Source of the DNA: Acytostelium subglobosum LB1 | Lineage: Eukaryota > Evosea > Eumycetozoa > Acytosteliales > Acytosteliaceae | Direction of reading: 5' to 3' | Assembly (NCBI RefSeq): GCF_000787575.1 | Contig: NW_012236526.1 | Coordinates: 124,001-188,000 of the forward strand | DNA: 64,000 bases | In this document: positions 1 through 64,000 of the stretch, piece by piece | Numbering within the stretch: position 1 is the stretch's first letter | Layout: every line of letters starts with the position of its first letter | Notes under the pieces: generated by a model | What the model was told of the DNA's origin: nothing | The model's database searches: none | The model's input: only the letters and a program-made list of their open reading frames with translations | Program-made: the position numbers and the translations under genes

Positions 1-1172
1 CAAGTTGTACCTCATGTTGAGCAGGACAATGATGATGGCCGTTGCCAACACTCCACTGTTGACACTATTGTGCATGTTCTTGTAAGTGATCATCTTTGGG
101 CTGTTGATCTTTCTTGAGATGTGATAAGGTAGTTCCAATATCTGTAACATTCTATATGAGTGTTGTAATACGTGCTCTGTACATAGATAGGTAGGTCAGT
201 GTGTGCGCTTGTGTCATCCATTCATCCAACCGTCCATCCATGCGTCCATTCAATGTCCAACACATACTTGGTAGCTCCAACTCAATGCAGTATCTGATCA
301 ATAACATCTTCATGTTGGTCTTTGTATCGATGTTGAGTAGTGCTGATAACTCCAATGCTGTATTGCGAATGTATTCGTATTCGCACCATACCTGTTTGAG
401 TGTCGAGCATAGTAAAGTAAAGGTTAGTCGCGAGTTCACCATATTGACACACGCATGATCATTCATGATCATACCGATGGATGTGTCCAGGTGATCTCAT
501 AGAGTGTGTACTTGAGATGTCCTTCGTTGATCATGTTCAGTAGATCGCTGATTGTGATGGGCTCCTTCAGCCATGTAAGACTGAGGAATAGGATTGCCAG
601 TGTGATTGCGGGTGTTGGTGAGACGTGTGCCATGGCCAGGTCAATCTTGTCACCGGGTGCCATCTCTTTGACCTTCTCATCTACGTCCTGTTTGATGTCC
701 TGTACGCACAATAGGTATGCATGCCACAGATCACCAGCGACTTGATACAACTGCTTCGTATACTTGTAATGATGTATCAGAGCATCTACCTGATCCTTCA
801 ACAACAACTGCAATATATGATATCTGTTATCCTTTCTTCTAAGTCTATATTCATTTGCTTTGGCATTATCATTCTTTGATTTCCCTGTTATACATATATG
901 TTGTTAGACAATCAATCAATCAATCAATCAATCACAATCAATCAATCAATCAATACATACTAACAGTTTGAGCACCGATAACACGTTGATACTCTTCTCC
1001 TTGAGCAATGAATGACTATAAGTGCGGTCCCGCATGTTAGTTGATTGAGTTGAGTTAGGTTGAGAGTATGATATGTACATACCTCTTGTCTTGTGTTACA
1101 TATTGAACAGATCTTTAGACCTTCATCGTCTTTGTAGAATGTCACTCCACCACAATGTGAGCATTGTTGCAT
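1..1172 (-). CDS. RNA polymerase I initiation factor, TAF1B/Rrn7 family (3' part outside window)
   Basis: The predicted protein begins with a zinc ribbon (C4, C7, C22, C25), the N-terminal signature of TAF1B/Rrn7, the TFIIB-like factor that recruits RNA polymerase I to rDNA promoters. Hand-built exons are 1083-1172, 961-1015, 475-884, 268-391 and 1-176; all junctions keep frame, giving 285 visible residues. After the ribbon come a basic linker and a predominantly helical region that would correspond to the start of the cyclin-like fold. The start is the first ATG, immediately before the ribbon. The second intron (885-960) holds a CAAT/ATTG tetranucleotide run. A diverged copy of the 5' end of this gene lies at 15340-15437. 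Family assignment rests on the ribbon plus overall layout; another TFIIB-like factor is the main alternative. Confidence 0.72.
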
Positions 1173-1429
1173 TCTCTACATAAGGTTGGTAAGTAGGTAG
1201 GTTGTTTGTGTGTCGCCTTTATAATTATATGAATAAACGAACGAGACGGCAACATAGATGAATGAAAGAGAGAGAAGGGTCAAATAAATATTTTTGGTAT
1301 GGATTTTTGGTCATATTATTATTGTCGGACGAATGTTGTTGGGCTTCGATCATCAATTGGCTGGAGTTGGAGAGGACCTATGATACCGCTCTCGATGAGA
1401 TGTCTCGAGATCAATGGGTAGCTCGTCTT

Positions 1430-2974
1430 AAAAAGTCCAACACACCAGCTTCAGTCTGAGGATGGAGCGATGTTCGGGCTGGTCCAAAAGACTAAAGATA
1501 TTGTTCAACTTGAAATAGAGGTTGTCGTCGCTCACCGTGCTAACGTGCGGGAACTGCACAGGAACAACCTGATCGAGATGGAGGAGATGTGTGTGTTGGC
1601 CGAGGTGGCCGCAAGGAACAACAGTGCATGGTTCAGGTCCACGAGTTTCAGCGTCACCTTGCACAGTTTGGCCGACATTTGATAGAACACTCTGAGGTCC
1701 TCGTCGAGCGGTAATAAACAACGACGGTCCGAGAGCGTCAGAGAGGTGATGTTGGAGAAGTTGAGTGGTTGGGATTGCACATGTTGGACAAGCGAGAGAG
1801 AATTCACCTTGGATGCCATGGTGTCGGGGAGGGCGACGGGAGGTGATGTCGAGCTAGCAATCCCTATTGAGACCTTGATCGAGGCGTCTGTGTTGGAGAG
1901 CACTTCGAGGAAGCGCTGGCAAACGAATGATGAGTGGTCGGACACTCGGATCTTGACGTACTCGAGCGAGGGATTGCCAACAATGTAGTTTTGCATTATT
2001 CTTTGTTCGAATGATGGCCCATCGTTATTGTCATCGCCACGCTGATCATATTCGCCGTCCTCCTCTTGCCACATGTGACCCATGTTCACTCCCATATCCT
2101 CAATGAAGGGGGACTCCCCATGTTTGTCACGTATCCGGTTGAGAATGTGGTGGTCATAGACGTCTTCCTGTTGTTGTATGATGCGCAGTTGTCTGAGGTT
2201 GCGGCACTGCACCAGGTTGCAATAGTAGATCATGCTGTCAGAGTTATCAATGCAGAACGGAACGACCAAAGATTCGACGCGATCCAGACACTGCACAATA
2301 TGCTGTGGGGGTATATGAACAAGGTCGCTTGTCTTGAGGTGGAGTGGCGTCTGTGTGAAGAGACACTGGTCTGCGCCCAGATGGGTGATTTGTGAGGCAA
2401 TCCCAATTGATCGGACGACCTGTTTGCTCAGGATACTCGAACACGTCCTGAAGAATAGCTTCGACACTGTGGCAAGCGAACGCACCTTCCAACGAGTATG
2501 TGTGCACTTGTCATGCACAAGGTATGACACGACCCTTTGAAGAATCAATGTGCTCAGATCTGGGGCAACAGAGGGTGATGCCAGTGGCAACCTGTCCATG
2601 TCCACGTCAATCTCGCCAATCAGTTTGATCATCAATGGATGTGGTCGATTAGGGATGGGCGAGTTGTAGATCAAGGGGGATGGCCATGGTGATGCCTTGG
2701 TGTCTGGCGTGTGCAAGCGATGTGAAGAGGAACGAGCTCTTGAGGTGCTGCCTCAATTGGTCCAATTGCTCGTTGTTCAATCGAGCAACGAGCCCACCAA
2801 TTGAGTGAATGTCGTAGGCCAGTGCGAGGGGCAGGATGAATGCCTGTGTGAGCTCAGAGTGCCGCAGCACGCTGTTGTGAGCTCAAGAGAGCTTTTTCTT
2901 TTATTTGCCAGTATGAGCCTCTTTACGATATCATCTTCATCATCATTATCATTATTATCTGTTTGTTGAGTCAT
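1430..2974 (-). pseudogene. F-box-like dictyostelid protein, frame broken
   Basis: The main open frame (about 1532-2716, first in-frame ATG at 2632) contains a stretch beginning near STLILQRVVSYLVHD and ending at SKLFFRTCSSIL that has the pattern of an F-box N-terminal helix set, followed by a leucine-rich region without clear FNIP repeats. Upstream, a start-like peptide (ATG at 2974, MTQQTDNNDNDDEDDIVKRL) continues in a second frame (LALAYDIHSIGGLVARLNN) before the main frame begins. At the 3' end coding-like sequence (KLNNIFSLLDQPEHRSIL) continues in another frame to about 1430. No convincing introns bridge these changes, so about three frame disruptions are implied. It borders the repeat island. 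It could be a decaying family member or a region of poor sequence. Confidence 0.5.
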
Positions 2975-3189
2975 TGTTGTTGAGAATGTATAAATTGAAT
3001 AAGACTACACCCCACCCGAGTGGAGTTGGGTGGTTTATGGGATTTGGGATGGGATTATTGGATTACAAGTTAAAGATAACCTTGAATTAACATCAAGTAC
3101 ATATATTTAGAATGGAGTAAGATAGATGTAGGACAACATCAATTTGTATTAATCAAGTTTATTAAGAAGAGTTAGATGTTGTTGACCTG

Positions 3190-4110
3190 GTCAACCGATG
3201 AACAGTGCACTCGGACTGCATGCGGCAGCCTGTCAGGTCTTGGAGACAGAGGTTCGGGGCAGAGAGCAGCTGCGGCGCTGCATGTCTAGAAGGTGACAGA
3301 GGTTCGGTGCAGCATTGCGACAGGGTAGCTGGTGGCAGAGGTTCAGCGCATCAGTCTAGATGGGGACAGAGGTTCGTGGCAGGTCAACAACACGGCGGAT
3401 GGTGAAGACTCATGGCAGCATGGCGGCAGAGGTCCACTCAGGGCAGCATGGCGTCTGAAGTTTACACAAGTCAGCATGGCGGCAGAGGTTCACAAGGCAG
3501 CTGAGGTTAGCTGATTGGTGGCAGCGGCACTCAGGGCATCAGGGGCAGAGATTCCTGGCCATGGTCAGCATGGCGGCCCTCGGTCTAGATTGAGACACAG
3601 GTTCGCAGTGGACATCAGTGGCAGCATCGCGGCAGTGTAGCTGGTGGTCGAGGTTCAGGGACATCAACACGCATCAGAGGCCAGCAGCACGGCGGCAGAG
3701 ATCAGACAGCATGGCGGCAGAGGTTCACAAGGCAGCACAGCGGCAGAGGTCAACTCAGCATCATGGTGGCAGAGGTTCGGGGCAGTGGTCAGACAGCACG
3801 GCGTCAGAGGTTGTGTGTATATGTATACATGTAAGTGTATAAGTAGAGAGTGAATAGGAATGAATGGAGATTGAGTGAGATAGCTGCTATTTATAATTGT
3901 GTCTGTCCCATTCAACCAACCATCAGTGACGGATTTTGAAACCCAACCGTTGACATGGTGTGTGAGTGAATTCAAATTCAAATCCATCCCCCTTTAACTG
4001 ACATTTTCACTTGTGAACATCACGTGATTAACTTTAAATTCGAAGTTCATCAAAAACAGAGGAGGACCACAACAAAACCCAAAACAACAACAACAATCAA
4101 TATCTGAAGC
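3190..4110. repeat. Partial third copy of the duplicated unit: G-rich minisatellite and its AT-rich tail
   Basis: From about 3200 to 3825 the sequence is built from degenerate units around the core GCAGCATGGCGGCAGAGGTT. It is followed by a tail (about 3890-4000) with an AACCAACCA element, an AACCCAACCGTT element and ATTCAAATTCAAAT. The same order is found after the minisatellites at 8.8-9.2 kb and 14.65-14.95 kb, so this is the end of a further, 5'-truncated copy of the island unit. Open frames through it are by-products of the repeat and are not called. Confidence 0.75.
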
Positions 4111-5095
4111 AATGTGTTCAAAAGTTTGTCACGAACTTGAATCAGGAGGACAATAGTACCAACTGTTCAATCAATCAATCAATCAATCAATCAGATAATC
4201 AATCTTATATATGAATGTGTTCAATCAAACAAGATTGGAGTGTCACCAGTTGGACCAAGATGTATCAATCCGACAAGAATAACAGCCTCACCACCCAATG
4301 TGTATGACCTACAGACAGTTGCCAATTACATGTCGACTTTGGTGAACAACTTGCAACACCACGAGTGCTCGATCAATCATCTGGACTGGTGAGCTGTTGA
4401 GCAAGGCTCCTTGCTTGACCATCAATATCATTCATTCAATCAATCAAACTTAGTTCCTGTGGGCCAGGGCCATACAACATGCAACATGGACATTATCTCG
4501 CAACCACCGCCATTTTCAATCAGCTGGGCTGATTCAGCCATGGGCATCCCCCCTTCACATTGGGCAAGCTCAGTCAAGATGCATGATGACGAGGTCGAGC
4601 GACCCACTTACTTTGACAACATCTAGTACTTGGCAGCAGGCCGAACACATCATCGCCAAACCAATGTCGTTTGCTCACCAACTGGATACTCTTGTAGATG
4701 CCAACCTAATCCAGCCCACGCACTATCTCTCTCAGTTTCCAGCCAAGGCCTTGTCATCACCCATGCGTTGGGATTAACGTTGGATTGGGCCTGCTCACCG
4801 ATAGGAATTTTGGGTGACGCACTGTAAAGATGGTGAGGCTGCACTCATTCAAATGGCATCAAGGCCCACTTCCAAGTGACTGATCAACAAGGCGCTGGGT
4901 GTTCATTGATCACAGGCAAACATATCAAGACCAACCTGGCGAGCTCATTCAATCAATCATACATGAAGTACGTAACAGTTAACACATTACATTGGTATTC
5001 AAGATTGATCGACTGATTGTTGTGATAGCCACTAATCCCGTCTCATCATGATTCCATTGCCCATCAACCAGCAACCATGTTTTCTCACCAACTAT
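4110..5095. other. Non-genic stretch with decayed coding-like fragments
   Basis: No intact gene is visible. Short coding-like peptides occur on the plus strand, for example around 4225-4390 (GPRCINPTRITASPPNVYDL), broken by stops and tetranucleotide repeats (4167-4192). I do not recognise the source gene. The base composition is more balanced than normal spacer here, which fits a pseudogene remnant. Confidence 0.4.
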
Positions 5096-5788
5096 AGATA
5101 GCAGGATAGTGAACAACCATTTAGTCACAAGTTAGAGAGATTTTCAATCACGATCAACATTCAGTCATACCAACAAGATCGAGCTCATTCATCCTCATTG
5201 CACTCAACGTGGTAGTCCCGCACTGTGCCTATCACAGCAACGATAAATGAGCAATCACAGAGAGTCATCATCCCAATGGCTTCCTCCAAACGCAGAACGC
5301 AACAACTCAATGATCAATGTCGGTGTTAGAGCCATCACATCACGATGGTGTATATAACCTGCTGCAACACCTCGGGCCCAAAAGCAAGGAGCCATCACAG
5401 CGAGTTAGCATCCCAGCTAGCACTCAGTCAGCCAGTCAGTCAGCAAGAAAGAAAGAGCATTACATCTCAGTCAGAGGCGTGAGGCGCTGCCCTCGTCAAT
5501 CGCTACCGACAGCATGAGTTCAACTTGGCACTCATCAACAACGCATGGTACACAGATCACATGCAAGATCACAATGGACACCAGAGCAGTGTCACAACAA
5601 CACTCATTCATTCAATCGTTCATCAGAGTATTCTAGTTGGTGGTAAGGTCGTTGGGGCTCACTCAGCGTCAACCAAGTCTCATCCAGAGGACACCATCAA
5701 CGATGCGAACGTGAACTTCATTGATGATGGCACTGAGATGGTATTGGGTGATACAAATTCAAATGGACCGTTAAATGGTCAATCTGTT

Positions 5789-5812
5789 AATTAAATATTT
5801 AAATATTTAATT
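5789..5812. promoter_or_regulatory. 24-bp perfect AT palindrome upstream of the 209-residue gene (unit 1)
   Basis: A perfect palindrome centred on TATTTAAATA lies about 375 bp upstream of the ATG of the unit 1 gene. The identical 24 bp occurs at 11135-11158 in unit 2, preceded in both by ACAAATTCAAATGGACCGTT. Retention in both otherwise diverged upstream regions makes a cis-acting role possible; AT-richness alone is a weaker explanation. Confidence 0.4.
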
Positions 5813-6185
5813 CAAAATGTGTCTTTAAGTGTGTGAGTGTGGGTGTGTCTCTACTCACCCACTCACAGACACTCTCATTGCGGTGAATGTCCTTGGACAA
5901 GTGGGCATTGACATCACTCATTACCTTATCACACTATTACATGTATGTACACATAAATAACATTATTACTATGTTATTATAATTCTATCATCATTCTAAT
6001 TCATAATACTAACATTGATTCTCTCTCTACTCACCAACGATTCATCAATCAATCAATCAATATCAATCTATCAATATCATCAATATCATAGACTCTTTAC
6101 TTCGTCTATTGCCAAACCATTATCTGCTATACAAGAATATCTTTCTCAACAGTGTTTTCCAACGCTACCAATCAATCTATCAATA

Positions 6186-6186
6186 A

Positions 6187-6218
<32 letters not shown>

Positions 6219-6916
6219 CAATATATATACAATCCAGCCAAACTCATTCGACCTTTGTTCAACAGGCACATACCCAAGAACTTGTTGCTGGCCGACTTAA
6301 ATCACAGGGTCATCACCCTAATAAGGATAGACTTTGACAAAAAAACAGCAGTCATCAAAATGTACCCAATTCTAAGTTTATTCGATAGTCGACCAAGGAC
6401 ATTGTTATTGGGCGAGGAATCTTCTAAAAAGGTGATTTATACACTTCTTGTGCGCACTGATGGAGTCCATGATCCAATTAGGATAACATATACACCACAC
6501 AATGAGATCCATCAAACTCTATTCATTGGGAGGACAAACCTACCAGAGAACCAGTTGCCAGATCATCCCAATGGTCAACAGGAACCAATTCCAAATGGTA
6601 AGTATATATCAAATGAACTTGCATGCTACTGTCAAAAAATAATACTAACGATCCATTCAATCATCACCTTTGATGCTTCTCATCCATGTCACTCAAAGAT
6701 ATTGGCATCCAACAACAGCCACATGACCTCGGACCAATACCTGGAGACCAAGTGATGATGCCACAACCACCTAAACCATTCAATCATCCAGCCGTCCAAG
6801 CAGACCCAGGCCAACACCACCTAGGCATCAGATACCAATACCCACCATCACCAGATGATGAGGTGGATGAGCCAGTCTTCTCACCTCCGGTCCCTCACCT
6901 TTTCAACAAACAGTAA
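6186..6916 (+). CDS. Unrecognised 209-residue protein, island copy 1
   Basis: Exons 6186-6597 and 6699-6916 join in phase 1 at a GTAAGT donor and CTCAAAG acceptor to give 209 residues. A poly-N start is followed by two related motifs (KLIRPLFNRHIPKNLLL and YPILSLFDSRPRTLLLG) and a Pro-rich tail ending PPSPDDEVDEPVFSPPVPHL plus FNKQ. There is no signal peptide or membrane segment. The paralogue at 11562 has the same length, the same intron position and phase, and the same tail, although the rest is strongly diverged. This supports a real, rapidly changing gene. I do not recognise the family. The start is the ATG opening the poly-N run. Confidence 0.6.
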
Positions 6917-7640
6917 TTTACCTCTATATATATTGCCGTCGATCAAGCAGATGAGTGATGGGTAAAACCCAAATATCTCTCGGCTGGCGATTGAAACCAA
7001 TCAACCACCAACATCAACAACCAACAACAACAACAAATTCGATTACCAACGCACCAATCAGTGGTCCTACATCCATCGCCCGAACCCAGATGACACAGTG
7101 GAGACGTTGTGATTCATTCACACGATGACCTGTCGTTGCGAGGTCTATTCCCTCCAAGTCATCCAGTGCCGTGCCAGTGCCGTGCCAGACCGTGTGCCAT
7201 GCCGCCGAGCCAAGCCAGGCCAAGCCGAGGTGGACCTTTCCAGGACCGAATACTACTAACATTTCCTCCCATCACCATTTGGCCATCTCCGCAAGGGGGT
7301 GGCCGTGGCCCATCATGCAAGAGGGATGGGTCGGCCTGTCATGCAAGAGGGACGGGTGGGCCCACCATGTAAGAGGGGTGGGCACGGCCTGGGACTACAC
7401 CTGTCGCTATTAGACTTTGGGCAGCGTCGAGACAGGTATGGCAGCAACTTTGTTGACTTTGAGAGTTTCTTCTCATTGTCACAAGTGCTGCCTTTATTTT
7501 TTTTAAAGCCGTTGGGCAGCAACCGTGCCCAGGCGACATCATTGAGTTGTACTTTTCCAATTGTTGTTATTCTCCTTCCAAGTCACACTTGCACAACTCC
7601 TGTCTTCATCGTTTATTAATGCTTTGATTATGATCATTCC
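6917..7640. other. GC-rich conserved block downstream of copy 1
   Basis: From about 7070 to 7640 this sequence differs from 12420-13020 at only about ten positions by eye, far fewer than the coding exons beside it. It contains three related direct repeats around CATGCAAGAGGGATGGGT (7313-7385) and a GTGCCGTGCCA direct repeat (7167-7188). The 87-codon open frame in each copy is explained by DNA identity and is not called as a gene. It could be a non-coding RNA, a 3' UTR or a gene-conversion tract. Confidence 0.5.
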
Positions 7641-8815
7641 AGTTGGATACACTCATCAACTTGGCAGGATGGCGGTTAGTCAATGATGGCAACACGGCGG
7701 TTGTCAGCGTGGCTGTCTGGTTGAAGACAGAGGTCTGGACAGTGGTCAACTCGAGATGGACAACTTGGCAGCATGGCGTCGCACTTGTCAGCGTGGCTGT
7801 CTGTCTGGTTGGAGTCAGAGGTTGTCGACGGTGGCCATCTTGTTGGCATGGAGGCGGGCAACAAGGCAGGCGGTAGTTAACGTGGCAGTTAGTCAAGTTG
7901 GAGACAGAGGTCCTGGACTATGGTCAACGTGGCAGCATAGTGGCATTCTAGTTGGAGACAGAGGTTCTGGGTTGTGTCCAACTCGAGATCCACCACAAGC
8001 ATGGCGGTGGTCAGAATGGCAGAGTCACAATGGTGCCGGCTGTCTAGATGTAGACAGAGGTTCTGGGTTGTGGTCAGTCAGGGCACATGGCAACCTCATT
8101 CTAGATGGAGTCAGAGGTTCGGGGCTGCGGACAGCTTGGTAGCATGGCCGAGTCACAAAGGCGGCCGTCTGTCTTGTTGGAGACACTGACTTGACAAGGA
8201 CTACACAGCGGTGTTCAAGGCACAAGGTCAAGGAGAAGGTAGAGAGAAGAGGAGAGAAGGGAATGGTGTAAGTAAGCAGAGTATAGGTGAGCAGCTGTGC
8301 GATCATTGGTGTAGTAGTACTCACTCATTGAGGGACAGAGGTTCAGGGCTAAGGTCACTCAAGGCAGCATGGCGAAGTCACAATGGCTGCCGTCTGTTCG
8401 TTGGAGACAGAGGCAGTGGTCAGACAGCATGGCGGCAGTGGTCAGGCAGCTTGTTGGCACCAGTGGTAGTGGTTCATGGCTGTGGTCAACGTGGAAGCAA
8501 GGCGGCAGTCAATCTAGTTGGAGACAGAGGTTCTGGCTATGGTCAACATGGAAGCACGACGGCAGTCCATCAAGATGGTGACAAAGGTTCATGGCTGTGG
8601 TCAACGTGGAAGCATGACGGCAGTCCATCAAGATGGTGACAGAGATTCATTGCAACTTCGCTGCGATGGAGACACAGGTGGTGAACACTGACTTGGAGAA
8701 GGACCACACAGGCACAAGGTCAAGGAGAAGGCAGAAGAGAAGAGAAGATAGTGTAAGTAAGCAGCAGATAGTGGTGCAATTAGAAGTTTAGTAGTACTCA
8801 CTCATTAATTGATAT
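7640..8815. repeat. G-rich minisatellite of unit 1
   Basis: Units of roughly 45-50 bp repeat the words TTGGAGACAGAGGTTCTGGG, GTGGTCAACGTGG and CAGCATGGCGG with variable order. The array is divided by two copies of a non-G-rich module (about 8190-8335 and 8685-8810) with AAGGTCAAGGAGAAGG and TAGTAGTACTCACTCATT, giving a higher-order repeat. The same architecture is present at 13020-14620. No coding function is supported. Confidence 0.8.
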
Positions 8816-9600
8816 AATTTCTAAAACTCATTAGTATCTCATCAGCAGTGAGACAACAAGGCACAACAAAGTGGTGAGTGATACATGTCAATGTGTTGTT
8901 TATTATTGATGTATTTGTATATGTTCTGGCATAAGTATGTATATATGTATATGTGTACAAGTAGGAGAGAGTGAGTGCAATGCCAATGAGAGAGTAGTGA
9001 CCCAGTGTCACAGTGACATGTGGACCACATCTAACCAACCACCATTTGGAACTCAACCGTTATTTCGATTCGAATGGGCGCTATTTTCAAATTCAAATTT
9101 CATAACTCCCACACTTTGAAGTTCATTTATTTTATTGGTCAAGAGGTGTAATTTTGACTTCAACCTTAACAGTGCTCTTGCGTGAACATTCCCAAGATAT
9201 TATTTTAATGATCATTATTACTAACACACTCCATTCATTCATTCATCCAACAGCTGACCATCAGTACTTATAATATATAATCAATTTGCATTTGTATATG
9301 TAATGTGATCGTTTCCACCCAAATGATCAATTGATACGATTGATTGGGTCAGCCCAGAGTGGTGATGGTCCGTCTTCTCGTTTGGTGTCGTCATGACCCG
9401 ACCAATCAATCAACTAGTATGTACTATGATGCTGAGGACAGTTGGTCCACCAGATTGCTCACCAAGTATCACTCCCAAAGGTCGCAGGATCAGCCATTAG
9501 ATCAATGATAATCTCAGTTACCAACTCGACCAAGATACAAGCAGCGTGGTCCCCATCACCGAGGACGTCTTCCACAAAACAGTGACTGCTCACCTCTGAG
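8816..9600. other. Tail of unit 1 and spacer
   Basis: This holds the AT-rich tail shared with unit 2 (AACCAACCACCATTTGGAAC, then ACTCAACCGTTATTTCGATTC), followed by a less conserved spacer up to the SAC pseudogene. No gene is visible. Confidence 0.5.
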
Positions 9601-9619
9601 AACACCTCCTCAAGTCATC

Positions 9620-10640
9620 ATGGTGTCGCGTCGCTCTCGTTTCCGCGCGGGCACGCGATTCAAAATTAGAAACATCAACGACGATGGCAATGTGGCTAAC
9701 TTTGTTGAGACGAAGCAGATGATCTGGGAAGCACCGCTATGCACCATAAGAAGATGGAACGCGTTAGCCACCTAACCGATGGAGTTGGTACTGTTGATCT
9801 AGCAAAGTACTTGAAGCTTTCTAGTCATGGTGGCCAAGATGTACCTGTCATACGCAACTGTGACCATCAGGTGGAAGTTGAAATGGTCGAGCCATCTGGA
9901 GATGTGGTCAATGCGTGCTCTGAGGTGCTGGATCATTGATCAGTCGGCTTGCCCTTGTCCAATGTCGCCATGGGTGATGCGCCAAGAACTTTGGCACGCT
10001 CTCCTTAATGCAGCTACGCTGCAGTGTGCCGTCTTTTGGAACCAGTCATCGCCACACAGTTCTCGGACTCTATGATCAACATGTCCAAGATTCGCAAGGT
10101 CAGGAAGGAGATCTCTGTGCTCAGGACGACGCCCGCCTTCCAAGCACACATCAAGGAGATGCTGCTAAAGTAAGGAATCAAAGTGATCATTAACCTGAGC
10201 AAACTGAAGCAGGGCGAGGCCGAGCTTTTCAGTGCGTACGAGGACGACATCCTGAACGCCGACACCGTGACCTACATTGCCTCCTACAACCTCAACGAGC
10301 AGCTCAAGATCAATCGCATTGACTCACTCGATTGTGTGATCGACGACACCGTGACCTACATTGCAACCTACNACCTCAACGATCAGCTCAAGGGCAATCG
10401 CATGGACTCGCTCGATCATGACGAACCGGTCTCCAGAACGGCACGGTGCCCACCAACTGCAAGGATTGTCAAGACAGGACCAACGCTCTAGTCGCCTTGA
10501 AGTTGTTGGAGCATCATCCGTAGATCCTCAAAGCAATGGACCAGCATCACAGTCTCTCAAACTGCACATACATTGAACAGCACCTAAAGACGATATGGGC
10601 AGACAATGGCTTTTTAGATGGTACCAGTCCATGAATCACG
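9620..10640 (+). pseudogene. SAC-domain phosphoinositide phosphatase pseudogene
   Basis: Translated pieces carry two SAC-family hallmarks: SRFRAGTRFKIRNINDDGN followed by VANFVETKQ near 9630-9720, and NCKDCQDRTNAL near 10448-10483, matching the catalytic C-x5-R-T/S loop of SAC phosphatases, which remove phosphates from phosphoinositides. Between them are TPAFQAHIKEMLLK and KVIINLSKLKQGEAEL (10130-10230) and, after the loop, LKTIWADNGF. The pieces lie in different frames with several stops, and a segment around DTVTYIA is repeated at 10263-10340 and 10347-10410. One base (10372) is undetermined. It sits between the two island units, so it was probably trapped during duplication. Confidence 0.65.
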
Positions 10641-11134
10641 CAGCGTTAACAACATTAGAACAGACTGTCCAATATGTACAACTGTCGAATGATTCAATGA
10701 ACATCGATGTGGCATTGAACTTGAGCATCATCATCAGATCACCACTGGAGTGCAACACACCTCCTTTGATCGTTGACTTGTTCATTCGACTATATATGTC
10801 ATGAAGTAGCTAATCGACATTGAACATGGACAGGACGAATCTCAAGGATGGTGAACAACCATTTAGTCTCAAGACAGAGTTTCAATCACGATCAAGAGAG
10901 AGAGTTCAGAACCAACACTCGCTCACCCCCAGTCAGTCAATCACTCAGTACCCGCATCAACATCACAATGCTCAGCAAGCACATATTACACCACTGATCA
11001 CATAGAGTATTCCATTTGGAATACGATCACTAGCCTCAATCAAGACTCATCAACGTGAACTTCATTGATGATGACACTGAGATGGTATTGAGTGTGATAC
11101 AAATTCAAATGGACCGTTAAATTGTCAATCTGTT

Positions 11135-11158
11135 AATTAAATATTTAAATATTTAATT
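11135..11158. promoter_or_regulatory. 24-bp perfect AT palindrome (unit 2)
   Basis: It is the same 24-bp palindrome as at 5789-5812, here about 405 bp upstream of the ATG of the copy 2 gene. Confidence 0.4.
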
Positions 11159-11561
11159 CAAAATGTGTGTTTATAGGTGTGTGTGAGTGTGTGTGTGGGC
11201 TTCTACTCACCCACTCACGGACACTCTGTCATTGCGGTGAATGTCCTTGGACAAGTGGGCATTGACATCACTCATTACCATATTACCTAATTACATGTAT
11301 GTACACTTATAAAACATTATTACAATGTTACAATAATACTATCATCATTCTAATTCATAATACTAACATTGATTCTATCTCACTCTCACCAACGTTCTTA
11401 TTCATCAATCAATCAATCAATATCAATCATATTATTATTATTTATAGACTCTCTACTTCGGCTTTTGCCAAACTATAATCTACACAACTATAAAATCACT
11501 TTAAACAGTGTTTTCCAACACTACTACGACTTCTTCAACTCGATTTATTATTATTCTTACA

Positions 11562-12276
11562 ATGCAATTTAATTATATTCAATCACTCTATCCACCAGCC
11601 AAGCCCCTTAGACTGTTGTTTGACCCGACAGTTCCCAAGACCTTGTTTGGGCCCACCAAAAACGACAAGGTCAGGAAGTACATGGTCCTGATTGACATTG
11701 GTATCACTTATATCCTACTCCCCAACGCCAAACCAATCGTACCACTGTTCGACAACCGACGCCCAAAGATTTTATTCGGAAAGGATGAAGATGGAGTCAG
11801 GTTCTCACGCAGGGTACCCCTTGATGTCGCCTTTGTGATTGCGAATACTGTCCCATATGCTCCTCTCAACCAGGAGAATAGTAATGTCCAACTCATTGAC
11901 TGTTTCTACCTCAGGATGTTACGATCGTTGCCTGTCTACCCCAGAAGGCAACCAGTATCCACCCCAAATCAAATGGGACCAAATCGTATGTTTACATCAA
12001 ATGAACTCATTCATTCATTGATTGAGTGATGTCTGCCTGTCTAACCATCCTCGTCCACTTTTCATCCAAGAAAATGAAATCAATCAACAACATTCCGACC
12101 TCCGACCCAGACTTGGAGACCAACTATATCCAACATTACCATCCAGTCATCCAGTCACCCAAGCAGACATTGGCCACCACCAACAACCCAGATACCAATA
12201 TCCACCATCACCAGATTATGAGGTGGATGAGCCAGTCTTCTCTCCTCCGGTCCCTCACCTTTTCAACAAACAGTAA
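11562..12276 (+). CDS. Unrecognised 209-residue protein, island copy 2
   Basis: Exons 11562-11985 and 12071-12276 join in phase 1 (donor GTATGT, acceptor TCCAAG) to give 209 residues, the same length as copy 1. Two copies of one motif are clear: KPLRLLFDPTVPKTLFG and KPIVPLFDNRRPKILFG. The tail PPSPDYEVDEPVFSPPVPHL plus FNKQ is almost identical to copy 1, whereas exon 1 is alignable only in patches. No signal peptide or membrane segment is seen. The function is unknown. The start is the first ATG; copy 2 lacks the poly-N run. Confidence 0.6.
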
Positions 12277-13020
12277 TTCATATCTATTTATCTTGCCGTC
12301 GATCAAGCAGATGAGTGATGGGTAAAACCCAAATATCTCTCGGCTGGCGATTGTAACCAATCAACCACCAACATCAACAACAACAACAACCAATATTATC
12401 AACATCAAAGTCGAGTTACCAACGCACCAATCAGTGGTCTTACATCCATCACCCGAACCCAGATGACACAGTGGAGACGTTGTGATTCATTCACACGATG
12501 ACCTGTCTTTGCGAGGTCTATTCCCTCCAAGTCATCCAGTGCCGTGCCAGTGCCGTGCCAGACCGTGTGCCATACCGCCGAGCCAAGCCAGGCCAAGCCG
12601 AGGTGGACCTTTCCAGGACCGAATACTACTAACATTTCCTCCCATCACCATTTGGCCATCTCCGCAAGGGGGTGGCCGTGGCCCATCATGCAAGAGGGAT
12701 GGGTCGGCCTGTCATGCAAGAGGGACGGGTGGGCCCATCATGTAAGAGGGGTGGGCACGGCCTGGGACTACACCTGTCGCTATTAGACGTTTGGGCATCG
12801 TCGAGACAGGTATGGCAGCAACTTTGTTGACTTTGAGAGTTTCTTCTCATTGTCACAAGTGCTGCCTTTATTTTTTTTAAAGCCGTTGGGCAGCAACCGT
12901 GCCCAGGCGACATCATTGAGTTGTACTTTTCCAATTGTTGTTATTCTCCTTCCAAGTCACACTTGTACAACTCCTGTCTTCATTGTTTATTAATGCTTTG
13001 ATTATGATCATTCCAGTTGG
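12277..13020. other. GC-rich conserved block downstream of copy 2
   Basis: This is the counterpart of 6917-7640, with the same GTGCCGTGCCA direct repeat and three CATGCAAGAGGG-type repeats. A CGATCAAGCAGATGAGTGAT stretch just after the stop codon is also shared between the copies. Confidence 0.5.
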
Positions 13021-14620
13021 ATACACTCGTCAACTTGGCAAGATGGCGGTTAGTCAATGATCTGATGGCAACACGGCGGTTGTCAGCGTGGCGTCTGTCT
13101 TGTTGGAGACAGAGGCTTCTGGACTTTGGTAAACTCGAGATGGACAACTTGGCAGCATGGCGTCGCACTTTGTCATCGTGGCTGTCTGTCTGGTTGGAGT
13201 CAGAGGTTGTAGACGGTGGCCATCTTGTTGGCATGGAGCCGGGTCGACGTGGCAGCATAGTGGCAGTTTAGTTGGAGTCAGAGGTTCAGGGCTGTGGTCA
13301 ACGTGGGAGCACGCCTGGCAGTCAGTCAAGTTGGAGACATTGGTTCATGGCTGTGATCAACGTGTCTGGCAACACGGCGACGGACCACAGAGGTTGACTC
13401 GGTGCAGAATGGGAGGCCGTGGTCATTCAGGACATCTTCAGTCTAGCAGAGACAGAGGTTCTGGACAACTTGGCAGCATGGTGGACGACTGTACAGATGG
13501 AGATAGAGGTTCGTGGCTGTGGTCAACGTGGGAGCACGTCAGTCAAGTTGGAGACAGAGGTTCTGGGCTGTGGACAGCTTGGCATGGACAATGGCGGTGG
13601 TCAGAATGGCAGAGTCACAATGGGGCTGTCTAGATGTAGACAGAGGTTCTGGGTTGTGGTCAGTCAGGGCACATGGCGACCTCATTCTAGATGGAGACAG
13701 AGGTTCGGGGGTGTGAACAACTTGGTAGCATGGCGGTGGTCAGCATGGCCGAGTCACAAATGCGGCCGTCTGTCTTGTTGGAGACACTAACTTGGACAAG
13801 GACTACCCAGAGGTCTTCAAGGCACAAGGGAAGACAGAAGAGAAGGGAGAAGAGAATGGTGTAAGTAAGAAGAGTATAGGTGAGCAGCTGTGCGATCATT
13901 GGTGTAGTAGTACTCACTCATTGAGGGACAGAGGTTCAGGGCTACGGTCACTCAAGGCAGCATGGTGGAGTCCGGCCGGCTGTTTCGTTGGAGACAGAGG
14001 TTCTGGGCTGTGGACAGGTCGCGGTCAGCATGGCCGAGTCATAATGGCGTTGGTCAACGTGGCAGCATGGCGGTCGTCTGTCTAGTTGGAGACACAGGTT
14101 CATGGACTCAGGCAGCAGATGTCAACTCAGGCAACATGGCGGCAGTGATCAGACAGCATGGCGGCAGAGGTTAGGGGAAGTGGTCAGGCAGCTTGTTGGC
14201 AGAGGTACACTCTGGGCAGTGGTTCATGGCTGTGGTCAACAGCACGGCGGCAGTCAAGTTTGAGGCAGAGGCTCTAGACACATGGCGTCTGTCAATCTAG
14301 TTGGAGACAGAGGTTCTGGGCTGTGGTCAACATGGCTGTGGCAACACGGCGGACGTCTGTCAAGATGGTGACAAAGGTTCATGGTCAACGTGGAAGCACG
14401 ACGGCAGTCTATCAAGATGGAGACTGAGATTCATTGCAACATGGCAGCACGGCGGACGTGATTGAGATACAGGTGGTGAACACTGACTTTGACAAGGACC
14501 GCAAAGCGGGCTTCAAGGCACACGGTCAAGGAGAAGGCAGAAGAGAAGAAGAGGATAGTGTAAGTAAGCATGCAGCAGATGGTGGTGCAATTAGAAGTCA
14601 AGTAGTACTCACTCATTGAT
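13020..14620. repeat. G-rich minisatellite of unit 2
   Basis: Same unit words as at 7640-8815 (TTGGAGACAGAGGTTCTGGG, GTCAACGTGGCAGCATGGCG), again interrupted by two modules with AAGGTCAAGGAGAAGG or a variant and TAGTACTCACTCATT (13795-13925, 14480-14615). It is longer than the unit 1 array, as expected for a tandem repeat that changes length. Confidence 0.8.
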
Positions 14621-15339
14621 TGATATCATAACTCAAACTCATTAGTAACTCATCAGCAGTAGTGAGACAACAAGGCAGAACAACCGTGGTGTGTGATTCA
14701 TGTCAATGTGTTGTTTATTATTGATGTATTAGTATATGTATAAGCATGAATAAGTATATATGTGTATGTGTACAAGTAGGAGAGAGTGAGTGCAATGCCA
14801 ATGAGATGAGTAGTGGCCCAGTGTCACAGTGACATGTGGACCACATCTAACCAACCACCATTTGGAACTCAACCGTTATTTCGATTCGAATGGGCGCGAA
14901 TTTCAAATTCAAATTTCACCACTCTCACATTTTGAACTTCATTTATTCATTCATCCATTCATTCATTCATTCATACAACAGCCATCAGCACAAAAAGATA
15001 TATATTCAATTTGCATTGTTTTTGTATCTGTAATGTGAATAGTTCCAACCAAATGATCAATTGATGCGATGATGTTCAGAGAGTCGTGATAACTACTTTA
15101 TGGAACTTGTCTTCTCGTTTGGCTAATGTCATGACTCGACCAATCAATCAACTAGTATGGCAAGAATCGTCATCGATTGGTTCCCGACCAGAAGATGATT
15201 CAATATATATACAAGCTCCATATCAAGATTGGCATGATGGACACAAATCAGCTAATCAAGTCAACTCTGCTTGTCTTCATTCTATCGTCTGTGAACAGTC
15301 TGTCAGTCCCACTAGATTTTTCTCCAAGTATCACGCCGA

Positions 15340-15437
15340 CATAGATCTTTTGACTTTCATTGTCTTTGTAGAATGCCACTCCACCACAATGTGATCATTG
15401 TTGCATTGGTTGTGTGTGTGTGTCGCCTTTATAATTG
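15340..15437 (-). pseudogene. Stranded fragment of the TAF1B/Rrn7-like 5' end
   Basis: The stretch CTTTGTAGAATGCCACTCCA and the following CCACAATGTGATCATTGTTG match 1131-1170, the zinc-ribbon start of the gene at the left edge, with few changes. The upstream GTGTGTCGCCTTTATAATT also matches 1209-1228. Only the first part of exon 1 and the promoter-proximal DNA are present, so this is a non-functional fragment. Confidence 0.75.
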
Positions 15438-15752
15438 AGCAGATTCAACTTAAGTTTCTGCCCATCCAGGAGAAATAGCCCAAAAAATAATATGAAAATT
15501 TTCTAAGTCCACCACTCATCCATTCGCTCAATCACTCAATCAATCAATCAAACACACAGAAGACGGAAAGGAGTATGTCAATAAAGTGGCATCCAAGGAT
15601 GACATTGTTTATTGGCAACGGAGATGAAACAGGGTGTCCACCGAGCAACCACAGTCCAACCTTCATACTCCAAAGTATGATTGACCAGTTGAATGGAACG
15701 GGGCAATGGGGAGGAAGGACTAAGGATCCCAGGCCAGGGGTCAGCTGCGTAG

Positions 15753-16172
15753 TTGATTGATAAATTAGTATTGGAGAGGAAGGATCAAATAATTTTGTCC
15801 AACAAAAAGGAGGTCAAGAACAAGCAAATCAAATCAATTTTCCAGACCAAAATTCGAATTTTGGGAATTCCAAATAATGTTTCTATTCCAGGCGGAACCT
15901 CTAACAATGGATACTTAGAAAGTAACAATCTTCAAACTGGATCAGAACCGAAAGTAAATGCCGACCTGATAGACATTAATAATTTTGTACAAAAAGGAAG
16001 AGCAGAATTTAGTCAAGAACCTACGAATCAAATCAATAATCAAGACCAAAATTCGGGAAATTCAAATACAGTTTCTATTCTAGACGGAACCTCTAAAAAT
16101 GGAAACTCCACAAATAACATTCTACCAACTGGATCAGAACCTAAATTAAATGCCGACCAGGATAGAGAGTAA
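15753..16172 (+). other. Open frame without ATG, internally repeated
   Basis: A 139-codon frame begins without any ATG. It encodes two diverged copies of a polar module of about 60 residues, each with a VSI-x-GTS-x-NG element and ending TGSEPKVNAD or TGSEPKLNAD. The composition is Asn/Gln/Ser-rich. It could be an exon of a larger gene, a remnant, or a chance frame in a duplicated sequence. I do not recognise it. Confidence 0.3.
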
Positions 16173-16476
16173 TAATGCCCAAAACAACAATGTAAATTCA
16201 TCTTGAATAAAGTAATATTTCTGGAATCTCTAACTTCAATTGAGTTACTATCAATTTACCTCCTAACTTCCAACCAACATTCAATCCATTTCCATTATTC
16301 AAACATATTCCAATGTAACATATATTACTCAATCTTCCATCACTCTTTGGAATCATTACATAATCAATAACTCAATCTTTCACTCTCTCTTTCACTCTCT
16401 CGCTCACTCTCTCACTCACTGACCACATCGACAACATACTATCAACAATGAATGGTAGCGCTAAACTATGTACAAT
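16173..16476. other. Intergenic, no gene seen
   Basis: AT-rich spacer with a CTCTCTTTCACTCTCTC microsatellite (about 16376-16420). It contains the 3' flank of the minus-strand HD-domain gene. Confidence 0.5.
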
Positions 16477-17115
16477 TTATTGGACCAGACCAGCAGCGCT
16501 CTGCTGCTTGATCAAGTGATTGATGGCCATCGAGCGGTAGGATGCGAGATCTGGGGTCACCATACCAACAACCTTGGCTGCATCATCCCATCGTCTGAGC
16601 TGAACCTTGAGTGCAAAGTAGTCGGAGGCCTCGAACTGGGCGACCTCGGCGGCATTGAATGGACCACCTTGGAATCGCAGTGATGACTTGCTCGCCTCGC
16701 TTAACGAGCTGTAATACTGATCATCCTTGCCGGTCAAGTAGCGCTTGACATTGACGTGAGCCTCCACAAGCTGAGCCACCTTGTCTGAGAAGCCGAGGTC
16801 GCGCAGGTACTTGCCACCAATGTGCTCGTGGCCGTGAGCGCCAACACTGACTGTGTTGCCCGACTCGTCAGTCATTAACATCTGTTGCTGCATATCGTGG
16901 GCGACGACGAACTGACCAATATCGTGCAAGAGTGCGGCGAGAACAGTCTCGTCGTCACATGCGGCAGAGGCAGCCGAGTTGGCAGCCTGCAGAGCATGCT
17001 CCAACTGCGAGATGTCCTCGCCAATATATACCTCCTCCATACCAGTTGCCAACAGACTCCAAATCTGGTCGACCACAGCTGTGGCCTTGGATTCAATTGT
17101 TGTAGTAGCGTCCAT
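16477..17115 (-). CDS. HD-domain mixed-valent diiron oxygenase, PhnZ/TmpB-like
   Basis: The 212-residue single-exon protein carries the pattern I recall for the phosphonate oxygenase PhnZ: Y30-x2-E33 and H40 in YIGEDISQLEHAL, H64-D65 in LLHDIGQ, H96, H120 and K124 in HVNVKRYL, S142 and D177 in RRWDDAAK. Relative to PhnZ numbering (Y24, E27, H34, H58, D59, H80, H104, K108, S126, D161) the offset is a constant 6 before the HD pair and a constant 16 after it, so one insertion of about 10 residues separates two conserved halves. PhnZ cleaves the C-P bond of a 2-hydroxylated aminoethylphosphonate to give glycine and phosphate; TmpB acts on a trimethylated analogue. It faces a PhyH-family gene across a shared spacer. 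ATG 17115 was chosen; an upstream in-frame extension to 17223 looks like 5' UTR. Substrate is inferred. Confidence 0.78.
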   Translation of the reverse strand: MDATTTIESKATAVVDQIWSLLATGMEEVYIGEDISQLEHALQAANSAASAACDDETVLAALLHDIGQFVVAHDMQQQMLMTDESGNTVSVGAHGHEHIGGKYLRDLGFSDKVAQLVEAHVNVKRYLTGKDDQYYSSLSEASKSSLRFQGGPFNAAEVAQFEASDYFALKVQLRRWDDAAKVVGMVTPDLASYRSMAINHLIKQQSAAGLVQ

Positions 17116-18198
17116 CACTATATCTTTGTCTAAGTTATGTTTGATTATTACAATAATGACGAATTGATTGTTTGATTGAGTTAGTGGAGTGTGTGATGAG
17201 ATTGAACTTGAGCACACACACATTCACTGACCGACTGAACGAATGAAAGACTCGATGATGGGTCCATCAATGGACTCACATGGCGCTGTGATTCGGGACA
17301 CGGATACCACCTCGTCGGGTGTGTGCGCGATGGGTTTTCTCAAGACTGAATCTTCGCGTCGTCACTGCCGATGATGATGATGTTGGTATCGACTCACCCA
17401 GACAACTAATACACACTACACTGGTATCACCTATTACTTTTCTAATTAAGTTGCTCACGCCATTGAGGTGGTTAAACTTGAAACACCGATGGTATCAGAG
17501 AGTGTAGTGTTAACAACAACTACCCCACTAATCAAGATATTTCCCTTCAAAGTGTGTCGTCTTGGGGGTAGGGTTGAAATTTGATTTGTTTCAAAACAAA
17601 GTCAAGGTCAGGGCCTGATTCGATCAATTTACACAGACGAGTCGTCTTTTTCATTAAGTCAATCACAGTGGGTGTGTTGGAGGGTGTGGGGTAGTGTTGT
17701 AAATGATGCAAAGAATAACGAAATATCCACACAAACAGAGTTGATCAGGTATTGGTTTCCAGTTCCGAAAGTGGACTCTCGGTTCGGTATTCTTTGCTTG
17801 AGCATCTTGGGTGTAGAGTGTGGTGAGGCGGTGATAGGGATAGAGGCCTAAACAAGGAATGGTAACCTTCTCTCTCTCTTACACTCACTCTCAGTGACTA
17901 TCACTTCACTACTAGCTAGTTTAGTCAATGAATCTTCAATCATAGCAACCAAACTAGGTTACACAGTCGTGTGCAGGCTGGGCTTTAAAACCATGTAATC
18001 TCCACTGTTTAGTTTTATTACAACTTAATATATAACTTATAAGTTATAAAACAAATACTATCTCTCTTTCTATCTCTTTATCTCTTTATTTCTTTCTAAC
18101 TTTCTATTTCTCCCCTTCTCTCTTTCCCATCCCCTCTCCCCACCGGAACTATCCCCCCCTCCCAAACCCATAAATATAATATATACATATAATAAGAA
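17116..18198. promoter_or_regulatory. Shared divergent promoter region between the PhnZ-like and PhyH-like genes
   Basis: This 1.08-kb spacer separates the two divergent starts. It contains a G-rich element GGGTGTGGGGTAG on the plus strand (about 17679-17700), GA-like CTCTCTCTC tracts, and a run of TCTTTCTATCTCTTTATCTC pyrimidine repeats (18060-18130) directly before the PhyH-like start. Open frames inside are not supported as genes. Co-regulation is an inference from arrangement. Confidence 0.4.
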
Positions 18199-19020
18199 AT
18201 GGACGCACCAATCAACACATACCCATATATAATCAACGAGGAGCAAGCCAACTCATTCAATGAGAAGGGATTCTTGGTCGTTAAGAACTTGTTGACTGAG
18301 GAGGAGAAGGTCAACTTGGTCAAGTGGACCAACGAGATCAGAGACATGCCACCCACCAAGGGCAAGTGGATGCAGTACTACGAGATCAACGCCAGCACCA
18401 ACGAGAAGCAGCTGTGCCGCACTGAGAACTTCACCCCCTTCCACGACGGCATCCGCAGCATCGTCAAGGGCGACAAGCTCATGGGCACACTCTCCCAGCT
18501 GATTGGCCAGCCAGTGCTGCTGTTCAAGGAGAAGATCAACTACAAGCAGGCTGGCGGCGGTGGCTTCCCACCCCACCAGGACGCCCCTGCCTACGTACAG
18601 CTGGGCCAAGTGCACCACATCACCGCCATGCTTGCCGTCGACGCCTCGACCGTCGCCAACGGCTGTCTCTTTGTCGTGCCAGGCTCGCAGAAGGCCGGTA
18701 TGCTGCCAATGGAGACCGACAACACCATCTCGCGCGAGTGGTGCTCCGACAAGGAGTGGATCCCCGTTGAGTGCGAGGTTGGCGACGTGCTGATCTTTGG
18801 CTCGTACATTGCCCACAAGTCTGGCACCAACACCACCGCCTCGTCCAGAAACGCCATCTACCTGACATACAATGCCGAGTGTGATGGAGACAAGCATGCC
18901 CTGTACTATGATGAGAAGCGTCGTCTTTTCCCACCCTCATCCGATCGTGAGGAGGGTAAGGACTACAGCGAGGGTGCCAAGATCTACAACCTTGGAACTC
19001 CAATTAACAACAACCAATAA
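18199..19020 (+). CDS. Fe(II)/2-oxoglutarate dioxygenase, PhyH family, PhnY/TmpA-like
   Basis: A 273-residue intronless protein of the phytanoyl-CoA dioxygenase family. The iron facial triad is H126-x-D128 (PPHQDAP) and H206 (IAHKSG), with R217 in SSRNAIYLTYN positioned to bind 2-oxoglutarate; an aromatic strand GCLFVVPGSQKAG precedes the distal His. The length is about that of bacterial PhnY. PhnY hydroxylates C1 of 2-aminoethylphosphonate, producing the substrate of PhnZ, and a PhnZ-like gene sits divergently next door. Codon use is strongly GC-biased, suggesting high expression. Other PhyH enzymes act on lipids or alkaloids, so the substrate assignment rests on context. Confidence 0.75.
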   Translation: MDAPINTYPYIINEEQANSFNEKGFLVVKNLLTEEEKVNLVKWTNEIRDMPPTKGKWMQYYEINASTNEKQLCRTENFTPFHDGIRSIVKGDKLMGTLSQLIGQPVLLFKEKINYKQAGGGGFPPHQDAPAYVQLGQVHHITAMLAVDASTVANGCLFVVPGSQKAGMLPMETDNTISREWCSDKEWIPVECEVGDVLIFGSYIAHKSGTNTTASSRNAIYLTYNAECDGDKHALYYDEKRRLFPPSSDREEGKDYSEGAKIYNLGTPINNNQ

Positions 19021-19897
19021 AACTATACCCATATACTTATATATAATCAATCAATCAATCAATCATCGCCTTCTCTCTTTCTTTCAATCCATCAATCAAT
19101 CCTGGTCACTCAACCACATCCACTCACAATTCAACATTGACAATCATGTGATACCATGATCATGAATTGGAATGTGATATTGAACTGACCAAGTCAATAT
19201 CCATGTTAAGATATGATGGTCCATAAATGGACCATCCATCAAAGGGACCAAGTTCCCAATTTGAACACCAACAGGTACATCTTGAATGACAAGTCTGTGG
19301 AATAGTTAATGGAAACAAGAAGTTTACAAGGAAGAAAAGGATGAAGTATCTATTTAGACATTAATGGGTCCCAACTACATGGAGTTAAAGTGATCACCCA
19401 TCGCAGCAAAGGTGGTTACCCTTTTTTCATAAGATCACAGACTGATTGATTAGTGTGAGTGTGTGTGTGTTTGATTGATTAGAAGTGATGTGTGTGTGTG
19501 TGATGCAAATGAAGGATGGAGAGACGTGTTTGATGGAGTTGTTGAGGCTAAAGTTGTTGGAGTGTTGATAATGACGGGCTAAATCCTTGCTGGTACTGTC
19601 TAAATGTGTATGTGTATGTTGATTGTGTGTGTGATTGGATAAGGATAAACATTTGTGTGGTCATAATCATGGCAGAGAATGCGAAGGGCGGGAGTTAGAT
19701 GGCATCAAAGCCCTCATTTCCCATCCTATTTCTAGTTCATCCTATTCAATCAATCAGTCTGTCAGTCAGTAACTTAAACCCTATCTTACTCTCACTGTTT
19801 GAACAAACAGACTATACTACTACTACAACTTATTACAACTACAAATATTACAAATATTAACTTATATTTGATTGATTGATTGATTGATCAAGGAAAA
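19021..19897. other. Intergenic with a perfect inverted repeat
   Basis: No gene is seen. At 19215-19236 a perfect 10-bp inverted repeat with a 2-nt spacer (GATGGTCCAT arms) lies about 200 bp after the PhyH-like stop. GT-rich microsatellites occupy about 19455-19505. The right end should hold the promoter of the next gene. Confidence 0.5.
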
Positions 19898-20830
19898 ATG
19901 AGTGCCAGGAGTCTAAGAATTATTAGTATCAATGAGGAGGAGTTACTTCTCAACCAACAGGATAGAGACACTGTAGATCAGAGTAAGTGTTCATTCAATC
20001 CTTGGTCCAGGACTACCATGGAATCATTCCACTCACACCAGTTGTCCATCTTCCAATCTTCATTTCCATCTCTTTCATCATTTTCCAATCCAAACCAAAC
20101 AGCAATAATCAAAGAGAAGAGGATATTATATGTTGTATTATCACTTATCTCTGTGACATTGTTAGTTTTATTCATTGTTGTATTGTCAGCAATACTCATA
20201 CCATCAATAGATAATGGAAAGAGTATAATACTTGGCAATTGTACAGTGTTGGAGAATACATATACAAGTGTATTGTGTGGCGGCGATGATGATTGCACCG
20301 AATACAACACCAACCTATGGTGGTACGAGCTGTTTGAGAAGGACTACGGAGACAATGCCGAGCGAATGTTTATCAACAGCGTGTCTTACGGAGCGCCCAA
20401 TACCGAGTACTCGGGCCCCAACATCCCCAGCAATCCAGGCAACAACGACTCATCCGTCGACCTGTGTCACAACTGTTATAGTGGCCGCAACATAGTTGCC
20501 ATCACACATCGCGGCCAGACCTACAACTCAACGGTGGACGGACTGTACTCGGATAACTTTGACTGGGTCAAGGGCTACGTGGCCAACTACCCAGTGGGCG
20601 AGTCGTTCCCATGCTACTACGACACACGCAATCTTCAACACATCATCTGGTTCGTTGCACCCAGCTACTCAATGATGGCTGCCGTCTCTGTCATCATCTC
20701 TGGTGTACTATTCTTCATTGTTGGTGCGGTCTTTGCCTTCTTCATATTCATGTGCGAGCGTGGCAAGATCATCGTTAGGTACAATGCCAGCGGTACTACA
20801 TCAACAAAGATGAGATACACATGTATATAG
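19898..20830 (+). CDS. Two-pass membrane protein with Cys-containing extracellular loop
   Basis: Exons 19898-19982 and 20103-20830 (phase 1, GTAAGT...CCAAACAG) give 270 residues. The 120-bp intron is divisible by three and open, so an unspliced reading also stays in frame. A short cytosolic N-terminus leads to TM1 (LYVVLSLISVTLLVLFIVV), a loop of about 140 residues with several cysteines and N-glycosylation sequons, and TM2 (MMAAVSVIISGVLFFIVGAV). The layout recalls small two-TM channel accessory subunits, but I cannot name a family. An AATAAA at 21052 suggests a long 3' UTR or a further exon: splicing GTTAG at about 20775 to CTTGGCTGC at about 20851 would replace the C-terminus with a Tyr/Pro-rich tail. 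Confidence 0.65.
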   Translation: MSARSLRIISINEEELLLNQQDRDTVDQSKCSFNPWSRTTMESFHSHQLSIFQSSFPSLSSFSNPNQTAIIKEKRILYVVLSLISVTLLVLFIVVLSAILIPSIDNGKSIILGNCTVLENTYTSVLCGGDDDCTEYNTNLWWYELFEKDYGDNAERMFINSVSYGAPNTEYSGPNIPSNPGNNDSSVDLCHNCYSGRNIVAITHRGQTYNSTVDGLYSDNFDWVKGYVANYPVGESFPCYYDTRNLQHIIWFVAPSYSMMAAVSVIISGVLFFIVGAVFAFFIFMCERGKIIVRYNASGTTSTKMRYTCI

Positions 20831-21129
20831 ATCACTTCATTCATTCAATTAGCTTGGCTGCTTTCATGTGTTCAAAGTGCGAACCAGGAGCAGGCTACTC
20901 CCCCATCCATCAGTACTACTTCCGACCAAACAGTTTGTTCGAATGGCCATACTTGACAGTATGTCGCCATCCAGACAACACGGTCAACTCCCTTCTACCC
21001 ACCGATATCCCCAACTACTACACTAACCTCCCTCCATACTTGTTACAAGTTAATAAACGTTGTCGACAATTGTTTATACACTATTCTACACCTGTCCATA
21101 CACGGACAGACGATCAAACGACATGGTCC

Positions 21130-23334
21130 TTAGATCGGAGTGGGTCTTGATGCTCGCGCTCTCTTCTTCCTGTGTGTTGGTGTTGGCTCAGGCTCTGGTG
21201 TTGCCTCCTGTTCGGGCTCTGCCTGTGGTGCAGACTCGGCCGCGACATCTTCCTCATCTTCCTCATCGATTCTCAGTCTCTTCTTGTTGGCCTCTTCTTC
21301 CTCGTCGTCGGTAGGGATTGCTCTTCCATAGTTCCTAATGCGCATGAAGATCTGTTGAGGCTTGACTCCATCATCCCCGTCTTGAATCTGTGATTGTACA
21401 TCGTCCTCGCTGTCACTCAATAAATATTGACGTGATGCTCTTGACCTCCTTTTGGCCGGCACCTTTGGGTCCACATCATCCAATGACATCTTTGCGCCAT
21501 GTTCAACTGGATCTGATTGAATCATCTCGATTTCCAATTCCTCACGTTCAGCTTCCTCCTCTTCCTGAAGCTTCTTCAGTCTGCTTCTCTCCTTTGCGCT
21601 GCTGCTCCTTGACTTGGTCTTTGACTTTGACTTTGGTTCATCCGACTCTGACTCCTTGGCAGTACTCGCTGACTTGTCCTTGTCCTTGTCCTTGTCTTTG
21701 TCCTTCTTCTTTGTCTTTGACTTTGACTTTGTCTTTGACTTTGATTTCTTTGATTTCCTCTTTGATGTCTCCCTCTGGAATGTCAGATGAATCACTTCGC
21801 CATCCTCTGTCACCTCCTTTGGACCATCTTCGCTATCAGCTTCATCCTTCTGCTTTCCATCTTCATCCTGTTCCTCGCCATCCTTGTCCTTGTTCTTAGA
21901 TTTCTCCTCTTTCTTCTTCTTCTTCCTCTCTTTCTTCTCCTTCCTCTCCTTCTCTTTGTCCACATCGCCTTTGTCCTTCTTCTCCTTCTTCTTTCTCTCT
22001 TTCTTGTCCTTCTTGTCCTTCTTGTCCTTTGCTTTGCCCGCATCGCCATCGACCTTGGATGATGAAGCCTTCTTCTTTGGTGTCCTTGGAGCCTTGTTGT
22101 TATACTCTCCAAGTATATCATTGAGTGAGATTTGACTCTCTTGTGTATCCGCCTCATTGTCGAATGGTGGATATCGATCCAGGAATCCATAAATGTCCAT
22201 ATAGCCTTTAGACCTTGCCAACTGTTTAGGTGTGAATGATGCGATTGAATCCGTCGACATTGTATCAGCGCCAGACTCTACCAACAGCTTGACAACATCA
22301 GGTTGATAGCCAATCACTCCAAAATGCAATGCTGTGTATCCATCTACATTGTTATATGTTAGTGATCGTCCCTCATTCAATCAATCGAGAAAGTACATAC
22401 TGGCATCGGGCATGTCGATCAATCGTTCAAAGTGCACGAGGTATTCTACTGCGGGCATGTTCTTGGCAATGATGGCACGATGCAGTGCAGTCTTGCCTTG
22501 GTTGTTCTGTAGCTCCACGGGCAGACCTTCATGAACGATCTGCTCCAGGACAGCCTTGTTTGAGTAGGTGGCCGCCTCGTGTAGCCATCCATTGCCCTCT
22601 TCATCCACCTCTTCAATGTCGACACGCTCCGATCCAAGCATCATTGATACGATCTCAGCGTCGTTTGATGCGACCGCTTGATGAAACACTGTCTTGCCGC
22701 CAGCAGCGGGGCTCTTGAATGATGGATTGGCACCCATGTGTAGCAACAATGCGACCAAGTCATGCTGACGCTGTGTAATTGCCACGCCCAGTGCTGTTGT
22801 GCCTTGTAGAATGACCAAGTCCACTGATGCCTCGGCAATCTTTAGCAGCCATCTCGCGATCTCAAAGTGACCATAGAACGCAGCGTATCCCAATGCCGAG
22901 TATCCACAAGCGATATAATCAACAAATGCGCCATCCTGTATCGCCTTGATCACTCCATTAAGCAGTCCCTTCCTAGCATACTATGATTGAGTCAGTTAGT
23001 CTCGCTCGAGAATGCGGATGTGGGCGTGATGATGACATGATGGTCTTACAAGATGAAGCTTCTGGCCAAGTTCGAGCTTTGACTTCTTCTGTTCGTCGTT
23101 GAGATAGTCGTGTGATCTGATCTTACTGTCGTCTTGAAAGTCCTTGTACTTGTTTCTTAGTATGGCAGGGGTGAGCTGACTAACATCAGCCGCCGCCGAC
23201 GATGAAGACCCATCATTATGTTTCTGTGTAGATTGACTTTGTTCCTGTTGTTGACCATACACACTTGTATTATTCTCACTGATCACAGTAGTCGTACCAT
23301 CATCATCATCATCATATTCATCTATATCACTCAT
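21130..23334 (-). CDS. Ankyrin-repeat protein with long charged C-terminus
   Basis: Exons 23050-23334, 22401-22980 and 21130-22343 join in phases 0 and 1 to give 692 residues. An acidic/poly-S N-terminus is followed by about seven ankyrin repeats (residues about 100-330; for example GYSALGYAAFYGHFEIARWL, GKTALHRAIIAKNMPAVEYL, GYTALHFGVIGYQPDVVKLL). The C-terminal half is a Lys/Glu-rich low-complexity region with KDKKDKKDKKERKKKEKK-type runs and KRRSRASRQ. Such basic tracts often direct proteins to the nucleus or nucleolus. The partner is unknown. It converges with the two-pass membrane gene, whose poly(A) signal is only about 75 bp away. Confidence 0.85.
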
Positions 23335-23905
23335 TCCCTATTCTCTCTATCTCTATTAATATCTCTATCTCATTGCAATGAATGAACAACATATCGACTT
23401 TCAAAGTCAATAACTTGAAGGGGGAGTTATTTCGGGCGCGCGGGCAAACACAACGACGATCTATTCAAGATTGATTGACTGACAGATTGAGATCGATTTA
23501 TTGAATTGATGTCGAAACAGTACTTGTGAACTTCAAGATATTAATACCAGGGGGAGTCCCCAATCTCAATCATTATGTCTTTCTTACATTATTGTAATAA
23601 TGCCTTATTGGGCAATTATTTGGGTTTGTGAGAAAAGTTGGTTGTTCAAATAACCAAGTTTGGCGCCAAATCATTGTTGTAGTAGTATCAAAAAGACGAA
23701 TGAAGTAAATAATCTTGGAGGCCAAGGGTGGTTCCATTTATCAAACATCCGTCATTCAATGTTGGACAGTTTTCCATTGAAGCATTGTTTGTTTATCTGA
23801 TTGGAGATACACACACACATTCACACACACATTTGCACAACATTAAGATCAACTCATTGGGCTCACCTTACCAAATCAGGACAAGCCTTATTATTATTAT
23901 TAATA
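23335..23905. other. Intergenic, divergent promoter region
   Basis: AT-rich spacer between the minus-strand ankyrin gene and the plus-strand exons starting at 23906. It contains CACACACATTCACACACAC-type repeats (23810-23835). No gene is seen. Confidence 0.45.
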
Positions 23906-24497
23906 ATGTCAACAGCTATGGCCACACAACATCATAAAGGAACAATAACAAAGGTGGCTGTGGTGCCTCCACCAACAACATCCACCACAACAACTACGAC
24001 GACCAACTCTGATGATATGGATATTGATTGGAAGGACTTTGAAGAGATCAGTCTTGAAAGTCCAAAGAAGAGAGTAAGTAGTAATAGTAATTATAGTAAT
24101 AACCATCCATCCTTTCGTCGCAAGTCTCCATCTCTCGCTCTATTCACTCTTTTTTTTGGTGTTCACACTCACACAACAAGAATCAAGACTTGGAATACTG
24201 AACTGGAAGAGTGTCAATCAATCAATCAATCCGATCATCTGACTTATTGTCAATACCAACAACAACAACAACAACATCAACACTTATGTGTGTTTGATCA
24301 ATCACACATACCCACCACTAAGTGTGTGATTGCGAATGTACACTCCTATTTGCCCTGATCAGGGCAACCCTATCCATTCCACACACACATATACACACAC
24401 ACACTCCTAGACATTGAGTCGGAGTGCGCCAACTCTTTGTTTGTTGGTGTGTCCTGTGAGCATCCATCGAACATAGCATACCTCCTATTACCAAGAT
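23906..24497 (+). CDS. Probable 5' exons of a gene, likely the downstream PH-domain gene
   Basis: Three phase-compatible exons can be built: 23906-24073 (ATG, poly-T/P tract, then MDIDWKDFEEISLESPKKR), 24188-24212 (TWNTELEE) and 24411-24497 (SECANSLFVGVSCEHPSN and following). Donors are GTAAGT, GTCAAT and GTAAGT; the exon 3 acceptor CACTCCTAG is strong. The last exon ends in phase 1. No stop codon follows naturally, so the gene must continue, most simply into the open region from about 24952. One joining route (acceptor ACATCAG at 24951) gives SCCRDNLTFKEKQEQW before a very short intron; another enters the PH-gene frame directly. I could not settle the link. Confidence 0.45.
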
Positions 24498-24951
24498 GTA
24501 AGTAGGAGGTGGTGAAAGGATGGTGGATGTTGGATGAAAGTGAATGATTAAGTAGGGCAATGTGACTTGTGTGTGGAAGTTGATCAATGATAGTTGGCGC
24601 CACTTGTTGTTGTTGATCGATGTTATGTAATGTAATGTGTGTGTTTGTGTGTTTGTGATTGATGGATTAGTGGCTGTTTCCATCCATCCCCCATCCAACC
24701 TACTTACGGCATCGCTCTCCTGAAGCAGCGAGGCGCCCTAAGTGTACAATTACAATCAATCATTCATTATCATATTATTAATACATAACAACACAATCAA
24801 TCAATCGATCACACGTATACCTTCCATTCGTATATACATACATACATTCATACACATACATACATATTATATATTAATACATCCACTAATAACAATCAAT
24901 CAATCAATCCAAACCAAACCAAACCAAACCAAACCAAATCAAACATCAGCC

Positions 24952-27900
24952 TGTTGCCGAGACAACCTCACGTTTAAAGAGAAACAAGAGCAGTGGTAGA
25001 GTTGTTGAACGGAAACCAAGCTACACAAACAGGATATTAAATAGGAGCATCAGTTGTTACGACAACAATAGCAACCAACACAACCAACACAACTTCCAAC
25101 AACAACAACCACACCATTATCCATATCCGCCGGCAGCAACAGCGACACAACACATTCCACATTCATTTCAACAACATCCACTTCCACTTCCACTTCCACA
25201 TCCTCACCATCCTCATTCGCAACAACAACTACATCAACTACATCAACAACAACAAGAACAACAATTAAATAGAGGCATTAGTATTGGTAGTATCCGCTTG
25301 AAGAAACCATTATTCCTATCAAAGCTTGTTGGCAATAAACGATCAGGACCAGGAGAAGAAGAGGAGTACCAACACGACGGCGAGTTCAACTTCAACTTCA
25401 ACCTCAACTGTGACAACAATATCAACAACGATACTATCGATCCCGAGGACATCGTCGTATCACATAAGGACAAGAGAAAGAAGGTAGCACATCACACGAC
25501 ATTGGACAGTCTCTTGACGCCAGACAATTTGAAAGTAGTAGAGGGTAAGTTTGTCTGTCTTCCTTGGAAGGAAGATTGGTTGGAAAAACGTCTAACTCAC
25601 ACCGCGCCAACACCCAACAACACCAGAGACTAAACTAAAGAGATCAATTAGCATTGGCAAGTTGAAGTTCTCACTTGGCACGACGACAAAGAGTAGTAGA
25701 AGCTTCATTCAACCAAAGGGTAGTAGTATCTTTGGTATACAACAAGAGCAGCAGCAACAGCAACAACAAGAGCAACATAATAGTACTCTAAGTGACGACA
25801 CAATCAAGGACAAGAAGAAGAAGACAAAGACTGAGAGAATGACAAGCTTCTTAAAGAAGAGATTCGGATCGGATAATAATAGTAGTAATGGATCAGCTAT
25901 TGGTAATAACATGGCAGTGTCATCATCAACGACAACAACTACTACATTGACATCGTTGACTCATGGCGGCAATGTGTTTGGTGCCAGCTTTACAAGCACT
26001 TCGGCATTGGGCATTGGCATGGACAAGGACAAAGACAAACTGGCAAATGGTGGTGGTGGCCCGGCCACCTCTCATACCTCGCTGGCATCGAGATCTGCAG
26101 CTGATGGTGCCAATCAATCAATCATATCGGTCAAGGTGGCCACGCCACCTCGCAAGGATTTACCGGCATCCACTTCATCGTCCTCATTCTCATCGACGTC
26201 ACAGAGCGTATCCAGTGGTCATCTGGCGTCCAACTCGTCGTTGGGCGAAGAGGATGACGATGACGAGGAGGGTGATGACTATGATGACGACGACGACAGT
26301 GGCGACTCGATGCAGAGCGAGTGCGAAGAGTTGTTCAATCGCAATTGTAGCCGTGGCATGCAGACCAGCAGCAGCGGCAGCAGTGTATCCTCCACGATAA
26401 TCTCGTCCAAGGCGCCTACTGAGGACTCCTGGGACGTGCCCTCCGACGCCGAGTTGGACATCATCAAGACGCGCTCCTTCAGCGAGATTGAGTTTGTATT
26501 GGCCGCGCTCAGCCAGAGCCAGCGCACGCTCAACGAGCGCACCAAGGACATGTACCAGCCCTATGACGACATGGAGCTGGAGATCTTTGACAAGAAGTGC
26601 AAGATCAAGCGTGACGTCACCGTCATGCTCGAGCTACTGAAGCAGTACAACTTTGCCATGGACATTGTGGACATTGATGGACAGTCCGCCGAGGATGACC
26701 CCAGCGCAGGTAGCACGCCTGGTGCGAGTGGCGGAGTGACACCCGCCGCCGCTGGCAGCAACGACGACATGGAGCGCAAGACATTCTTGTTGGCTAAGAA
26801 GATACTGTTCCTCAAGATGGAGATCACCAAGACACCGAGTACCAAGCGAGCATATATACTATTCACCATCATCGATTCAATCACCAAGTATCTGAGGACC
26901 GACATTATACCGAGTGAGGTGCAGGCCATCCCACTAGAGATGACCATCACAATGGGTTCAATGGCAAGCATACAACAACAACTCAGTGGCACAGTCTACA
27001 AGAAGGGTGCACTATGTAAGAAGAAGGACAGGTCGATCGTATCAAAGTTTATCCAGCGCTGGATAGTACTCACTCATTCTGAACTGCTGATATACTCATC
27101 CGAGAAGGTAGGCATCACCATCGATCAATCATTCCTCGCCGACTCACTCACTCACTATTTCCATCACTCATTCATACAGAGCGACAGACTTCTGCATCGC
27201 AAGTCATTGTTCAATATATCAAAGATAGCCTACACACCAAAGGAGGACTACCCGCATTGCTTTACTATTCACTTTGTCAACGCCGATGGAGCCAGCGAGC
27301 AGCAGGCCCACGTGGACGACGCACACCGCGGTAAATACATGGTCGCAGGCAAGACTGGCAGCGGAAACAGCAGTAGCAGTAACAGCAGTAGCAGTAGTAG
27401 TAATGGCAGCAGCAAGTCCAAACAATCTATTATCCTAAGTTGCGAGAACAATGAGGAGGTTGTGCAATGGGTATTGGCAATCGATGGAATCACACGATCA
27501 AACTTCAAGTCTTCGATGGACCTGATCACAAAGGAGGCGATGCTGTCCACGTTCAAGACCAACCACAAGGGCGGTGTCTTTAGGTTTGGCGACGAGGAGT
27601 GGCATTATCGCGACGGACGCCTCACCAACCAGATGTGGGGCGACATGCTCGAGTACATTTGGGATGGCTACAAGCTGGTGCCCGCACAGCATAGCCAGAT
27701 GTCGCTAGGGCACGGACGCTGGAACGGCGTGTGGCTGACGTGGTATGGTGAGCGTGCCAACGAGCCCTATCTCAAGTATCTACACCAGCCACTGGAGCGC
27801 AACTACATCGTCGATTGTTATCCCCTGCGAAACCAGTTCACATGGACATGGTCACGCCACTTCCTCGTGTGTGCGTCTGGTGGCGAGTGGATATGCGAGG

Positions 27901-27965
27901 GTGATGTCCCACCTGCACTAGTCATGCTCGTTCAAATGATGAAGTACTATCGAATTGGTAGATAG
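24952..27965 (+). CDS. PH-domain protein with low-complexity N-terminus
   Basis: Exons about 24952-25544, 25627-27107 and 27180-27965 keep frame (phase 1, then phase 0). The N-terminus has His/Gln/Pro-rich sequence and three related basic motifs (ILNRSIS, LNRGISIGSIRLKK, LKRSISIGKLKF), then poly-S and acidic tracts. A helical region follows (TRSFSEIEFVLAALSQSQ onward), then a PH domain starting at GTVYKKGALCKKKD and ending at NNEEVVQWVLAIDGI, which would bind phosphoinositides at membranes. The C-terminal module includes HGRWNGVWLTWYG. The 72-bp intron at 27108-27179 sits inside the PH domain, is open and a multiple of three. A poly(A) signal is at 28120. The true 5' end probably includes the exons at 23906-24497. 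Confidence 0.75.
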
Positions 27966-28602
27966 ATAGCTAGACAGACCTGATAGACTAGATAATGGAC
28001 GTCCACGAGTTAGACCCAACATCACATCATAACACCATCACCACATCACTATCCACCATCTGTACATGTCCATTTCCCGAGTGATGTACCTGTATCTCAA
28101 CTCATCCTTCCATCCATTTAATAAAGGTGTGGCGGCGCAACAACATCCACACTCTGTCAATATTTAATAATAATTGATGCCGGCAGCATTGTCACTTCGA
28201 TATCACCTTTTAAGTATGATGGAATTGACAAGATCAATTGTGATCATCAATCAGTAGGGATAGTGTGATGACGATGGGGGGTGGTGGTTGTGAGCGAAGG
28301 ATGTCATCACTCGCACTAACACACACACCATGATGATCAATCACAATGTGTCTCTATGTCAGATGACACTTACTTAATAATAATGATTCGGATAATTATC
28401 CAATGCAGTTTATTTGATTGATCAATCAACATAAGATAAGGGAATGGGAATAGGAATGTAGGCCGGAGTTAACATGAGATGGATTGGACATCTGCATAAT
28501 GTCACATGTACTTAAACCTGACTATTATTATTCATCTTCCATTCAATTCCACTTCCAAACATACTTGGAACATCTATAATTATTTATTTATTATTTATTA
28601 AA
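27966..28602. other. Intergenic, no gene seen
   Basis: AT-rich spacer with the PH-gene poly(A) signal at its left end and CAAT/ATTG microsatellite sequence around 28405-28430. Confidence 0.5.
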
Positions 28603-29454
28603 ATGATCAATTATAATAATATTATTGTATTGTTGTTGTTGGTGTTTGTCTCATCAATGACAGTGATGTCAGCTGGAGTACCCGATGACTCCTCCTTTTA
28701 CTTGTTCAGACGATCACCAGAGAAGTGCTACAACGCCAACACTTGTATCAAGTATCTGCTCTGGGAGATCAACTCTTCAAAGAACGACTCAGAGGTCGTC
28801 GACTTTGTATTTGACAAGACCTTTGGCAATAGATCATTGGTGGAGCATGCCCAGGAGAACACTGTCGTGGTCCAGGGCTACTACATGACCGTCGTGGAGA
28901 GTGGCCATGCCATCAGTCGCTTCAAGGTGATGCATGCATTCGCGTTGATGCCTCTGCCTCCATCCATTCGTCCAAGAGGAATGTTCTACACCATTTCCAA
29001 ACAGCTGACCTGTGCCAAGCCGCCATGCAAGGGATACACGGGCGCGATTCTCAACAACAAACGTGCCATCTCAATCCAGGGATTGAACATGTCGAGCTAC
29101 TCCTCATTATTGCTTGACAACGCATGGTTGAATGCCCGTATACTCAGTGGCAATGCTCTGGTGCGCGCAGATGTCAATAGCAAAGGTCAATCATTCGTCA
29201 AGGGTATCTACATGAAGTTGGAAGACACCGTGGCGTCATCATGCAAGTCTGTTGAGAAGATAGCATGTGCTGCATCACATGTACAAGTATACAAACGTGA
29301 TGTAAATCGATGTCTTGTGTCAGATGGCTGTGCCAAACAGTTACTCAATGCAGTCAAGTCTCCAAAATGTAGTTCAGGCTATCGTCTTGTATCATTCGCC
29401 ACTCAACCAGGTGGTGCAATCAAGTATTACTGCGATCCATCATTCATACACTAA
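28603..29454 (+). CDS. Secreted cysteine-rich protein
   Basis: A 283-residue intronless protein with a clear signal peptide (IIVLLLLVFVSSMTVMSAG). The mature part has about 10 cysteines in paired clusters: SPEKCYNANTCIKYLLW, TCAKPPCKGYTG, RCLVSDGCAKQLL and YYCDPSF near the end. The alternation of a short C-x5-C element with a Tyr/Leu strand recalls small secreted modules such as bacterial DUF6748 proteins, but I am not sure of the family. Several N-x-S/T sites fit secretion or surface location. AATAAA overlaps the stop region. Confidence 0.7.
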   Translation: MINYNNIIVLLLLVFVSSMTVMSAGVPDDSSFYLFRRSPEKCYNANTCIKYLLWEINSSKNDSEVVDFVFDKTFGNRSLVEHAQENTVVVQGYYMTVVESGHAISRFKVMHAFALMPLPPSIRPRGMFYTISKQLTCAKPPCKGYTGAILNNKRAISIQGLNMSSYSSLLLDNAWLNARILSGNALVRADVNSKGQSFVKGIYMKLEDTVASSCKSVEKIACAASHVQVYKRDVNRCLVSDGCAKQLLNAVKSPKCSSGYRLVSFATQPGGAIKYYCDPSFIH

Positions 29455-29830
29455 ATAAATAATAATATAATATTATGATTACATGTTTGATTGACTAAGA
29501 TTGTAAGTCATATTCATTCGTTCATTCATTCATTGATCCAAACTCAACCATCAGGTGAATCTTAAGATCGGATTCATTGAACCCCACCCTTGGTTGTTTG
29601 AATTCAAGTAAGCATCGTGTGAAATTGGAGGGCAAAAGCTCCATTTTGGGCTAAATTGAGTCTTTAAGTGTTCCATCCACCTACACTACTTGTTCATTCA
29701 CTTTGAAACAGTTCATCTTTGTTAACAATATATATTACTTAATTAATTAGTGAAAGAGATACATATACATACAACACACAACAATCATACTAATAATAGA
29801 GACAACAAAGAATATAACAACCAACTAACA
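29455..29830. other. Intergenic, no gene seen
   Basis: AT-rich spacer with ATTCATTCATTCATTC repeats (29514-29535); it presumably contains the promoter of the coiled-coil gene. Confidence 0.5.
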
Positions 29831-32102
29831 ATGTTATATTCAATTTATAATTACATAAAGTCATTCTTTGTGGCTGTTGAGCCTGTTGTAGAACTCCAAC
29901 AACAACAGGTACCACAACAATCAAACAATAACAACAACAACAACAACAACAATAATAATACAGCTTCAACCAATGATGATAAGAGGAATAATAGGAAGAG
30001 CATGTACTTCTCAGAGAGAGTGCTACCAAATGATCCTGTTGCCATAAAGAGAGAACAATCAATGCTTGCCAATCCCGATGAACTAATTGAAGACCCCATG
30101 ATAATAAGCTATGCCAATGAAGAACAGAGAGCTGGTAAACTGACTGGAATGGTATTATTCACTTTAGCCGACCTGTATGTTTATCATATCATGTGTCATA
30201 TGACACACCTTCTGATGGATCGTCCGACTAATCAATGTTGACAAATTCATAGACCTTTGAACATATCATTCACAACACCATCTGGACAATCCATTATCAG
30301 AACAAACGAGTCCACTGTTGTCTTTGCCAAAAGTAAGTACAATTATCAAACATTCAATCAATCAATCAATCAATCAATCACATGGATACTAATCATTATA
30401 ATCCAGATCAAACATTCACGATTCCATATACTTCCAATGTCACCCAAGATGCACCTAAACAAGATAACTCTGAACAACAGAGATTGGCCCAAGTGGAAGC
30501 TGCTGAGAAGAAACGTTTGGCTGACATTGAGACTGAGCGTAAGAGGTTGGTTGATGAATCTGAGAAGCAACGTCTGGCCAAAGAGAGTGAGCAAAAGCGC
30601 ATGGCACAGGAAGCAGAGCAACTGAGACTGGCAAAGGAGGCTGAGCAGAAACGTGTAGCGCATGAAGCCGAGCAACAGAGACTGGCAAAGGAAGCTGAAC
30701 AGAAGAAGGTTGCACAACAAGCCGAACAACAACGATTAATCCAGGAGCAAGAGAAACTTAAGGCTGCACAGGAGAAGGAGCGACTGGCCAAAGAAGCTGA
30801 ACAGAAGAGACTGGCTAAGGAGGCTGAGCAACAAAGACTGGCCAAGGAAGCAGAGCAGAAGCGCATTGCCCAGGAGGCCGAGCAACAAAGATTGGCCAAA
30901 GAGGCAGAGCAGAAGCGTTTGGCCCAAGAGGCTGCAGAGGTCGAGAAGAAGCGACTTGCTCAGGAGGCTGAGAACCAGAGATTGGCCAAGGAGGCCGAGC
31001 AACAGAGGTTGGCCAAGGAGGCTGAGAACCAGAGATTGGCCAAGGAAGCTGAACAGAAACGACAGGCACAAGAGGCTGAGCAGAAGCGCATCGCTCAGGA
31101 GGCCGAGCAACAGAGATTGGCCAAGGAAGCTGAGGACAAACGAGTGGCTCAGGAGAAAGAGAGAAAGGCCAAGGAGGATGAACAAAAGAGACTGGCACAA
31201 GAGGCCGAGCAACAAAGATTGGCCAAAGAGGCTGAACAGAAGCGCATTGCCCAGGAGGCCGAGCAACAAAGATTGGCAAAGGAAGCGGAACAAAAGAGAT
31301 TGGAACAGGAGGCTGAGAAACAGAGATTGGCTCAGGAGGCTGAACAAAAGAGATTGGCTCAAGAGGCTGAGAAACAGAGATTGGCTCAAGAGGCTGAGCA
31401 ACAGAGATTGGCCAAGGAGGCTGAGCAAAAACGATTGGCTGATGAGGCCGAACAACAAAGACAGATCAAGGAACAAGAGAGACAGAAGGCAGCACAGGAG
31501 AAGGAGAGACTAGAGAAGGAGGCTGAACAAAAGAGAGTGGCCGATGCCGAGGCTGAACGCAAGCGCCAGGCACAAGAGGACGAGGAGAAGAGGAAACTAA
31601 GCGATAAGAGGACAAGAGAGGAGGATACAGAGTCATATGAAAGGTCCTCCCCTGATACCAATAAGCTTATACATGTAAGTTACCCTTGGGGATGCAATCA
31701 CAATGACACATAGTACATGTATCTGACTACTGACATGATTCAATAAATCAGCTGACACTCGAGAGACCATCCAAGAAGGGAAGGAAGAAGCCCCAGAACA
31801 GATTGTCCCAACACCCAGCCATCAAGGAGGTTGTCTCCTACTCAAAGGAAGACACATCAGTGTCCACTACATCAACAGCCGCTGCAGACGAGGAACCATC
31901 AGCCACACCTACACCAACAGGACCAAGCAACAATGTGAGAAAGTATGGAGGTGTCGCAATGATTCCAGGTGGCATCGATCTGACTGCCGTTAAACTAAAG
32001 AAGCAGGCTGCAGCCAAGCCCGAGCAGCCCTCTCAGGCACCAGCCTCCGAGCCACAACAAGTAGATTTCCGCCATATGTTGAAGAAGAAGCCGACCCAAT
32101 AG
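29831..32102 (+). CDS. Long coiled-coil protein with actin-binding-like C-terminal motif
   Basis: Exons 29831-30174, 30253-30332, 30407-31674 and 31752-32102 join in phases 2, 1 and 0 to give 680 residues. An Asn-rich N-terminus and a small folded segment (PLNISFTTPSGQSIIRTNES) precede about 400 residues of near-perfect seven-residue-based repeats built on AEQQRLAKEAEQKR, predicted as one long charged helix. The C-terminus has a basic segment (RPSKKGRKKPQNRL), KYGGVAMIPGGIDLTAVKLK and finally DFRHMLKKKP, which resembles the DFRxxL actin-binding motif of myosin light-chain kinase. A cytoskeletal role is inferred from these two features only. Repeat unit number is likely to vary between strains. 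Confidence 0.8.
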
Positions 32103-32332
32103 ATGAAGTTTGTAGTGGTAACAATCGCAAGAAGTGCCAGAGTGTATATCCAGCAGCATAGCAGTAATAAACAAATGAATGTATAAAGTGTGTAGAGATA
32201 GATAACAAACAGCCAACTGATGATCGAATGTATTGATTGATTGATTGGATTGATCGATCATTTGATTGAATGATTGATTGATCGATCATTTGATTGAATG
32301 ATTGATTGATTGTGTGTAATGTCGCATCTTGT

Positions 32333-33209
32333 CTAATTCTGGATTGGTTTGATCTGATTGATGTGATGAATGAGTAGTAGAGGTCAGTGACATCGAATCG
32401 TTTTGTCGCTTCAGATTCAATCTTACCTTAAAGTGCAGTCCAATCAGAGAGAAGACTAAACACTTCAAGTCCTGTATCAAGTAAAAGAACACCTTCAATC
32501 CCTCTGGGTCCTTGCTCTTCTCAACCTCTAGCAGTGATCCAATCTTTGTTGTCTGTTGTGTTGTTGATTGATGTTCACATTAGTATCATGTTATTGATGA
32601 GATGATGACGATGATGATGATGATGATACATACAGTGAATGAAATATGCTCGTCGTTATATACAACCTCAAGCTCTTGCTTGCCGACAACATCAGGCTCT
32701 GGCCAATTCGTGTCCTCTTCCATCATGATGCCAGAGTCCTTGACGATCTTCTTTATTACACCTGTTACTGAATCACTAACGCTTACTATTGATCGATTGA
32801 TTGTTTGATTGATTGGTCAGGTTGTAAGTCACTCATGTTGTTGCTTGCTTGCTGATTGCTGCAGTTGCTGCACTGCACTACGCTACCTTCTTTCCTGATG
32901 ATTGTTTCGCTCTTGTACTTTGAGTTGTTGGCGTATCTCAGCTTGTTGCCTGACCTGAGCTCAAACTCGAGGAACTCATGACCAAACTTGCCTTTGTGTC
33001 CAATACTACAGTTGTCATCGTCGTCAAGAGTGTCATGTTAGCAAGTTATGTTCATTCATTCAAGTGCCAAACTATCTGTGAAGTTGAACCTACTAATAAC
33101 GAAGATAGAAGTCATCCTTTGCAGGTGCAGCTGTAGTTGTTATTGTTGATGTTGTATTCATGCTATCGTTGGCGTCGGACACCTCAACGTCTGTAGATGT
33201 CGAAGTCAT
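32333..33209 (-). CDS. mago: Mago nashi, exon junction complex core subunit
   Basis: Five exons (33094-33209, 32887-33005, 32634-32785, 32427-32552, 32333-32353) join in phases 2, 1, 0 and 0 to give 177 residues. Signature segments are [74 protein letters not shown] and [18 protein letters not shown], nearly invariant in Mago proteins. Mago pairs with Y14 and binds eIF4A3 in the exon junction complex on spliced mRNA. The last exon holds only IKPIQN and the stop. A Thr/Ala-rich N-terminal extension of about 30 residues is not typical of the animal protein. A CAAT/ATTG array follows the gene (32236-32312). Confidence 0.95.
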
Positions 33210-33487
33210 TGGTATTTATGTGTATTTATAAGTAGTTTTTTTGGTGATCCTGAAGTGACAAAGTGACCTTCATTGTTTTGAGTGGACTAAAACAATCTGA
33301 TATTGACCACTATTCTAGAATTGTCTAGAGTTCCTCGGTTAAGATCTTTCATTAATAGCTATAAATAAAGAATTGATGACAAATAAGTATTTAAAGTTGT
33401 TTAAATTGAAGTTTCTTAACTCAAATTAAAAAATCTGTGTAATTTTTTGTTGTGAAAAACGTTTGATTTAGTCTGGACCTTAATCAA

Positions 33488-33559
33488 TCCCCTTTGGTCT
33501 AGTGGTGAGGATTTTCGCCTGTCACGCGAAAGGCCCGGGTTCAATTCCCGGAAGGGGAG
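33488..33559 (+). tRNA. tRNA-Asp (GTC)
   Basis: A 72-nt cloverleaf: acceptor stem TCCCCTT/AAGGGGA, anticodon stem TTCGC/GCGAA with loop CTGTCAC (anticodon GTC at 33521-33523), T stem-loop CCGGGTTCAATTCCCGG. Internal A box (TGGTCTAGTGG) and B box (GGTTCAATTCC) match Pol III promoters. There is no intron and no encoded CCA. A discriminator G is at 33559. I saw no retrotransposon in the flanks within this window. Confidence 0.97.
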
Positions 33560-33848
33560 GATAATTTTCTACTACATACTAAATCGGAAGTTCCGAATAT
33601 CTCCAAAGCTAATGATAAAAAGAATTTTCTCACGCTGTACCATGGTCCATATTAATTGGGAAAGGTCTAGATTAATAAATGATAAAGTATTCTAATATTG
33701 GTAATAAGTGTTGTGATGATCAACGGAAATCAACAAACCAAACAATTTCTTTAGTTTTTCCCTTGTTTGGTCATAAATCCAAAAGGAAAACATAATTCAT
33801 TCATTAACTATTTAGTTAGATAGACAACAAAGAGAGACAGATAGAGAA

Positions 33849-36165
33849 ATGTCATCGAGAGCATTGAGAAAGCTAAAGAACACAGATACCAATAATGTGG
33901 TGGTTGACGACCATTCAGATGACAGTGATGATGACATTGATGATATCGTCGATAGTCAGGTCACCAAGAAAACAACTACAAAGTTTGCTACATTGTTGTT
34001 GACTGATGATGATGATGACAATGACAATGACAACGATGTTGATAACAATGATGATGATGAAGATGAGGATGAGGTTGTAGTTGCATCGTCAAAGAACAAG
34101 AAGAAGGCTGTCACTTCTCCACCAGCACCATCCAAGGCCACTTCAAAGAAGAAGAACAACAAGAAGAAACAACAAAAGAAGAAGACCGCAGCTGCCAACA
34201 ATAAGGATGACGACATTCTTGCCGAGTTGACAAACAACAACAATACAACATCAACTACCAGCACGACCTCAACCACCTCCTCATCATCAACATCCAGTAG
34301 TTCAATATACAAAGAGATGTTGTCCATTGACAACAAACACTTGAACCCATCATTCGAACTGAAGAAGCTATTCGGATGCAAGGTCGTAAGTATCATTCTC
34401 CTCTCATGATGTTGTACTCAATCGCTCAATCACTCATATGTCCATGACACACATACAACACAGAGCGACATGAAAGAGATGAAGAAGAAGAACAACAATG
34501 TACACTCCAATCTCAATCTGTCAAAGAAGAGGAGCTGGCTCTTTGTACAGCCTCAGCAGGATTGGCCAGAGATCATGAGCTCGATGGTGATGGAGCTGGA
34601 CAGGAGCGAAGGCGACGTCAACTACTTCAAAATCCGTTGGAGCGACACATACAAGAGCATACAGGAGGAGTTCTATCATGTGCTGGGCACTCACGACCCA
34701 ATGAACATTGGCGAGCTGCTCAGGTATCATCCCTATCACATCGACTCGCTGCTACAGCTGAGCCAGGTGTGTTTGCAGACATCGGACTTCCAGCATGCCG
34801 GAGACTTTGTTGAGCGCGCCGTCTTTGCATTCGAATGCAGCTGGCATCATCAGTTCAATCCAACACTCGGTAACTCGAGGCTGGAGTACAAGATACCCGA
34901 GAACAAGTGAGTGTCCGCGAGTAGCCAATCCAACTTAAGTGAGCACAACCTAACAACTTACTCAATCAATCAATCAATCAATCTTGTAGGACATGTTTCT
35001 TGGCGATGTTCAGACACATTCAGATCCTTGGTCGTAGAGGTTGTCCAAGGACTGCATTGGAGTATTGGTATGTTCGATCATTGACTCGATCTATCAATCA
35101 ATCAATCATTCTAACTAACATAACAAACAATAATATAGTAAGATATTGTTGTCATTCGACTATAGCGACCCATTGTTTGTACGATTGATCATCGATTATT
35201 ATGCACTCAAGTCCAAGCAGTATGGTTTCTTGGTCGATCTATACACGCGAGCCCAGCGATTGACTCCAAACACTCAGGCATTGGACCTCCTGCCAAACTT
35301 TTGTTACTCGGCAGCACTTGCCCAGTTCCTGTTGGACAGCGATACACCGGCCAACGTCGACGCTGCAGACAAGCTCTTGATAAAGGCATTGATCCGCTTC
35401 CCAATGATGCTGCGTCCTCTTCTCGAGAAGACTAAGGCCAACCTGACTCTGATACCCGAGGGCGGTGGTCGACCCGTTCAGTTGGAGGAGCACGCATTCT
35501 TCAAGAACACCGATCAGCTCAAGCCAGTGGAGCATCTCATCAATCTCTTTGTCGAGAGGAATCATCAACTGTGGCAGCAACCACAGATCATCGCATGGAT
35601 CAAGAGGAACGTGCAAAAGGTCATTGCGATGGTGGATGCAGGCGATCAGGCCATCGTGGACGATCAACTGCTGATCCTCAAGGAGTACAGTGTCATTGAT
35701 CAATCGATATTCGATCATCTGTTCCTCTCAGAGTACTCGGACGTCGTGCAGAGACTGCCGCCCGATGTCATTGAGATGATGCGTGCCGATGGATTCAACA
35801 ACATTGAGCCACCCAGAGGCGTGGACCCAAGACGAGGCATTGGCGCAGGCTACCAAGTCTACCGACAGCCACGATTCGTTCAACAGAGACAACTGCAGCA
35901 GCAAATACAACAACAGATGCAACAGTTGCAGCAGCAGCAACCAGAACCATTGTTCCCAGAGAATGGCGCACCAAATGCCTTGTTGCATTTCTTCCACACA
36001 TTGATGCCATGGGCTGGCGAAGGAGGACAGCAACAGCAACAACAACAGCTACAACAAGCAGCAAGAGGATTCTTGGATGATTATGTCGATGATCTAATTC
36101 TTGAGGATGGTGACGATGATCAACGACCACCCGCACCCAACAGGAACCAACGTAGGAGACAATGA
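33849..36165 (+). CDS. TCF25/Rqc1 family, ribosome quality control
   Basis: Exons 33849-34385, 34464-34906, 34990-35067 and 35139-36165 join in phases 0, 2 and 2 to give 694 residues. It starts MSSRALRKLK, typical of TCF25, followed by acidic and Lys-rich low-complexity tracts. The conserved core includes RSWLFVQPQQDWPEI, GELLRYHPYHIDSLLQLSQV, FVERAVFAFECSWHHQFNP and FRHIQILGRRGCPRTALEYC. The C-terminus is poly-Q and acidic. Rqc1/TCF25 works with the Ltn1/Listerin ubiquitin ligase and Cdc48 on stalled 60S nascent chains. The low-complexity inserts are lineage-specific. Confidence 0.92.
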
Positions 36166-36540
36166 AACATCTTATCCAATCAATGGCACATTGTCGTTGT
36201 CATCTAATCAACATCCACACACACATTGCTCCTCAAAACGGTCAGACGAGTGATCGATTGATTGATTGATGGTTGTGTGTGTATGAGGTGGAAACAATTG
36301 ATTTGGTCACTGATGGTCCTAAAGATGGTAGTGGATACCATTCTTGACTCCTACTACCAACTACATCTTACAAGTCAACATGTTCATCGGCTTCATCATT
36401 GAGTGTGTGAATGGGTACTTAAGCAACAGATATCCAACAGCTACCGCAGTCTTGTTATCTTAAACTCCTACAACATCATCATTATAATATCTCTATAACA
36501 ACTATATATCTTTATTATTACTAGTAATCTATCTATCACA
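36166..36540. other. Intergenic, no gene seen
   Basis: Spacer with a GATTGATTGATTGATGG repeat (36255-36273). It carries the promoter side of the GPI-anchored protein gene. Confidence 0.5.
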
Positions 36541-37521
36541 ATGTCCAAATTACCATTATTATTAATTTCATTGATCATTCTCCTCCTGTGTTCCAGTTAC
36601 CATGTTGAAGGTAAAGCTGGATTGGAGTCACCAACTCCCCGTCAACCTTGCAACCCCTCTGACAACTCTGGCTGTGGCAACGAACAATCCTGTGCCCTAT
36701 CCTCCCCCGTGGAAGCCAACAGAGTGTATGTATAACCTCATCCCTTGCTCTCACAACTCAATCCATCATTCATTCAATCACTAACTCACTGTCATTCTCT
36801 CCTTTCAATCAATAGTAACATCGACGTTCTCAAGACCAATTCATTCCTGGTGTACCAACGCAAGAGTTGGTATAACAAGGATGCTCAGACCAACACTTAT
36901 GCACTCCAGTTGTTCATTGGTGGTGTTGGCTACAGCGTGGCAACACTCAACGAGAACTCTGCCCGCACTGATGAGGGTGAGTTCTCCATCCCGGTTCCTC
37001 CAGCTACTGGCAAGCTCCTCTCTGCCATCGACTTCTCCAAGCAGGTCCGTGCCTACTACCAACTAGTATTTGATGCTAGGAATGGTGGTGGAGCAATCTA
37101 CTACTCCTGCGCTGATGTCTTCCTCACCAACAATACTGCCTCATTCAATGGTTCGCTCACTGCTCTTGGCACGACCAATGTCACAACAACGACATCGAGC
37201 CCAACATCCACTACTGGACACGCTGCCACAACCTCTGCCCTCAACTCTACGACAACCGGTATCAAACCATTGACCACTGGCAACTCATCACTTACCACCA
37301 ACTCTACCTCCAAGGTGACAACTACTGGTCCAGCTTCCAAGACCACAACTGGCGAGGTATCCATCCCTGGTGAGCAGATCTCTACCGGTTCCACGACCGA
37401 GTCAACTCCAGCACTCACGTCCACCACTGGTACTGGTTGCGCCATATCATCCATCAACCTTGCTACCACGTTGCTAGTTGTCTTCACAACACTCTTGCTC
37501 CTCATCCTCTCAACCTGGTAG
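36541..37521 (+). CDS. GPI-anchored, Thr/Ser-rich surface protein
   Basis: Exons 36541-36725 and 36816-37521 (phase 2) give 296 residues. It has a signal peptide (LPLLLISLIILLLCSSYHVEG), a globular domain of about 130 residues with few cysteines, a mucin-like linker of about 100 residues rich in Thr/Ser (TTSSPTSTTGHAATTS and similar), and a hydrophobic C-terminal end (LATTLLVVFTTLLLLILSTW) with no cytosolic tail, the layout of GPI-anchored glycoproteins such as dictyostelid developmental surface antigens. The globular domain is not one I can name. AATAAA follows at about 37587. Confidence 0.8.
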
Positions 37522-37627
37522 ACTACCTGTGGAAGTTGGAAGATGGATCTTTGATATCCCAACATATACAAAGTATTGTTAGATTAATAAATAAATGAAT
37601 GTATACATCCTCTATATTACTATTATA

Positions 37628-38615
37628 TTAATATACTACTGCAGATGGTTCATCTGCAGTTGAATCGTCGTCAGCACCATTAAGTGGAGTCTCCTTATCG
37701 ATGTCCATGATGTTCATTTCACCAGACCGTAGATTACCATGTGGATAGAATATATTAATCGCCTTATATATTGCCAGTTGGGACATTGTCAATGTTGCGC
37801 CTAAAGATGGATCATCAATGGATGGATTAGAGAATGATTGATTGATCCTAATGGCGCGAGATGTAACATACCAACAGCATTTGGAACTGTGATGAATAGG
37901 TCATGGACAAGTAATCCATAGCCAGTCCAGACAATGGCAGCCACACCTGAACATATTAATAGTAGCAGGTTCATTGATGATGTGTCTTTACTCTTGATAA
38001 CACCGTACAATGCCATCAAAGGTGCACCAAAGAAACAGAACAGAATAGCATTACATGCATATCCCATAATATTTGTTTGTAAGTTTACATCACTTGTCGA
38101 TAGGATCACAACCTCTGTGAACAATGAGAGGATAATAGCCATGCCCATTGATATTCCAGTTATAATCCTTCTCTACATGATTGATTGAGGTTGATTGATG
38201 GAGTGAGTGTCTATTCCAGTGTGTATATATATCTGATTGTTTCGACATCATACCTCTTTAAGTTCCTTTAGAGTACTGATATGGACAACAATGAAGTAGA
38301 TTGTTGAGAATAGGCCAATCATATTGACAGGGAGAACGGCAAATGTCTTTGTAATCATTCCATAGATGACCCACATGTAAGAGTTGCCGCATAGTGCAAC
38401 CATAGGATATATACTGTAAGGACCTGGATCACGCTCTTTGTCCAATTTAAAGAATCTAGGTCTGGTATATTCTTAAATAAGTATCTGTCTTTTTTGGTCC
38501 ATCCACTAATCTTGAACATAACAACTTACAATGGTGAAAGGGCAACGAATGAACTTAGGCAATTGCCAAGTATTGACAAGATAATTGCTAGTACTGGATA
38601 ATGTATTTCGGCCAT
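37628..38615 (-). CDS. SWEET family sugar transporter
   Basis: Exons 38530-38615, 38254-38461, 37872-38172 and 37628-37800 join in phases 2, 0 and 1 to give 255 residues. Two MtN3/saliva triple-helix bundles are evident: the first has LSPLPRFFKLDKERDPGPYS and YPMVALCGNSYMWVIYGM, the second GYACNAILFCFFGAPLMALY and a C-terminal bundle ending in LTMSQLAIYKAINIFYP. SWEETs are seven-helix facilitators that move mono- or disaccharides across plasma or vesicle membranes. The acidic cytosolic tail is short. A perfect hairpin sequence (37638-37660) encodes the last residues. Confidence 0.93.
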
Positions 38616-39542
38616 TTGTGAATTGAATTGAATGAATGAATGTAGAATGAATGAATGAATATGACCTTTCTTTTAAGTAGTAATGTGCACTACAACTACA
38701 ATTGTAATGGTCGAGTGAGAGATTGATGGAGGGATAAAGGGATGGGCAAAGAGGAGTGGTGGTGTGTTGGCCAATGCTAAAGTTGTTGCTGTTGTTTATC
38801 CGAGTGTTGTGTTCACAGTCAGCTGAGTGTGTGTGTTTGAGTGGTGGGATCTGAGCTGTTCAGATACTGTGTCTGTCTCTGCAAATGATGTGTTGTAATA
38901 AATAATAATAATAATTAACAAGTGACTCACTGTTGGTGTCAATCAATGAATCAGTCAGTCGACTGTACAATGATAATATGATGAATGAATGAATGCGAAA
39001 GGGGAATATAAGTTGTGTGACTGTTCTGATGAGATACCAACGTTTCGTCGTTTTTGCACCACCAACAAAACTATCTTACATGAATGATCTTTGCATTGTC
39101 GTCAGATGACGATGACATTGCACTGACCACCTTGACATAAAAGTAAATCATACATGATGATCCTCCCTGGTATTATAATCTTATTGATCAGTTTCTTGAT
39201 TGATTGAATGATTAAAAGGTTATTGATGTATGTACCTTAGTATGATTCGAATAGTCCTTTAATTCATTTATTAGTTGTTTTGATTAATAGGTTATTGATT
39301 GAACTTTGTACTTGATGTATATATATCAAGTACTTCATCAATATACTTAAAACAATGGATCATGAAGACATGATCATTGATTGATTGAATATTATGTGCT
39401 TGATGGTCCTCCTTAAGTTGAGAATGGCTCAAGTTGCTGAAATGACTTGTTTTTGAATACTTTTCAACAAGTCTAACTTCAATCACATAAAATCAAACAG
39501 ACGATTCACAATCATTGACAAAGATATATATTTATTTAAGTC
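38616..39542. other. Intergenic, no gene seen
   Basis: AT-rich spacer of about 0.93 kb between divergent SWEET and prefoldin genes. It has ATGAATGAATGAATGA repeats near both ends and GTGTGT stretches; short open frames are not supported. Confidence 0.5.
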
Positions 39543-40297
39543 ATGGCAGCTACAACAACGACAACAACAGACAATCCATACAAGGTGTTATTTCAACGCG
39601 AGGTGAAGAGTGCATCAAATATACCTGCTGTTTCATTCATTGTATGTGTTGATGATCAATCAATCAATTGACAGTCAATGACTCTGGAGACTAATCAATC
39701 AATGAATGATGTTGTTGGTGCATATATAGGACAATGTAGAGGAATATATGAAGGGCAAAGAGATGGAGGATGTATTCAAGATACTACAAGAAGGTCACAA
39801 CAAATACAAGTACTTTGAATCAAAGCTGACAAACAACGTCAGTATCCTCACCAACAGAGCCAAGCAATTGGATGAAACAATCGATATAGTAAACAAGCTA
39901 GAGTCAAAGCAGGTATGTCATCATCAAGACAGTGAGAAGAGAGAGACACGAGCAATCTCACTCATTCATTCACTCAATCAATCAATCACAACAGGATGAT
40001 ACATTCTCGATGAACTATGAACTGTCTGAAGGAGTGTACTCTTCAGCAGAGGTATCAAAGCCAAAGTCTGTGTACTTGTGGCTGGGCGCTAATGTGATGT
40101 TGGAGTACTCGTTCGACGAGGCCAAGCAGGTGTTGAGCAACAACAAGAAATCAGTGGACAAGCAGCTCAGAGACACAGTACAGGATCTAGGCTTCATCAA
40201 GGATCAGATCACTACCACAGACGTCAACATTTCAAGAGTTTACAATTACGATGTGCTGCAGCGACGCAAGGCCAAGCAACAGCCACAACAGCAATAA
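39543..40297 (+). CDS. pfdn3: Prefoldin subunit 3 (VBP1)
   Basis: Exons 39543-39641, 39730-39912 and 39995-40297, all phase 0, give 194 residues. It is an alpha-type prefoldin: N-terminal helix (DNVEEYMKGKEMEDVFKILQ), central beta hairpins (YELSEGVYSSAEVSKPKSVY, LWLGANVMLEYSFDEA), and a C-terminal helix ending ITTTDVNISRVYNYDV. Prefoldin hexamers hand nascent actin and tubulin to the CCT chaperonin. The start is the only ATG upstream of the conserved region. Confidence 0.93.
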
Positions 40298-40722
40298 ACC
40301 CTAGAGATCGATCGAGAGATAGAGATAGAGATAGAGCAACCTAATCAGTTACTATGTGTTTGGAATCATTCCAATGACGCAGCTCGAGGTGTGTGTACAT
40401 CCAACAATGCATGCATGCAACAACAATGGCTGATAATGGCTGATCGATTGGTTGATTGAATGAATGATTCAAACAATGAGCTAGGTGGTCTCATGTGACC
40501 CACTTATCAATCACACTCATCCGCATCACTGGTTGAAGGTGACGCGCTACTGATGTGTGTTTTGATCAGGTGGGTGGGCTTGTAATGGACCCTCTCCTTG
40601 AACTTGTCCACTCATCCAATCAATTTATATTAATAGCATAGATAGAAGATTGAGTGATCATTAATCATACATACATATAATAACAACATAGTTATAACTT
40701 ACAAATAATCAATCAATCAACA
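40298..40722. other. Intergenic, no gene seen
   Basis: Spacer with GATAGAGATAGAGATAGAG (40317-40335) and an ATGCATGCATGC run (40408-40420). Confidence 0.5.
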
Positions 40723-41728
40723 ATGCAAACTTTAAAGAAAGTAGTGATCAGTGGAGCATCAGGCTTCGTTGGCAAGGCATTGTCACAATCACTCAAGGCA
40801 TCTGGAGTGTATGATGTGTACTCATTGGTAAGAAGAGCACCTGGAAACTCATCAGAGATACAATGGGACCCTGAGAGATCATCAATCGACACTGAAGCAT
40901 TCAACAATGTCGCGCCAGACGTTGTCGTCCATCTGGCAGGCGAGAATGCCATCGGTCTATGGAACGAACAGAAGAAGCAGCGTATCCTCGAGAGCAGAGT
41001 GAAGGGCACTCGTTTACTATCAGAGACTGCTGCGGCAATGGTCAAGCCTCCCCTATTCATCAGCGCCAGTGGCTGCACATACTATGGCACGCAAGTTCAT
41101 GAACCCCTGGACGAGACTGCACCCAAGGGCCACGGCTTCTTCACTGACGTCATCGAGAAATGGGAAGGCGCTTGCGAAGCCATCCGAGCAAAGTCACGCG
41201 TGGTCAACATGCGCATCGGCATTGTAATGGACCCAAGTGGAGGCCTCCTTGGAATGGCCTACTATCCATTCCTCTTTGGACTAGGTGGCGTNGATGGGCA
41301 GTGGCACACAGTGGCTGCCATGGGTCAGCATGGACGACGTCATCAATGTGGTCCAAGTTCGCCATCGATCATGATAATGTATCGGGACCGATCAATGTCA
41401 CCAGTCCCAATCCAGTGACCAACACAGAGTTCACCAAGAAGTTGGGAAGTGTCCTGAACCGTCCGACAATATTCTGGATTCCAGAGTTTGTCATCAACAC
41501 TGTATTCGGTCGCGAGATGGCTGGTGAGACAATACTAAGCAGTCAGCGAGTGTTTACCAAACAAGTATGTAAATGGCATGGCATGGCTTCATTCATCATC
41601 AATCAGACACAAACTAACTTATTGCAATCATTCATCTATTTAATCCACCAGATTGATTNGATAGTGGATACCAATTCATTGATGTAGACTTTGAGAAGAC
41701 ATTGGTCAAACAACTACTTAAACAATAA
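40723..41728 (+). CDS. Epimerase family SDR39U1-like, frame interrupted at undetermined bases
   Basis: A short-chain dehydrogenase-like protein with a Rossmann start (KVVISGASGFVGKALSQSL), the catalytic region (LFISASGCTYYGT) and the family segments HLAGENAIGLWNEQKKQRI and VNMRIGIVMDPSGG. After the undetermined base at 41291 the expected product continues in shifted frames (GSGTQWLPWVSMDDVINVV, then FAIDHDNVSGPINVTSP), and again near the undetermined base at 41659 (DSGYQFIDVDFEKTLVKQ to a stop at 41728). An intron from about 41564 to 41650 is likely. Three frame steps beside two undetermined bases suggest assembly faults, not a pseudogene. NADP-binding; the cellular substrate is not established for this family. 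Confidence 0.8.
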
Positions 41729-41862
41729 TACATGTACAAAGGTGTAACCAAATGAATTGGAAATTTCGTATTAAATAAATATTAAAATACACATTAACTT
41801 GATGATGTCTAACTCCTATTTATTTAATAACAATTAATCACATAAATTAATACCTTGTCACA

Positions 41863-42558
41863 ATGTCTAACATCAACAACAATACTATTATAAAGTTCCC
41901 TTGGAGAATATCATCAGAGAGATACTCTTTGTTTATAGAGCACAACAACAATCCCTCAACCATTTATATTGATGAACACACTATATCAATTCCATTAGGT
42001 ACTGTCTTAGACTTAGATTACTTCTTTCCTTGTACCCAAACATACACTGACGACGATCGAGAAGATCTGGTATTACTCAATACTGCTACCCGGGTGGAGT
42101 TTATGAGAGATTTGACCATATATGTGAGGTCAAGGAGTTACATCCAAATTGCTCAGAATCTAGAAGTTTTAGGTCAACTTTGGTTATGGACTCAAGGTTC
42201 TTTCTGGCAACAGACGGCCGTCCAATTTTGTAAGTTAAACTTTCATTCCTTCTGTTAACAATTACTAGGCTACTTGTTAATAGCGGACCTGATGTTGCAT
42301 ACTTTCCAACAGAACTACATAACTCCATTCTTTTGAATGACAGGAGGACACGGCTCACACACTTTGCTCCAAAATTTGTGATTGAGAACAAGTCCCAACT
42401 ACTATTGAATTCCAACAAGATTAGATGGTCAAATGGATCAAAGGAGGAGTTCAATTCTTGATTGATGGTTATACTTACAATATTCACCTATATTGTCGTC
42501 GCAGTATTCTTGTAGCTAAGGATGAACCCAACTATACATACATCCACAGGTCACAGAA
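41863..42558 (+). pseudogene. Unrecognised protein gene, frame uncertain
   Basis: A first exon from ATG 41863 encodes about 125 residues (IIKFPWRISSERYSLFIEHN at the start). After a plausible intron (about 42229-42269) coding-like sequence continues (VNSGPDVAYFPTELHNSILL, FAPKFVIENKSQ), but in a frame that the intron does not restore. A second step near 42462 leads to FLIDGYTYNIHLYCRRSILV and a stop near 42571. Either two single-base errors are present or the gene is decaying. I do not recognise the family. Confidence 0.4.
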
Positions 42559-42850
42559 CAACAAGCATTAATTCCAATGTTGAACAATTACAAGAAGATC
42601 ACTAAACACTGGCACACCACCATCTGTTCCCCCTCGAACTTCTCAATGATTATGGGCTGGGGGAAACTGGCGAGTTGCCATCACTTGATTGCTGCTAAGG
42701 TTAGCTTGGGTTCTGCAGGGTTCAACGGGTGTTGTGGGTGGATTCTTCAAATATTTGTTTTGGAATCCAAGGTCCGACCCGTGATGACCCTTTGCAACCT
42801 CCAACATAGTAATAGCGACCAATTAATACATATATATAATACAACATCTG

Positions 42851-43827
42851 ATGTCTGAGGAGCTAACCCAGTTAATAGTCACCAGAGTTAAGCAAGCAGG
42901 TGTCAAATGCTTCTTCTGCGGTACTGAGTTGGATATCTGGGTCTTGGGCAAACACCTGCCACCTGATGATATTGTAATGTTCCAGACTAAAGAATCACAG
43001 GAGGAGACTCACACGTTGAGGCTGCGTATAGAGGAGTTAGAGGGAATCATCAAGTCATTATCGCAACAACAACAACAACAACCACAGCCACAACAACAAC
43101 AGCCACAACAACAACAGCCACAACCAACATCGTTGTCATCAACACTCACGCTTCAGCAAATGAAGACGCCAACCAAACAAGGTGCGGCAGAGAACAATAG
43201 AGAGCTGATGAATATCACACATACCAAGAAGTTGATGGATGGAGAGACTAGCAAACAAACCAAGTGCTTCCTGCATTCCAACGTTCGAGACCCAACCAAT
43301 CCCAACCGGATTATAGTAGAGGCGACTTGCAATTCACCAGAGAACAAGATCGAGAAGAAGATCATTGTCTACTATGGCGACCAAAAAATGATGATGTGCA
43401 GTGTTGGANATATTACAAACCATACCAGGTCAATGCCCTATTTGAAGCTTGCTGTACCTGCGATTGGAGAACACGATCCAGAGAAGCCTATCATTGGAGA
43501 TTCTGTCCAACATTGCCAGAACTGTTCAAAGGGTTGTTCTCGCATCTTGAAGTGTTGCCATCCAGACAGCACGTTTGGCGTCTTTGTATACTTCTGTCGA
43601 TGGAACTGCCTTGTCGAGTATCTAACCAACAAACGAGAGAAATGGACTCAATGGTGCGAAGCGAACACCGGTATCTCCAGCAGGGCAACGATAGATATCG
43701 ACGATAATGCGATGTCAACAACTACATCACCACCCATCCCAGCACCCAGCCCAGCAGCACCAAGCCCAGCAATAACCAAACCAGTGTCTAAATCAAAGGC
43801 CAAGAAAGCAGCTGCAACACCAACACC

Positions 43828-43859
<32 letters not shown>

Positions 43860-43909
43860 GGAGGAACAATAAGAGGAAGAACAATACCCTTGAAGAAGGT
43901 GAAGAATAA
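42851..43909 (+). CDS. Transposon ORF1: Cys-rich, poly-Q protein
   Basis: A 352-residue protein. The N-terminus has a CFFCGTELDIW element and a coiled-coil (EETHTLRLRIEELEGIIKSL), then poly-Q. The centre has a Cys/His-rich module (HCQNCSKGCSRILKCCHPDS, then FCRWNCLVEYL), probably zinc-binding. The C-terminus is Pro/Ala- and Lys-rich with a (T)n run encoded by an ACA repeat. The stop lies just inside the beginning of the transposase frame. One undetermined base (43409) falls within it without a visible frame change. A DNA-binding accessory role is inferred from its position in the element. Confidence 0.65.
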
Positions 43910-44987
43910 ATATGCTGCCAGCAAGCTAAGTCCATTAACTGACAAATGCCATACCCTCAACTCTGCACTTACAGATCAATGGTTCAACCAAGATGAAGAG
44001 TACACAAGTTACTTCAAGCTCTCCCATAGTCAAGTGTCTCAGCTCTGTGAGAAGCACTCTTTTGAACACAAGGACATGCTCGTCTTCCTCATGAGGTGCC
44101 GCCACAACCTTCCCTGGTACATGATGGAGCGTGTGTTCCTATATCAATTGACAATCGCTCAGCTCAGGTACTCATTCACCAAGGTGTTCGATAGATTGAA
44201 GTCGTACTGCCATGGGTACTTCCAGGATGTGGTTCACAATGGAGAGCTTCGAGACAATCATGCAGAAATATGGAAAGATGGTATTAAGCACAATGTTCAT
44301 CTCATTGTGGACGGGTCAGAGCAGAGGATTCAAGTGCCGCCACACAAGACGATCAAGGATCTTGTTTATTCTGGCAAGAAATCAATGTATTCTTTGGCAG
44401 TGTTGGTCATTTGCGATATACGTGGCAAGATCGTGTATGTAGGTAAGACAGAGGGAGGCGCCCAGCCTGACGTCTCGCTCTACAAGGATGCTGCACCTAG
44501 ACTACAGGCTCTGTTCGATGAAGATATTGTCATTCTCGGTGACAAAGGATTCAAAGGAGGTCAGAAGTACTACACCAACACCATCACCCCCAAGATCAAG
44601 TCGGCTTCATTGATCGATCATATGGAGTACACAGACAAGATGATCAGAAAACGCACGCTCGATGAGCATCGCCTGCGTCAAGGAAAGGAGGCGACCAAGG
44701 TATCTAAGAAGTTGAAGGCATTGGAAGCCAAGGTCACCAAAGAAGGATTCGATGCCGAGCGTATCCTGAGAGAGAAAGATGAGAGCAATCGAATCAAGAA
44801 GGTGAGGATCATCATTGAGAATGTCTTTGGAGAGATGAAGAAATGGAACATATTGTCAGACACAATCAGATCACTTGGCGACCTTTCTGACAACATTCAA
44901 CGACACAACGCACTCTGGACAATTATCGCATATTTGACCAATATGTTCCACTCCTTTGGACGAGACGACGATTTCTTTAAGGTCTAA
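43890..44987 (+). CDS. Transposon ORF2: DDE superfamily transposase
   Basis: The frame encodes about 365 residues with an N-terminal helical DNA-binding region (YFKLSHSQVSQLCEKHSF) and a DDE_Tnp_4-type catalytic core: first D in HLIVDGSEQRIQVP, the strand YSGKKSMYSLAVLVICDIRG, second D in IVILGDKGFKG, and E in VRIIIENVFGEMKKW. The catalytic triad looks complete. The frame has no ATG before residue 63, well inside the conserved region, and stays open upstream through the ACA repeat. ORF2 may therefore be expressed as a fusion with ORF1 by frameshift or splicing, or the ACA repeat may have changed length. Confidence 0.85.
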   Translation: MKKVKNKYAASKLSPLTDKCHTLNSALTDQWFNQDEEYTSYFKLSHSQVSQLCEKHSFEHKDMLVFLMRCRHNLPWYMMERVFLYQLTIAQLRYSFTKVFDRLKSYCHGYFQDVVHNGELRDNHAEIWKDGIKHNVHLIVDGSEQRIQVPPHKTIKDLVYSGKKSMYSLAVLVICDIRGKIVYVGKTEGGAQPDVSLYKDAAPRLQALFDEDIVILGDKGFKGGQKYYTNTITPKIKSASLIDHMEYTDKMIRKRTLDEHRLRQGKEATKVSKKLKALEAKVTKEGFDAERILREKDESNRIKKVRIIIENVFGEMKKWNILSDTIRSLGDLSDNIQRHNALWTIIAYLTNMFHSFGRDDDFFKV

Positions 44988-45495
44988 TTTATCATACAAC
45001 AACAACAACCACAACAACAACTACAACAACAACAATAAAAATATAAATATTTAATTAACATCAGATAAGGTTTGAAAGGGTTCCCCTTGCTGTTCCAAGG
45101 GTTGTCCAGGGTCGAACCAGCTCGAACCCAAGGATTGAGACCGCTGAAAAATGAATTCTCTGCGTAACCTTGACTATCCCCTGCAGAACCTTAGCAGCAA
45201 CCAACTGGTGACTCCCCCACCAGTCAAGCACCTTAAAACTTCATTTGCAATACATGCTGTCTCAAGGTGACACCACTGAGGAGTAATCATTCATTCGGCA
45301 ACCCACCTTATGTCAATCAAAGACAACCTGTCAACTATAATAATTGATAGCTTGTAGCTTTGTTTAATTAGGCTACTCGTTTCACTGTTTCGATACACCA
45401 ATAAAACTAAAGGTTCGTAGTCATTGTTTACATAACTTCCACAGATAGAACTAACAAATATATCAACTTACCTTTACCTTTCAACAACATTGACA

Positions 45496-46130
45496 ATGAG
45501 CACCAGAAAAACCAAGAGGGTCCAAGAGGAGGTAGAGCCAGTCAAGAAGAGAAAGCCCACAAAAGTCAGAGCTTCTCGCCCAGCCCTGGCAAAGAATGTA
45601 AGTATTGCCCAAAGAGAAATGATAATTCAAAACTGACACTGCCAAAGCAAGAGAAAACTGCAATGGAAACAGACCCACTTGACAAGAGCATTGAAGATGC
45701 TTTCAAAACTGTAGATCTTCCGCCAGGTGCATTGGAGATCATCAAGTTTGAGGTTCGCAACCAGGACCCTGAAGACCCGGTTCTGGTGCTCTGTTGGGAT
45801 CAAGTTGGTCTAGCTGCCAGAGTTGTGAATGGAGATGCACAGAGGGGCTCCATTGACTTGATCAAGACTACCATTTACAACTTTATTACCAGTCACAATG
45901 GAACACATCTAGGATCCCAGAGTATCTTCAAGTTCCAAACAGAGCTGATGAATGACTGTCTCGACCAATTGAAGACATTGCATCATTGGACCGTCCACGG
46001 TGCCATCCAAGCCTTTCAATTACCTCCCTTCAATATTCCCGCTACTCCAATTGCGGACATGTATTCTGTTCGCAGAAGTGATACCCTCAACGCTGGTGCT
46101 CCAAACATTACCTGGAACTTCAGGGTCTGA
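45496..46130 (+). CDS. Small protein with nuclear localisation-like N-terminus, unknown family
   Basis: Exons 45496-45597 and 45648-46130 (phase 0; a 50-bp intron, GTAAGT...CCAAAG) give 194 residues. The N-terminus is strongly basic (EPVKKRKPTKVRASRPALAK), a plausible bipartite nuclear signal. The rest is a compact soluble domain (LPPGALEIIKFEVRNQDPED, HHWTVHGAIQAFQLPPF). I do not recognise it. It begins only about 270 bp beyond the transposon end and has no visible relation to it. Confidence 0.6.
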
Positions 46131-46266
46131 TTGATACCAAGCTACCAACAATGGTACCATTTTAGTAATCATCTGTAAATAAATATTACTTTCCTACTTA
46201 TATATAATGATATTAATAATTGACCTAAGTGGGGTACCAAAACTTTTGAAACCGACCGAAATGAAT

Positions 46267-46284
46267 CTTTCAGACGTCTGAAAG
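46267..46284. promoter_or_regulatory. 18-bp perfect palindrome CTTTCAGACGTCTGAAAG
   Basis: It lies 81 bp before the MYND gene ATG. The ACGT core and full symmetry fit a dimeric transcription-factor site such as a bZIP site; function is inferred. Confidence 0.4.
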
Positions 46285-46364
46285 TGAAATGAACATTAGT
46301 TCTTGTGTTCCAAAGAGATAGAAATAACAATATTTAGTTATATAGATACTACTACTACTAGAGG

Positions 46365-47121
46365 ATGGCATCAGTATACACAACAAAGAGAGGAAAGACA
46401 AAGAAAGCAAAGTTGGGTCTGCGAAAGGATGCCAATAACAATGCCGCCAACAAGTTGAACAATAAGCTAAAGGCAACGACCAAGGCTACAGTGGCACCAG
46501 AGATGCCCGCTTGGATGAAGGAACAGCAACAGCAACAGTTAAAGTTGAAGAATGCCGCCGAGCAAGAGGCTGCTCGTCTGGCCCTGACGTCCAAGTGCGG
46601 GAACCCCGTCTGCACTCAAGACAAAGACACAACCACAACGAAACAGCTCTCACTCTGTGGAGCATGCACATCAATCTCCTACTGCTGTCGTCAATGTCAA
46701 CTGGATCACTGGAGTGAACACAAAGCACCATGTAAACAAAGGCAATTGGAAAAGGCAGAGAAAGACAAGGCTGTTCTCGAAGCAATCAGTAACTATCCCC
46801 TTCTCGAGGCCAACTCTGAACGAATGAATGCTAACATGTCCTGTCTCTGTAGACTCAGCAATATCAAATACACCAACAACAGCAACAACAACAAGTACTA
46901 CTACAACTACATCGACATCGACATCGACATCGAAATCTTCAAAGACAACAACTAAATCAGCAGACTCTGACTTGGACAAGTTTAAGGAAATGATTATTGG
47001 ACCTTCAAAGCCAGCTCCACATAACAAGTCAAAGGCTGCCGCGACGGCAGCACCTGTAAATTGGAGTTTGTTTAGCAAGGAAGAGGAAGAGGATATCCCC
47101 GACGACTTGGAGGACGAGTAA
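46365..47121 (+). CDS. MYND zinc-finger protein
   Basis: Exons 46365-46788 and 46853-47121 (phase 1) give 230 residues. A basic N-terminus and a Gln-rich helix precede a MYND finger (CGNPVCTQ ... LCGACTSISYCCRQCQLDHW and a following H-x3-C) that binds two zincs and usually proline-rich partners. The C-terminal part is a Thr/Ser run followed by DLDKFKEMIIGPSKP and an acidic end. A perfect 18-bp palindrome with an ACGT core lies about 80 bp upstream of the ATG. Confidence 0.82.
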
Positions 47122-47289
47122 TCAATCAATCATGGTGACACGATCAGCACACATTCATGCGATAGTTGATATTGGATATGACTGACTGGATCCACCTCGC
47201 GGTGGATGTACCAGGCGACGACGCGACGACGACTGCGAACGTTACTTTAATTGATTAATTAAATAACTTATATATATATAACTTATAAC

Positions 47290-49730
47290 TTAAAGTGCCT
47301 TGTGAGGCTTAACCAGAAGATTGGCCACGAGAAGACCAATGGTGAGAGATGTGGCAATCATGAACATGCCACCTATTAGCTCGATGCCACTGTCCACGTT
47401 GCCATTGGACACCGAGAGCAGGCCTTTTACGCCCATCGACCCAGGCACCAGCAGGATAATGCCAGACAGGATGGGCACCACTGATGTGCCATTGGTGAAT
47501 CGCGCATACAGGTTGCCAGTGATACAGATCAGACAGGCGCCAAAGAAAGATCCGACGTCTGTGCCAAAGTAACGATTGCCCCAGTTGCCGCCCAGGATGC
47601 CCAGCACACTGGTAAGAATGATGATCCACATTTGACGCGGCGACGCCTTCATCTGGATGGCAAAGGAGATGGCCGCCAGTGGCACCGCCAGGAACATCGT
47701 CCAGCTGGGGAATGCAGACGGCACAATCTCGGTCTGCAGCGGCAGGACCTTCTCGGCGAACCTGGTGCCCATGGCAATGCCAAATGACAGCTGAAGCAGA
47801 CAAGAGAATGCGCCCATGAGTCGAGCATTTCCAGACACGAGGTTTCGAGTGGCGATCTCTGCCACGGCCAGTGTGAGCGACAGGCCAGGCGCAAGCGCAA
47901 TGATTCCGCCAAGTGTCGCAAGGAAACGGGGAACGGGGTAAATGAACGCGTTGAACAATCCCGCCAGGAATGCTCCGCCAAATGCACTCAGCACCTCGAG
48001 CACACGACCAATCGCAGGCCATTGACAGGCAGCTGCGTAGAGCAGGCCCACGTACAGGCCGACCAGTGAGCAAGCGCCAACCTCCACCCATCCACATTGC
48101 AGGAAGAAGGAGAAGGCAAAGGATGATACTACAAAGCTAAGTACAGTGACACGAATATTATATAATGGTGGACTCTTGAGGATGTCCTTCAAGTCAATGA
48201 GCGCCTAATGGGTGTTTGTGTGGTTGGTGTTAGCGGGGGACTGAGGCAGAGGCTGGGGCTTGGGCTGGGGCTGGGACTATCCCAGACCCTCATGATCACT
48301 CACCTCTTGACATGATTTCCTTCCGTAGATTACATCGTCGGCTAGTGCCTCGAGAAGGACAAGACGCTCCATGTTGTAATCGGTCGATTGTATTCGCAAG
48401 AGATGAGTGTATGGTGAGAGAATGGAATGCGGCGAACCAAATGAGAAGAAGATGCCAGTGGGTGTTGAGAAGAAGTTACCGTCCAGACCAAATGTGGAGC
48501 TGATCAGTGTCAGCTCGTACTCGAGTCGATGTACGGGCACGCCCGACATGAGCAATGCGCGGCCCAGCTCCATGAGGAATGGGACGACGTACGTCTCGAG
48601 CTGCTCCGCGTCCACCACATGGATGGGCAGCTTTGTCTGAGGCACCAGTATCTGGTATACACTGTTCTTGAACCTCTCCATCTTCTCCTTACTGAAGCGA
48701 TTCTTGCGCTTGGTCTTGACGGTCTTCTCCTTTGACTCCTTGCCCATTGGCTCACTCAGCACCAGTGGGCTCGCCTCTGGCTTCTGTGACACTCCATCCG
48801 CGCCATGTGTTGCATGCTGGTTTTGATTAGCAGCAATATGTGAAGGTATATTGATTATAGTTTGGTTGCTCCTATTGCTTGATTGGGTGATGTCAGGTGA
48901 GGGTGTTAGACTGGGATGGTAGCCACACGTGATCGATCAAACATACATATCGCACATCTCTATTGATGTTGAGTCTTCGCCGCCACCACCGCCCATTGAC
49001 TTTGATATGAAGGGTCGGACTGGAGACATCTCGGTGATATTCTTGAGTGGACTGTTTGCGGGATTGTTGATATATACATTGCTGATGGAGGGGTTCAATG
49101 TCTGAGCCAGAGGGTTTCCCGCAGACAGTTTGAACTGATTGCGCGGCGAACCACCCGCGCCTGAACCAAAGCCAGGCGGTACCAGTGTTGGCACCTGCAT
49201 AGTGGTCAGCAAGCCCGTTGATGAACTCAGTGGGATAGCTGTGATGTCCGAGACCTGAGCAGGCACAGCGACCACATTCACATTGGCAAGCTTGGGTGCA
49301 TCCATCGACTGTGACTGGCGCACTATATTTGGGGAGGTCAAGTCCACCACCTCAGGACTGTGCACAAATTGATCATACAGTTGTTGTTGTTGCTGCTGTA
49401 GTTGCTGTAGTTGTAGTTGTTGTTGTTGTGTCTGTTGTTGTTGTTTGATTAGTTGACTCTCCAACTGGAGTTCACGATCCCTCAGCTGGAATATATCGAC
49501 CACCAGTTCATTTGGAGGTGCCAAGCTGGAAGTTGTCGCTTTCAAGAACGCATGTGTAGCTTTATCCTCTGATCTTTGTTTCTGTATCTCTGCCTGTACA
49601 TGTTGATCATGAGTGATTGGATTGATATTAGCCTAAGCTACATCTCGTGGACCAAGGCCTGGTAGGCTAGCCACCAATCAATCACTTTACTTACAAAGGG
49701 TGCAGTTATCTTGTCCCATAATCCATTCAT
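47290..49730 (-). CDS. ThrE-family (threonine/serine exporter-like) membrane protein
   Basis: Exons 49695-49730, 48947-49593, 48304-48877 and 47290-48204 join in phases 0, 2 and 0 to give 723 residues. The long soluble N-terminus has a poly-Q region. The DUF1212/ThrE domain starts near LMELGRALLMSGVPVHRLEY and FFSTPTGIFFSFG. The C-terminal part has about ten membrane helices (VTVLSFVVSSFAFSFFLQ, LGGIIALAPGLSLTLAVAEI, GNLYARFTNGTSVVPILSGI, LVPGSMGVKGLLSV). Bacterial ThrE exports threonine and serine; fungal Prm10 is the closest eukaryotic counterpart, with unknown cargo. The first exon encodes only MNGLWDKITAPF. Confidence 0.9.
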
Positions 49731-50556
49731 CTTTGTCGTTGCTATTGTTATCGTAGTTGTAGTTGTAGTTGTTGGATGGAGTATACTTGTGAAGGTATCA
49801 TGAATGATAATGTAGTATGTTTAAGATTGGTGGATGAGGTGAAAGGGTGGAACCTTGGATCAATCACAACCACGAATCAGAACGTTCTGTTTTGATTGAT
49901 TGTGTGTGTGTTTGGGTGTGTGAGTGGAGTGTATGATTAATTACCACCAGGCAATCGATAAAATCTCAATGTAGTTTGTCTGATTATTACAAGCTACTGA
50001 TATATTTATAAATAGTTATGTATTATTAGTATTATTATTATTATATAATGTAGATAGATAGATAATGATCATAGGTAGGTCGTAACTTGGAACCCAACCA
50101 GAACTAACAACCTACTACTACCTATTTTTTCTCAAAATAGTGTGTGATGGGACACTCTTCATTACCCAACTTAACTTATGAGTGTATGTATCTATGACAA
50201 CAAAGACGAACAAACACCTCCTGGTGCTAGAGACCTGTGTCATAATAAAGCCGACAAGGTGTGTGTGTTTGTGTGATCACCTTGTTCCCGATAAAGGTGT
50301 AAGTTTGGGAAGCAATGAGACAACACCCCCATGTCAAAGAGAGACAGCCCCTACTGTCGTTATCCAACAAACGATTTGTCGTGTCTCACGCAAATCAATA
50401 AAAAAAGGTGGTAAAGGGCCACTACCCCAACCGACTGATCAGTTCCCAAAAAAGATCGATGGTCCCGCAAATAATAACAAAATACCCAGTGTCAGGGCAA
50501 GGGTAAAGAGATAGAGTGAGAGTTACATTATTATTATTGGACATTATGATGAGTGT
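49731..50556. other. Intergenic, no gene seen
   Basis: Spacer of about 0.83 kb. It has GTAGTTGTAGTTG repeats near the ThrE start and an AT-rich core (49985-50060). A 110-codon open frame at 50182-50514 has no coding character I trust. Confidence 0.45.
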
Positions 50557-52113
50557 TTATTGATCATTCTCTCCATGATGATAGGAATAGACACCTGAAG
50601 TATCACGACGCTCCTTGGTCAGACCCTTGGTTCTGAGCTTGGATCGAACGTTGCTGATGTGGCGCTGCTCCAACAGGAATTGGTTGTTGTCAGAGGCGGA
50701 ACGCATCTCGATGCCAATCAGCTTGCGCAGGTCTTCGTTCTGGGTCCAGTGGAAGGAGGCGCTGTTCTTCAGGACACTCTTGATCTCATGCAGTTGGATG
50801 TACTTGCGCCAGCCTTGGAAGTAGAATGGTTGGTTGTCAATCTTGAGAGTCTCGCGGGGTGAGTCGCCCTCCTTCAGGGTCTTGACAATCTTCCTCAGCA
50901 GGGTCTTTGACTGTGCCTTCTTCTTGCCCTTCTCGTTGTTGGATAGGATAAGGTTCTCGACCATTGATACAATTTCATTTTCTTCGTCGTCCTCGTAGTC
51001 TTCATCGTCGTCGTCATGTTCATTGTCATCGTCGTCAGTGTTGTCATCATCATCTTGTGATCTTGCGTTTCTGTCTTGATATTTGGAGTAGTCCTCATCC
51101 TCGACATCATCATAATCATTGACAGACTCGGCCTCTTCGTCGTCATTCTCTACATCCTCCTCATCATCCTCATTATCTTCCAGCATATTATCATCCATCT
51201 CACTAATCAAAAAGGCCATGGCAGTGCCAGCAGTATTTGTCAATGCGGTGAATGATGATGAAGTCAACTCGATGATCTTGTCCAACATGCTATTGTAATG
51301 TTGATGTGTTGTTAGACCTTGTGTGCACTTTGCGGATGTTGTTCTGTTTGACAACAATGATACATACTTCATATGTTTGGAGATCTTTGATTTATCCAGT
51401 CTTGTGAGCATTAGAAGCCAGCCCTTTAGAGCGCTGTTGAGAACGGTCTTGTTCTTCTGTGTCTGGATGATGTCGGCAAACATCTCGATGGTGTTCTCGT
51501 AGGAGTCCGAGTAGGATGTGTTCATGAAGCATGAGAATGACACGGCGTCCAGAGCACTGGAGATGGTGGCCGGACTCACATGGTCCTCAGTGTCATTGAT
51601 CACAGATGACAGACCACCCTTGATGGTCTTGTGGAAGTCATAACGACTCAGTCCATTCTGTACAGCAATAACCTTTAGTGCACGAGCAGCCAGAGTAACC
51701 TCTTCCTGTTCTCTGTTTGGTGCTGCAATTATATCACAAATGGAGTTGGCTAGTTCAACATCCCTATTCATTCATTCATTCAATGTTAGTATCTAATCAC
51801 ACTATTAGTTGTTGTTAAGTAGTATATGTACATACAGTTCATGTATCTGTTCAATTCTCTCTTGATGTGTGCAAATATCAATGATGTTCTTGAGAGCATT
51901 AACTCTGATTGTAGTCTTCTTCTCCTTGAGCAATGGTGCAAAGTAGCTTAGCTCATTAGATAATACATCAGAGTCGAACTTGTTTGTTACAGCTCTATGA
52001 TTTGATTTCCTGTCTCCTAAACAACATTATAATGTTATGTTAGTATATTTGATTATTTAATTGATTGATTGACATCTATAAGTACTTGTTTTAATCAACC
52101 TACTAATATTCAT
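50557..52113 (-). CDS. Interferon-related developmental regulator (IFRD) family
   Basis: Exons 52104-52113, 51836-52016 and 50557-51763 join in phases 1 and 2 to give 465 residues. An armadillo-like helical N-terminal domain (NALKNIIDICTHQERIEQIH, LAARALKVIAVQNGLSRYDF, NSALKGWLLMLTRL) is interrupted by a very acidic D/E-rich insert. The conserved IFRD C-terminal box follows: FYFQGWRKYIQLHEIKSVLK and ASDNNQFLLEQRHISNVRSK. Animal IFRD proteins act in transcription and have been found on inactive ribosomes; yeast Ifh-like roles are not implied. The first exon encodes only MNI plus one base. Confidence 0.88.
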
Positions 52114-53290
52114 TCTTGTATATTTGTTGTTGTATGTGTAATAACTATATGTATGTGATTTATCTGTTTCTTAATATATATTATAATAATAAATAAAGTA
52201 TCTGTTTGTATTTGTTTTGTAATTGAAATGATAAGATGAGTGGGGTTTGAGTTGTTATAAATCGTTTCCAAAATGCGAATTTAGGTGTATCTCTCCAATA
52301 TCAACACACACTAATGACTCGCAAGTAATGTGAAAAAAGGTGGAAGGTGCTCTCACCCAACCAACCATTGTGTAATTGAGAACCAAGAATGATTAACTCC
52401 AAACACTTCCCATTTCGATCCTACCTTCCCACACACCACCATCATCCATTCTCTCTTTCTCCTCGAGAAGAGAGCAAACAGACCAACCACACCAAACGAT
52501 CAATTATGTTCCTGTTTATGGGACCAAGATTTAAAATAAGCACTGTAATCATTACATGGCATATATCTTAATCTTGAAACCAAAACTTATAACTCTAGTA
52601 AACAATTATGATTAATAAATAGAATGGATGAATTAGTGAATAATAATAATAATCACCAGGTTATAAAAGTTGACCAAGTCAAGTACGATTGATTGGTAGA
52701 TCTGAACACTCACTCATTTTTTGAATGATGAAGAATGATTGCGCGCAAATGATCAAATCTAAGGAAACTGTTGAAGTCGTTGTCATTTGGCGCGAAGAAC
52801 ATACAACAACACACACAAAACAACAACAACTTCAACAACAAACAACAACAACAGCAAGCCTTTGGGGTGTGTGCAGGCCAGGCCATGCTGGTGATTGTGA
52901 GCGATCAAGGTGTTGTGATTGTCACCAAAGTATGTACATACTTTGAACTTGGAAGGCGCCATATCCATGATGTTGATGTTGTTCACAAAGCTTTAGTATC
53001 AACAACAATCATATCATACCATCTCATCATCATTCATTAATCGAGAGAGCTAGGACTAGACTATTTATTTATTAAACTACACCATCATCAACATCATCAA
53101 TATCATCAATACCATACAGCAACAGGTTTAGGTTATCTCGCGAGTACAAGGATACTGACTGACTGACGGGACATTGGTCGACCAGCTCCCGTGACGACGA
53201 CAACGACAAAGACACTTCATACCACATCATCATCATCAATCAACAACACAAACACATAACTGCCTGCCATTGGCACTCACCTTGTCCATC
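52114..53290. other. Mostly intergenic; one candidate short exon and a 20-bp palindrome
   Basis: An open stretch at about 52790-52929 (QQQQAFGVCAGQAMLVIVSD and then QGVVIVTK) ends at a GTATGT donor and could be an upstream exon of the next plus-strand gene. The donor overlaps a perfect 20-bp palindrome, CAAAGTATGTACATACTTTG (52926-52945). Nothing else looks genic. Confidence 0.35.
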
Positions 53291-53307
53291 ACATATACAC
53301 ACATACC

Positions 53308-54901
53308 AATCACAAACTGGATCCACCATTGTCCGAGTCAATATCTGACTCATTTCTAAGCTTAGAGGCAAGTCCGGCACGCTTGAGTAAGTTGTCATCT
53401 GTGGCGCCAATGATTGAGTGATCATCCAAACCAACCATCATCCATCCAACCATCCACTATCAATCAATCAATCAAACAACCAAATAGAGTCATATCATGG
53501 CTTTGCAGATTCACCAATTACCAAGCGGAGAGGCAAGCTGTCAGATGATGAGAATCCATTCATTACCAATATATCGACACCTCCACCAGCCTCACATAGC
53601 TCGTCCATTCCATACCCATTCGGCGATGATTACTTTGGATTCCCCTCGCCCTTCAAAGTGGTGTCCACGCCAGTCAAGTCGGCCCACAACAACAACGTGG
53701 ACATCTACAACGCCATGTCATTCATGAGTCCGCCCCACCCCGTCTCCCTGCACTCTGCATCCACACCAAGTCACAGCATCAACAACAATGTACATAATAG
53801 TAGTAATAATAATAATAGTAGTATGAATGGATCCTCATCCATTCCAATGCCAATGCCATACCAGCACATGGAGGATGCAGTCACGGCATCAACAGCGTCA
53901 CATCCACAGCCAATCACACATATGGAGCTTGTTCCACCATCAGTACCAATGTTCCAACAACAACAACAACAACTACAACAACACCAACAATATGTTGACA
54001 TGTCTGGTATCCAACATCATCATCATCATCAGCAACACGAACATGTTGGATTATTGGATATCAAAAATATGGCGTCGCCAGGAGATGGCAGCGGTGTTGG
54101 CAACGACAATATCATTCATGTATTGGACAACCCTATTGACATTGGCAAGCTCATACCCGAGGTCTCCACACCATCTCGTTCGCCACCGATTGGCTACGAT
54201 GTTGATATCAGCAGACCACGGCCACAATCACAGCCATCACTCTACCGACTACTTCGAATGTGGATCAATGATGTGGCGCCATCACCAGAATCACTATTAT
54301 TAAATGTAACGTATACCATGGATGATCAATGATCTGCTCGGCCACCCTTCTAACCTCTCCAACATTAAATAGATGCAAGAAGAAAACAACTCGTTCACTC
54401 TTCCACCACCTCTACCCGACTCGCCAGATGTAGAGGAAGAGACATCTCAGCCGATCCAACCACGACCATGTACTGCACCATCCGAGTTTGATGTAAGTAT
54501 ACACAGCCCTGGATGTGCAGATCAAGATAACCATATTAACCCATCAATATCCAGGCATTGATCAGACAACAACAACAACAACAGCAGTTGCACTTTGGCG
54601 GCTATACCAACAACATCAACAACAACAATAATAACAATAACAATAACAATAACAACTTCATTGACAACAACAATGACGTCCAGCAGCCATCCAGTGAGTC
54701 ACTGCTGGCGGAGCACATGTCCAATTTTAAAGCTGTAAAGAAGAGGTAAGGTCATGCTTGTCCTTGACCCGGGACACCTGGATCATCTACAAATACTAAC
54801 GCCGCAATCACAAACATAGCTTCCAAAATAACTACAAGAAGCGAAGGTCTAGATACAAGAATAGTATAACAATCCTTAACTCAATGCTGAACCTACGGTA
54901 G
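53308..54901 (+). CDS. Q/N/H-rich protein, possible LIN37-like element (5' end not resolved)
   Basis: Exons about 53308-53386, 53488-54305, 54373-54492, 54555-54745 and 54820-54901 join in phases 1, 0, 0 and 2, ending KKRRSRYKNSITILNSMLNL plus R. The protein is largely low complexity (poly-N, poly-Q, His runs). Conserved-looking pieces are DDENPFITNI, YPFGDDYFGFPSPFKV, a segment SPPIGYDVDISRPRPQSQPS followed by LYRLLRMWIND, and DSPDVEEETSQPIQPRPCTA. The LYRLLRMWIND piece faintly recalls the LIN37 subunit of the DREAM cell-cycle repressor, but this is a weak resemblance. The start codon was not identified; an exon near 52790-52929 may contribute. Confidence 0.6.
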
Positions 54902-55134
54902 GATACCCAGCATAATAGACTCTATAGCATCCACACCCAACATACATCCATCCATCCATCCACTCAATCAATCACACTCAATCAATCACACTCAATCAAT
55001 CACACTCAATCAATCATACTCAACCAATCCAATTCAATCTAATACACTACATCGTGAGGGAAAGTGATTTCCACTCGCCATGTCTTAAGAAAGAGATATA
55101 CATGTTACATTATAGTTCTCGCGACACAAGGTCA

Positions 55135-56002
55135 TCAACGAATACTCCATTTTAGTTCTCTTTGTTGCTCCAGATGATAGAGATCACTAAGTATCTTCTG
55201 GTAGGTGGGCATGATGTCAAACTTGCTCTCGCTCCAATTGATGATATTGATGTGATCGCAGTTGGGTATCTCGTTGAAGCTCTGTCCCCATCGCGCCGAA
55301 TCCATGCTGACCAGTCCATCATTGCGACCCTCACGCTCGGCAAGCAGTTGTCCAAAGTAGTAGAGATAGGAGAACTTGCTTTCAAACTGCTTCCATGCTC
55401 CATAGCTCTTGTATTGGACGTCGGGCACGTCGGTGATCTCAGGGTTAAAGCATTCATTGATGTACTGTGGTGTCAGCTGGTCGATTGCCAACAGAGGTAT
55501 GTCCAGCACCTTGAACAGACTCTCAATCTTCAGCTTCTGTTTGATGTTGAGCACAGACCAGTCGGCAATGTAACTGCCTCTGTGTGGTGTTGCGAGTGTA
55601 GTCTACGCCATCATTCGCGCAAGGTTAGTAGTGTCCCCAACCAACCAACCAACTCAACCTGCTTACCAATGACATAATGTTTCGCTCCCAATCAAGCTTG
55701 TTGATTAGGTATCGAGCGTCCAATCCTCCCATGCTGTGTGCAATGACATGCACCTTGTCCGTATTGTACTGTTTGAGCACTTGACTCAACTGCGTCTGCA
55801 ACTGAGCTGCTCTGTTGGCTATAGAGTCTGTAGGATGCACGCGCGTCGCGACCACCTTGGCGCCAAGTGATTTGAGCGGCTCTGTTATACCATGAAAGTA
55901 CACAAAGGGTCCCAGTTCCCTGAATCCAAACAGACCGTGCAGCAGCAACAGCGGCTGCTTGGGTATCAACAATGATTGTTTGCCCAAACCGGCGGCGTGC
56001 AT
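55135..56002 (-). CDS. Alpha/beta-hydrolase lipase
   Basis: Exons 55667-56002 and 55135-55602 (phase 0) give 267 residues. The fold starts with the oxyanion-hole motif LLLLHGLFGF. The nucleophile elbow is HVIAHSMGGLDAR, followed by TTLATPHRGS; the acid is likely the Asp in EGRNDGLVSMDSARWG, and the His is in NCDHINIINW. This matches bacterial-type triacylglycerol lipases and PGAP1-like esterases. No signal peptide is visible from ATG 56002, so it is probably intracellular, unless an upstream exon exists. Confidence 0.87.
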
Positions 56003-56245
56003 CTGTCTGTATCGCTTTACTAATTAATGAATGATTGAATGATTGATTGAATTGATTGAATTGATTGATTGAATGTATGAATGAATGAGCCTGTTTGATT
56101 GATTGAGAGAGATACAAGTGTCCAAGTGATAATGATCGCTTTGTTTAATTTTCACAACAATGTTGTTCATTGTGATGATGATGATGTGGCAGTGTGATGG
56201 GTTGTTGGGAAGTTCGCCACCATGTGTTTCTGTCTGTTGAGATCA

Positions 56246-57021
56246 CTAGTTGAAATTGGCTTCGTCTCCACCTTCATCAGACGATGCTCCACCCTCATCA
56301 TCATCATCAACATCATTATTCTGGTTCTCATATTCATCATCCTCCATATCTGATTCATCTTCATCTGCATCGCCATCCATCTCATCGCCTTCTTTCTTCT
56401 ACATTGTATCAATGATTGAATGATTGAGTTAGTGATTGACAGGGACCATGTGATGTAACTCTTCCTTACCTTGTTCTCATCGTCCTCGCCTTCTTCATCC
56501 TCTTTCATGCCATCTAGAGTCTTCAATGCTGACTGACCCTTGTTTCTTCTCTTCTTTCTCTTTCGTGTAGTAGTAAGTTCCAGTGGAAAGTATCCAAGAT
56601 GTATTGGCAGTGAATGTTCAATAGATGATTGTTGTGTTATATCTCCTTTATACTTGTTTGAGTATCTTTCTATCTTGTCTGTACCATTGTACCAAGTGTC
56701 AAGTGTCCGTTAGTTCCTTCAATGTATTCACTTGATTGATTGAATGATTGATTGATCGAACATACCTTTGACAACATCTTTACTACTCTTTAGATTGTAT
56801 GGTGAGTACTTCATTCGTTGTTTGAGCTGTATCATCAGTGTAAACAATGTATATGTAGTTGAGTCTATTGTAGGCAGTGGAGGCATCTCCTTCATTGGGG
56901 GCATCAATGGTGGTGGCTTCTTTGCACCATCCTTCTTCTTTCTCTTGTCATCATCATCGTCGTCACTACTATCCAAGTTCAATCCACCTGATGGCGGTCT
57001 TCTGCCTGGCTGCATCATCAT
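56246..57021 (-). CDS. RNA polymerase III subunit RPC7/Rpc31
   Basis: Exons 56766-57021, 56470-56678 and 56246-56398 join in phases 1 and 0 to give 205 residues. The N-terminus is acidic then Pro-rich (KPPPLMPPMKEMPPLP). The diagnostic segment is TLMIQLKQRMKYSPYNL, then KIERYSNKYKGDI, followed by a basic stretch (TRKRKKRRNKG) and a long acidic C-terminal tail, as in POLR3G/Rpc31. This subunit belongs to the RPC3-RPC6-RPC7 heterotrimer needed for Pol III initiation. Confidence 0.82.
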
Positions 57022-57244
57022 CTTTGTATTATTATTTGTTTATATATATGTTTATCGTGATACGAATGAATGAATGAGTGAGTCATTGAGATGACGTGTT
57101 GGCGGCAGATCTTCAAAATTCGTGAGAAGTGTGGACAATGAGTCATTCCTCTTTCATTCATTCATTGTTGAATGACACATATACATGTTATAATGTTGAT
57201 CAAACATATAGATATAGATATAGATATAGATAGATAGATAAAAG

Positions 57245-58270
57245 ATGAAGAAGATAATAACAATAATACGTAATATTTTGAGATATTGTATATTCTCTTT
57301 TGCAATGTTGCTTAGGAGATTGTTCCCTGCACATCTGGCATTGGAGAGATTGGATATACCTGTGATGTATTTAGATAATCCAGTCAAATTGGTACAGATA
57401 TCAGATATACATTATGATGAATATCCTATTAGAATACATGATGAGTTCATGGACAAAGTCATCAAGACTGTCAATGCACAAGATCCCGACATCATCGTCA
57501 TAACAGGTGATCTTGTACAATTCAAGCCAGAGCCCATCCATGAGTTACTCAAGAAGCATCTCTCAAAGTTATCAGTATGTTACCTCATCCACTGACCTCC
57601 CCCTTTGGAATGATTCCAATCACTCACTCAATCAATCAATCAATCAAAAAAGGCAAGACATGGAGTATATTGTATACTTGGTAATCATGATTATAAGACT
57701 GATCATGGGCCAGAGACTATTGTTGGAGCACTTAAGGATAGTAATATTACAATGTTGGTCAATGAGACTGTGTATCCGATGGGAAAGGGACAGGGTAAAT
57801 TGCAATTGGTTGGACTTGGAGATTATAGTAGGAAGCGTGCCAACTTTAGATTGGACTGTGTTGCAGCCGACCTTGCAATGAAGAACACAGCACGAGTAGT
57901 ACTATCACACAATCCAGACAGTGCACGCGAGTTGGAACCCTACGACATTGACCTGGTACTCTCTGGACATACACATGGTGGCCAGATCTGTTTCCCGAAT
58001 GGCTCACCAATCATTCCAGTGTTGGACAACATATTCCTGTTGTTGCCACGCGCATTGTTAGCAGGCATTAGCTATCCACGCAAGGTTGTAAAGAATTGGA
58101 AATGGTGTCGTGGACATCATATTCTGAATGGAGCACAGTTGGAGCCACCCAAGAATCCACAACGACCAATGCATCTCTATGTCAACCGAGGATTGGCAAC
58201 ACATCCTCCCATGCGACTCTTTTGCGATCCAGAGATCACTGTTGTCGACCTGATACCAAAGCAGCAATGA
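57245..58270 (+). CDS. Membrane-associated metallophosphoesterase (YkuE-like)
   Basis: Exons 57245-57574 and 57653-58270 (phase 0) give 315 residues. Calcineurin-like motifs appear in order: VQISDIHYDEYP, VITGDLVQFKP, CILGNHDYKTDH, VLSHNPDSARE and SGHTHGGQICFPNG, with all metal ligands present. An N-terminal hydrophobic segment (IIRNILRYCIFSFAMLLRRL) resembles the membrane anchor of YkuE-type enzymes. The substrate is unknown; bacterial relatives act on UDP-diacylglucosamine or phospholipid heads. The intron has ATCAATCAATCAATC before the acceptor. Confidence 0.9.
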
Positions 58271-58482
58271 TTGATTCACAAAAGAGTACGTGAAAGAGGT
58301 ACATTGATTATCGTGAGGACTTCAGAATATAGTTTTAGTGATTCCAAAACAATATCATTGAATTTATCTTGGATTATATATGTTCTTTTTTGGAAAGACA
58401 TGAAGTTTATTGTAAACGATGTATTCATGAAAGACTGTATGATATAATAATTGACAGGTAATTTGCAAATGGTTAGTTTTGT

Positions 58483-58902
58483 TTATACATAATAGGGATA
58501 GAAACCGTATTCAGGAAGATTATCGTTCGCGATGAGCAAGATTTCTTTGTTGAGTTTATCTGATAAAATAGAAAGATCTTTGATAACTTCTCCTAAACTA
58601 ATTGATTTAGATATTATATTAGAAACTAATTCTTTTGTAACAACATTCTTTCCAGTTCTGAGTTGAGGTGTTGGCTGTGCAGAAATGCTCTTGACCTTTG
58701 ACGCAAGGCCTTGAGGCAAGAACAACATCTCATCCTCGTCCTCCTCCTCTTCCTCTTCTTCCAACACCTCCTCCACATCTTCGCCTTCATCGCCAACTTG
58801 GTCATCGGCGGCAGCGGATGTCTTTGTGGATGAGGTCAAGGTGGAGGTGGTGCCGGTGTTCTTAGAGCCACTCTTGTTCTTCTTGTTCTTCTTGTTCTTC
58901 TT
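58483..58902 (-). CDS. Acidic protein of unknown family, 5' end missing or displaced
   Basis: The frame encodes a Lys/Asn-rich start, an acidic run and a conserved-looking C-terminal region (ELVSNIISKSISLGEVIKDL, SILSDKLNKEILLIANDN, then LPEYGFYPYYV). No ATG lies in frame before the acidic run; the frame is entered directly from the inverted repeat at 58903-58934. The first in-frame ATG is inside the conserved part (MLFLPQGLASKV). The gene may have lost its 5' end to the neighbouring cassette, or begin upstream of it near 59790 (an ATG for MIPNDRLW). Confidence 0.45.
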   Translation of the reverse strand, partial: KKNKKNKKNKSGSKNTGTTSTLTSSTKTSAAADDQVGDEGEDVEEVLEEEEEEEDEDEMLFLPQGLASKVKSISAQPTPQLRTGKNVVTKELVSNIISKSISLGEVIKDLSILSDKLNKEILLIANDNLPEYGFYPYYV

Positions 58903-59742
58903 GTTATTCCAAATTTGGGATCAAGGTCCAAATTGAAGTTGGCACTGGACAATATCCGCCCTGGCACTGACACGTATGTATAATCAAATTGTAGTATCTG
59001 GGGTCAACTATTTCAATAAGATGTATGAGTACTAATGCTTCATCTTATTCTTCCTCTTCCTCTTCTTTCTTCTCTCCTCTCCTCAGCGTCAACAAGCTCA
59101 TCTTGAGCAACTCTGTAGCTAATCTGCCCGCCCCAACAGATAAGCAGGTCAAACCAGAGCTCAAGCGTGAACGTGATGAGACTGTCGTCATCTCTGACGA
59201 TGAGGACGTTGATCCAATCGTCAAGCGTATGAAGGCCATCACCAACGCCTCTAACCTTGGAGACTACCTCGCCCGTCTTGAAGAACAGAGGGCGTGGGTG
59301 TTAAACGAGATTGTGACCCTCAAGTGGGCCTTGAAGCACCACAATCTCACTTCTGACATGGAGCTGTCTCTGTATAATCAACTGAATGAGTTCTTTGACT
59401 TTGGCCTACGTGCAAGTCTACCTACTGATGAGGAGATCAGCCTCTCCAAGGATAACCAAACTCAGCAAGATGATGGCACCACTACGAGCACCACCAGCAC
59501 CAGCACCACCAGCACCACCAGCACCACCTCGACCTCTGACTAAGCTTAGGTCACCTATCTGTTGACAATCAACAGATCAACAAAACCAAATAAACTATGA
59601 ATAGCAATCGCTATTACATCAACAACACATATCATTGTTTACTTGTTTTGTTGATCTACTAATAGTCAATGACAATTAAATTGATTGATTGATGCTTTAA
59701 TTAAATTAGTAATTTGGACCTTGATCCCAAAGCTGGAATAAC
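58903..59742. mobile_element. Candidate cassette bounded by 32-bp inverted repeats
   Basis: GTTATTCCAAATTTGGGATC (start of 58903-58934) and the minus-strand reading of 59711-59742 agree at 30 of 32 positions. The interval of 840 bp encloses one 172-residue ORF on the plus strand and no transposase. The outer ends are sharp, since flanks on both sides are unrelated. No clear target-site duplication is visible. It could be a non-autonomous DNA element, or a local inverted duplication. Confidence 0.45.
59025..59543 (+). CDS. 172-residue protein of unknown family inside inverted repeats
   Basis: A single-exon frame from ATG 59025. A Ser/Phe-rich start is followed by KRERDETVVISDDEDVDPIV, resembling a SUMO-interaction-type VVISDDE element, then a helical pair (GDYLARLEEQRAWVLNEIVT, LKWALKHHNLTSDMELSLYN) and a Thr/Ser tail. 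AATAAA is at about 59589. Function unknown; codon use is like that of neighbouring host genes. Confidence 0.6.
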   Translation: MSTNASSYSSSSSSFFSPLLSVNKLILSNSVANLPAPTDKQVKPELKRERDETVVISDDEDVDPIVKRMKAITNASNLGDYLARLEEQRAWVLNEIVTLKWALKHHNLTSDMELSLYNQLNEFFDFGLRASLPTDEEISLSKDNQTQQDDGTTTSTTSTSTTSTTSTTSTSD

Positions 59743-60067
59743 GACCATAATCTATCATTTGGAATCATTGTCGAACCGAAAAAAATTGTTTTTATTTCCA
59801 ACTTGACTCCACTTGACTGATTCCACCAATATTTATACCAGTTGGAAATTAAATTGTTCCACTGTAAATAAAAAAGTGTAATATATTATTCGGACTTGAT
59901 CAGACCATCGATTGTTGTCGGAATATACATAATGGGCGGTTGGATAAATATAAATGAGGTTATGACTGGAAAAAGATAATTGAAGTAAACTTCAGTCACC
60001 TTTATTAATGTCCTGTCCACATCAAGGTTACTGATGTATGGCTTAACCATTAATCTTATAAACTACA
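59743..60067. other. Intergenic, no gene seen
   Basis: AT-rich spacer. It carries a minus-strand ATG near 59790 that might have been the start of the disrupted gene at 58483-58902; this is speculative. Confidence 0.35.
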
Positions 60068-60984
60068 TTACATTGCTAATTGTGGCTCTTGACGCGCCTT
60101 CTCGGCCTTGGCCGTTGAGTTTGACGATGATGATGCAGGCTCTTTATCAGACGTTGGTAATTTAACTAATGTTAGTCGTTCCGCCCAGTTGTTAATGAAT
60201 AATGTCCAGTAGTAATTATGTGTACAAGGTGTGATTGGATACATACCAGGCAATATATGATCCAGATCAATCTTGATATCATTGTTTGGTACCTCTGGAT
60301 ATTGTAACTGCTGCTTCTCAATCTCCTCCAACTCTGCCAACAACTCATCCTCCTCTTCTGATGAGAATTGTCCACTCATCGCCTTTGATATTTCCTGTAC
60401 ATGTATGTGTTGCGTTAGAGATGTCCCATACCATGCAAAGCCAATACTCCTACGACTATACATACGTTCTGATATTCGATAGCCTCCTCTGTCTCGGCCA
60501 TGATGTTCTCGACGTCCTCGAGAGACAGCTCCTTTTGGAGTTGTTTGAGTGCAGCGTTTCCTTTTTGAAGACTCTCGAATATCTTTGCCTGGAACTCTGC
60601 CTGCTCTATCTTTGATATCATCTCTTGTATGTTCAACAGATTCTGATCAGTCTCCTCCAACAACTTCTCCTGATACTTCTTCTTCTTCAATGCCAACAAT
60701 GCCTGTTTCTTCTTATTATTCTTTGTACATTCCTTTGCTATATTGATCTCCTTTTGTATAACTACATTGATCTATATATCATATATCATAGTTCATTCAA
60801 ATGTCAATCATATGTGTTCATTCATTCAATCATTCAATCATTCAATCATTGAACACTATACCTGTTGTTGATATTGCTTTAACTTGTCGCGTTGAACTTT
60901 AAGATCAAGTACAGCTTTATCTGTTGCACTAATTTGATTCTCTCTATCGCCTCCACTGCGACACATTGAAAACAATGCTCCCAT
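60068..60984 (-). CDS. vps20: ESCRT-III subunit VPS20/CHMP6
   Basis: Exons 60862-60984, 60466-60771, 60247-60394 and 60068-60165 join in phases 0, 0 and 1 to give 224 residues. It starts MGALF, a myristoylation-type N-terminus as in CHMP6, followed by ISATDKAVLDLKVQRDKLKQ, the basic helix ALLALKKKKYQEKLLEETDQ and NLLNIQEMISKIEQAEFQAK, and SLEDVENIMAETEEAIEYQN. The C-terminal acidic helix SEEEDELLAELEEIEKQ fits the autoinhibitory region. VPS20 links ESCRT-II (VPS25) to SNF7 polymerisation at endosomes. Confidence 0.93.
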
Positions 60985-61231
60985 GCTATCCTATATATAT
61001 ATATATATATAAATATTTATATCAAACAATTAATATAAATCTGTATCTTCAAGATTGTCGAATGACACGTCTACTCCTTCCTTCACACTCTTCTCCTCAA
61101 CACCACCTCGATTGAATCAATAAATTGCAGAAAATGTGTGGTTGCAACCCCTAAATTGCGATTTCCTCAAGTTCCAGCTTCCTAGGACTGTGACGGGAAT
61201 GGATGGGATAACTAAATAATCAATCACTACT

Positions 61232-64000
61232 TTATTTTGGATGCTGCTGTTGTGGAACTTGTTGTTGACCTGTAAGACCACCAAGACCTGATTGTTGAAG
61301 CTGTTGTTGAAGTGGTGGAACTTGTTGACCACCAACTCCTCCTATTGTTGGCATCTGTGATGTCTCTCTACTCTTGCAACTCTTGGCAACAGAGTCAAAC
61401 AGTTGCTCAATCTCTGGCGCCTGTCTAGTGAACGAATGGCTCCAAAAGTCGTATCTAGGATTCTTGATCAGCTCCAAGAATGTGATCAACATGCCCCATG
61501 GATGTGGTTTGTTTGATATTAATCGCTCGAGCAATACGCGTGTGATCTGCTCCTTGATGATCTCTTGGGTGGCCTCGGCAAACAGATACAACAATACACA
61601 GCTAAAGTAATGTGTTTGATTGTTGGGATACCTGAGTTGGTTGGTGATGGCGTTGAAGAAGTGGTAGCGACCCTCTGCGTCCAGGTCCATGGCCAGACGA
61701 TGGAAGATGTCCATCGGTGCGCTCTGTGAGGCGGTGGGAGCGGCATTGCCAGGCTTTCTCTGGATCTGTGGGATGGCCAGGGTGCCAACATAGAGTACCA
61801 ACGAGTTGAGCAGTGGCAGGTTGTATCGAGTTCCGGCAGCAACGTCCTCATTCTCGGGCAAGTACAAGTACTTGTTCTTGAGGTCGGCGAGGAAGGAGAA
61901 TGGTTCGCGACTCTTGATGTACGTGTCGATCTCGTTCTTGAGACCCTTGAGGTTGTCGATAAAGTTGGACGATATCTTGGGTGGCTGGTTGATCTCTGGC
62001 AGCACGTCCACCTTGAGGTTGGGCGTGAAGGGGTCTGGCAGGCGCATGTTCCTGGGGTATGCCGACAGGACAATGTTGCGAAGCTGAATGCACGTGTTAG
62101 GGATGACGTCGCACAGACTCTGGTGGTACTCGCACAGGAACTCGGGGAAGTCATGCAGCAGGACCAACAAGATCTTGAGAGTGCCCTTGTAGAGCAGACG
62201 CGTGGGCTCGCTCACATCTACGTTGCGCAAGAATGGCTCCATGAACTTGAAGTGAGTGATGAGCAGGTCGTGATACCATGGCTTGCACTGTGGCTTGCTC
62301 AACAAGTGGGGCAGGAATGAACGATGAGAGATCAGGTCGAGCCAAGCAAAGCAGAATGCTGGGAACTTGGCCGGCTGCAGAGTGAGCAACGTGTTGACAA
62401 AGAGGTAGTGGATGTGATTGGACACGTGCTCCAGCATGGGGTCGGGTGCGTTAAAGTCTGTGATTAGGTTCTCAAAGATGCGCAGGTATGGACGCTGATT
62501 GAATCGCGTGAAGTTGGTCTCATAGTCCTTGGTGATGACGCGAATGGCCAGATTCAACACCTTGGTCAGCGTGGCAATGTGCGTGGGATCGCCATGCTTG
62601 ACGAGCAGCACGATGAATCGGCAGAGTGCGTCGATCTCGATGTATGGCGCGCCCAGCTGTGCGGGCTCCATCTGGTTGGCGTTGTATCGCTCGATCGACC
62701 ACTCGAGGGCAATGCGGATGAACTTTTGGAAGTAGATGTCGTTCTTCATCATGTTGAGATTGAGCACTTGGCCCACGTACTGGATCAGCAACGACATCTC
62801 GTAGTTGGACGACGAGTAGACGATCCACTCTTGCAACAGCAGGATGGTGGCGTCTTTCAGACCGGGTGGGTCGCGGTTGATCTCCTCGTGCTTGACGCGG
62901 GAGATCCTTGGTCTCTTCTTCTCGTCCTTTGGACGGTTCTTGATGTCCTCCAGCGTCTTGAGAAGGATGTCCGAGGATGCGGTGGGGCCGGCACGCTGCA
63001 CCATCTTGGTCAGGATGTCGACTGTGTAGACAAACTCACTGGGCACGGCGTAGTGGTTCTCAAGCACGGTGAAGCGAAGAAGGTTGACGGCAAACTCGAT
63101 GGCCTGGCCTGCCTTGGCGGGGTCTATCAGCATGTGTGCCAACTGTTGGTCGTACTCATTGACATTGATCAACTGATGAATGATCAGGCCAGCGATGAGA
63201 ATACGATTGAGCTTCTTGTCGGGCTGTGTGTAGAGCAGCAGCGAGGTGAGAGTGCTGACGATCTTTTGGTCCCAGTCGCGGATGACCTCGAGCAGCTCAA
63301 AGTAGAACTCGTACATCGGCTTCTTGTCTGGGTCGCACAATCGATTGAACAGCTTCTGAGCAAAGTTCTGTGCCAGTTCCAGGCGACCTGTCGAGTGCAG
63401 CATCAGTGCACCCATCTGTTGCGCCACATTGTACAGCAGCTCAAACTCAATAGTCGTGTTGGATGCCAGCAGTCGCAGAATGATGCTGTCCACTTCGTTG
63501 AGTAGCAGGTTGAACTTCTCCAACAGCTCGACATTGGACTCGGGCTGTACCACACCGCCAGGTGCAAGACCTTGGGTCTGTGGCACGTGTTGCTGTTGCT
63601 GTAGTTGTTGCTGTTGTTGCAATTGTTGTTGTTGCAGCAAGGACTGTTGTTGCGGTACTCCTTGCATGGGCAGGCCCGATGGAACCTGCTGCAACGAGTC
63701 GCTGCCACCCGATGCCTGTGCGGACAATGCGGCAACATTGGCGTGATGTGAAAGGTTTGTAAAGTCCTCGTACACTCTGAATTGCTCGGGCTGGATTCCG
63801 CCGGGCTTTGGTCTCAGAGGCTCGGGCAAGCTGTTGTAGATCGTGGACGTGAGATAGCCCATGTCAAAGAAGGGCTGGTTGCCGGCCGTATCCTTGTGGC
63901 GTTGGCGGTCCTTGAAGCTTGAAGACAGTACATTGTCAATGTCAACGATGGCCTTCTCGGTGGCGGCACGCTCAACAATCGAACAGGCAAAATCCAGGTT
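61232..64000 (-). CDS. not1: CCR4-NOT complex scaffold NOT1, C-terminal part (5' end outside window)
   Basis: 922 residues are visible, open to the right edge. At the N-terminal side are NLDFACSIVERAATEKAIVD and PEPLRPKPGGIQPEQFRVYE, then a poly-Q insert (QQQQLQQQQQLQQQQH), then the HEAT-type NOT1 superfamily domain with FCFAWLDLISHRSFLPHLLS, LLLVLLHDFPEFLCEYHQSL, NIVLSAYPRNMRLPDPFTPN and LITFLELIKNPRYDFWSHSF, the hallmark C-terminal block that binds NOT2/NOT3. NOT1 is the scaffold of the deadenylase complex that shortens mRNA poly(A) tails. No intron is seen in this part. The end is Gln/Gly-rich. Confidence 0.96.
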   Translation of the reverse strand, partial: NLDFACSIVERAATEKAIVDIDNVLSSSFKDRQRHKDTAGNQPFFDMGYLTSTIYNSLPEPLRPKPGGIQPEQFRVYEDFTNLSHHANVAALSAQASGGSDSLQQVPSGLPMQGVPQQQSLLQQQQLQQQQQLQQQQHVPQTQGLAPGGVVQPESNVELLEKFNLLLNEVDSIILRLLASNTTIEFELLYNVAQQMGALMLHSTGRLELAQNFAQKLFNRLCDPDKKPMYEFYFELLEVIRDWDQKIVSTLTSLLLYTQPDKKLNRILIAGLIIHQLINVNEYDQQLAHMLIDPAKAGQAIEFAVNLLRFTVLENHYAVPSEFVYTVDILTKMVQRAGPTASSDILLKTLEDIKNRPKDEKKRPRISRVKHEEINRDPPGLKDATILLLQEWIVYSSSNYEMSLLIQYVGQVLNLNMMKNDIYFQKFIRIALEWSIERYNANQMEPAQLGAPYIEIDALCRFIVLLVKHGDPTHIATLTKVLNLAIRVITKDYETNFTRFNQRPYLRIFENLITDFNAPDPMLEHVSNHIHYLFVNTLLTLQPAKFPAFCFAWLDLISHRSFLPHLLSKPQCKPWYHDLLITHFKFMEPFLRNVDVSEPTRLLYKGTLKILLVLLHDFPEFLCEYHQSLCDVIPNTCIQLRNIVLSAYPRNMRLPDPFTPNLKVDVLPEINQPPKISSNFIDNLKGLKNEIDTYIKSREPFSFLADLKNKYLYLPENEDVAAGTRYNLPLLNSLVLYVGTLAIPQIQRKPGNAAPTASQSAPMDIFHRLAMDLDAEGRYHFFNAITNQLRYPNNQTHYFSCVLLYLFAEATQEIIKEQITRVLLERLISNKPHPWGMLITFLELIKNPRYDFWSHSFTRQAPEIEQLFDSVAKSCKSRETSQMPTIGGVGGQQVPPLQQQLQQSGLGGLTGQQQVPQQQHPK

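Follow-up and report, generated by a model that had tools for sequence, protein, structure and literature searches.

A PhnZ-like and PhnY*-like gene pair of the dictyostelid Acytostelium subglobosum as a candidate module for oxidative aminophosphonate degradation

Can an amoeba obtain phosphate by oxidative cleavage of the carbon-phosphorus (C-P) bond? The question is raised by two adjacent divergent genes in a 64,000-nucleotide stretch of Acytostelium subglobosum DNA (the window), read in a first-pass annotation as a possible phosphonate-degradation module. In the bacterial PhnY*/PhnZ pathway, from the uncultured bacterium HF130_AEPn_1, 2-aminoethylphosphonate (AEP) is converted to glycine and phosphate; the Gimesia-type PhnY*/PhnZ1 enzymes convert methylphosphonate to formate and phosphate; and of the TmpA/TmpB pair, which acts on trimethyl-AEP, TmpA belongs to another 2OG family. 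Oxidative C-P cleavage is already known in bacteria and in one fungus, Fonsecaea multimorphosa, whose PhoF is described as a fused PhnY-PhnZ with AEP and 3-aminopropylphosphonate as substrates (PMC10574752). Because of this published enzyme the amoeba pair is not the first eukaryotic case. The likeness, i.e. eukaryotic oxidative C-P cleavage, joins a published description of PhoF (PMC10574752) to a predicted pair, and the fungus has one fused protein whereas the amoeba has two ORFs on opposite strands. An AEP-using diatom is suggested to do so without C-P bond cleavage (PMC9765203).

Both amoeba ORFs are intact and lie head to head (Table 1), and the region between their starts is a candidate shared promoter. 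The HD start at 17115 appears likelier than that at 17223, which would give a 248-aa ORF, because the homologous region begins at the former. The host of the pair is a dictyostelid: contamination is ruled against by the neighbouring ankyrin, Not1, TCF25 and IFRD genes and by a Dicty_spore_N place on the window's contig (C50), one of ten such places in the assembly as compared to none in 14 control genomes. A tRNA was the only match in an Rfam search of the window.

Table 1. Coordinates of the gene pair and of selected codons within the window
Feature	Position	Strand	Remarks
PhnZ-like HD-domain diiron oxygenase gene	16477..17115	-	212 aa, single open frame; upstream open to 17223
PhnY*-like Fe(II)/2-oxoglutarate (PhyH family) hydroxylase gene	18199..19020	+	273 aa, single open frame
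Intergenic region between the two divergent starts	17116..18198	.	1,083 bp, 41% GC
Gln68 codon (PhnZ His62 position)	16912..16914	-	computed from CDS start, confirmed in sequence
HQDAP codons (residues 126-130; metal-binding HxD + A-P)	18574..18588	+	computed from CDS start, confirmed in sequence

The HD protein is a relative of PhnZ, with a phmmer E of 6e-35 to PhnZ (4n71) as compared to 2e-23 to TmpB, and 41% identity to PhnZ over 182 columns. Residues Y30, E33, H40, H64, D65, H96, H120, K124, S142 and D177 align with Y24, E27, H34, H58, D59, H80, H104, K108, S126 and D161 of PhnZ; the offsets claimed in the first-pass annotation, 6 up to the HD pair and 16 afterwards, are therefore right, the change being due to a 10-residue insertion relative to PhnZ. 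The H...HD...H...H...D ligand set is present in all 111 aligned HD rows, the dictyostelid protein included. Its YxxE loop is also kept (Y30 and E33 in 110/111 rows, with one gap); the PhnZ/TmpB-type ligand motif and the substrate-gated role of this loop are described in PMC8177086. The predicted structure (pLDDT 92.9) matches PhnZ 4n6w in Foldseek (E 5.8e-14, TMt 0.92); ten PDB entries were matched at E<=0.001, every one of them PhnZ or TmpB. This contradicts the grouping with myo-inositol oxygenase (MIOX) or nucleotidases that had been named beforehand as the contrary outcome. Assignment of the HD protein to those enzymes was rejected, the MIOX Pfam match being weak and below cut-off and MIOX structures appearing only at E 0.06 or worse. 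Curated cut-offs are missed: the HD protein scores 171.5 bits with the NCBIfam Phn-HD model TIGR03276 (cut-off 214.6), which five of nine bacterial proteins scanned alongside pass and four fail, and 123.5 bits with the TmpB model (cut-off 300).

A tree of the HD proteins (37 of 110 homologues, two PDB stretches and, from planctomycetes, two second-copy rows) places the dictyostelid protein with the AEP enzyme PhnZ in a 28-row clade (99/94), apart from TmpB and the Gimesia types. Forced grouping is rejected with TmpB (p 0.025) and with the Gimesia type (p 0.038), and only marginally so with the C-P-lyase-linked type (p 0.060), these p values being uncorrected for multiple testing. TmpB shares the fold of an HD oxygenase with the amoeba protein but falls outside its clade. 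The amoeba pair resembles the PhnY*/PhnZ system in its two enzyme families, HD ligand set, YxxE loop and common HD clade; it differs in its eukaryotic host, its divergent gene order, its missed NCBIfam cut-offs, and two features of the HD protein, i.e. Gln68 at the position of PhnZ His62 and a longer HD-to-His stretch.

The Gln68 substitution had been overlooked in the first-pass annotation. Among the aligned HD rows, its own included, Gln is found at this position in 2/111 and His in 109/111, and the stretch from the HD dyad to the next ligand is 32 residues as compared to 19-26 in the 110 other rows. A review describes His62 of PhnZ as a substrate-hydroxyl contact and reports that changes to substrate or enzyme residues at this contact reduce activity substantially (PMC7916636). 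The substitution and the long stretch could reflect a shifted pocket for another aminophosphonate (N-methylated, longer, or hydroxy-AEP); this reading is also favored by the acceptance of 3-aminopropylphosphonate by fungal PhoF (PMC10574752) and the occurrence of both AEP and 1-hydroxy-AEP in an Acanthamoeba phosphonoglycan (PMC8154272). However, the amine-binding Glu33 and all of the iron ligands are unchanged, and the rejected grouping with TmpB speaks against it as well; a substrate of this kind is considered unlikely.

The partner protein is the 273-residue PhyH dioxygenase that had been claimed, with an intact ORF and the H126-x-D128...H206...R217 set: the facial triad H126, D128, H206 is found in 65/65 aligned PhyH rows and the 2OG-binding R217 in 64/65. 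Pfam PhyH matches it at E 1.7e-33 (117 bits vs 22), and its best solved relatives in a PDB sequence search are EctD (E 1e-9), human PHYHD1 (6e-9) and PHYH (8e-6). For both proteins the residue and profile agreement with their families is confirmed to be far beyond chance. Among named profiles the oxygenase scores best with the NCBIfam methylphosphonate hydroxylase of the Gimesia PhnY* type (NF052437, E 4e-63), and its forced grouping with Gimesia/Rhodococcus rows is not rejected (AU p 0.26). These favor a Gimesia-type pair, likewise composed of PhyH and HD oxygenases, that would act on methylphosphonate to give hydroxymethylphosphonate and then formate and phosphate. However, the oxygenase scores 213.3 bits, far below the equivalog cut-off of 500, whereas the Gimesia-type control (L147) reaches 559.8 and its HD neighbor 412 with a cut-off of 300. 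Among the scores of the two proteins, one of 129.2 bits also lies below its curated cut-off of 300. Since the amoeba HD protein also lies in a different clade, methylphosphonate appears a quite improbable substrate.

The place of the oxygenase in the PhyH tree is weak. In a 47-row tree, obtained by removing 18 distant or long rows from the 65-row set, it falls inside a 31-row group (branch 100/100), and the group includes 29 rows (the dictyostelid among them) with an adjacent or fused HD gene as compared to none of the 34 rows of the 65-row set that lie outside the group. The HQDAP motif follows the same division: A129 is present in 31/31 group rows and 0/34 others, and P130 in 31/31 and 3% of the 34 others. 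Since the tree itself served to define the group, the motif and the HD neighbor describe this HD-linked group and are no independent test of it. For two of its members (L124, L125) an HD match was looked for in their genomes and none was found, and two unpaired oxygenases (L126, L130) enter the group when the other distant rows stay in the tree. Forced grouping of the oxygenase with the unpaired rows is likewise not rejected (AU p 0.19). The 65-row set was prepared after dropping two fragments (L096 and L129, the latter with an adjacent HD match) and the duplicate loci L001 and L097-L100, and the PhyH trees were built without a characterized AEP-type PhnY* sequence.

The first-pass annotation had set a dioxygenase grouping with lipid-acting PhyH enzymes against its proposal. 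This lipid-type reading is weakened in part: a 36-row tree (31 homologues drawn from the 64 in the 65-row set, with four PDB stretches) places the solved lipid-type enzymes human PHYH and PHYHD1 outside the oxygenase's group (88/89, with very long branches), yet forced grouping with the four solved PhyH-fold enzymes is not rejected (AU p 0.19). The latter result also favors a recruitment of both proteins to a non-phosphonate substrate, as do the names of the solved PhyH-fold neighbors, whose substrates are amino acids, ectoine and lipids, and the HD protein's level of identity to characterized PhnZ with one contact residue changed. But members of both partner families adjoin with both active sites kept, and the four solved PhyH enzymes compared all lack the HxD-AP motif; such recruitment is very unlikely.

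Bacterial neighborhoods support the pairing. All 22 full-length Legionellaceae oxygenases that are 41-45% identical to the amoeba protein have an adjoining HD gene; they are among the closest listed within the best 80 of 476 matches to the single peptide pattern of the genome scan. The PhyH-HD pair occurs in 22/143 Legionellaceae genomes, group samples that include the seed genomes themselves. These uncharacterized pairs differ from that of the amoeba in having same-strand genes, a retained His62, and an MFS gene upstream in the two Legionella loci examined. For the Legionella MFS protein the amoeba assembly contains a 30% match that spans most of the protein (L161), plus weaker ones, but the MFS family is too large for any conclusion as to a transporter. 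Elsewhere PhyH and HD are fused in a SAR86 bin and head to head in a deltaproteobacterial bin, and the HD genes of a neighboring subgroup lie within C-P lyase clusters. The acquisition of the pair from food bacteria, as suggested in the first-pass annotation, is conjectural: in non-eukaryotic collections the nearest relatives of the two genes come from different sources, Bacteroidota for HD (47%) and Legionellaceae for PhyH (44%). A viral origin was rejected: in scans of viruses, query P0002 found no HD relative and A1 found one, and the PhyH relatives numbered five, at 29-32%.

Direct evidence covers the integrity of the two genes, their ligand sets and predicted folds, the family placement of the HD protein and the pairing of the bacterial relatives; from it we infer a substrate, products and physiology. 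The pair probably constitutes a two-step oxidative aminophosphonate-degrading module, although by no means certainly so. As to the first-pass claim of a phosphonate module, the PhnY*/PhnZ-like type is well supported by profiles, HD tree, HD structure match and bacterial neighborhoods, but the changed His62 contact and the curated cut-offs missed by both proteins speak against simple membership. In the predicted first step the PhyH-type protein, with Fe(II), 2-oxoglutarate and O2, would hydroxylate the carbon that bears the phosphorus, with AEP as the most likely substrate and (R)-1-hydroxy-AEP as the product. The HD protein would then bind (R)-1-hydroxy-AEP at a mixed-valent diiron center, where Glu33 would take the amine, Tyr30 would leave the iron and O2 would bind, and cleavage of the C-P bond would yield phosphate and glycine. 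Because relatives of both bacterial C-P-cutting enzymes sit side by side, the amoeba could probably gain phosphate from phosphonates in its food, where phosphonolipids or phosphonoglycans would be the source of the phosphorus.

Alternatively the pair could tailor or turn over the amoeba's own phosphonates, e.g. to supply 1-hydroxy-AEP for surface glycans, since AEP and 1-hydroxy-AEP are reported in the membrane glycan of another amoeba, Acanthamoeba (PMC8154272). However, an exon-by-exon search of the assembly, which a split gene could escape and whose cut-off 0/14 control genomes pass, detected no PEP mutase, and its single match fits methylisocitrate lyase best (225 bits vs 81 for PEP mutase). 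Use of endogenous phosphonates is accordingly highly improbable, and the undetected PEP mutase points to food as the phosphonate source for a degradative module.

The recurrence of the same pair in Legionellaceae genomes hints that phosphonates may be a currency of the amoeba niche. More broadly, dictyostelids might mineralize prey aminophosphonates by an oxidative module shared with amoeba-associated Legionellaceae, the His-to-Gln change marking a new specificity and soil predators forming an unrecognized branch of the phosphorus redox cycle, a proposal that as a whole is doubtful though conceivable. Dictyostelids are grown in the laboratory and are genetically tractable, and a compact candidate pair in bacteria-eating amoebae would make the question directly testable.

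The HD and PhyH genes are indeed the head-to-head pair that the first-pass annotation had described; they are intact single frames on opposite strands, with 1,083 bp between their divergent starts. Each query finds one match at E<=0.001 across the 30.7-Mb assembly. The assembly is dictyostelid: it has 10 occurrences of the spore-coat family Dicty_spore_N, including one on the pair's contig, against hits in 0/14 control genomes. Genes of eukaryotic kind (ankyrin repeats, Not1, TCF25, IFRD) lie elsewhere in the window. Third-position GC is 0.64 in the HD gene, inside the range of seven other window ORFs (0.52-0.71), and 0.78 in the PhyH gene, which is higher.

Features of the window and of related loci in other genomes
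Feature	Location	Strand	Observation
HD-domain gene, 212 codons	window 16477-17115	-	single open frame
PhyH-type gene, 273 codons	window 18199-19020	+	single open frame
Several minisatellite-like arrays	window 3408-14455, e.g. 8471-8650		HD-gene side; 26-84 bp units, similar units common to some
DUF6748 ORF	window 28603-29454		matches at cut-off
Long ORF	window 30382-31713		overlaps arrays of 27/54-bp repeats
DDE_Tnp_4 ORF	window 44076-44987		carries this transposase domain
SAR86 cluster bin	L076:978-2315		one 445-aa frame: N-terminal PhnZ-like HD + PhnY*-like PhyH domain
Legionellaceae PhyH-HD pairs	L071:3828-6609; L085:3-2333; L104-L123		adjoin or slightly overlap; 22/143 family genomes
Pseudomonas phage record, PhnZ-like HD match	OQ658365.1:61055-61546		no annotated feature there

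Among solved structures the HD protein is closest in sequence to PhnZ (E 6e-35), then TmpB (E 2e-23), and its AlphaFold2 model (pLDDT 92.9) matches PhnZ/TmpB entries only among structures at E<=0.001 (10/10). The protein retains every diiron ligand, all invariant in 111/111 aligned rows, along with the substrate loop YxxE and the residues at the K, S and R sites. The earlier matching of PhnZ active-site positions stands, and the two constant offsets noted with it are explained by 10 extra residues that PhnZ lacks. The HD dyad is followed by the next ligand His after 32 residues, versus 19-26 in the 110 other rows. A 42-row tree places the protein inside a 28-row clade (99/94) together with PhnZ, the enzyme of 2-aminoethylphosphonate (AEP) degradation; outside it fall TmpB, the HD proteins linked to C-P lyase and the Gimesia type, which acts on hydroxymethylphosphonate. 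Forced groupings with TmpB and with the Gimesia type were rejected at AU p 0.025 and 0.038 respectively, values uncorrected for several tests; that with the C-P-lyase type was rejected marginally only (p 0.060) and that with Spirosomataceae was not (p 0.26).

One departure from PhnZ is absent from the first-pass annotation: Gln68 occupies the position of PhnZ His62, the residue that touches the hydroxyl of the substrate according to a review (PMC7916636). This position is His in 109 of the 111 rows and Gln only here and in a Novosphingobium protein (L008). The substitution weakens the case for the HD protein as an ordinary PhnZ, and gives the most concrete grounds for suspecting changed kinetics or substrate.

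The PhyH protein keeps the HxD, distal His and 2OG-binding Arg, bearing out the dioxygenase residue set proposed for it, and has a predicted 2OG oxygenase fold (pLDDT 92.5) whose nearest solved structures are proline hydroxylase and EctD. Its best NCBIfam match, the Gimesia methylphosphonate hydroxylase (E 4e-63), reaches 213 bits, below the cut-off of 500; a Gimesia-type locus (L147), the positive control, lies above both equivalog cut-offs. The protein falls, in a 47-row tree, within a 31-row group separated by a long 100/100 branch. An HD gene is adjacent or fused in 29/31 of these rows (its own counted) and was found beside 0/34 other rows of a 65-row set (flank ~1.5 kb for most loci); the HQD-A-P motif is in 31/31 group rows, and elsewhere Ala129 is in 0/34 and Pro130 in 3% of the 34. 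Because the tree itself served to define the group, these counts are descriptive and no independent test.

The oxygenase can be forced with unpaired rows, those without an adjacent or fused HD gene (p 0.19), or with Gimesia/Rhodococcus rows (p 0.26) without rejection. In the 65-row tree, comprising the 47-row set and 18 more distant rows, it groups with Legionellaceae L124 and L125 (89/93), in whose genomes no HD match was found, and unpaired long rows lie among or beside this set. An added tree included four solved PhyH-fold enzymes (EctD, proline hydroxylase, human PHYH, PHYHD1), which an 88/89 branch separates from the oxygenase; here the unpaired Legionellaceae L126 and L130 enter its group (89/99). 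The expectation that the dioxygenase stands apart from lipid PhyH enzymes is supported by the branch setting off human PHYH and PHYHD1, but not by the forced grouping with the four enzymes, which escapes rejection (p 0.19). That result slightly weakens the phosphonate reading and slightly strengthens the alternative of a pair recruited to a non-phosphonate substrate, which we regard as very improbable. Since alternative groupings escape rejection, the case for kinship to the HD-linked oxygenases owes less to tree statistics than to identity (up to 44% to paired rows), the shared motif and the HD gene next door.

Of 143 genomes from the family that includes Legionella parisiensis, 28 carry a PhyH match at E<=1e-20; 22 of the 28 are full-length (41-45% identity), with an HD gene adjacent in 22/22, and two at 39-40% (L124, L125) are without one. 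Matches are found in 17/369 genomes of the class of the SAR86 bin (Legionellaceae included), 2/368 of the phylum of a deltaproteobacterial bin, 7/246 Planctomycetota and 0/345 Bacteroidota, the last a sample without a positive control from that group. The head-to-head arrangement recurs in the deltaproteobacterial bin, the genes overlap as PhyH-HD on two actinobacterial plasmids, and the SAR86 frame is a fused version of the pathway that occurs naturally in a bacterium. On plasmids of Variovorax and Nostoc, homologues from another HD subgroup are embedded in C-P lyase clusters. An MFS transporter is upstream of the pair in both Legionellaceae loci examined (L071, L085), its nearest models an aromatic-acid or phosphate:H+ symporter at scores far under cut-offs. 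A related PhyH group in the class of the SAR86 bin (L131-L142, L145; 33-40% identity) has no HD gene within the stretches examined and is possibly a different hydroxylase. PhnZ-like HD matches in the phage record and an IMG/VR viral contig (L091) may represent auxiliary metabolic genes or else DNA of the host.

Among the matches listed, in comparisons made without a eukaryotic collection, the nearest HD relatives are in Bacteroidota (Runella, 47%) and the nearest oxygenases in Legionellaceae (44%). Joint grouping with the bacterial pairs was unrejected for either gene (AU p 0.40 HD, 0.18 PhyH), and acquisition of the pair from bacteria by transfer seems plausible; the alternative may be an older origin within eukaryotes. 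One review (PMC10574752) describes the oxidative route in four versions, of which three are bacterial. The fourth, the fused PhoF of Fonsecaea multimorphosa, is fungal, so oxidative C-P cleavage in eukaryotes is not new. Of the eukaryotic phosphonate-degradation module first suggested, comparison supports the PhnZ/PhnY*-like pair, and PhoF precedes it as to novelty. Among the papers listed, from literature that covered few subscription journals, none dealt with an amoebal pair of this kind.

On balance the pair probably constitutes a two-step oxidative aminophosphonate-degrading module. By homology, the PhyH protein would hydroxylate the carbon that bears the phosphorus; the HD protein would then use O2 to break the C-P bond of that product, yielding phosphate and, from AEP, also glycine. 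The HD clade, the gene pairing and the kept Glu33, whose PhnZ equivalent is an amine contact according to PMC8177086, favour an aminophosphonate over methylphosphonate. An exon-by-exon search of the assembly, of unproven sensitivity, found no PEP mutase, its sole match fitting methylisocitrate lyase best (225 bits vs 81 for PEP mutase); the substrate would therefore come from food. Amoebae themselves are a possible source, since Acanthamoeba phosphonoglycan contains AEP and 1-hydroxy-AEP, according to PMC8154272.
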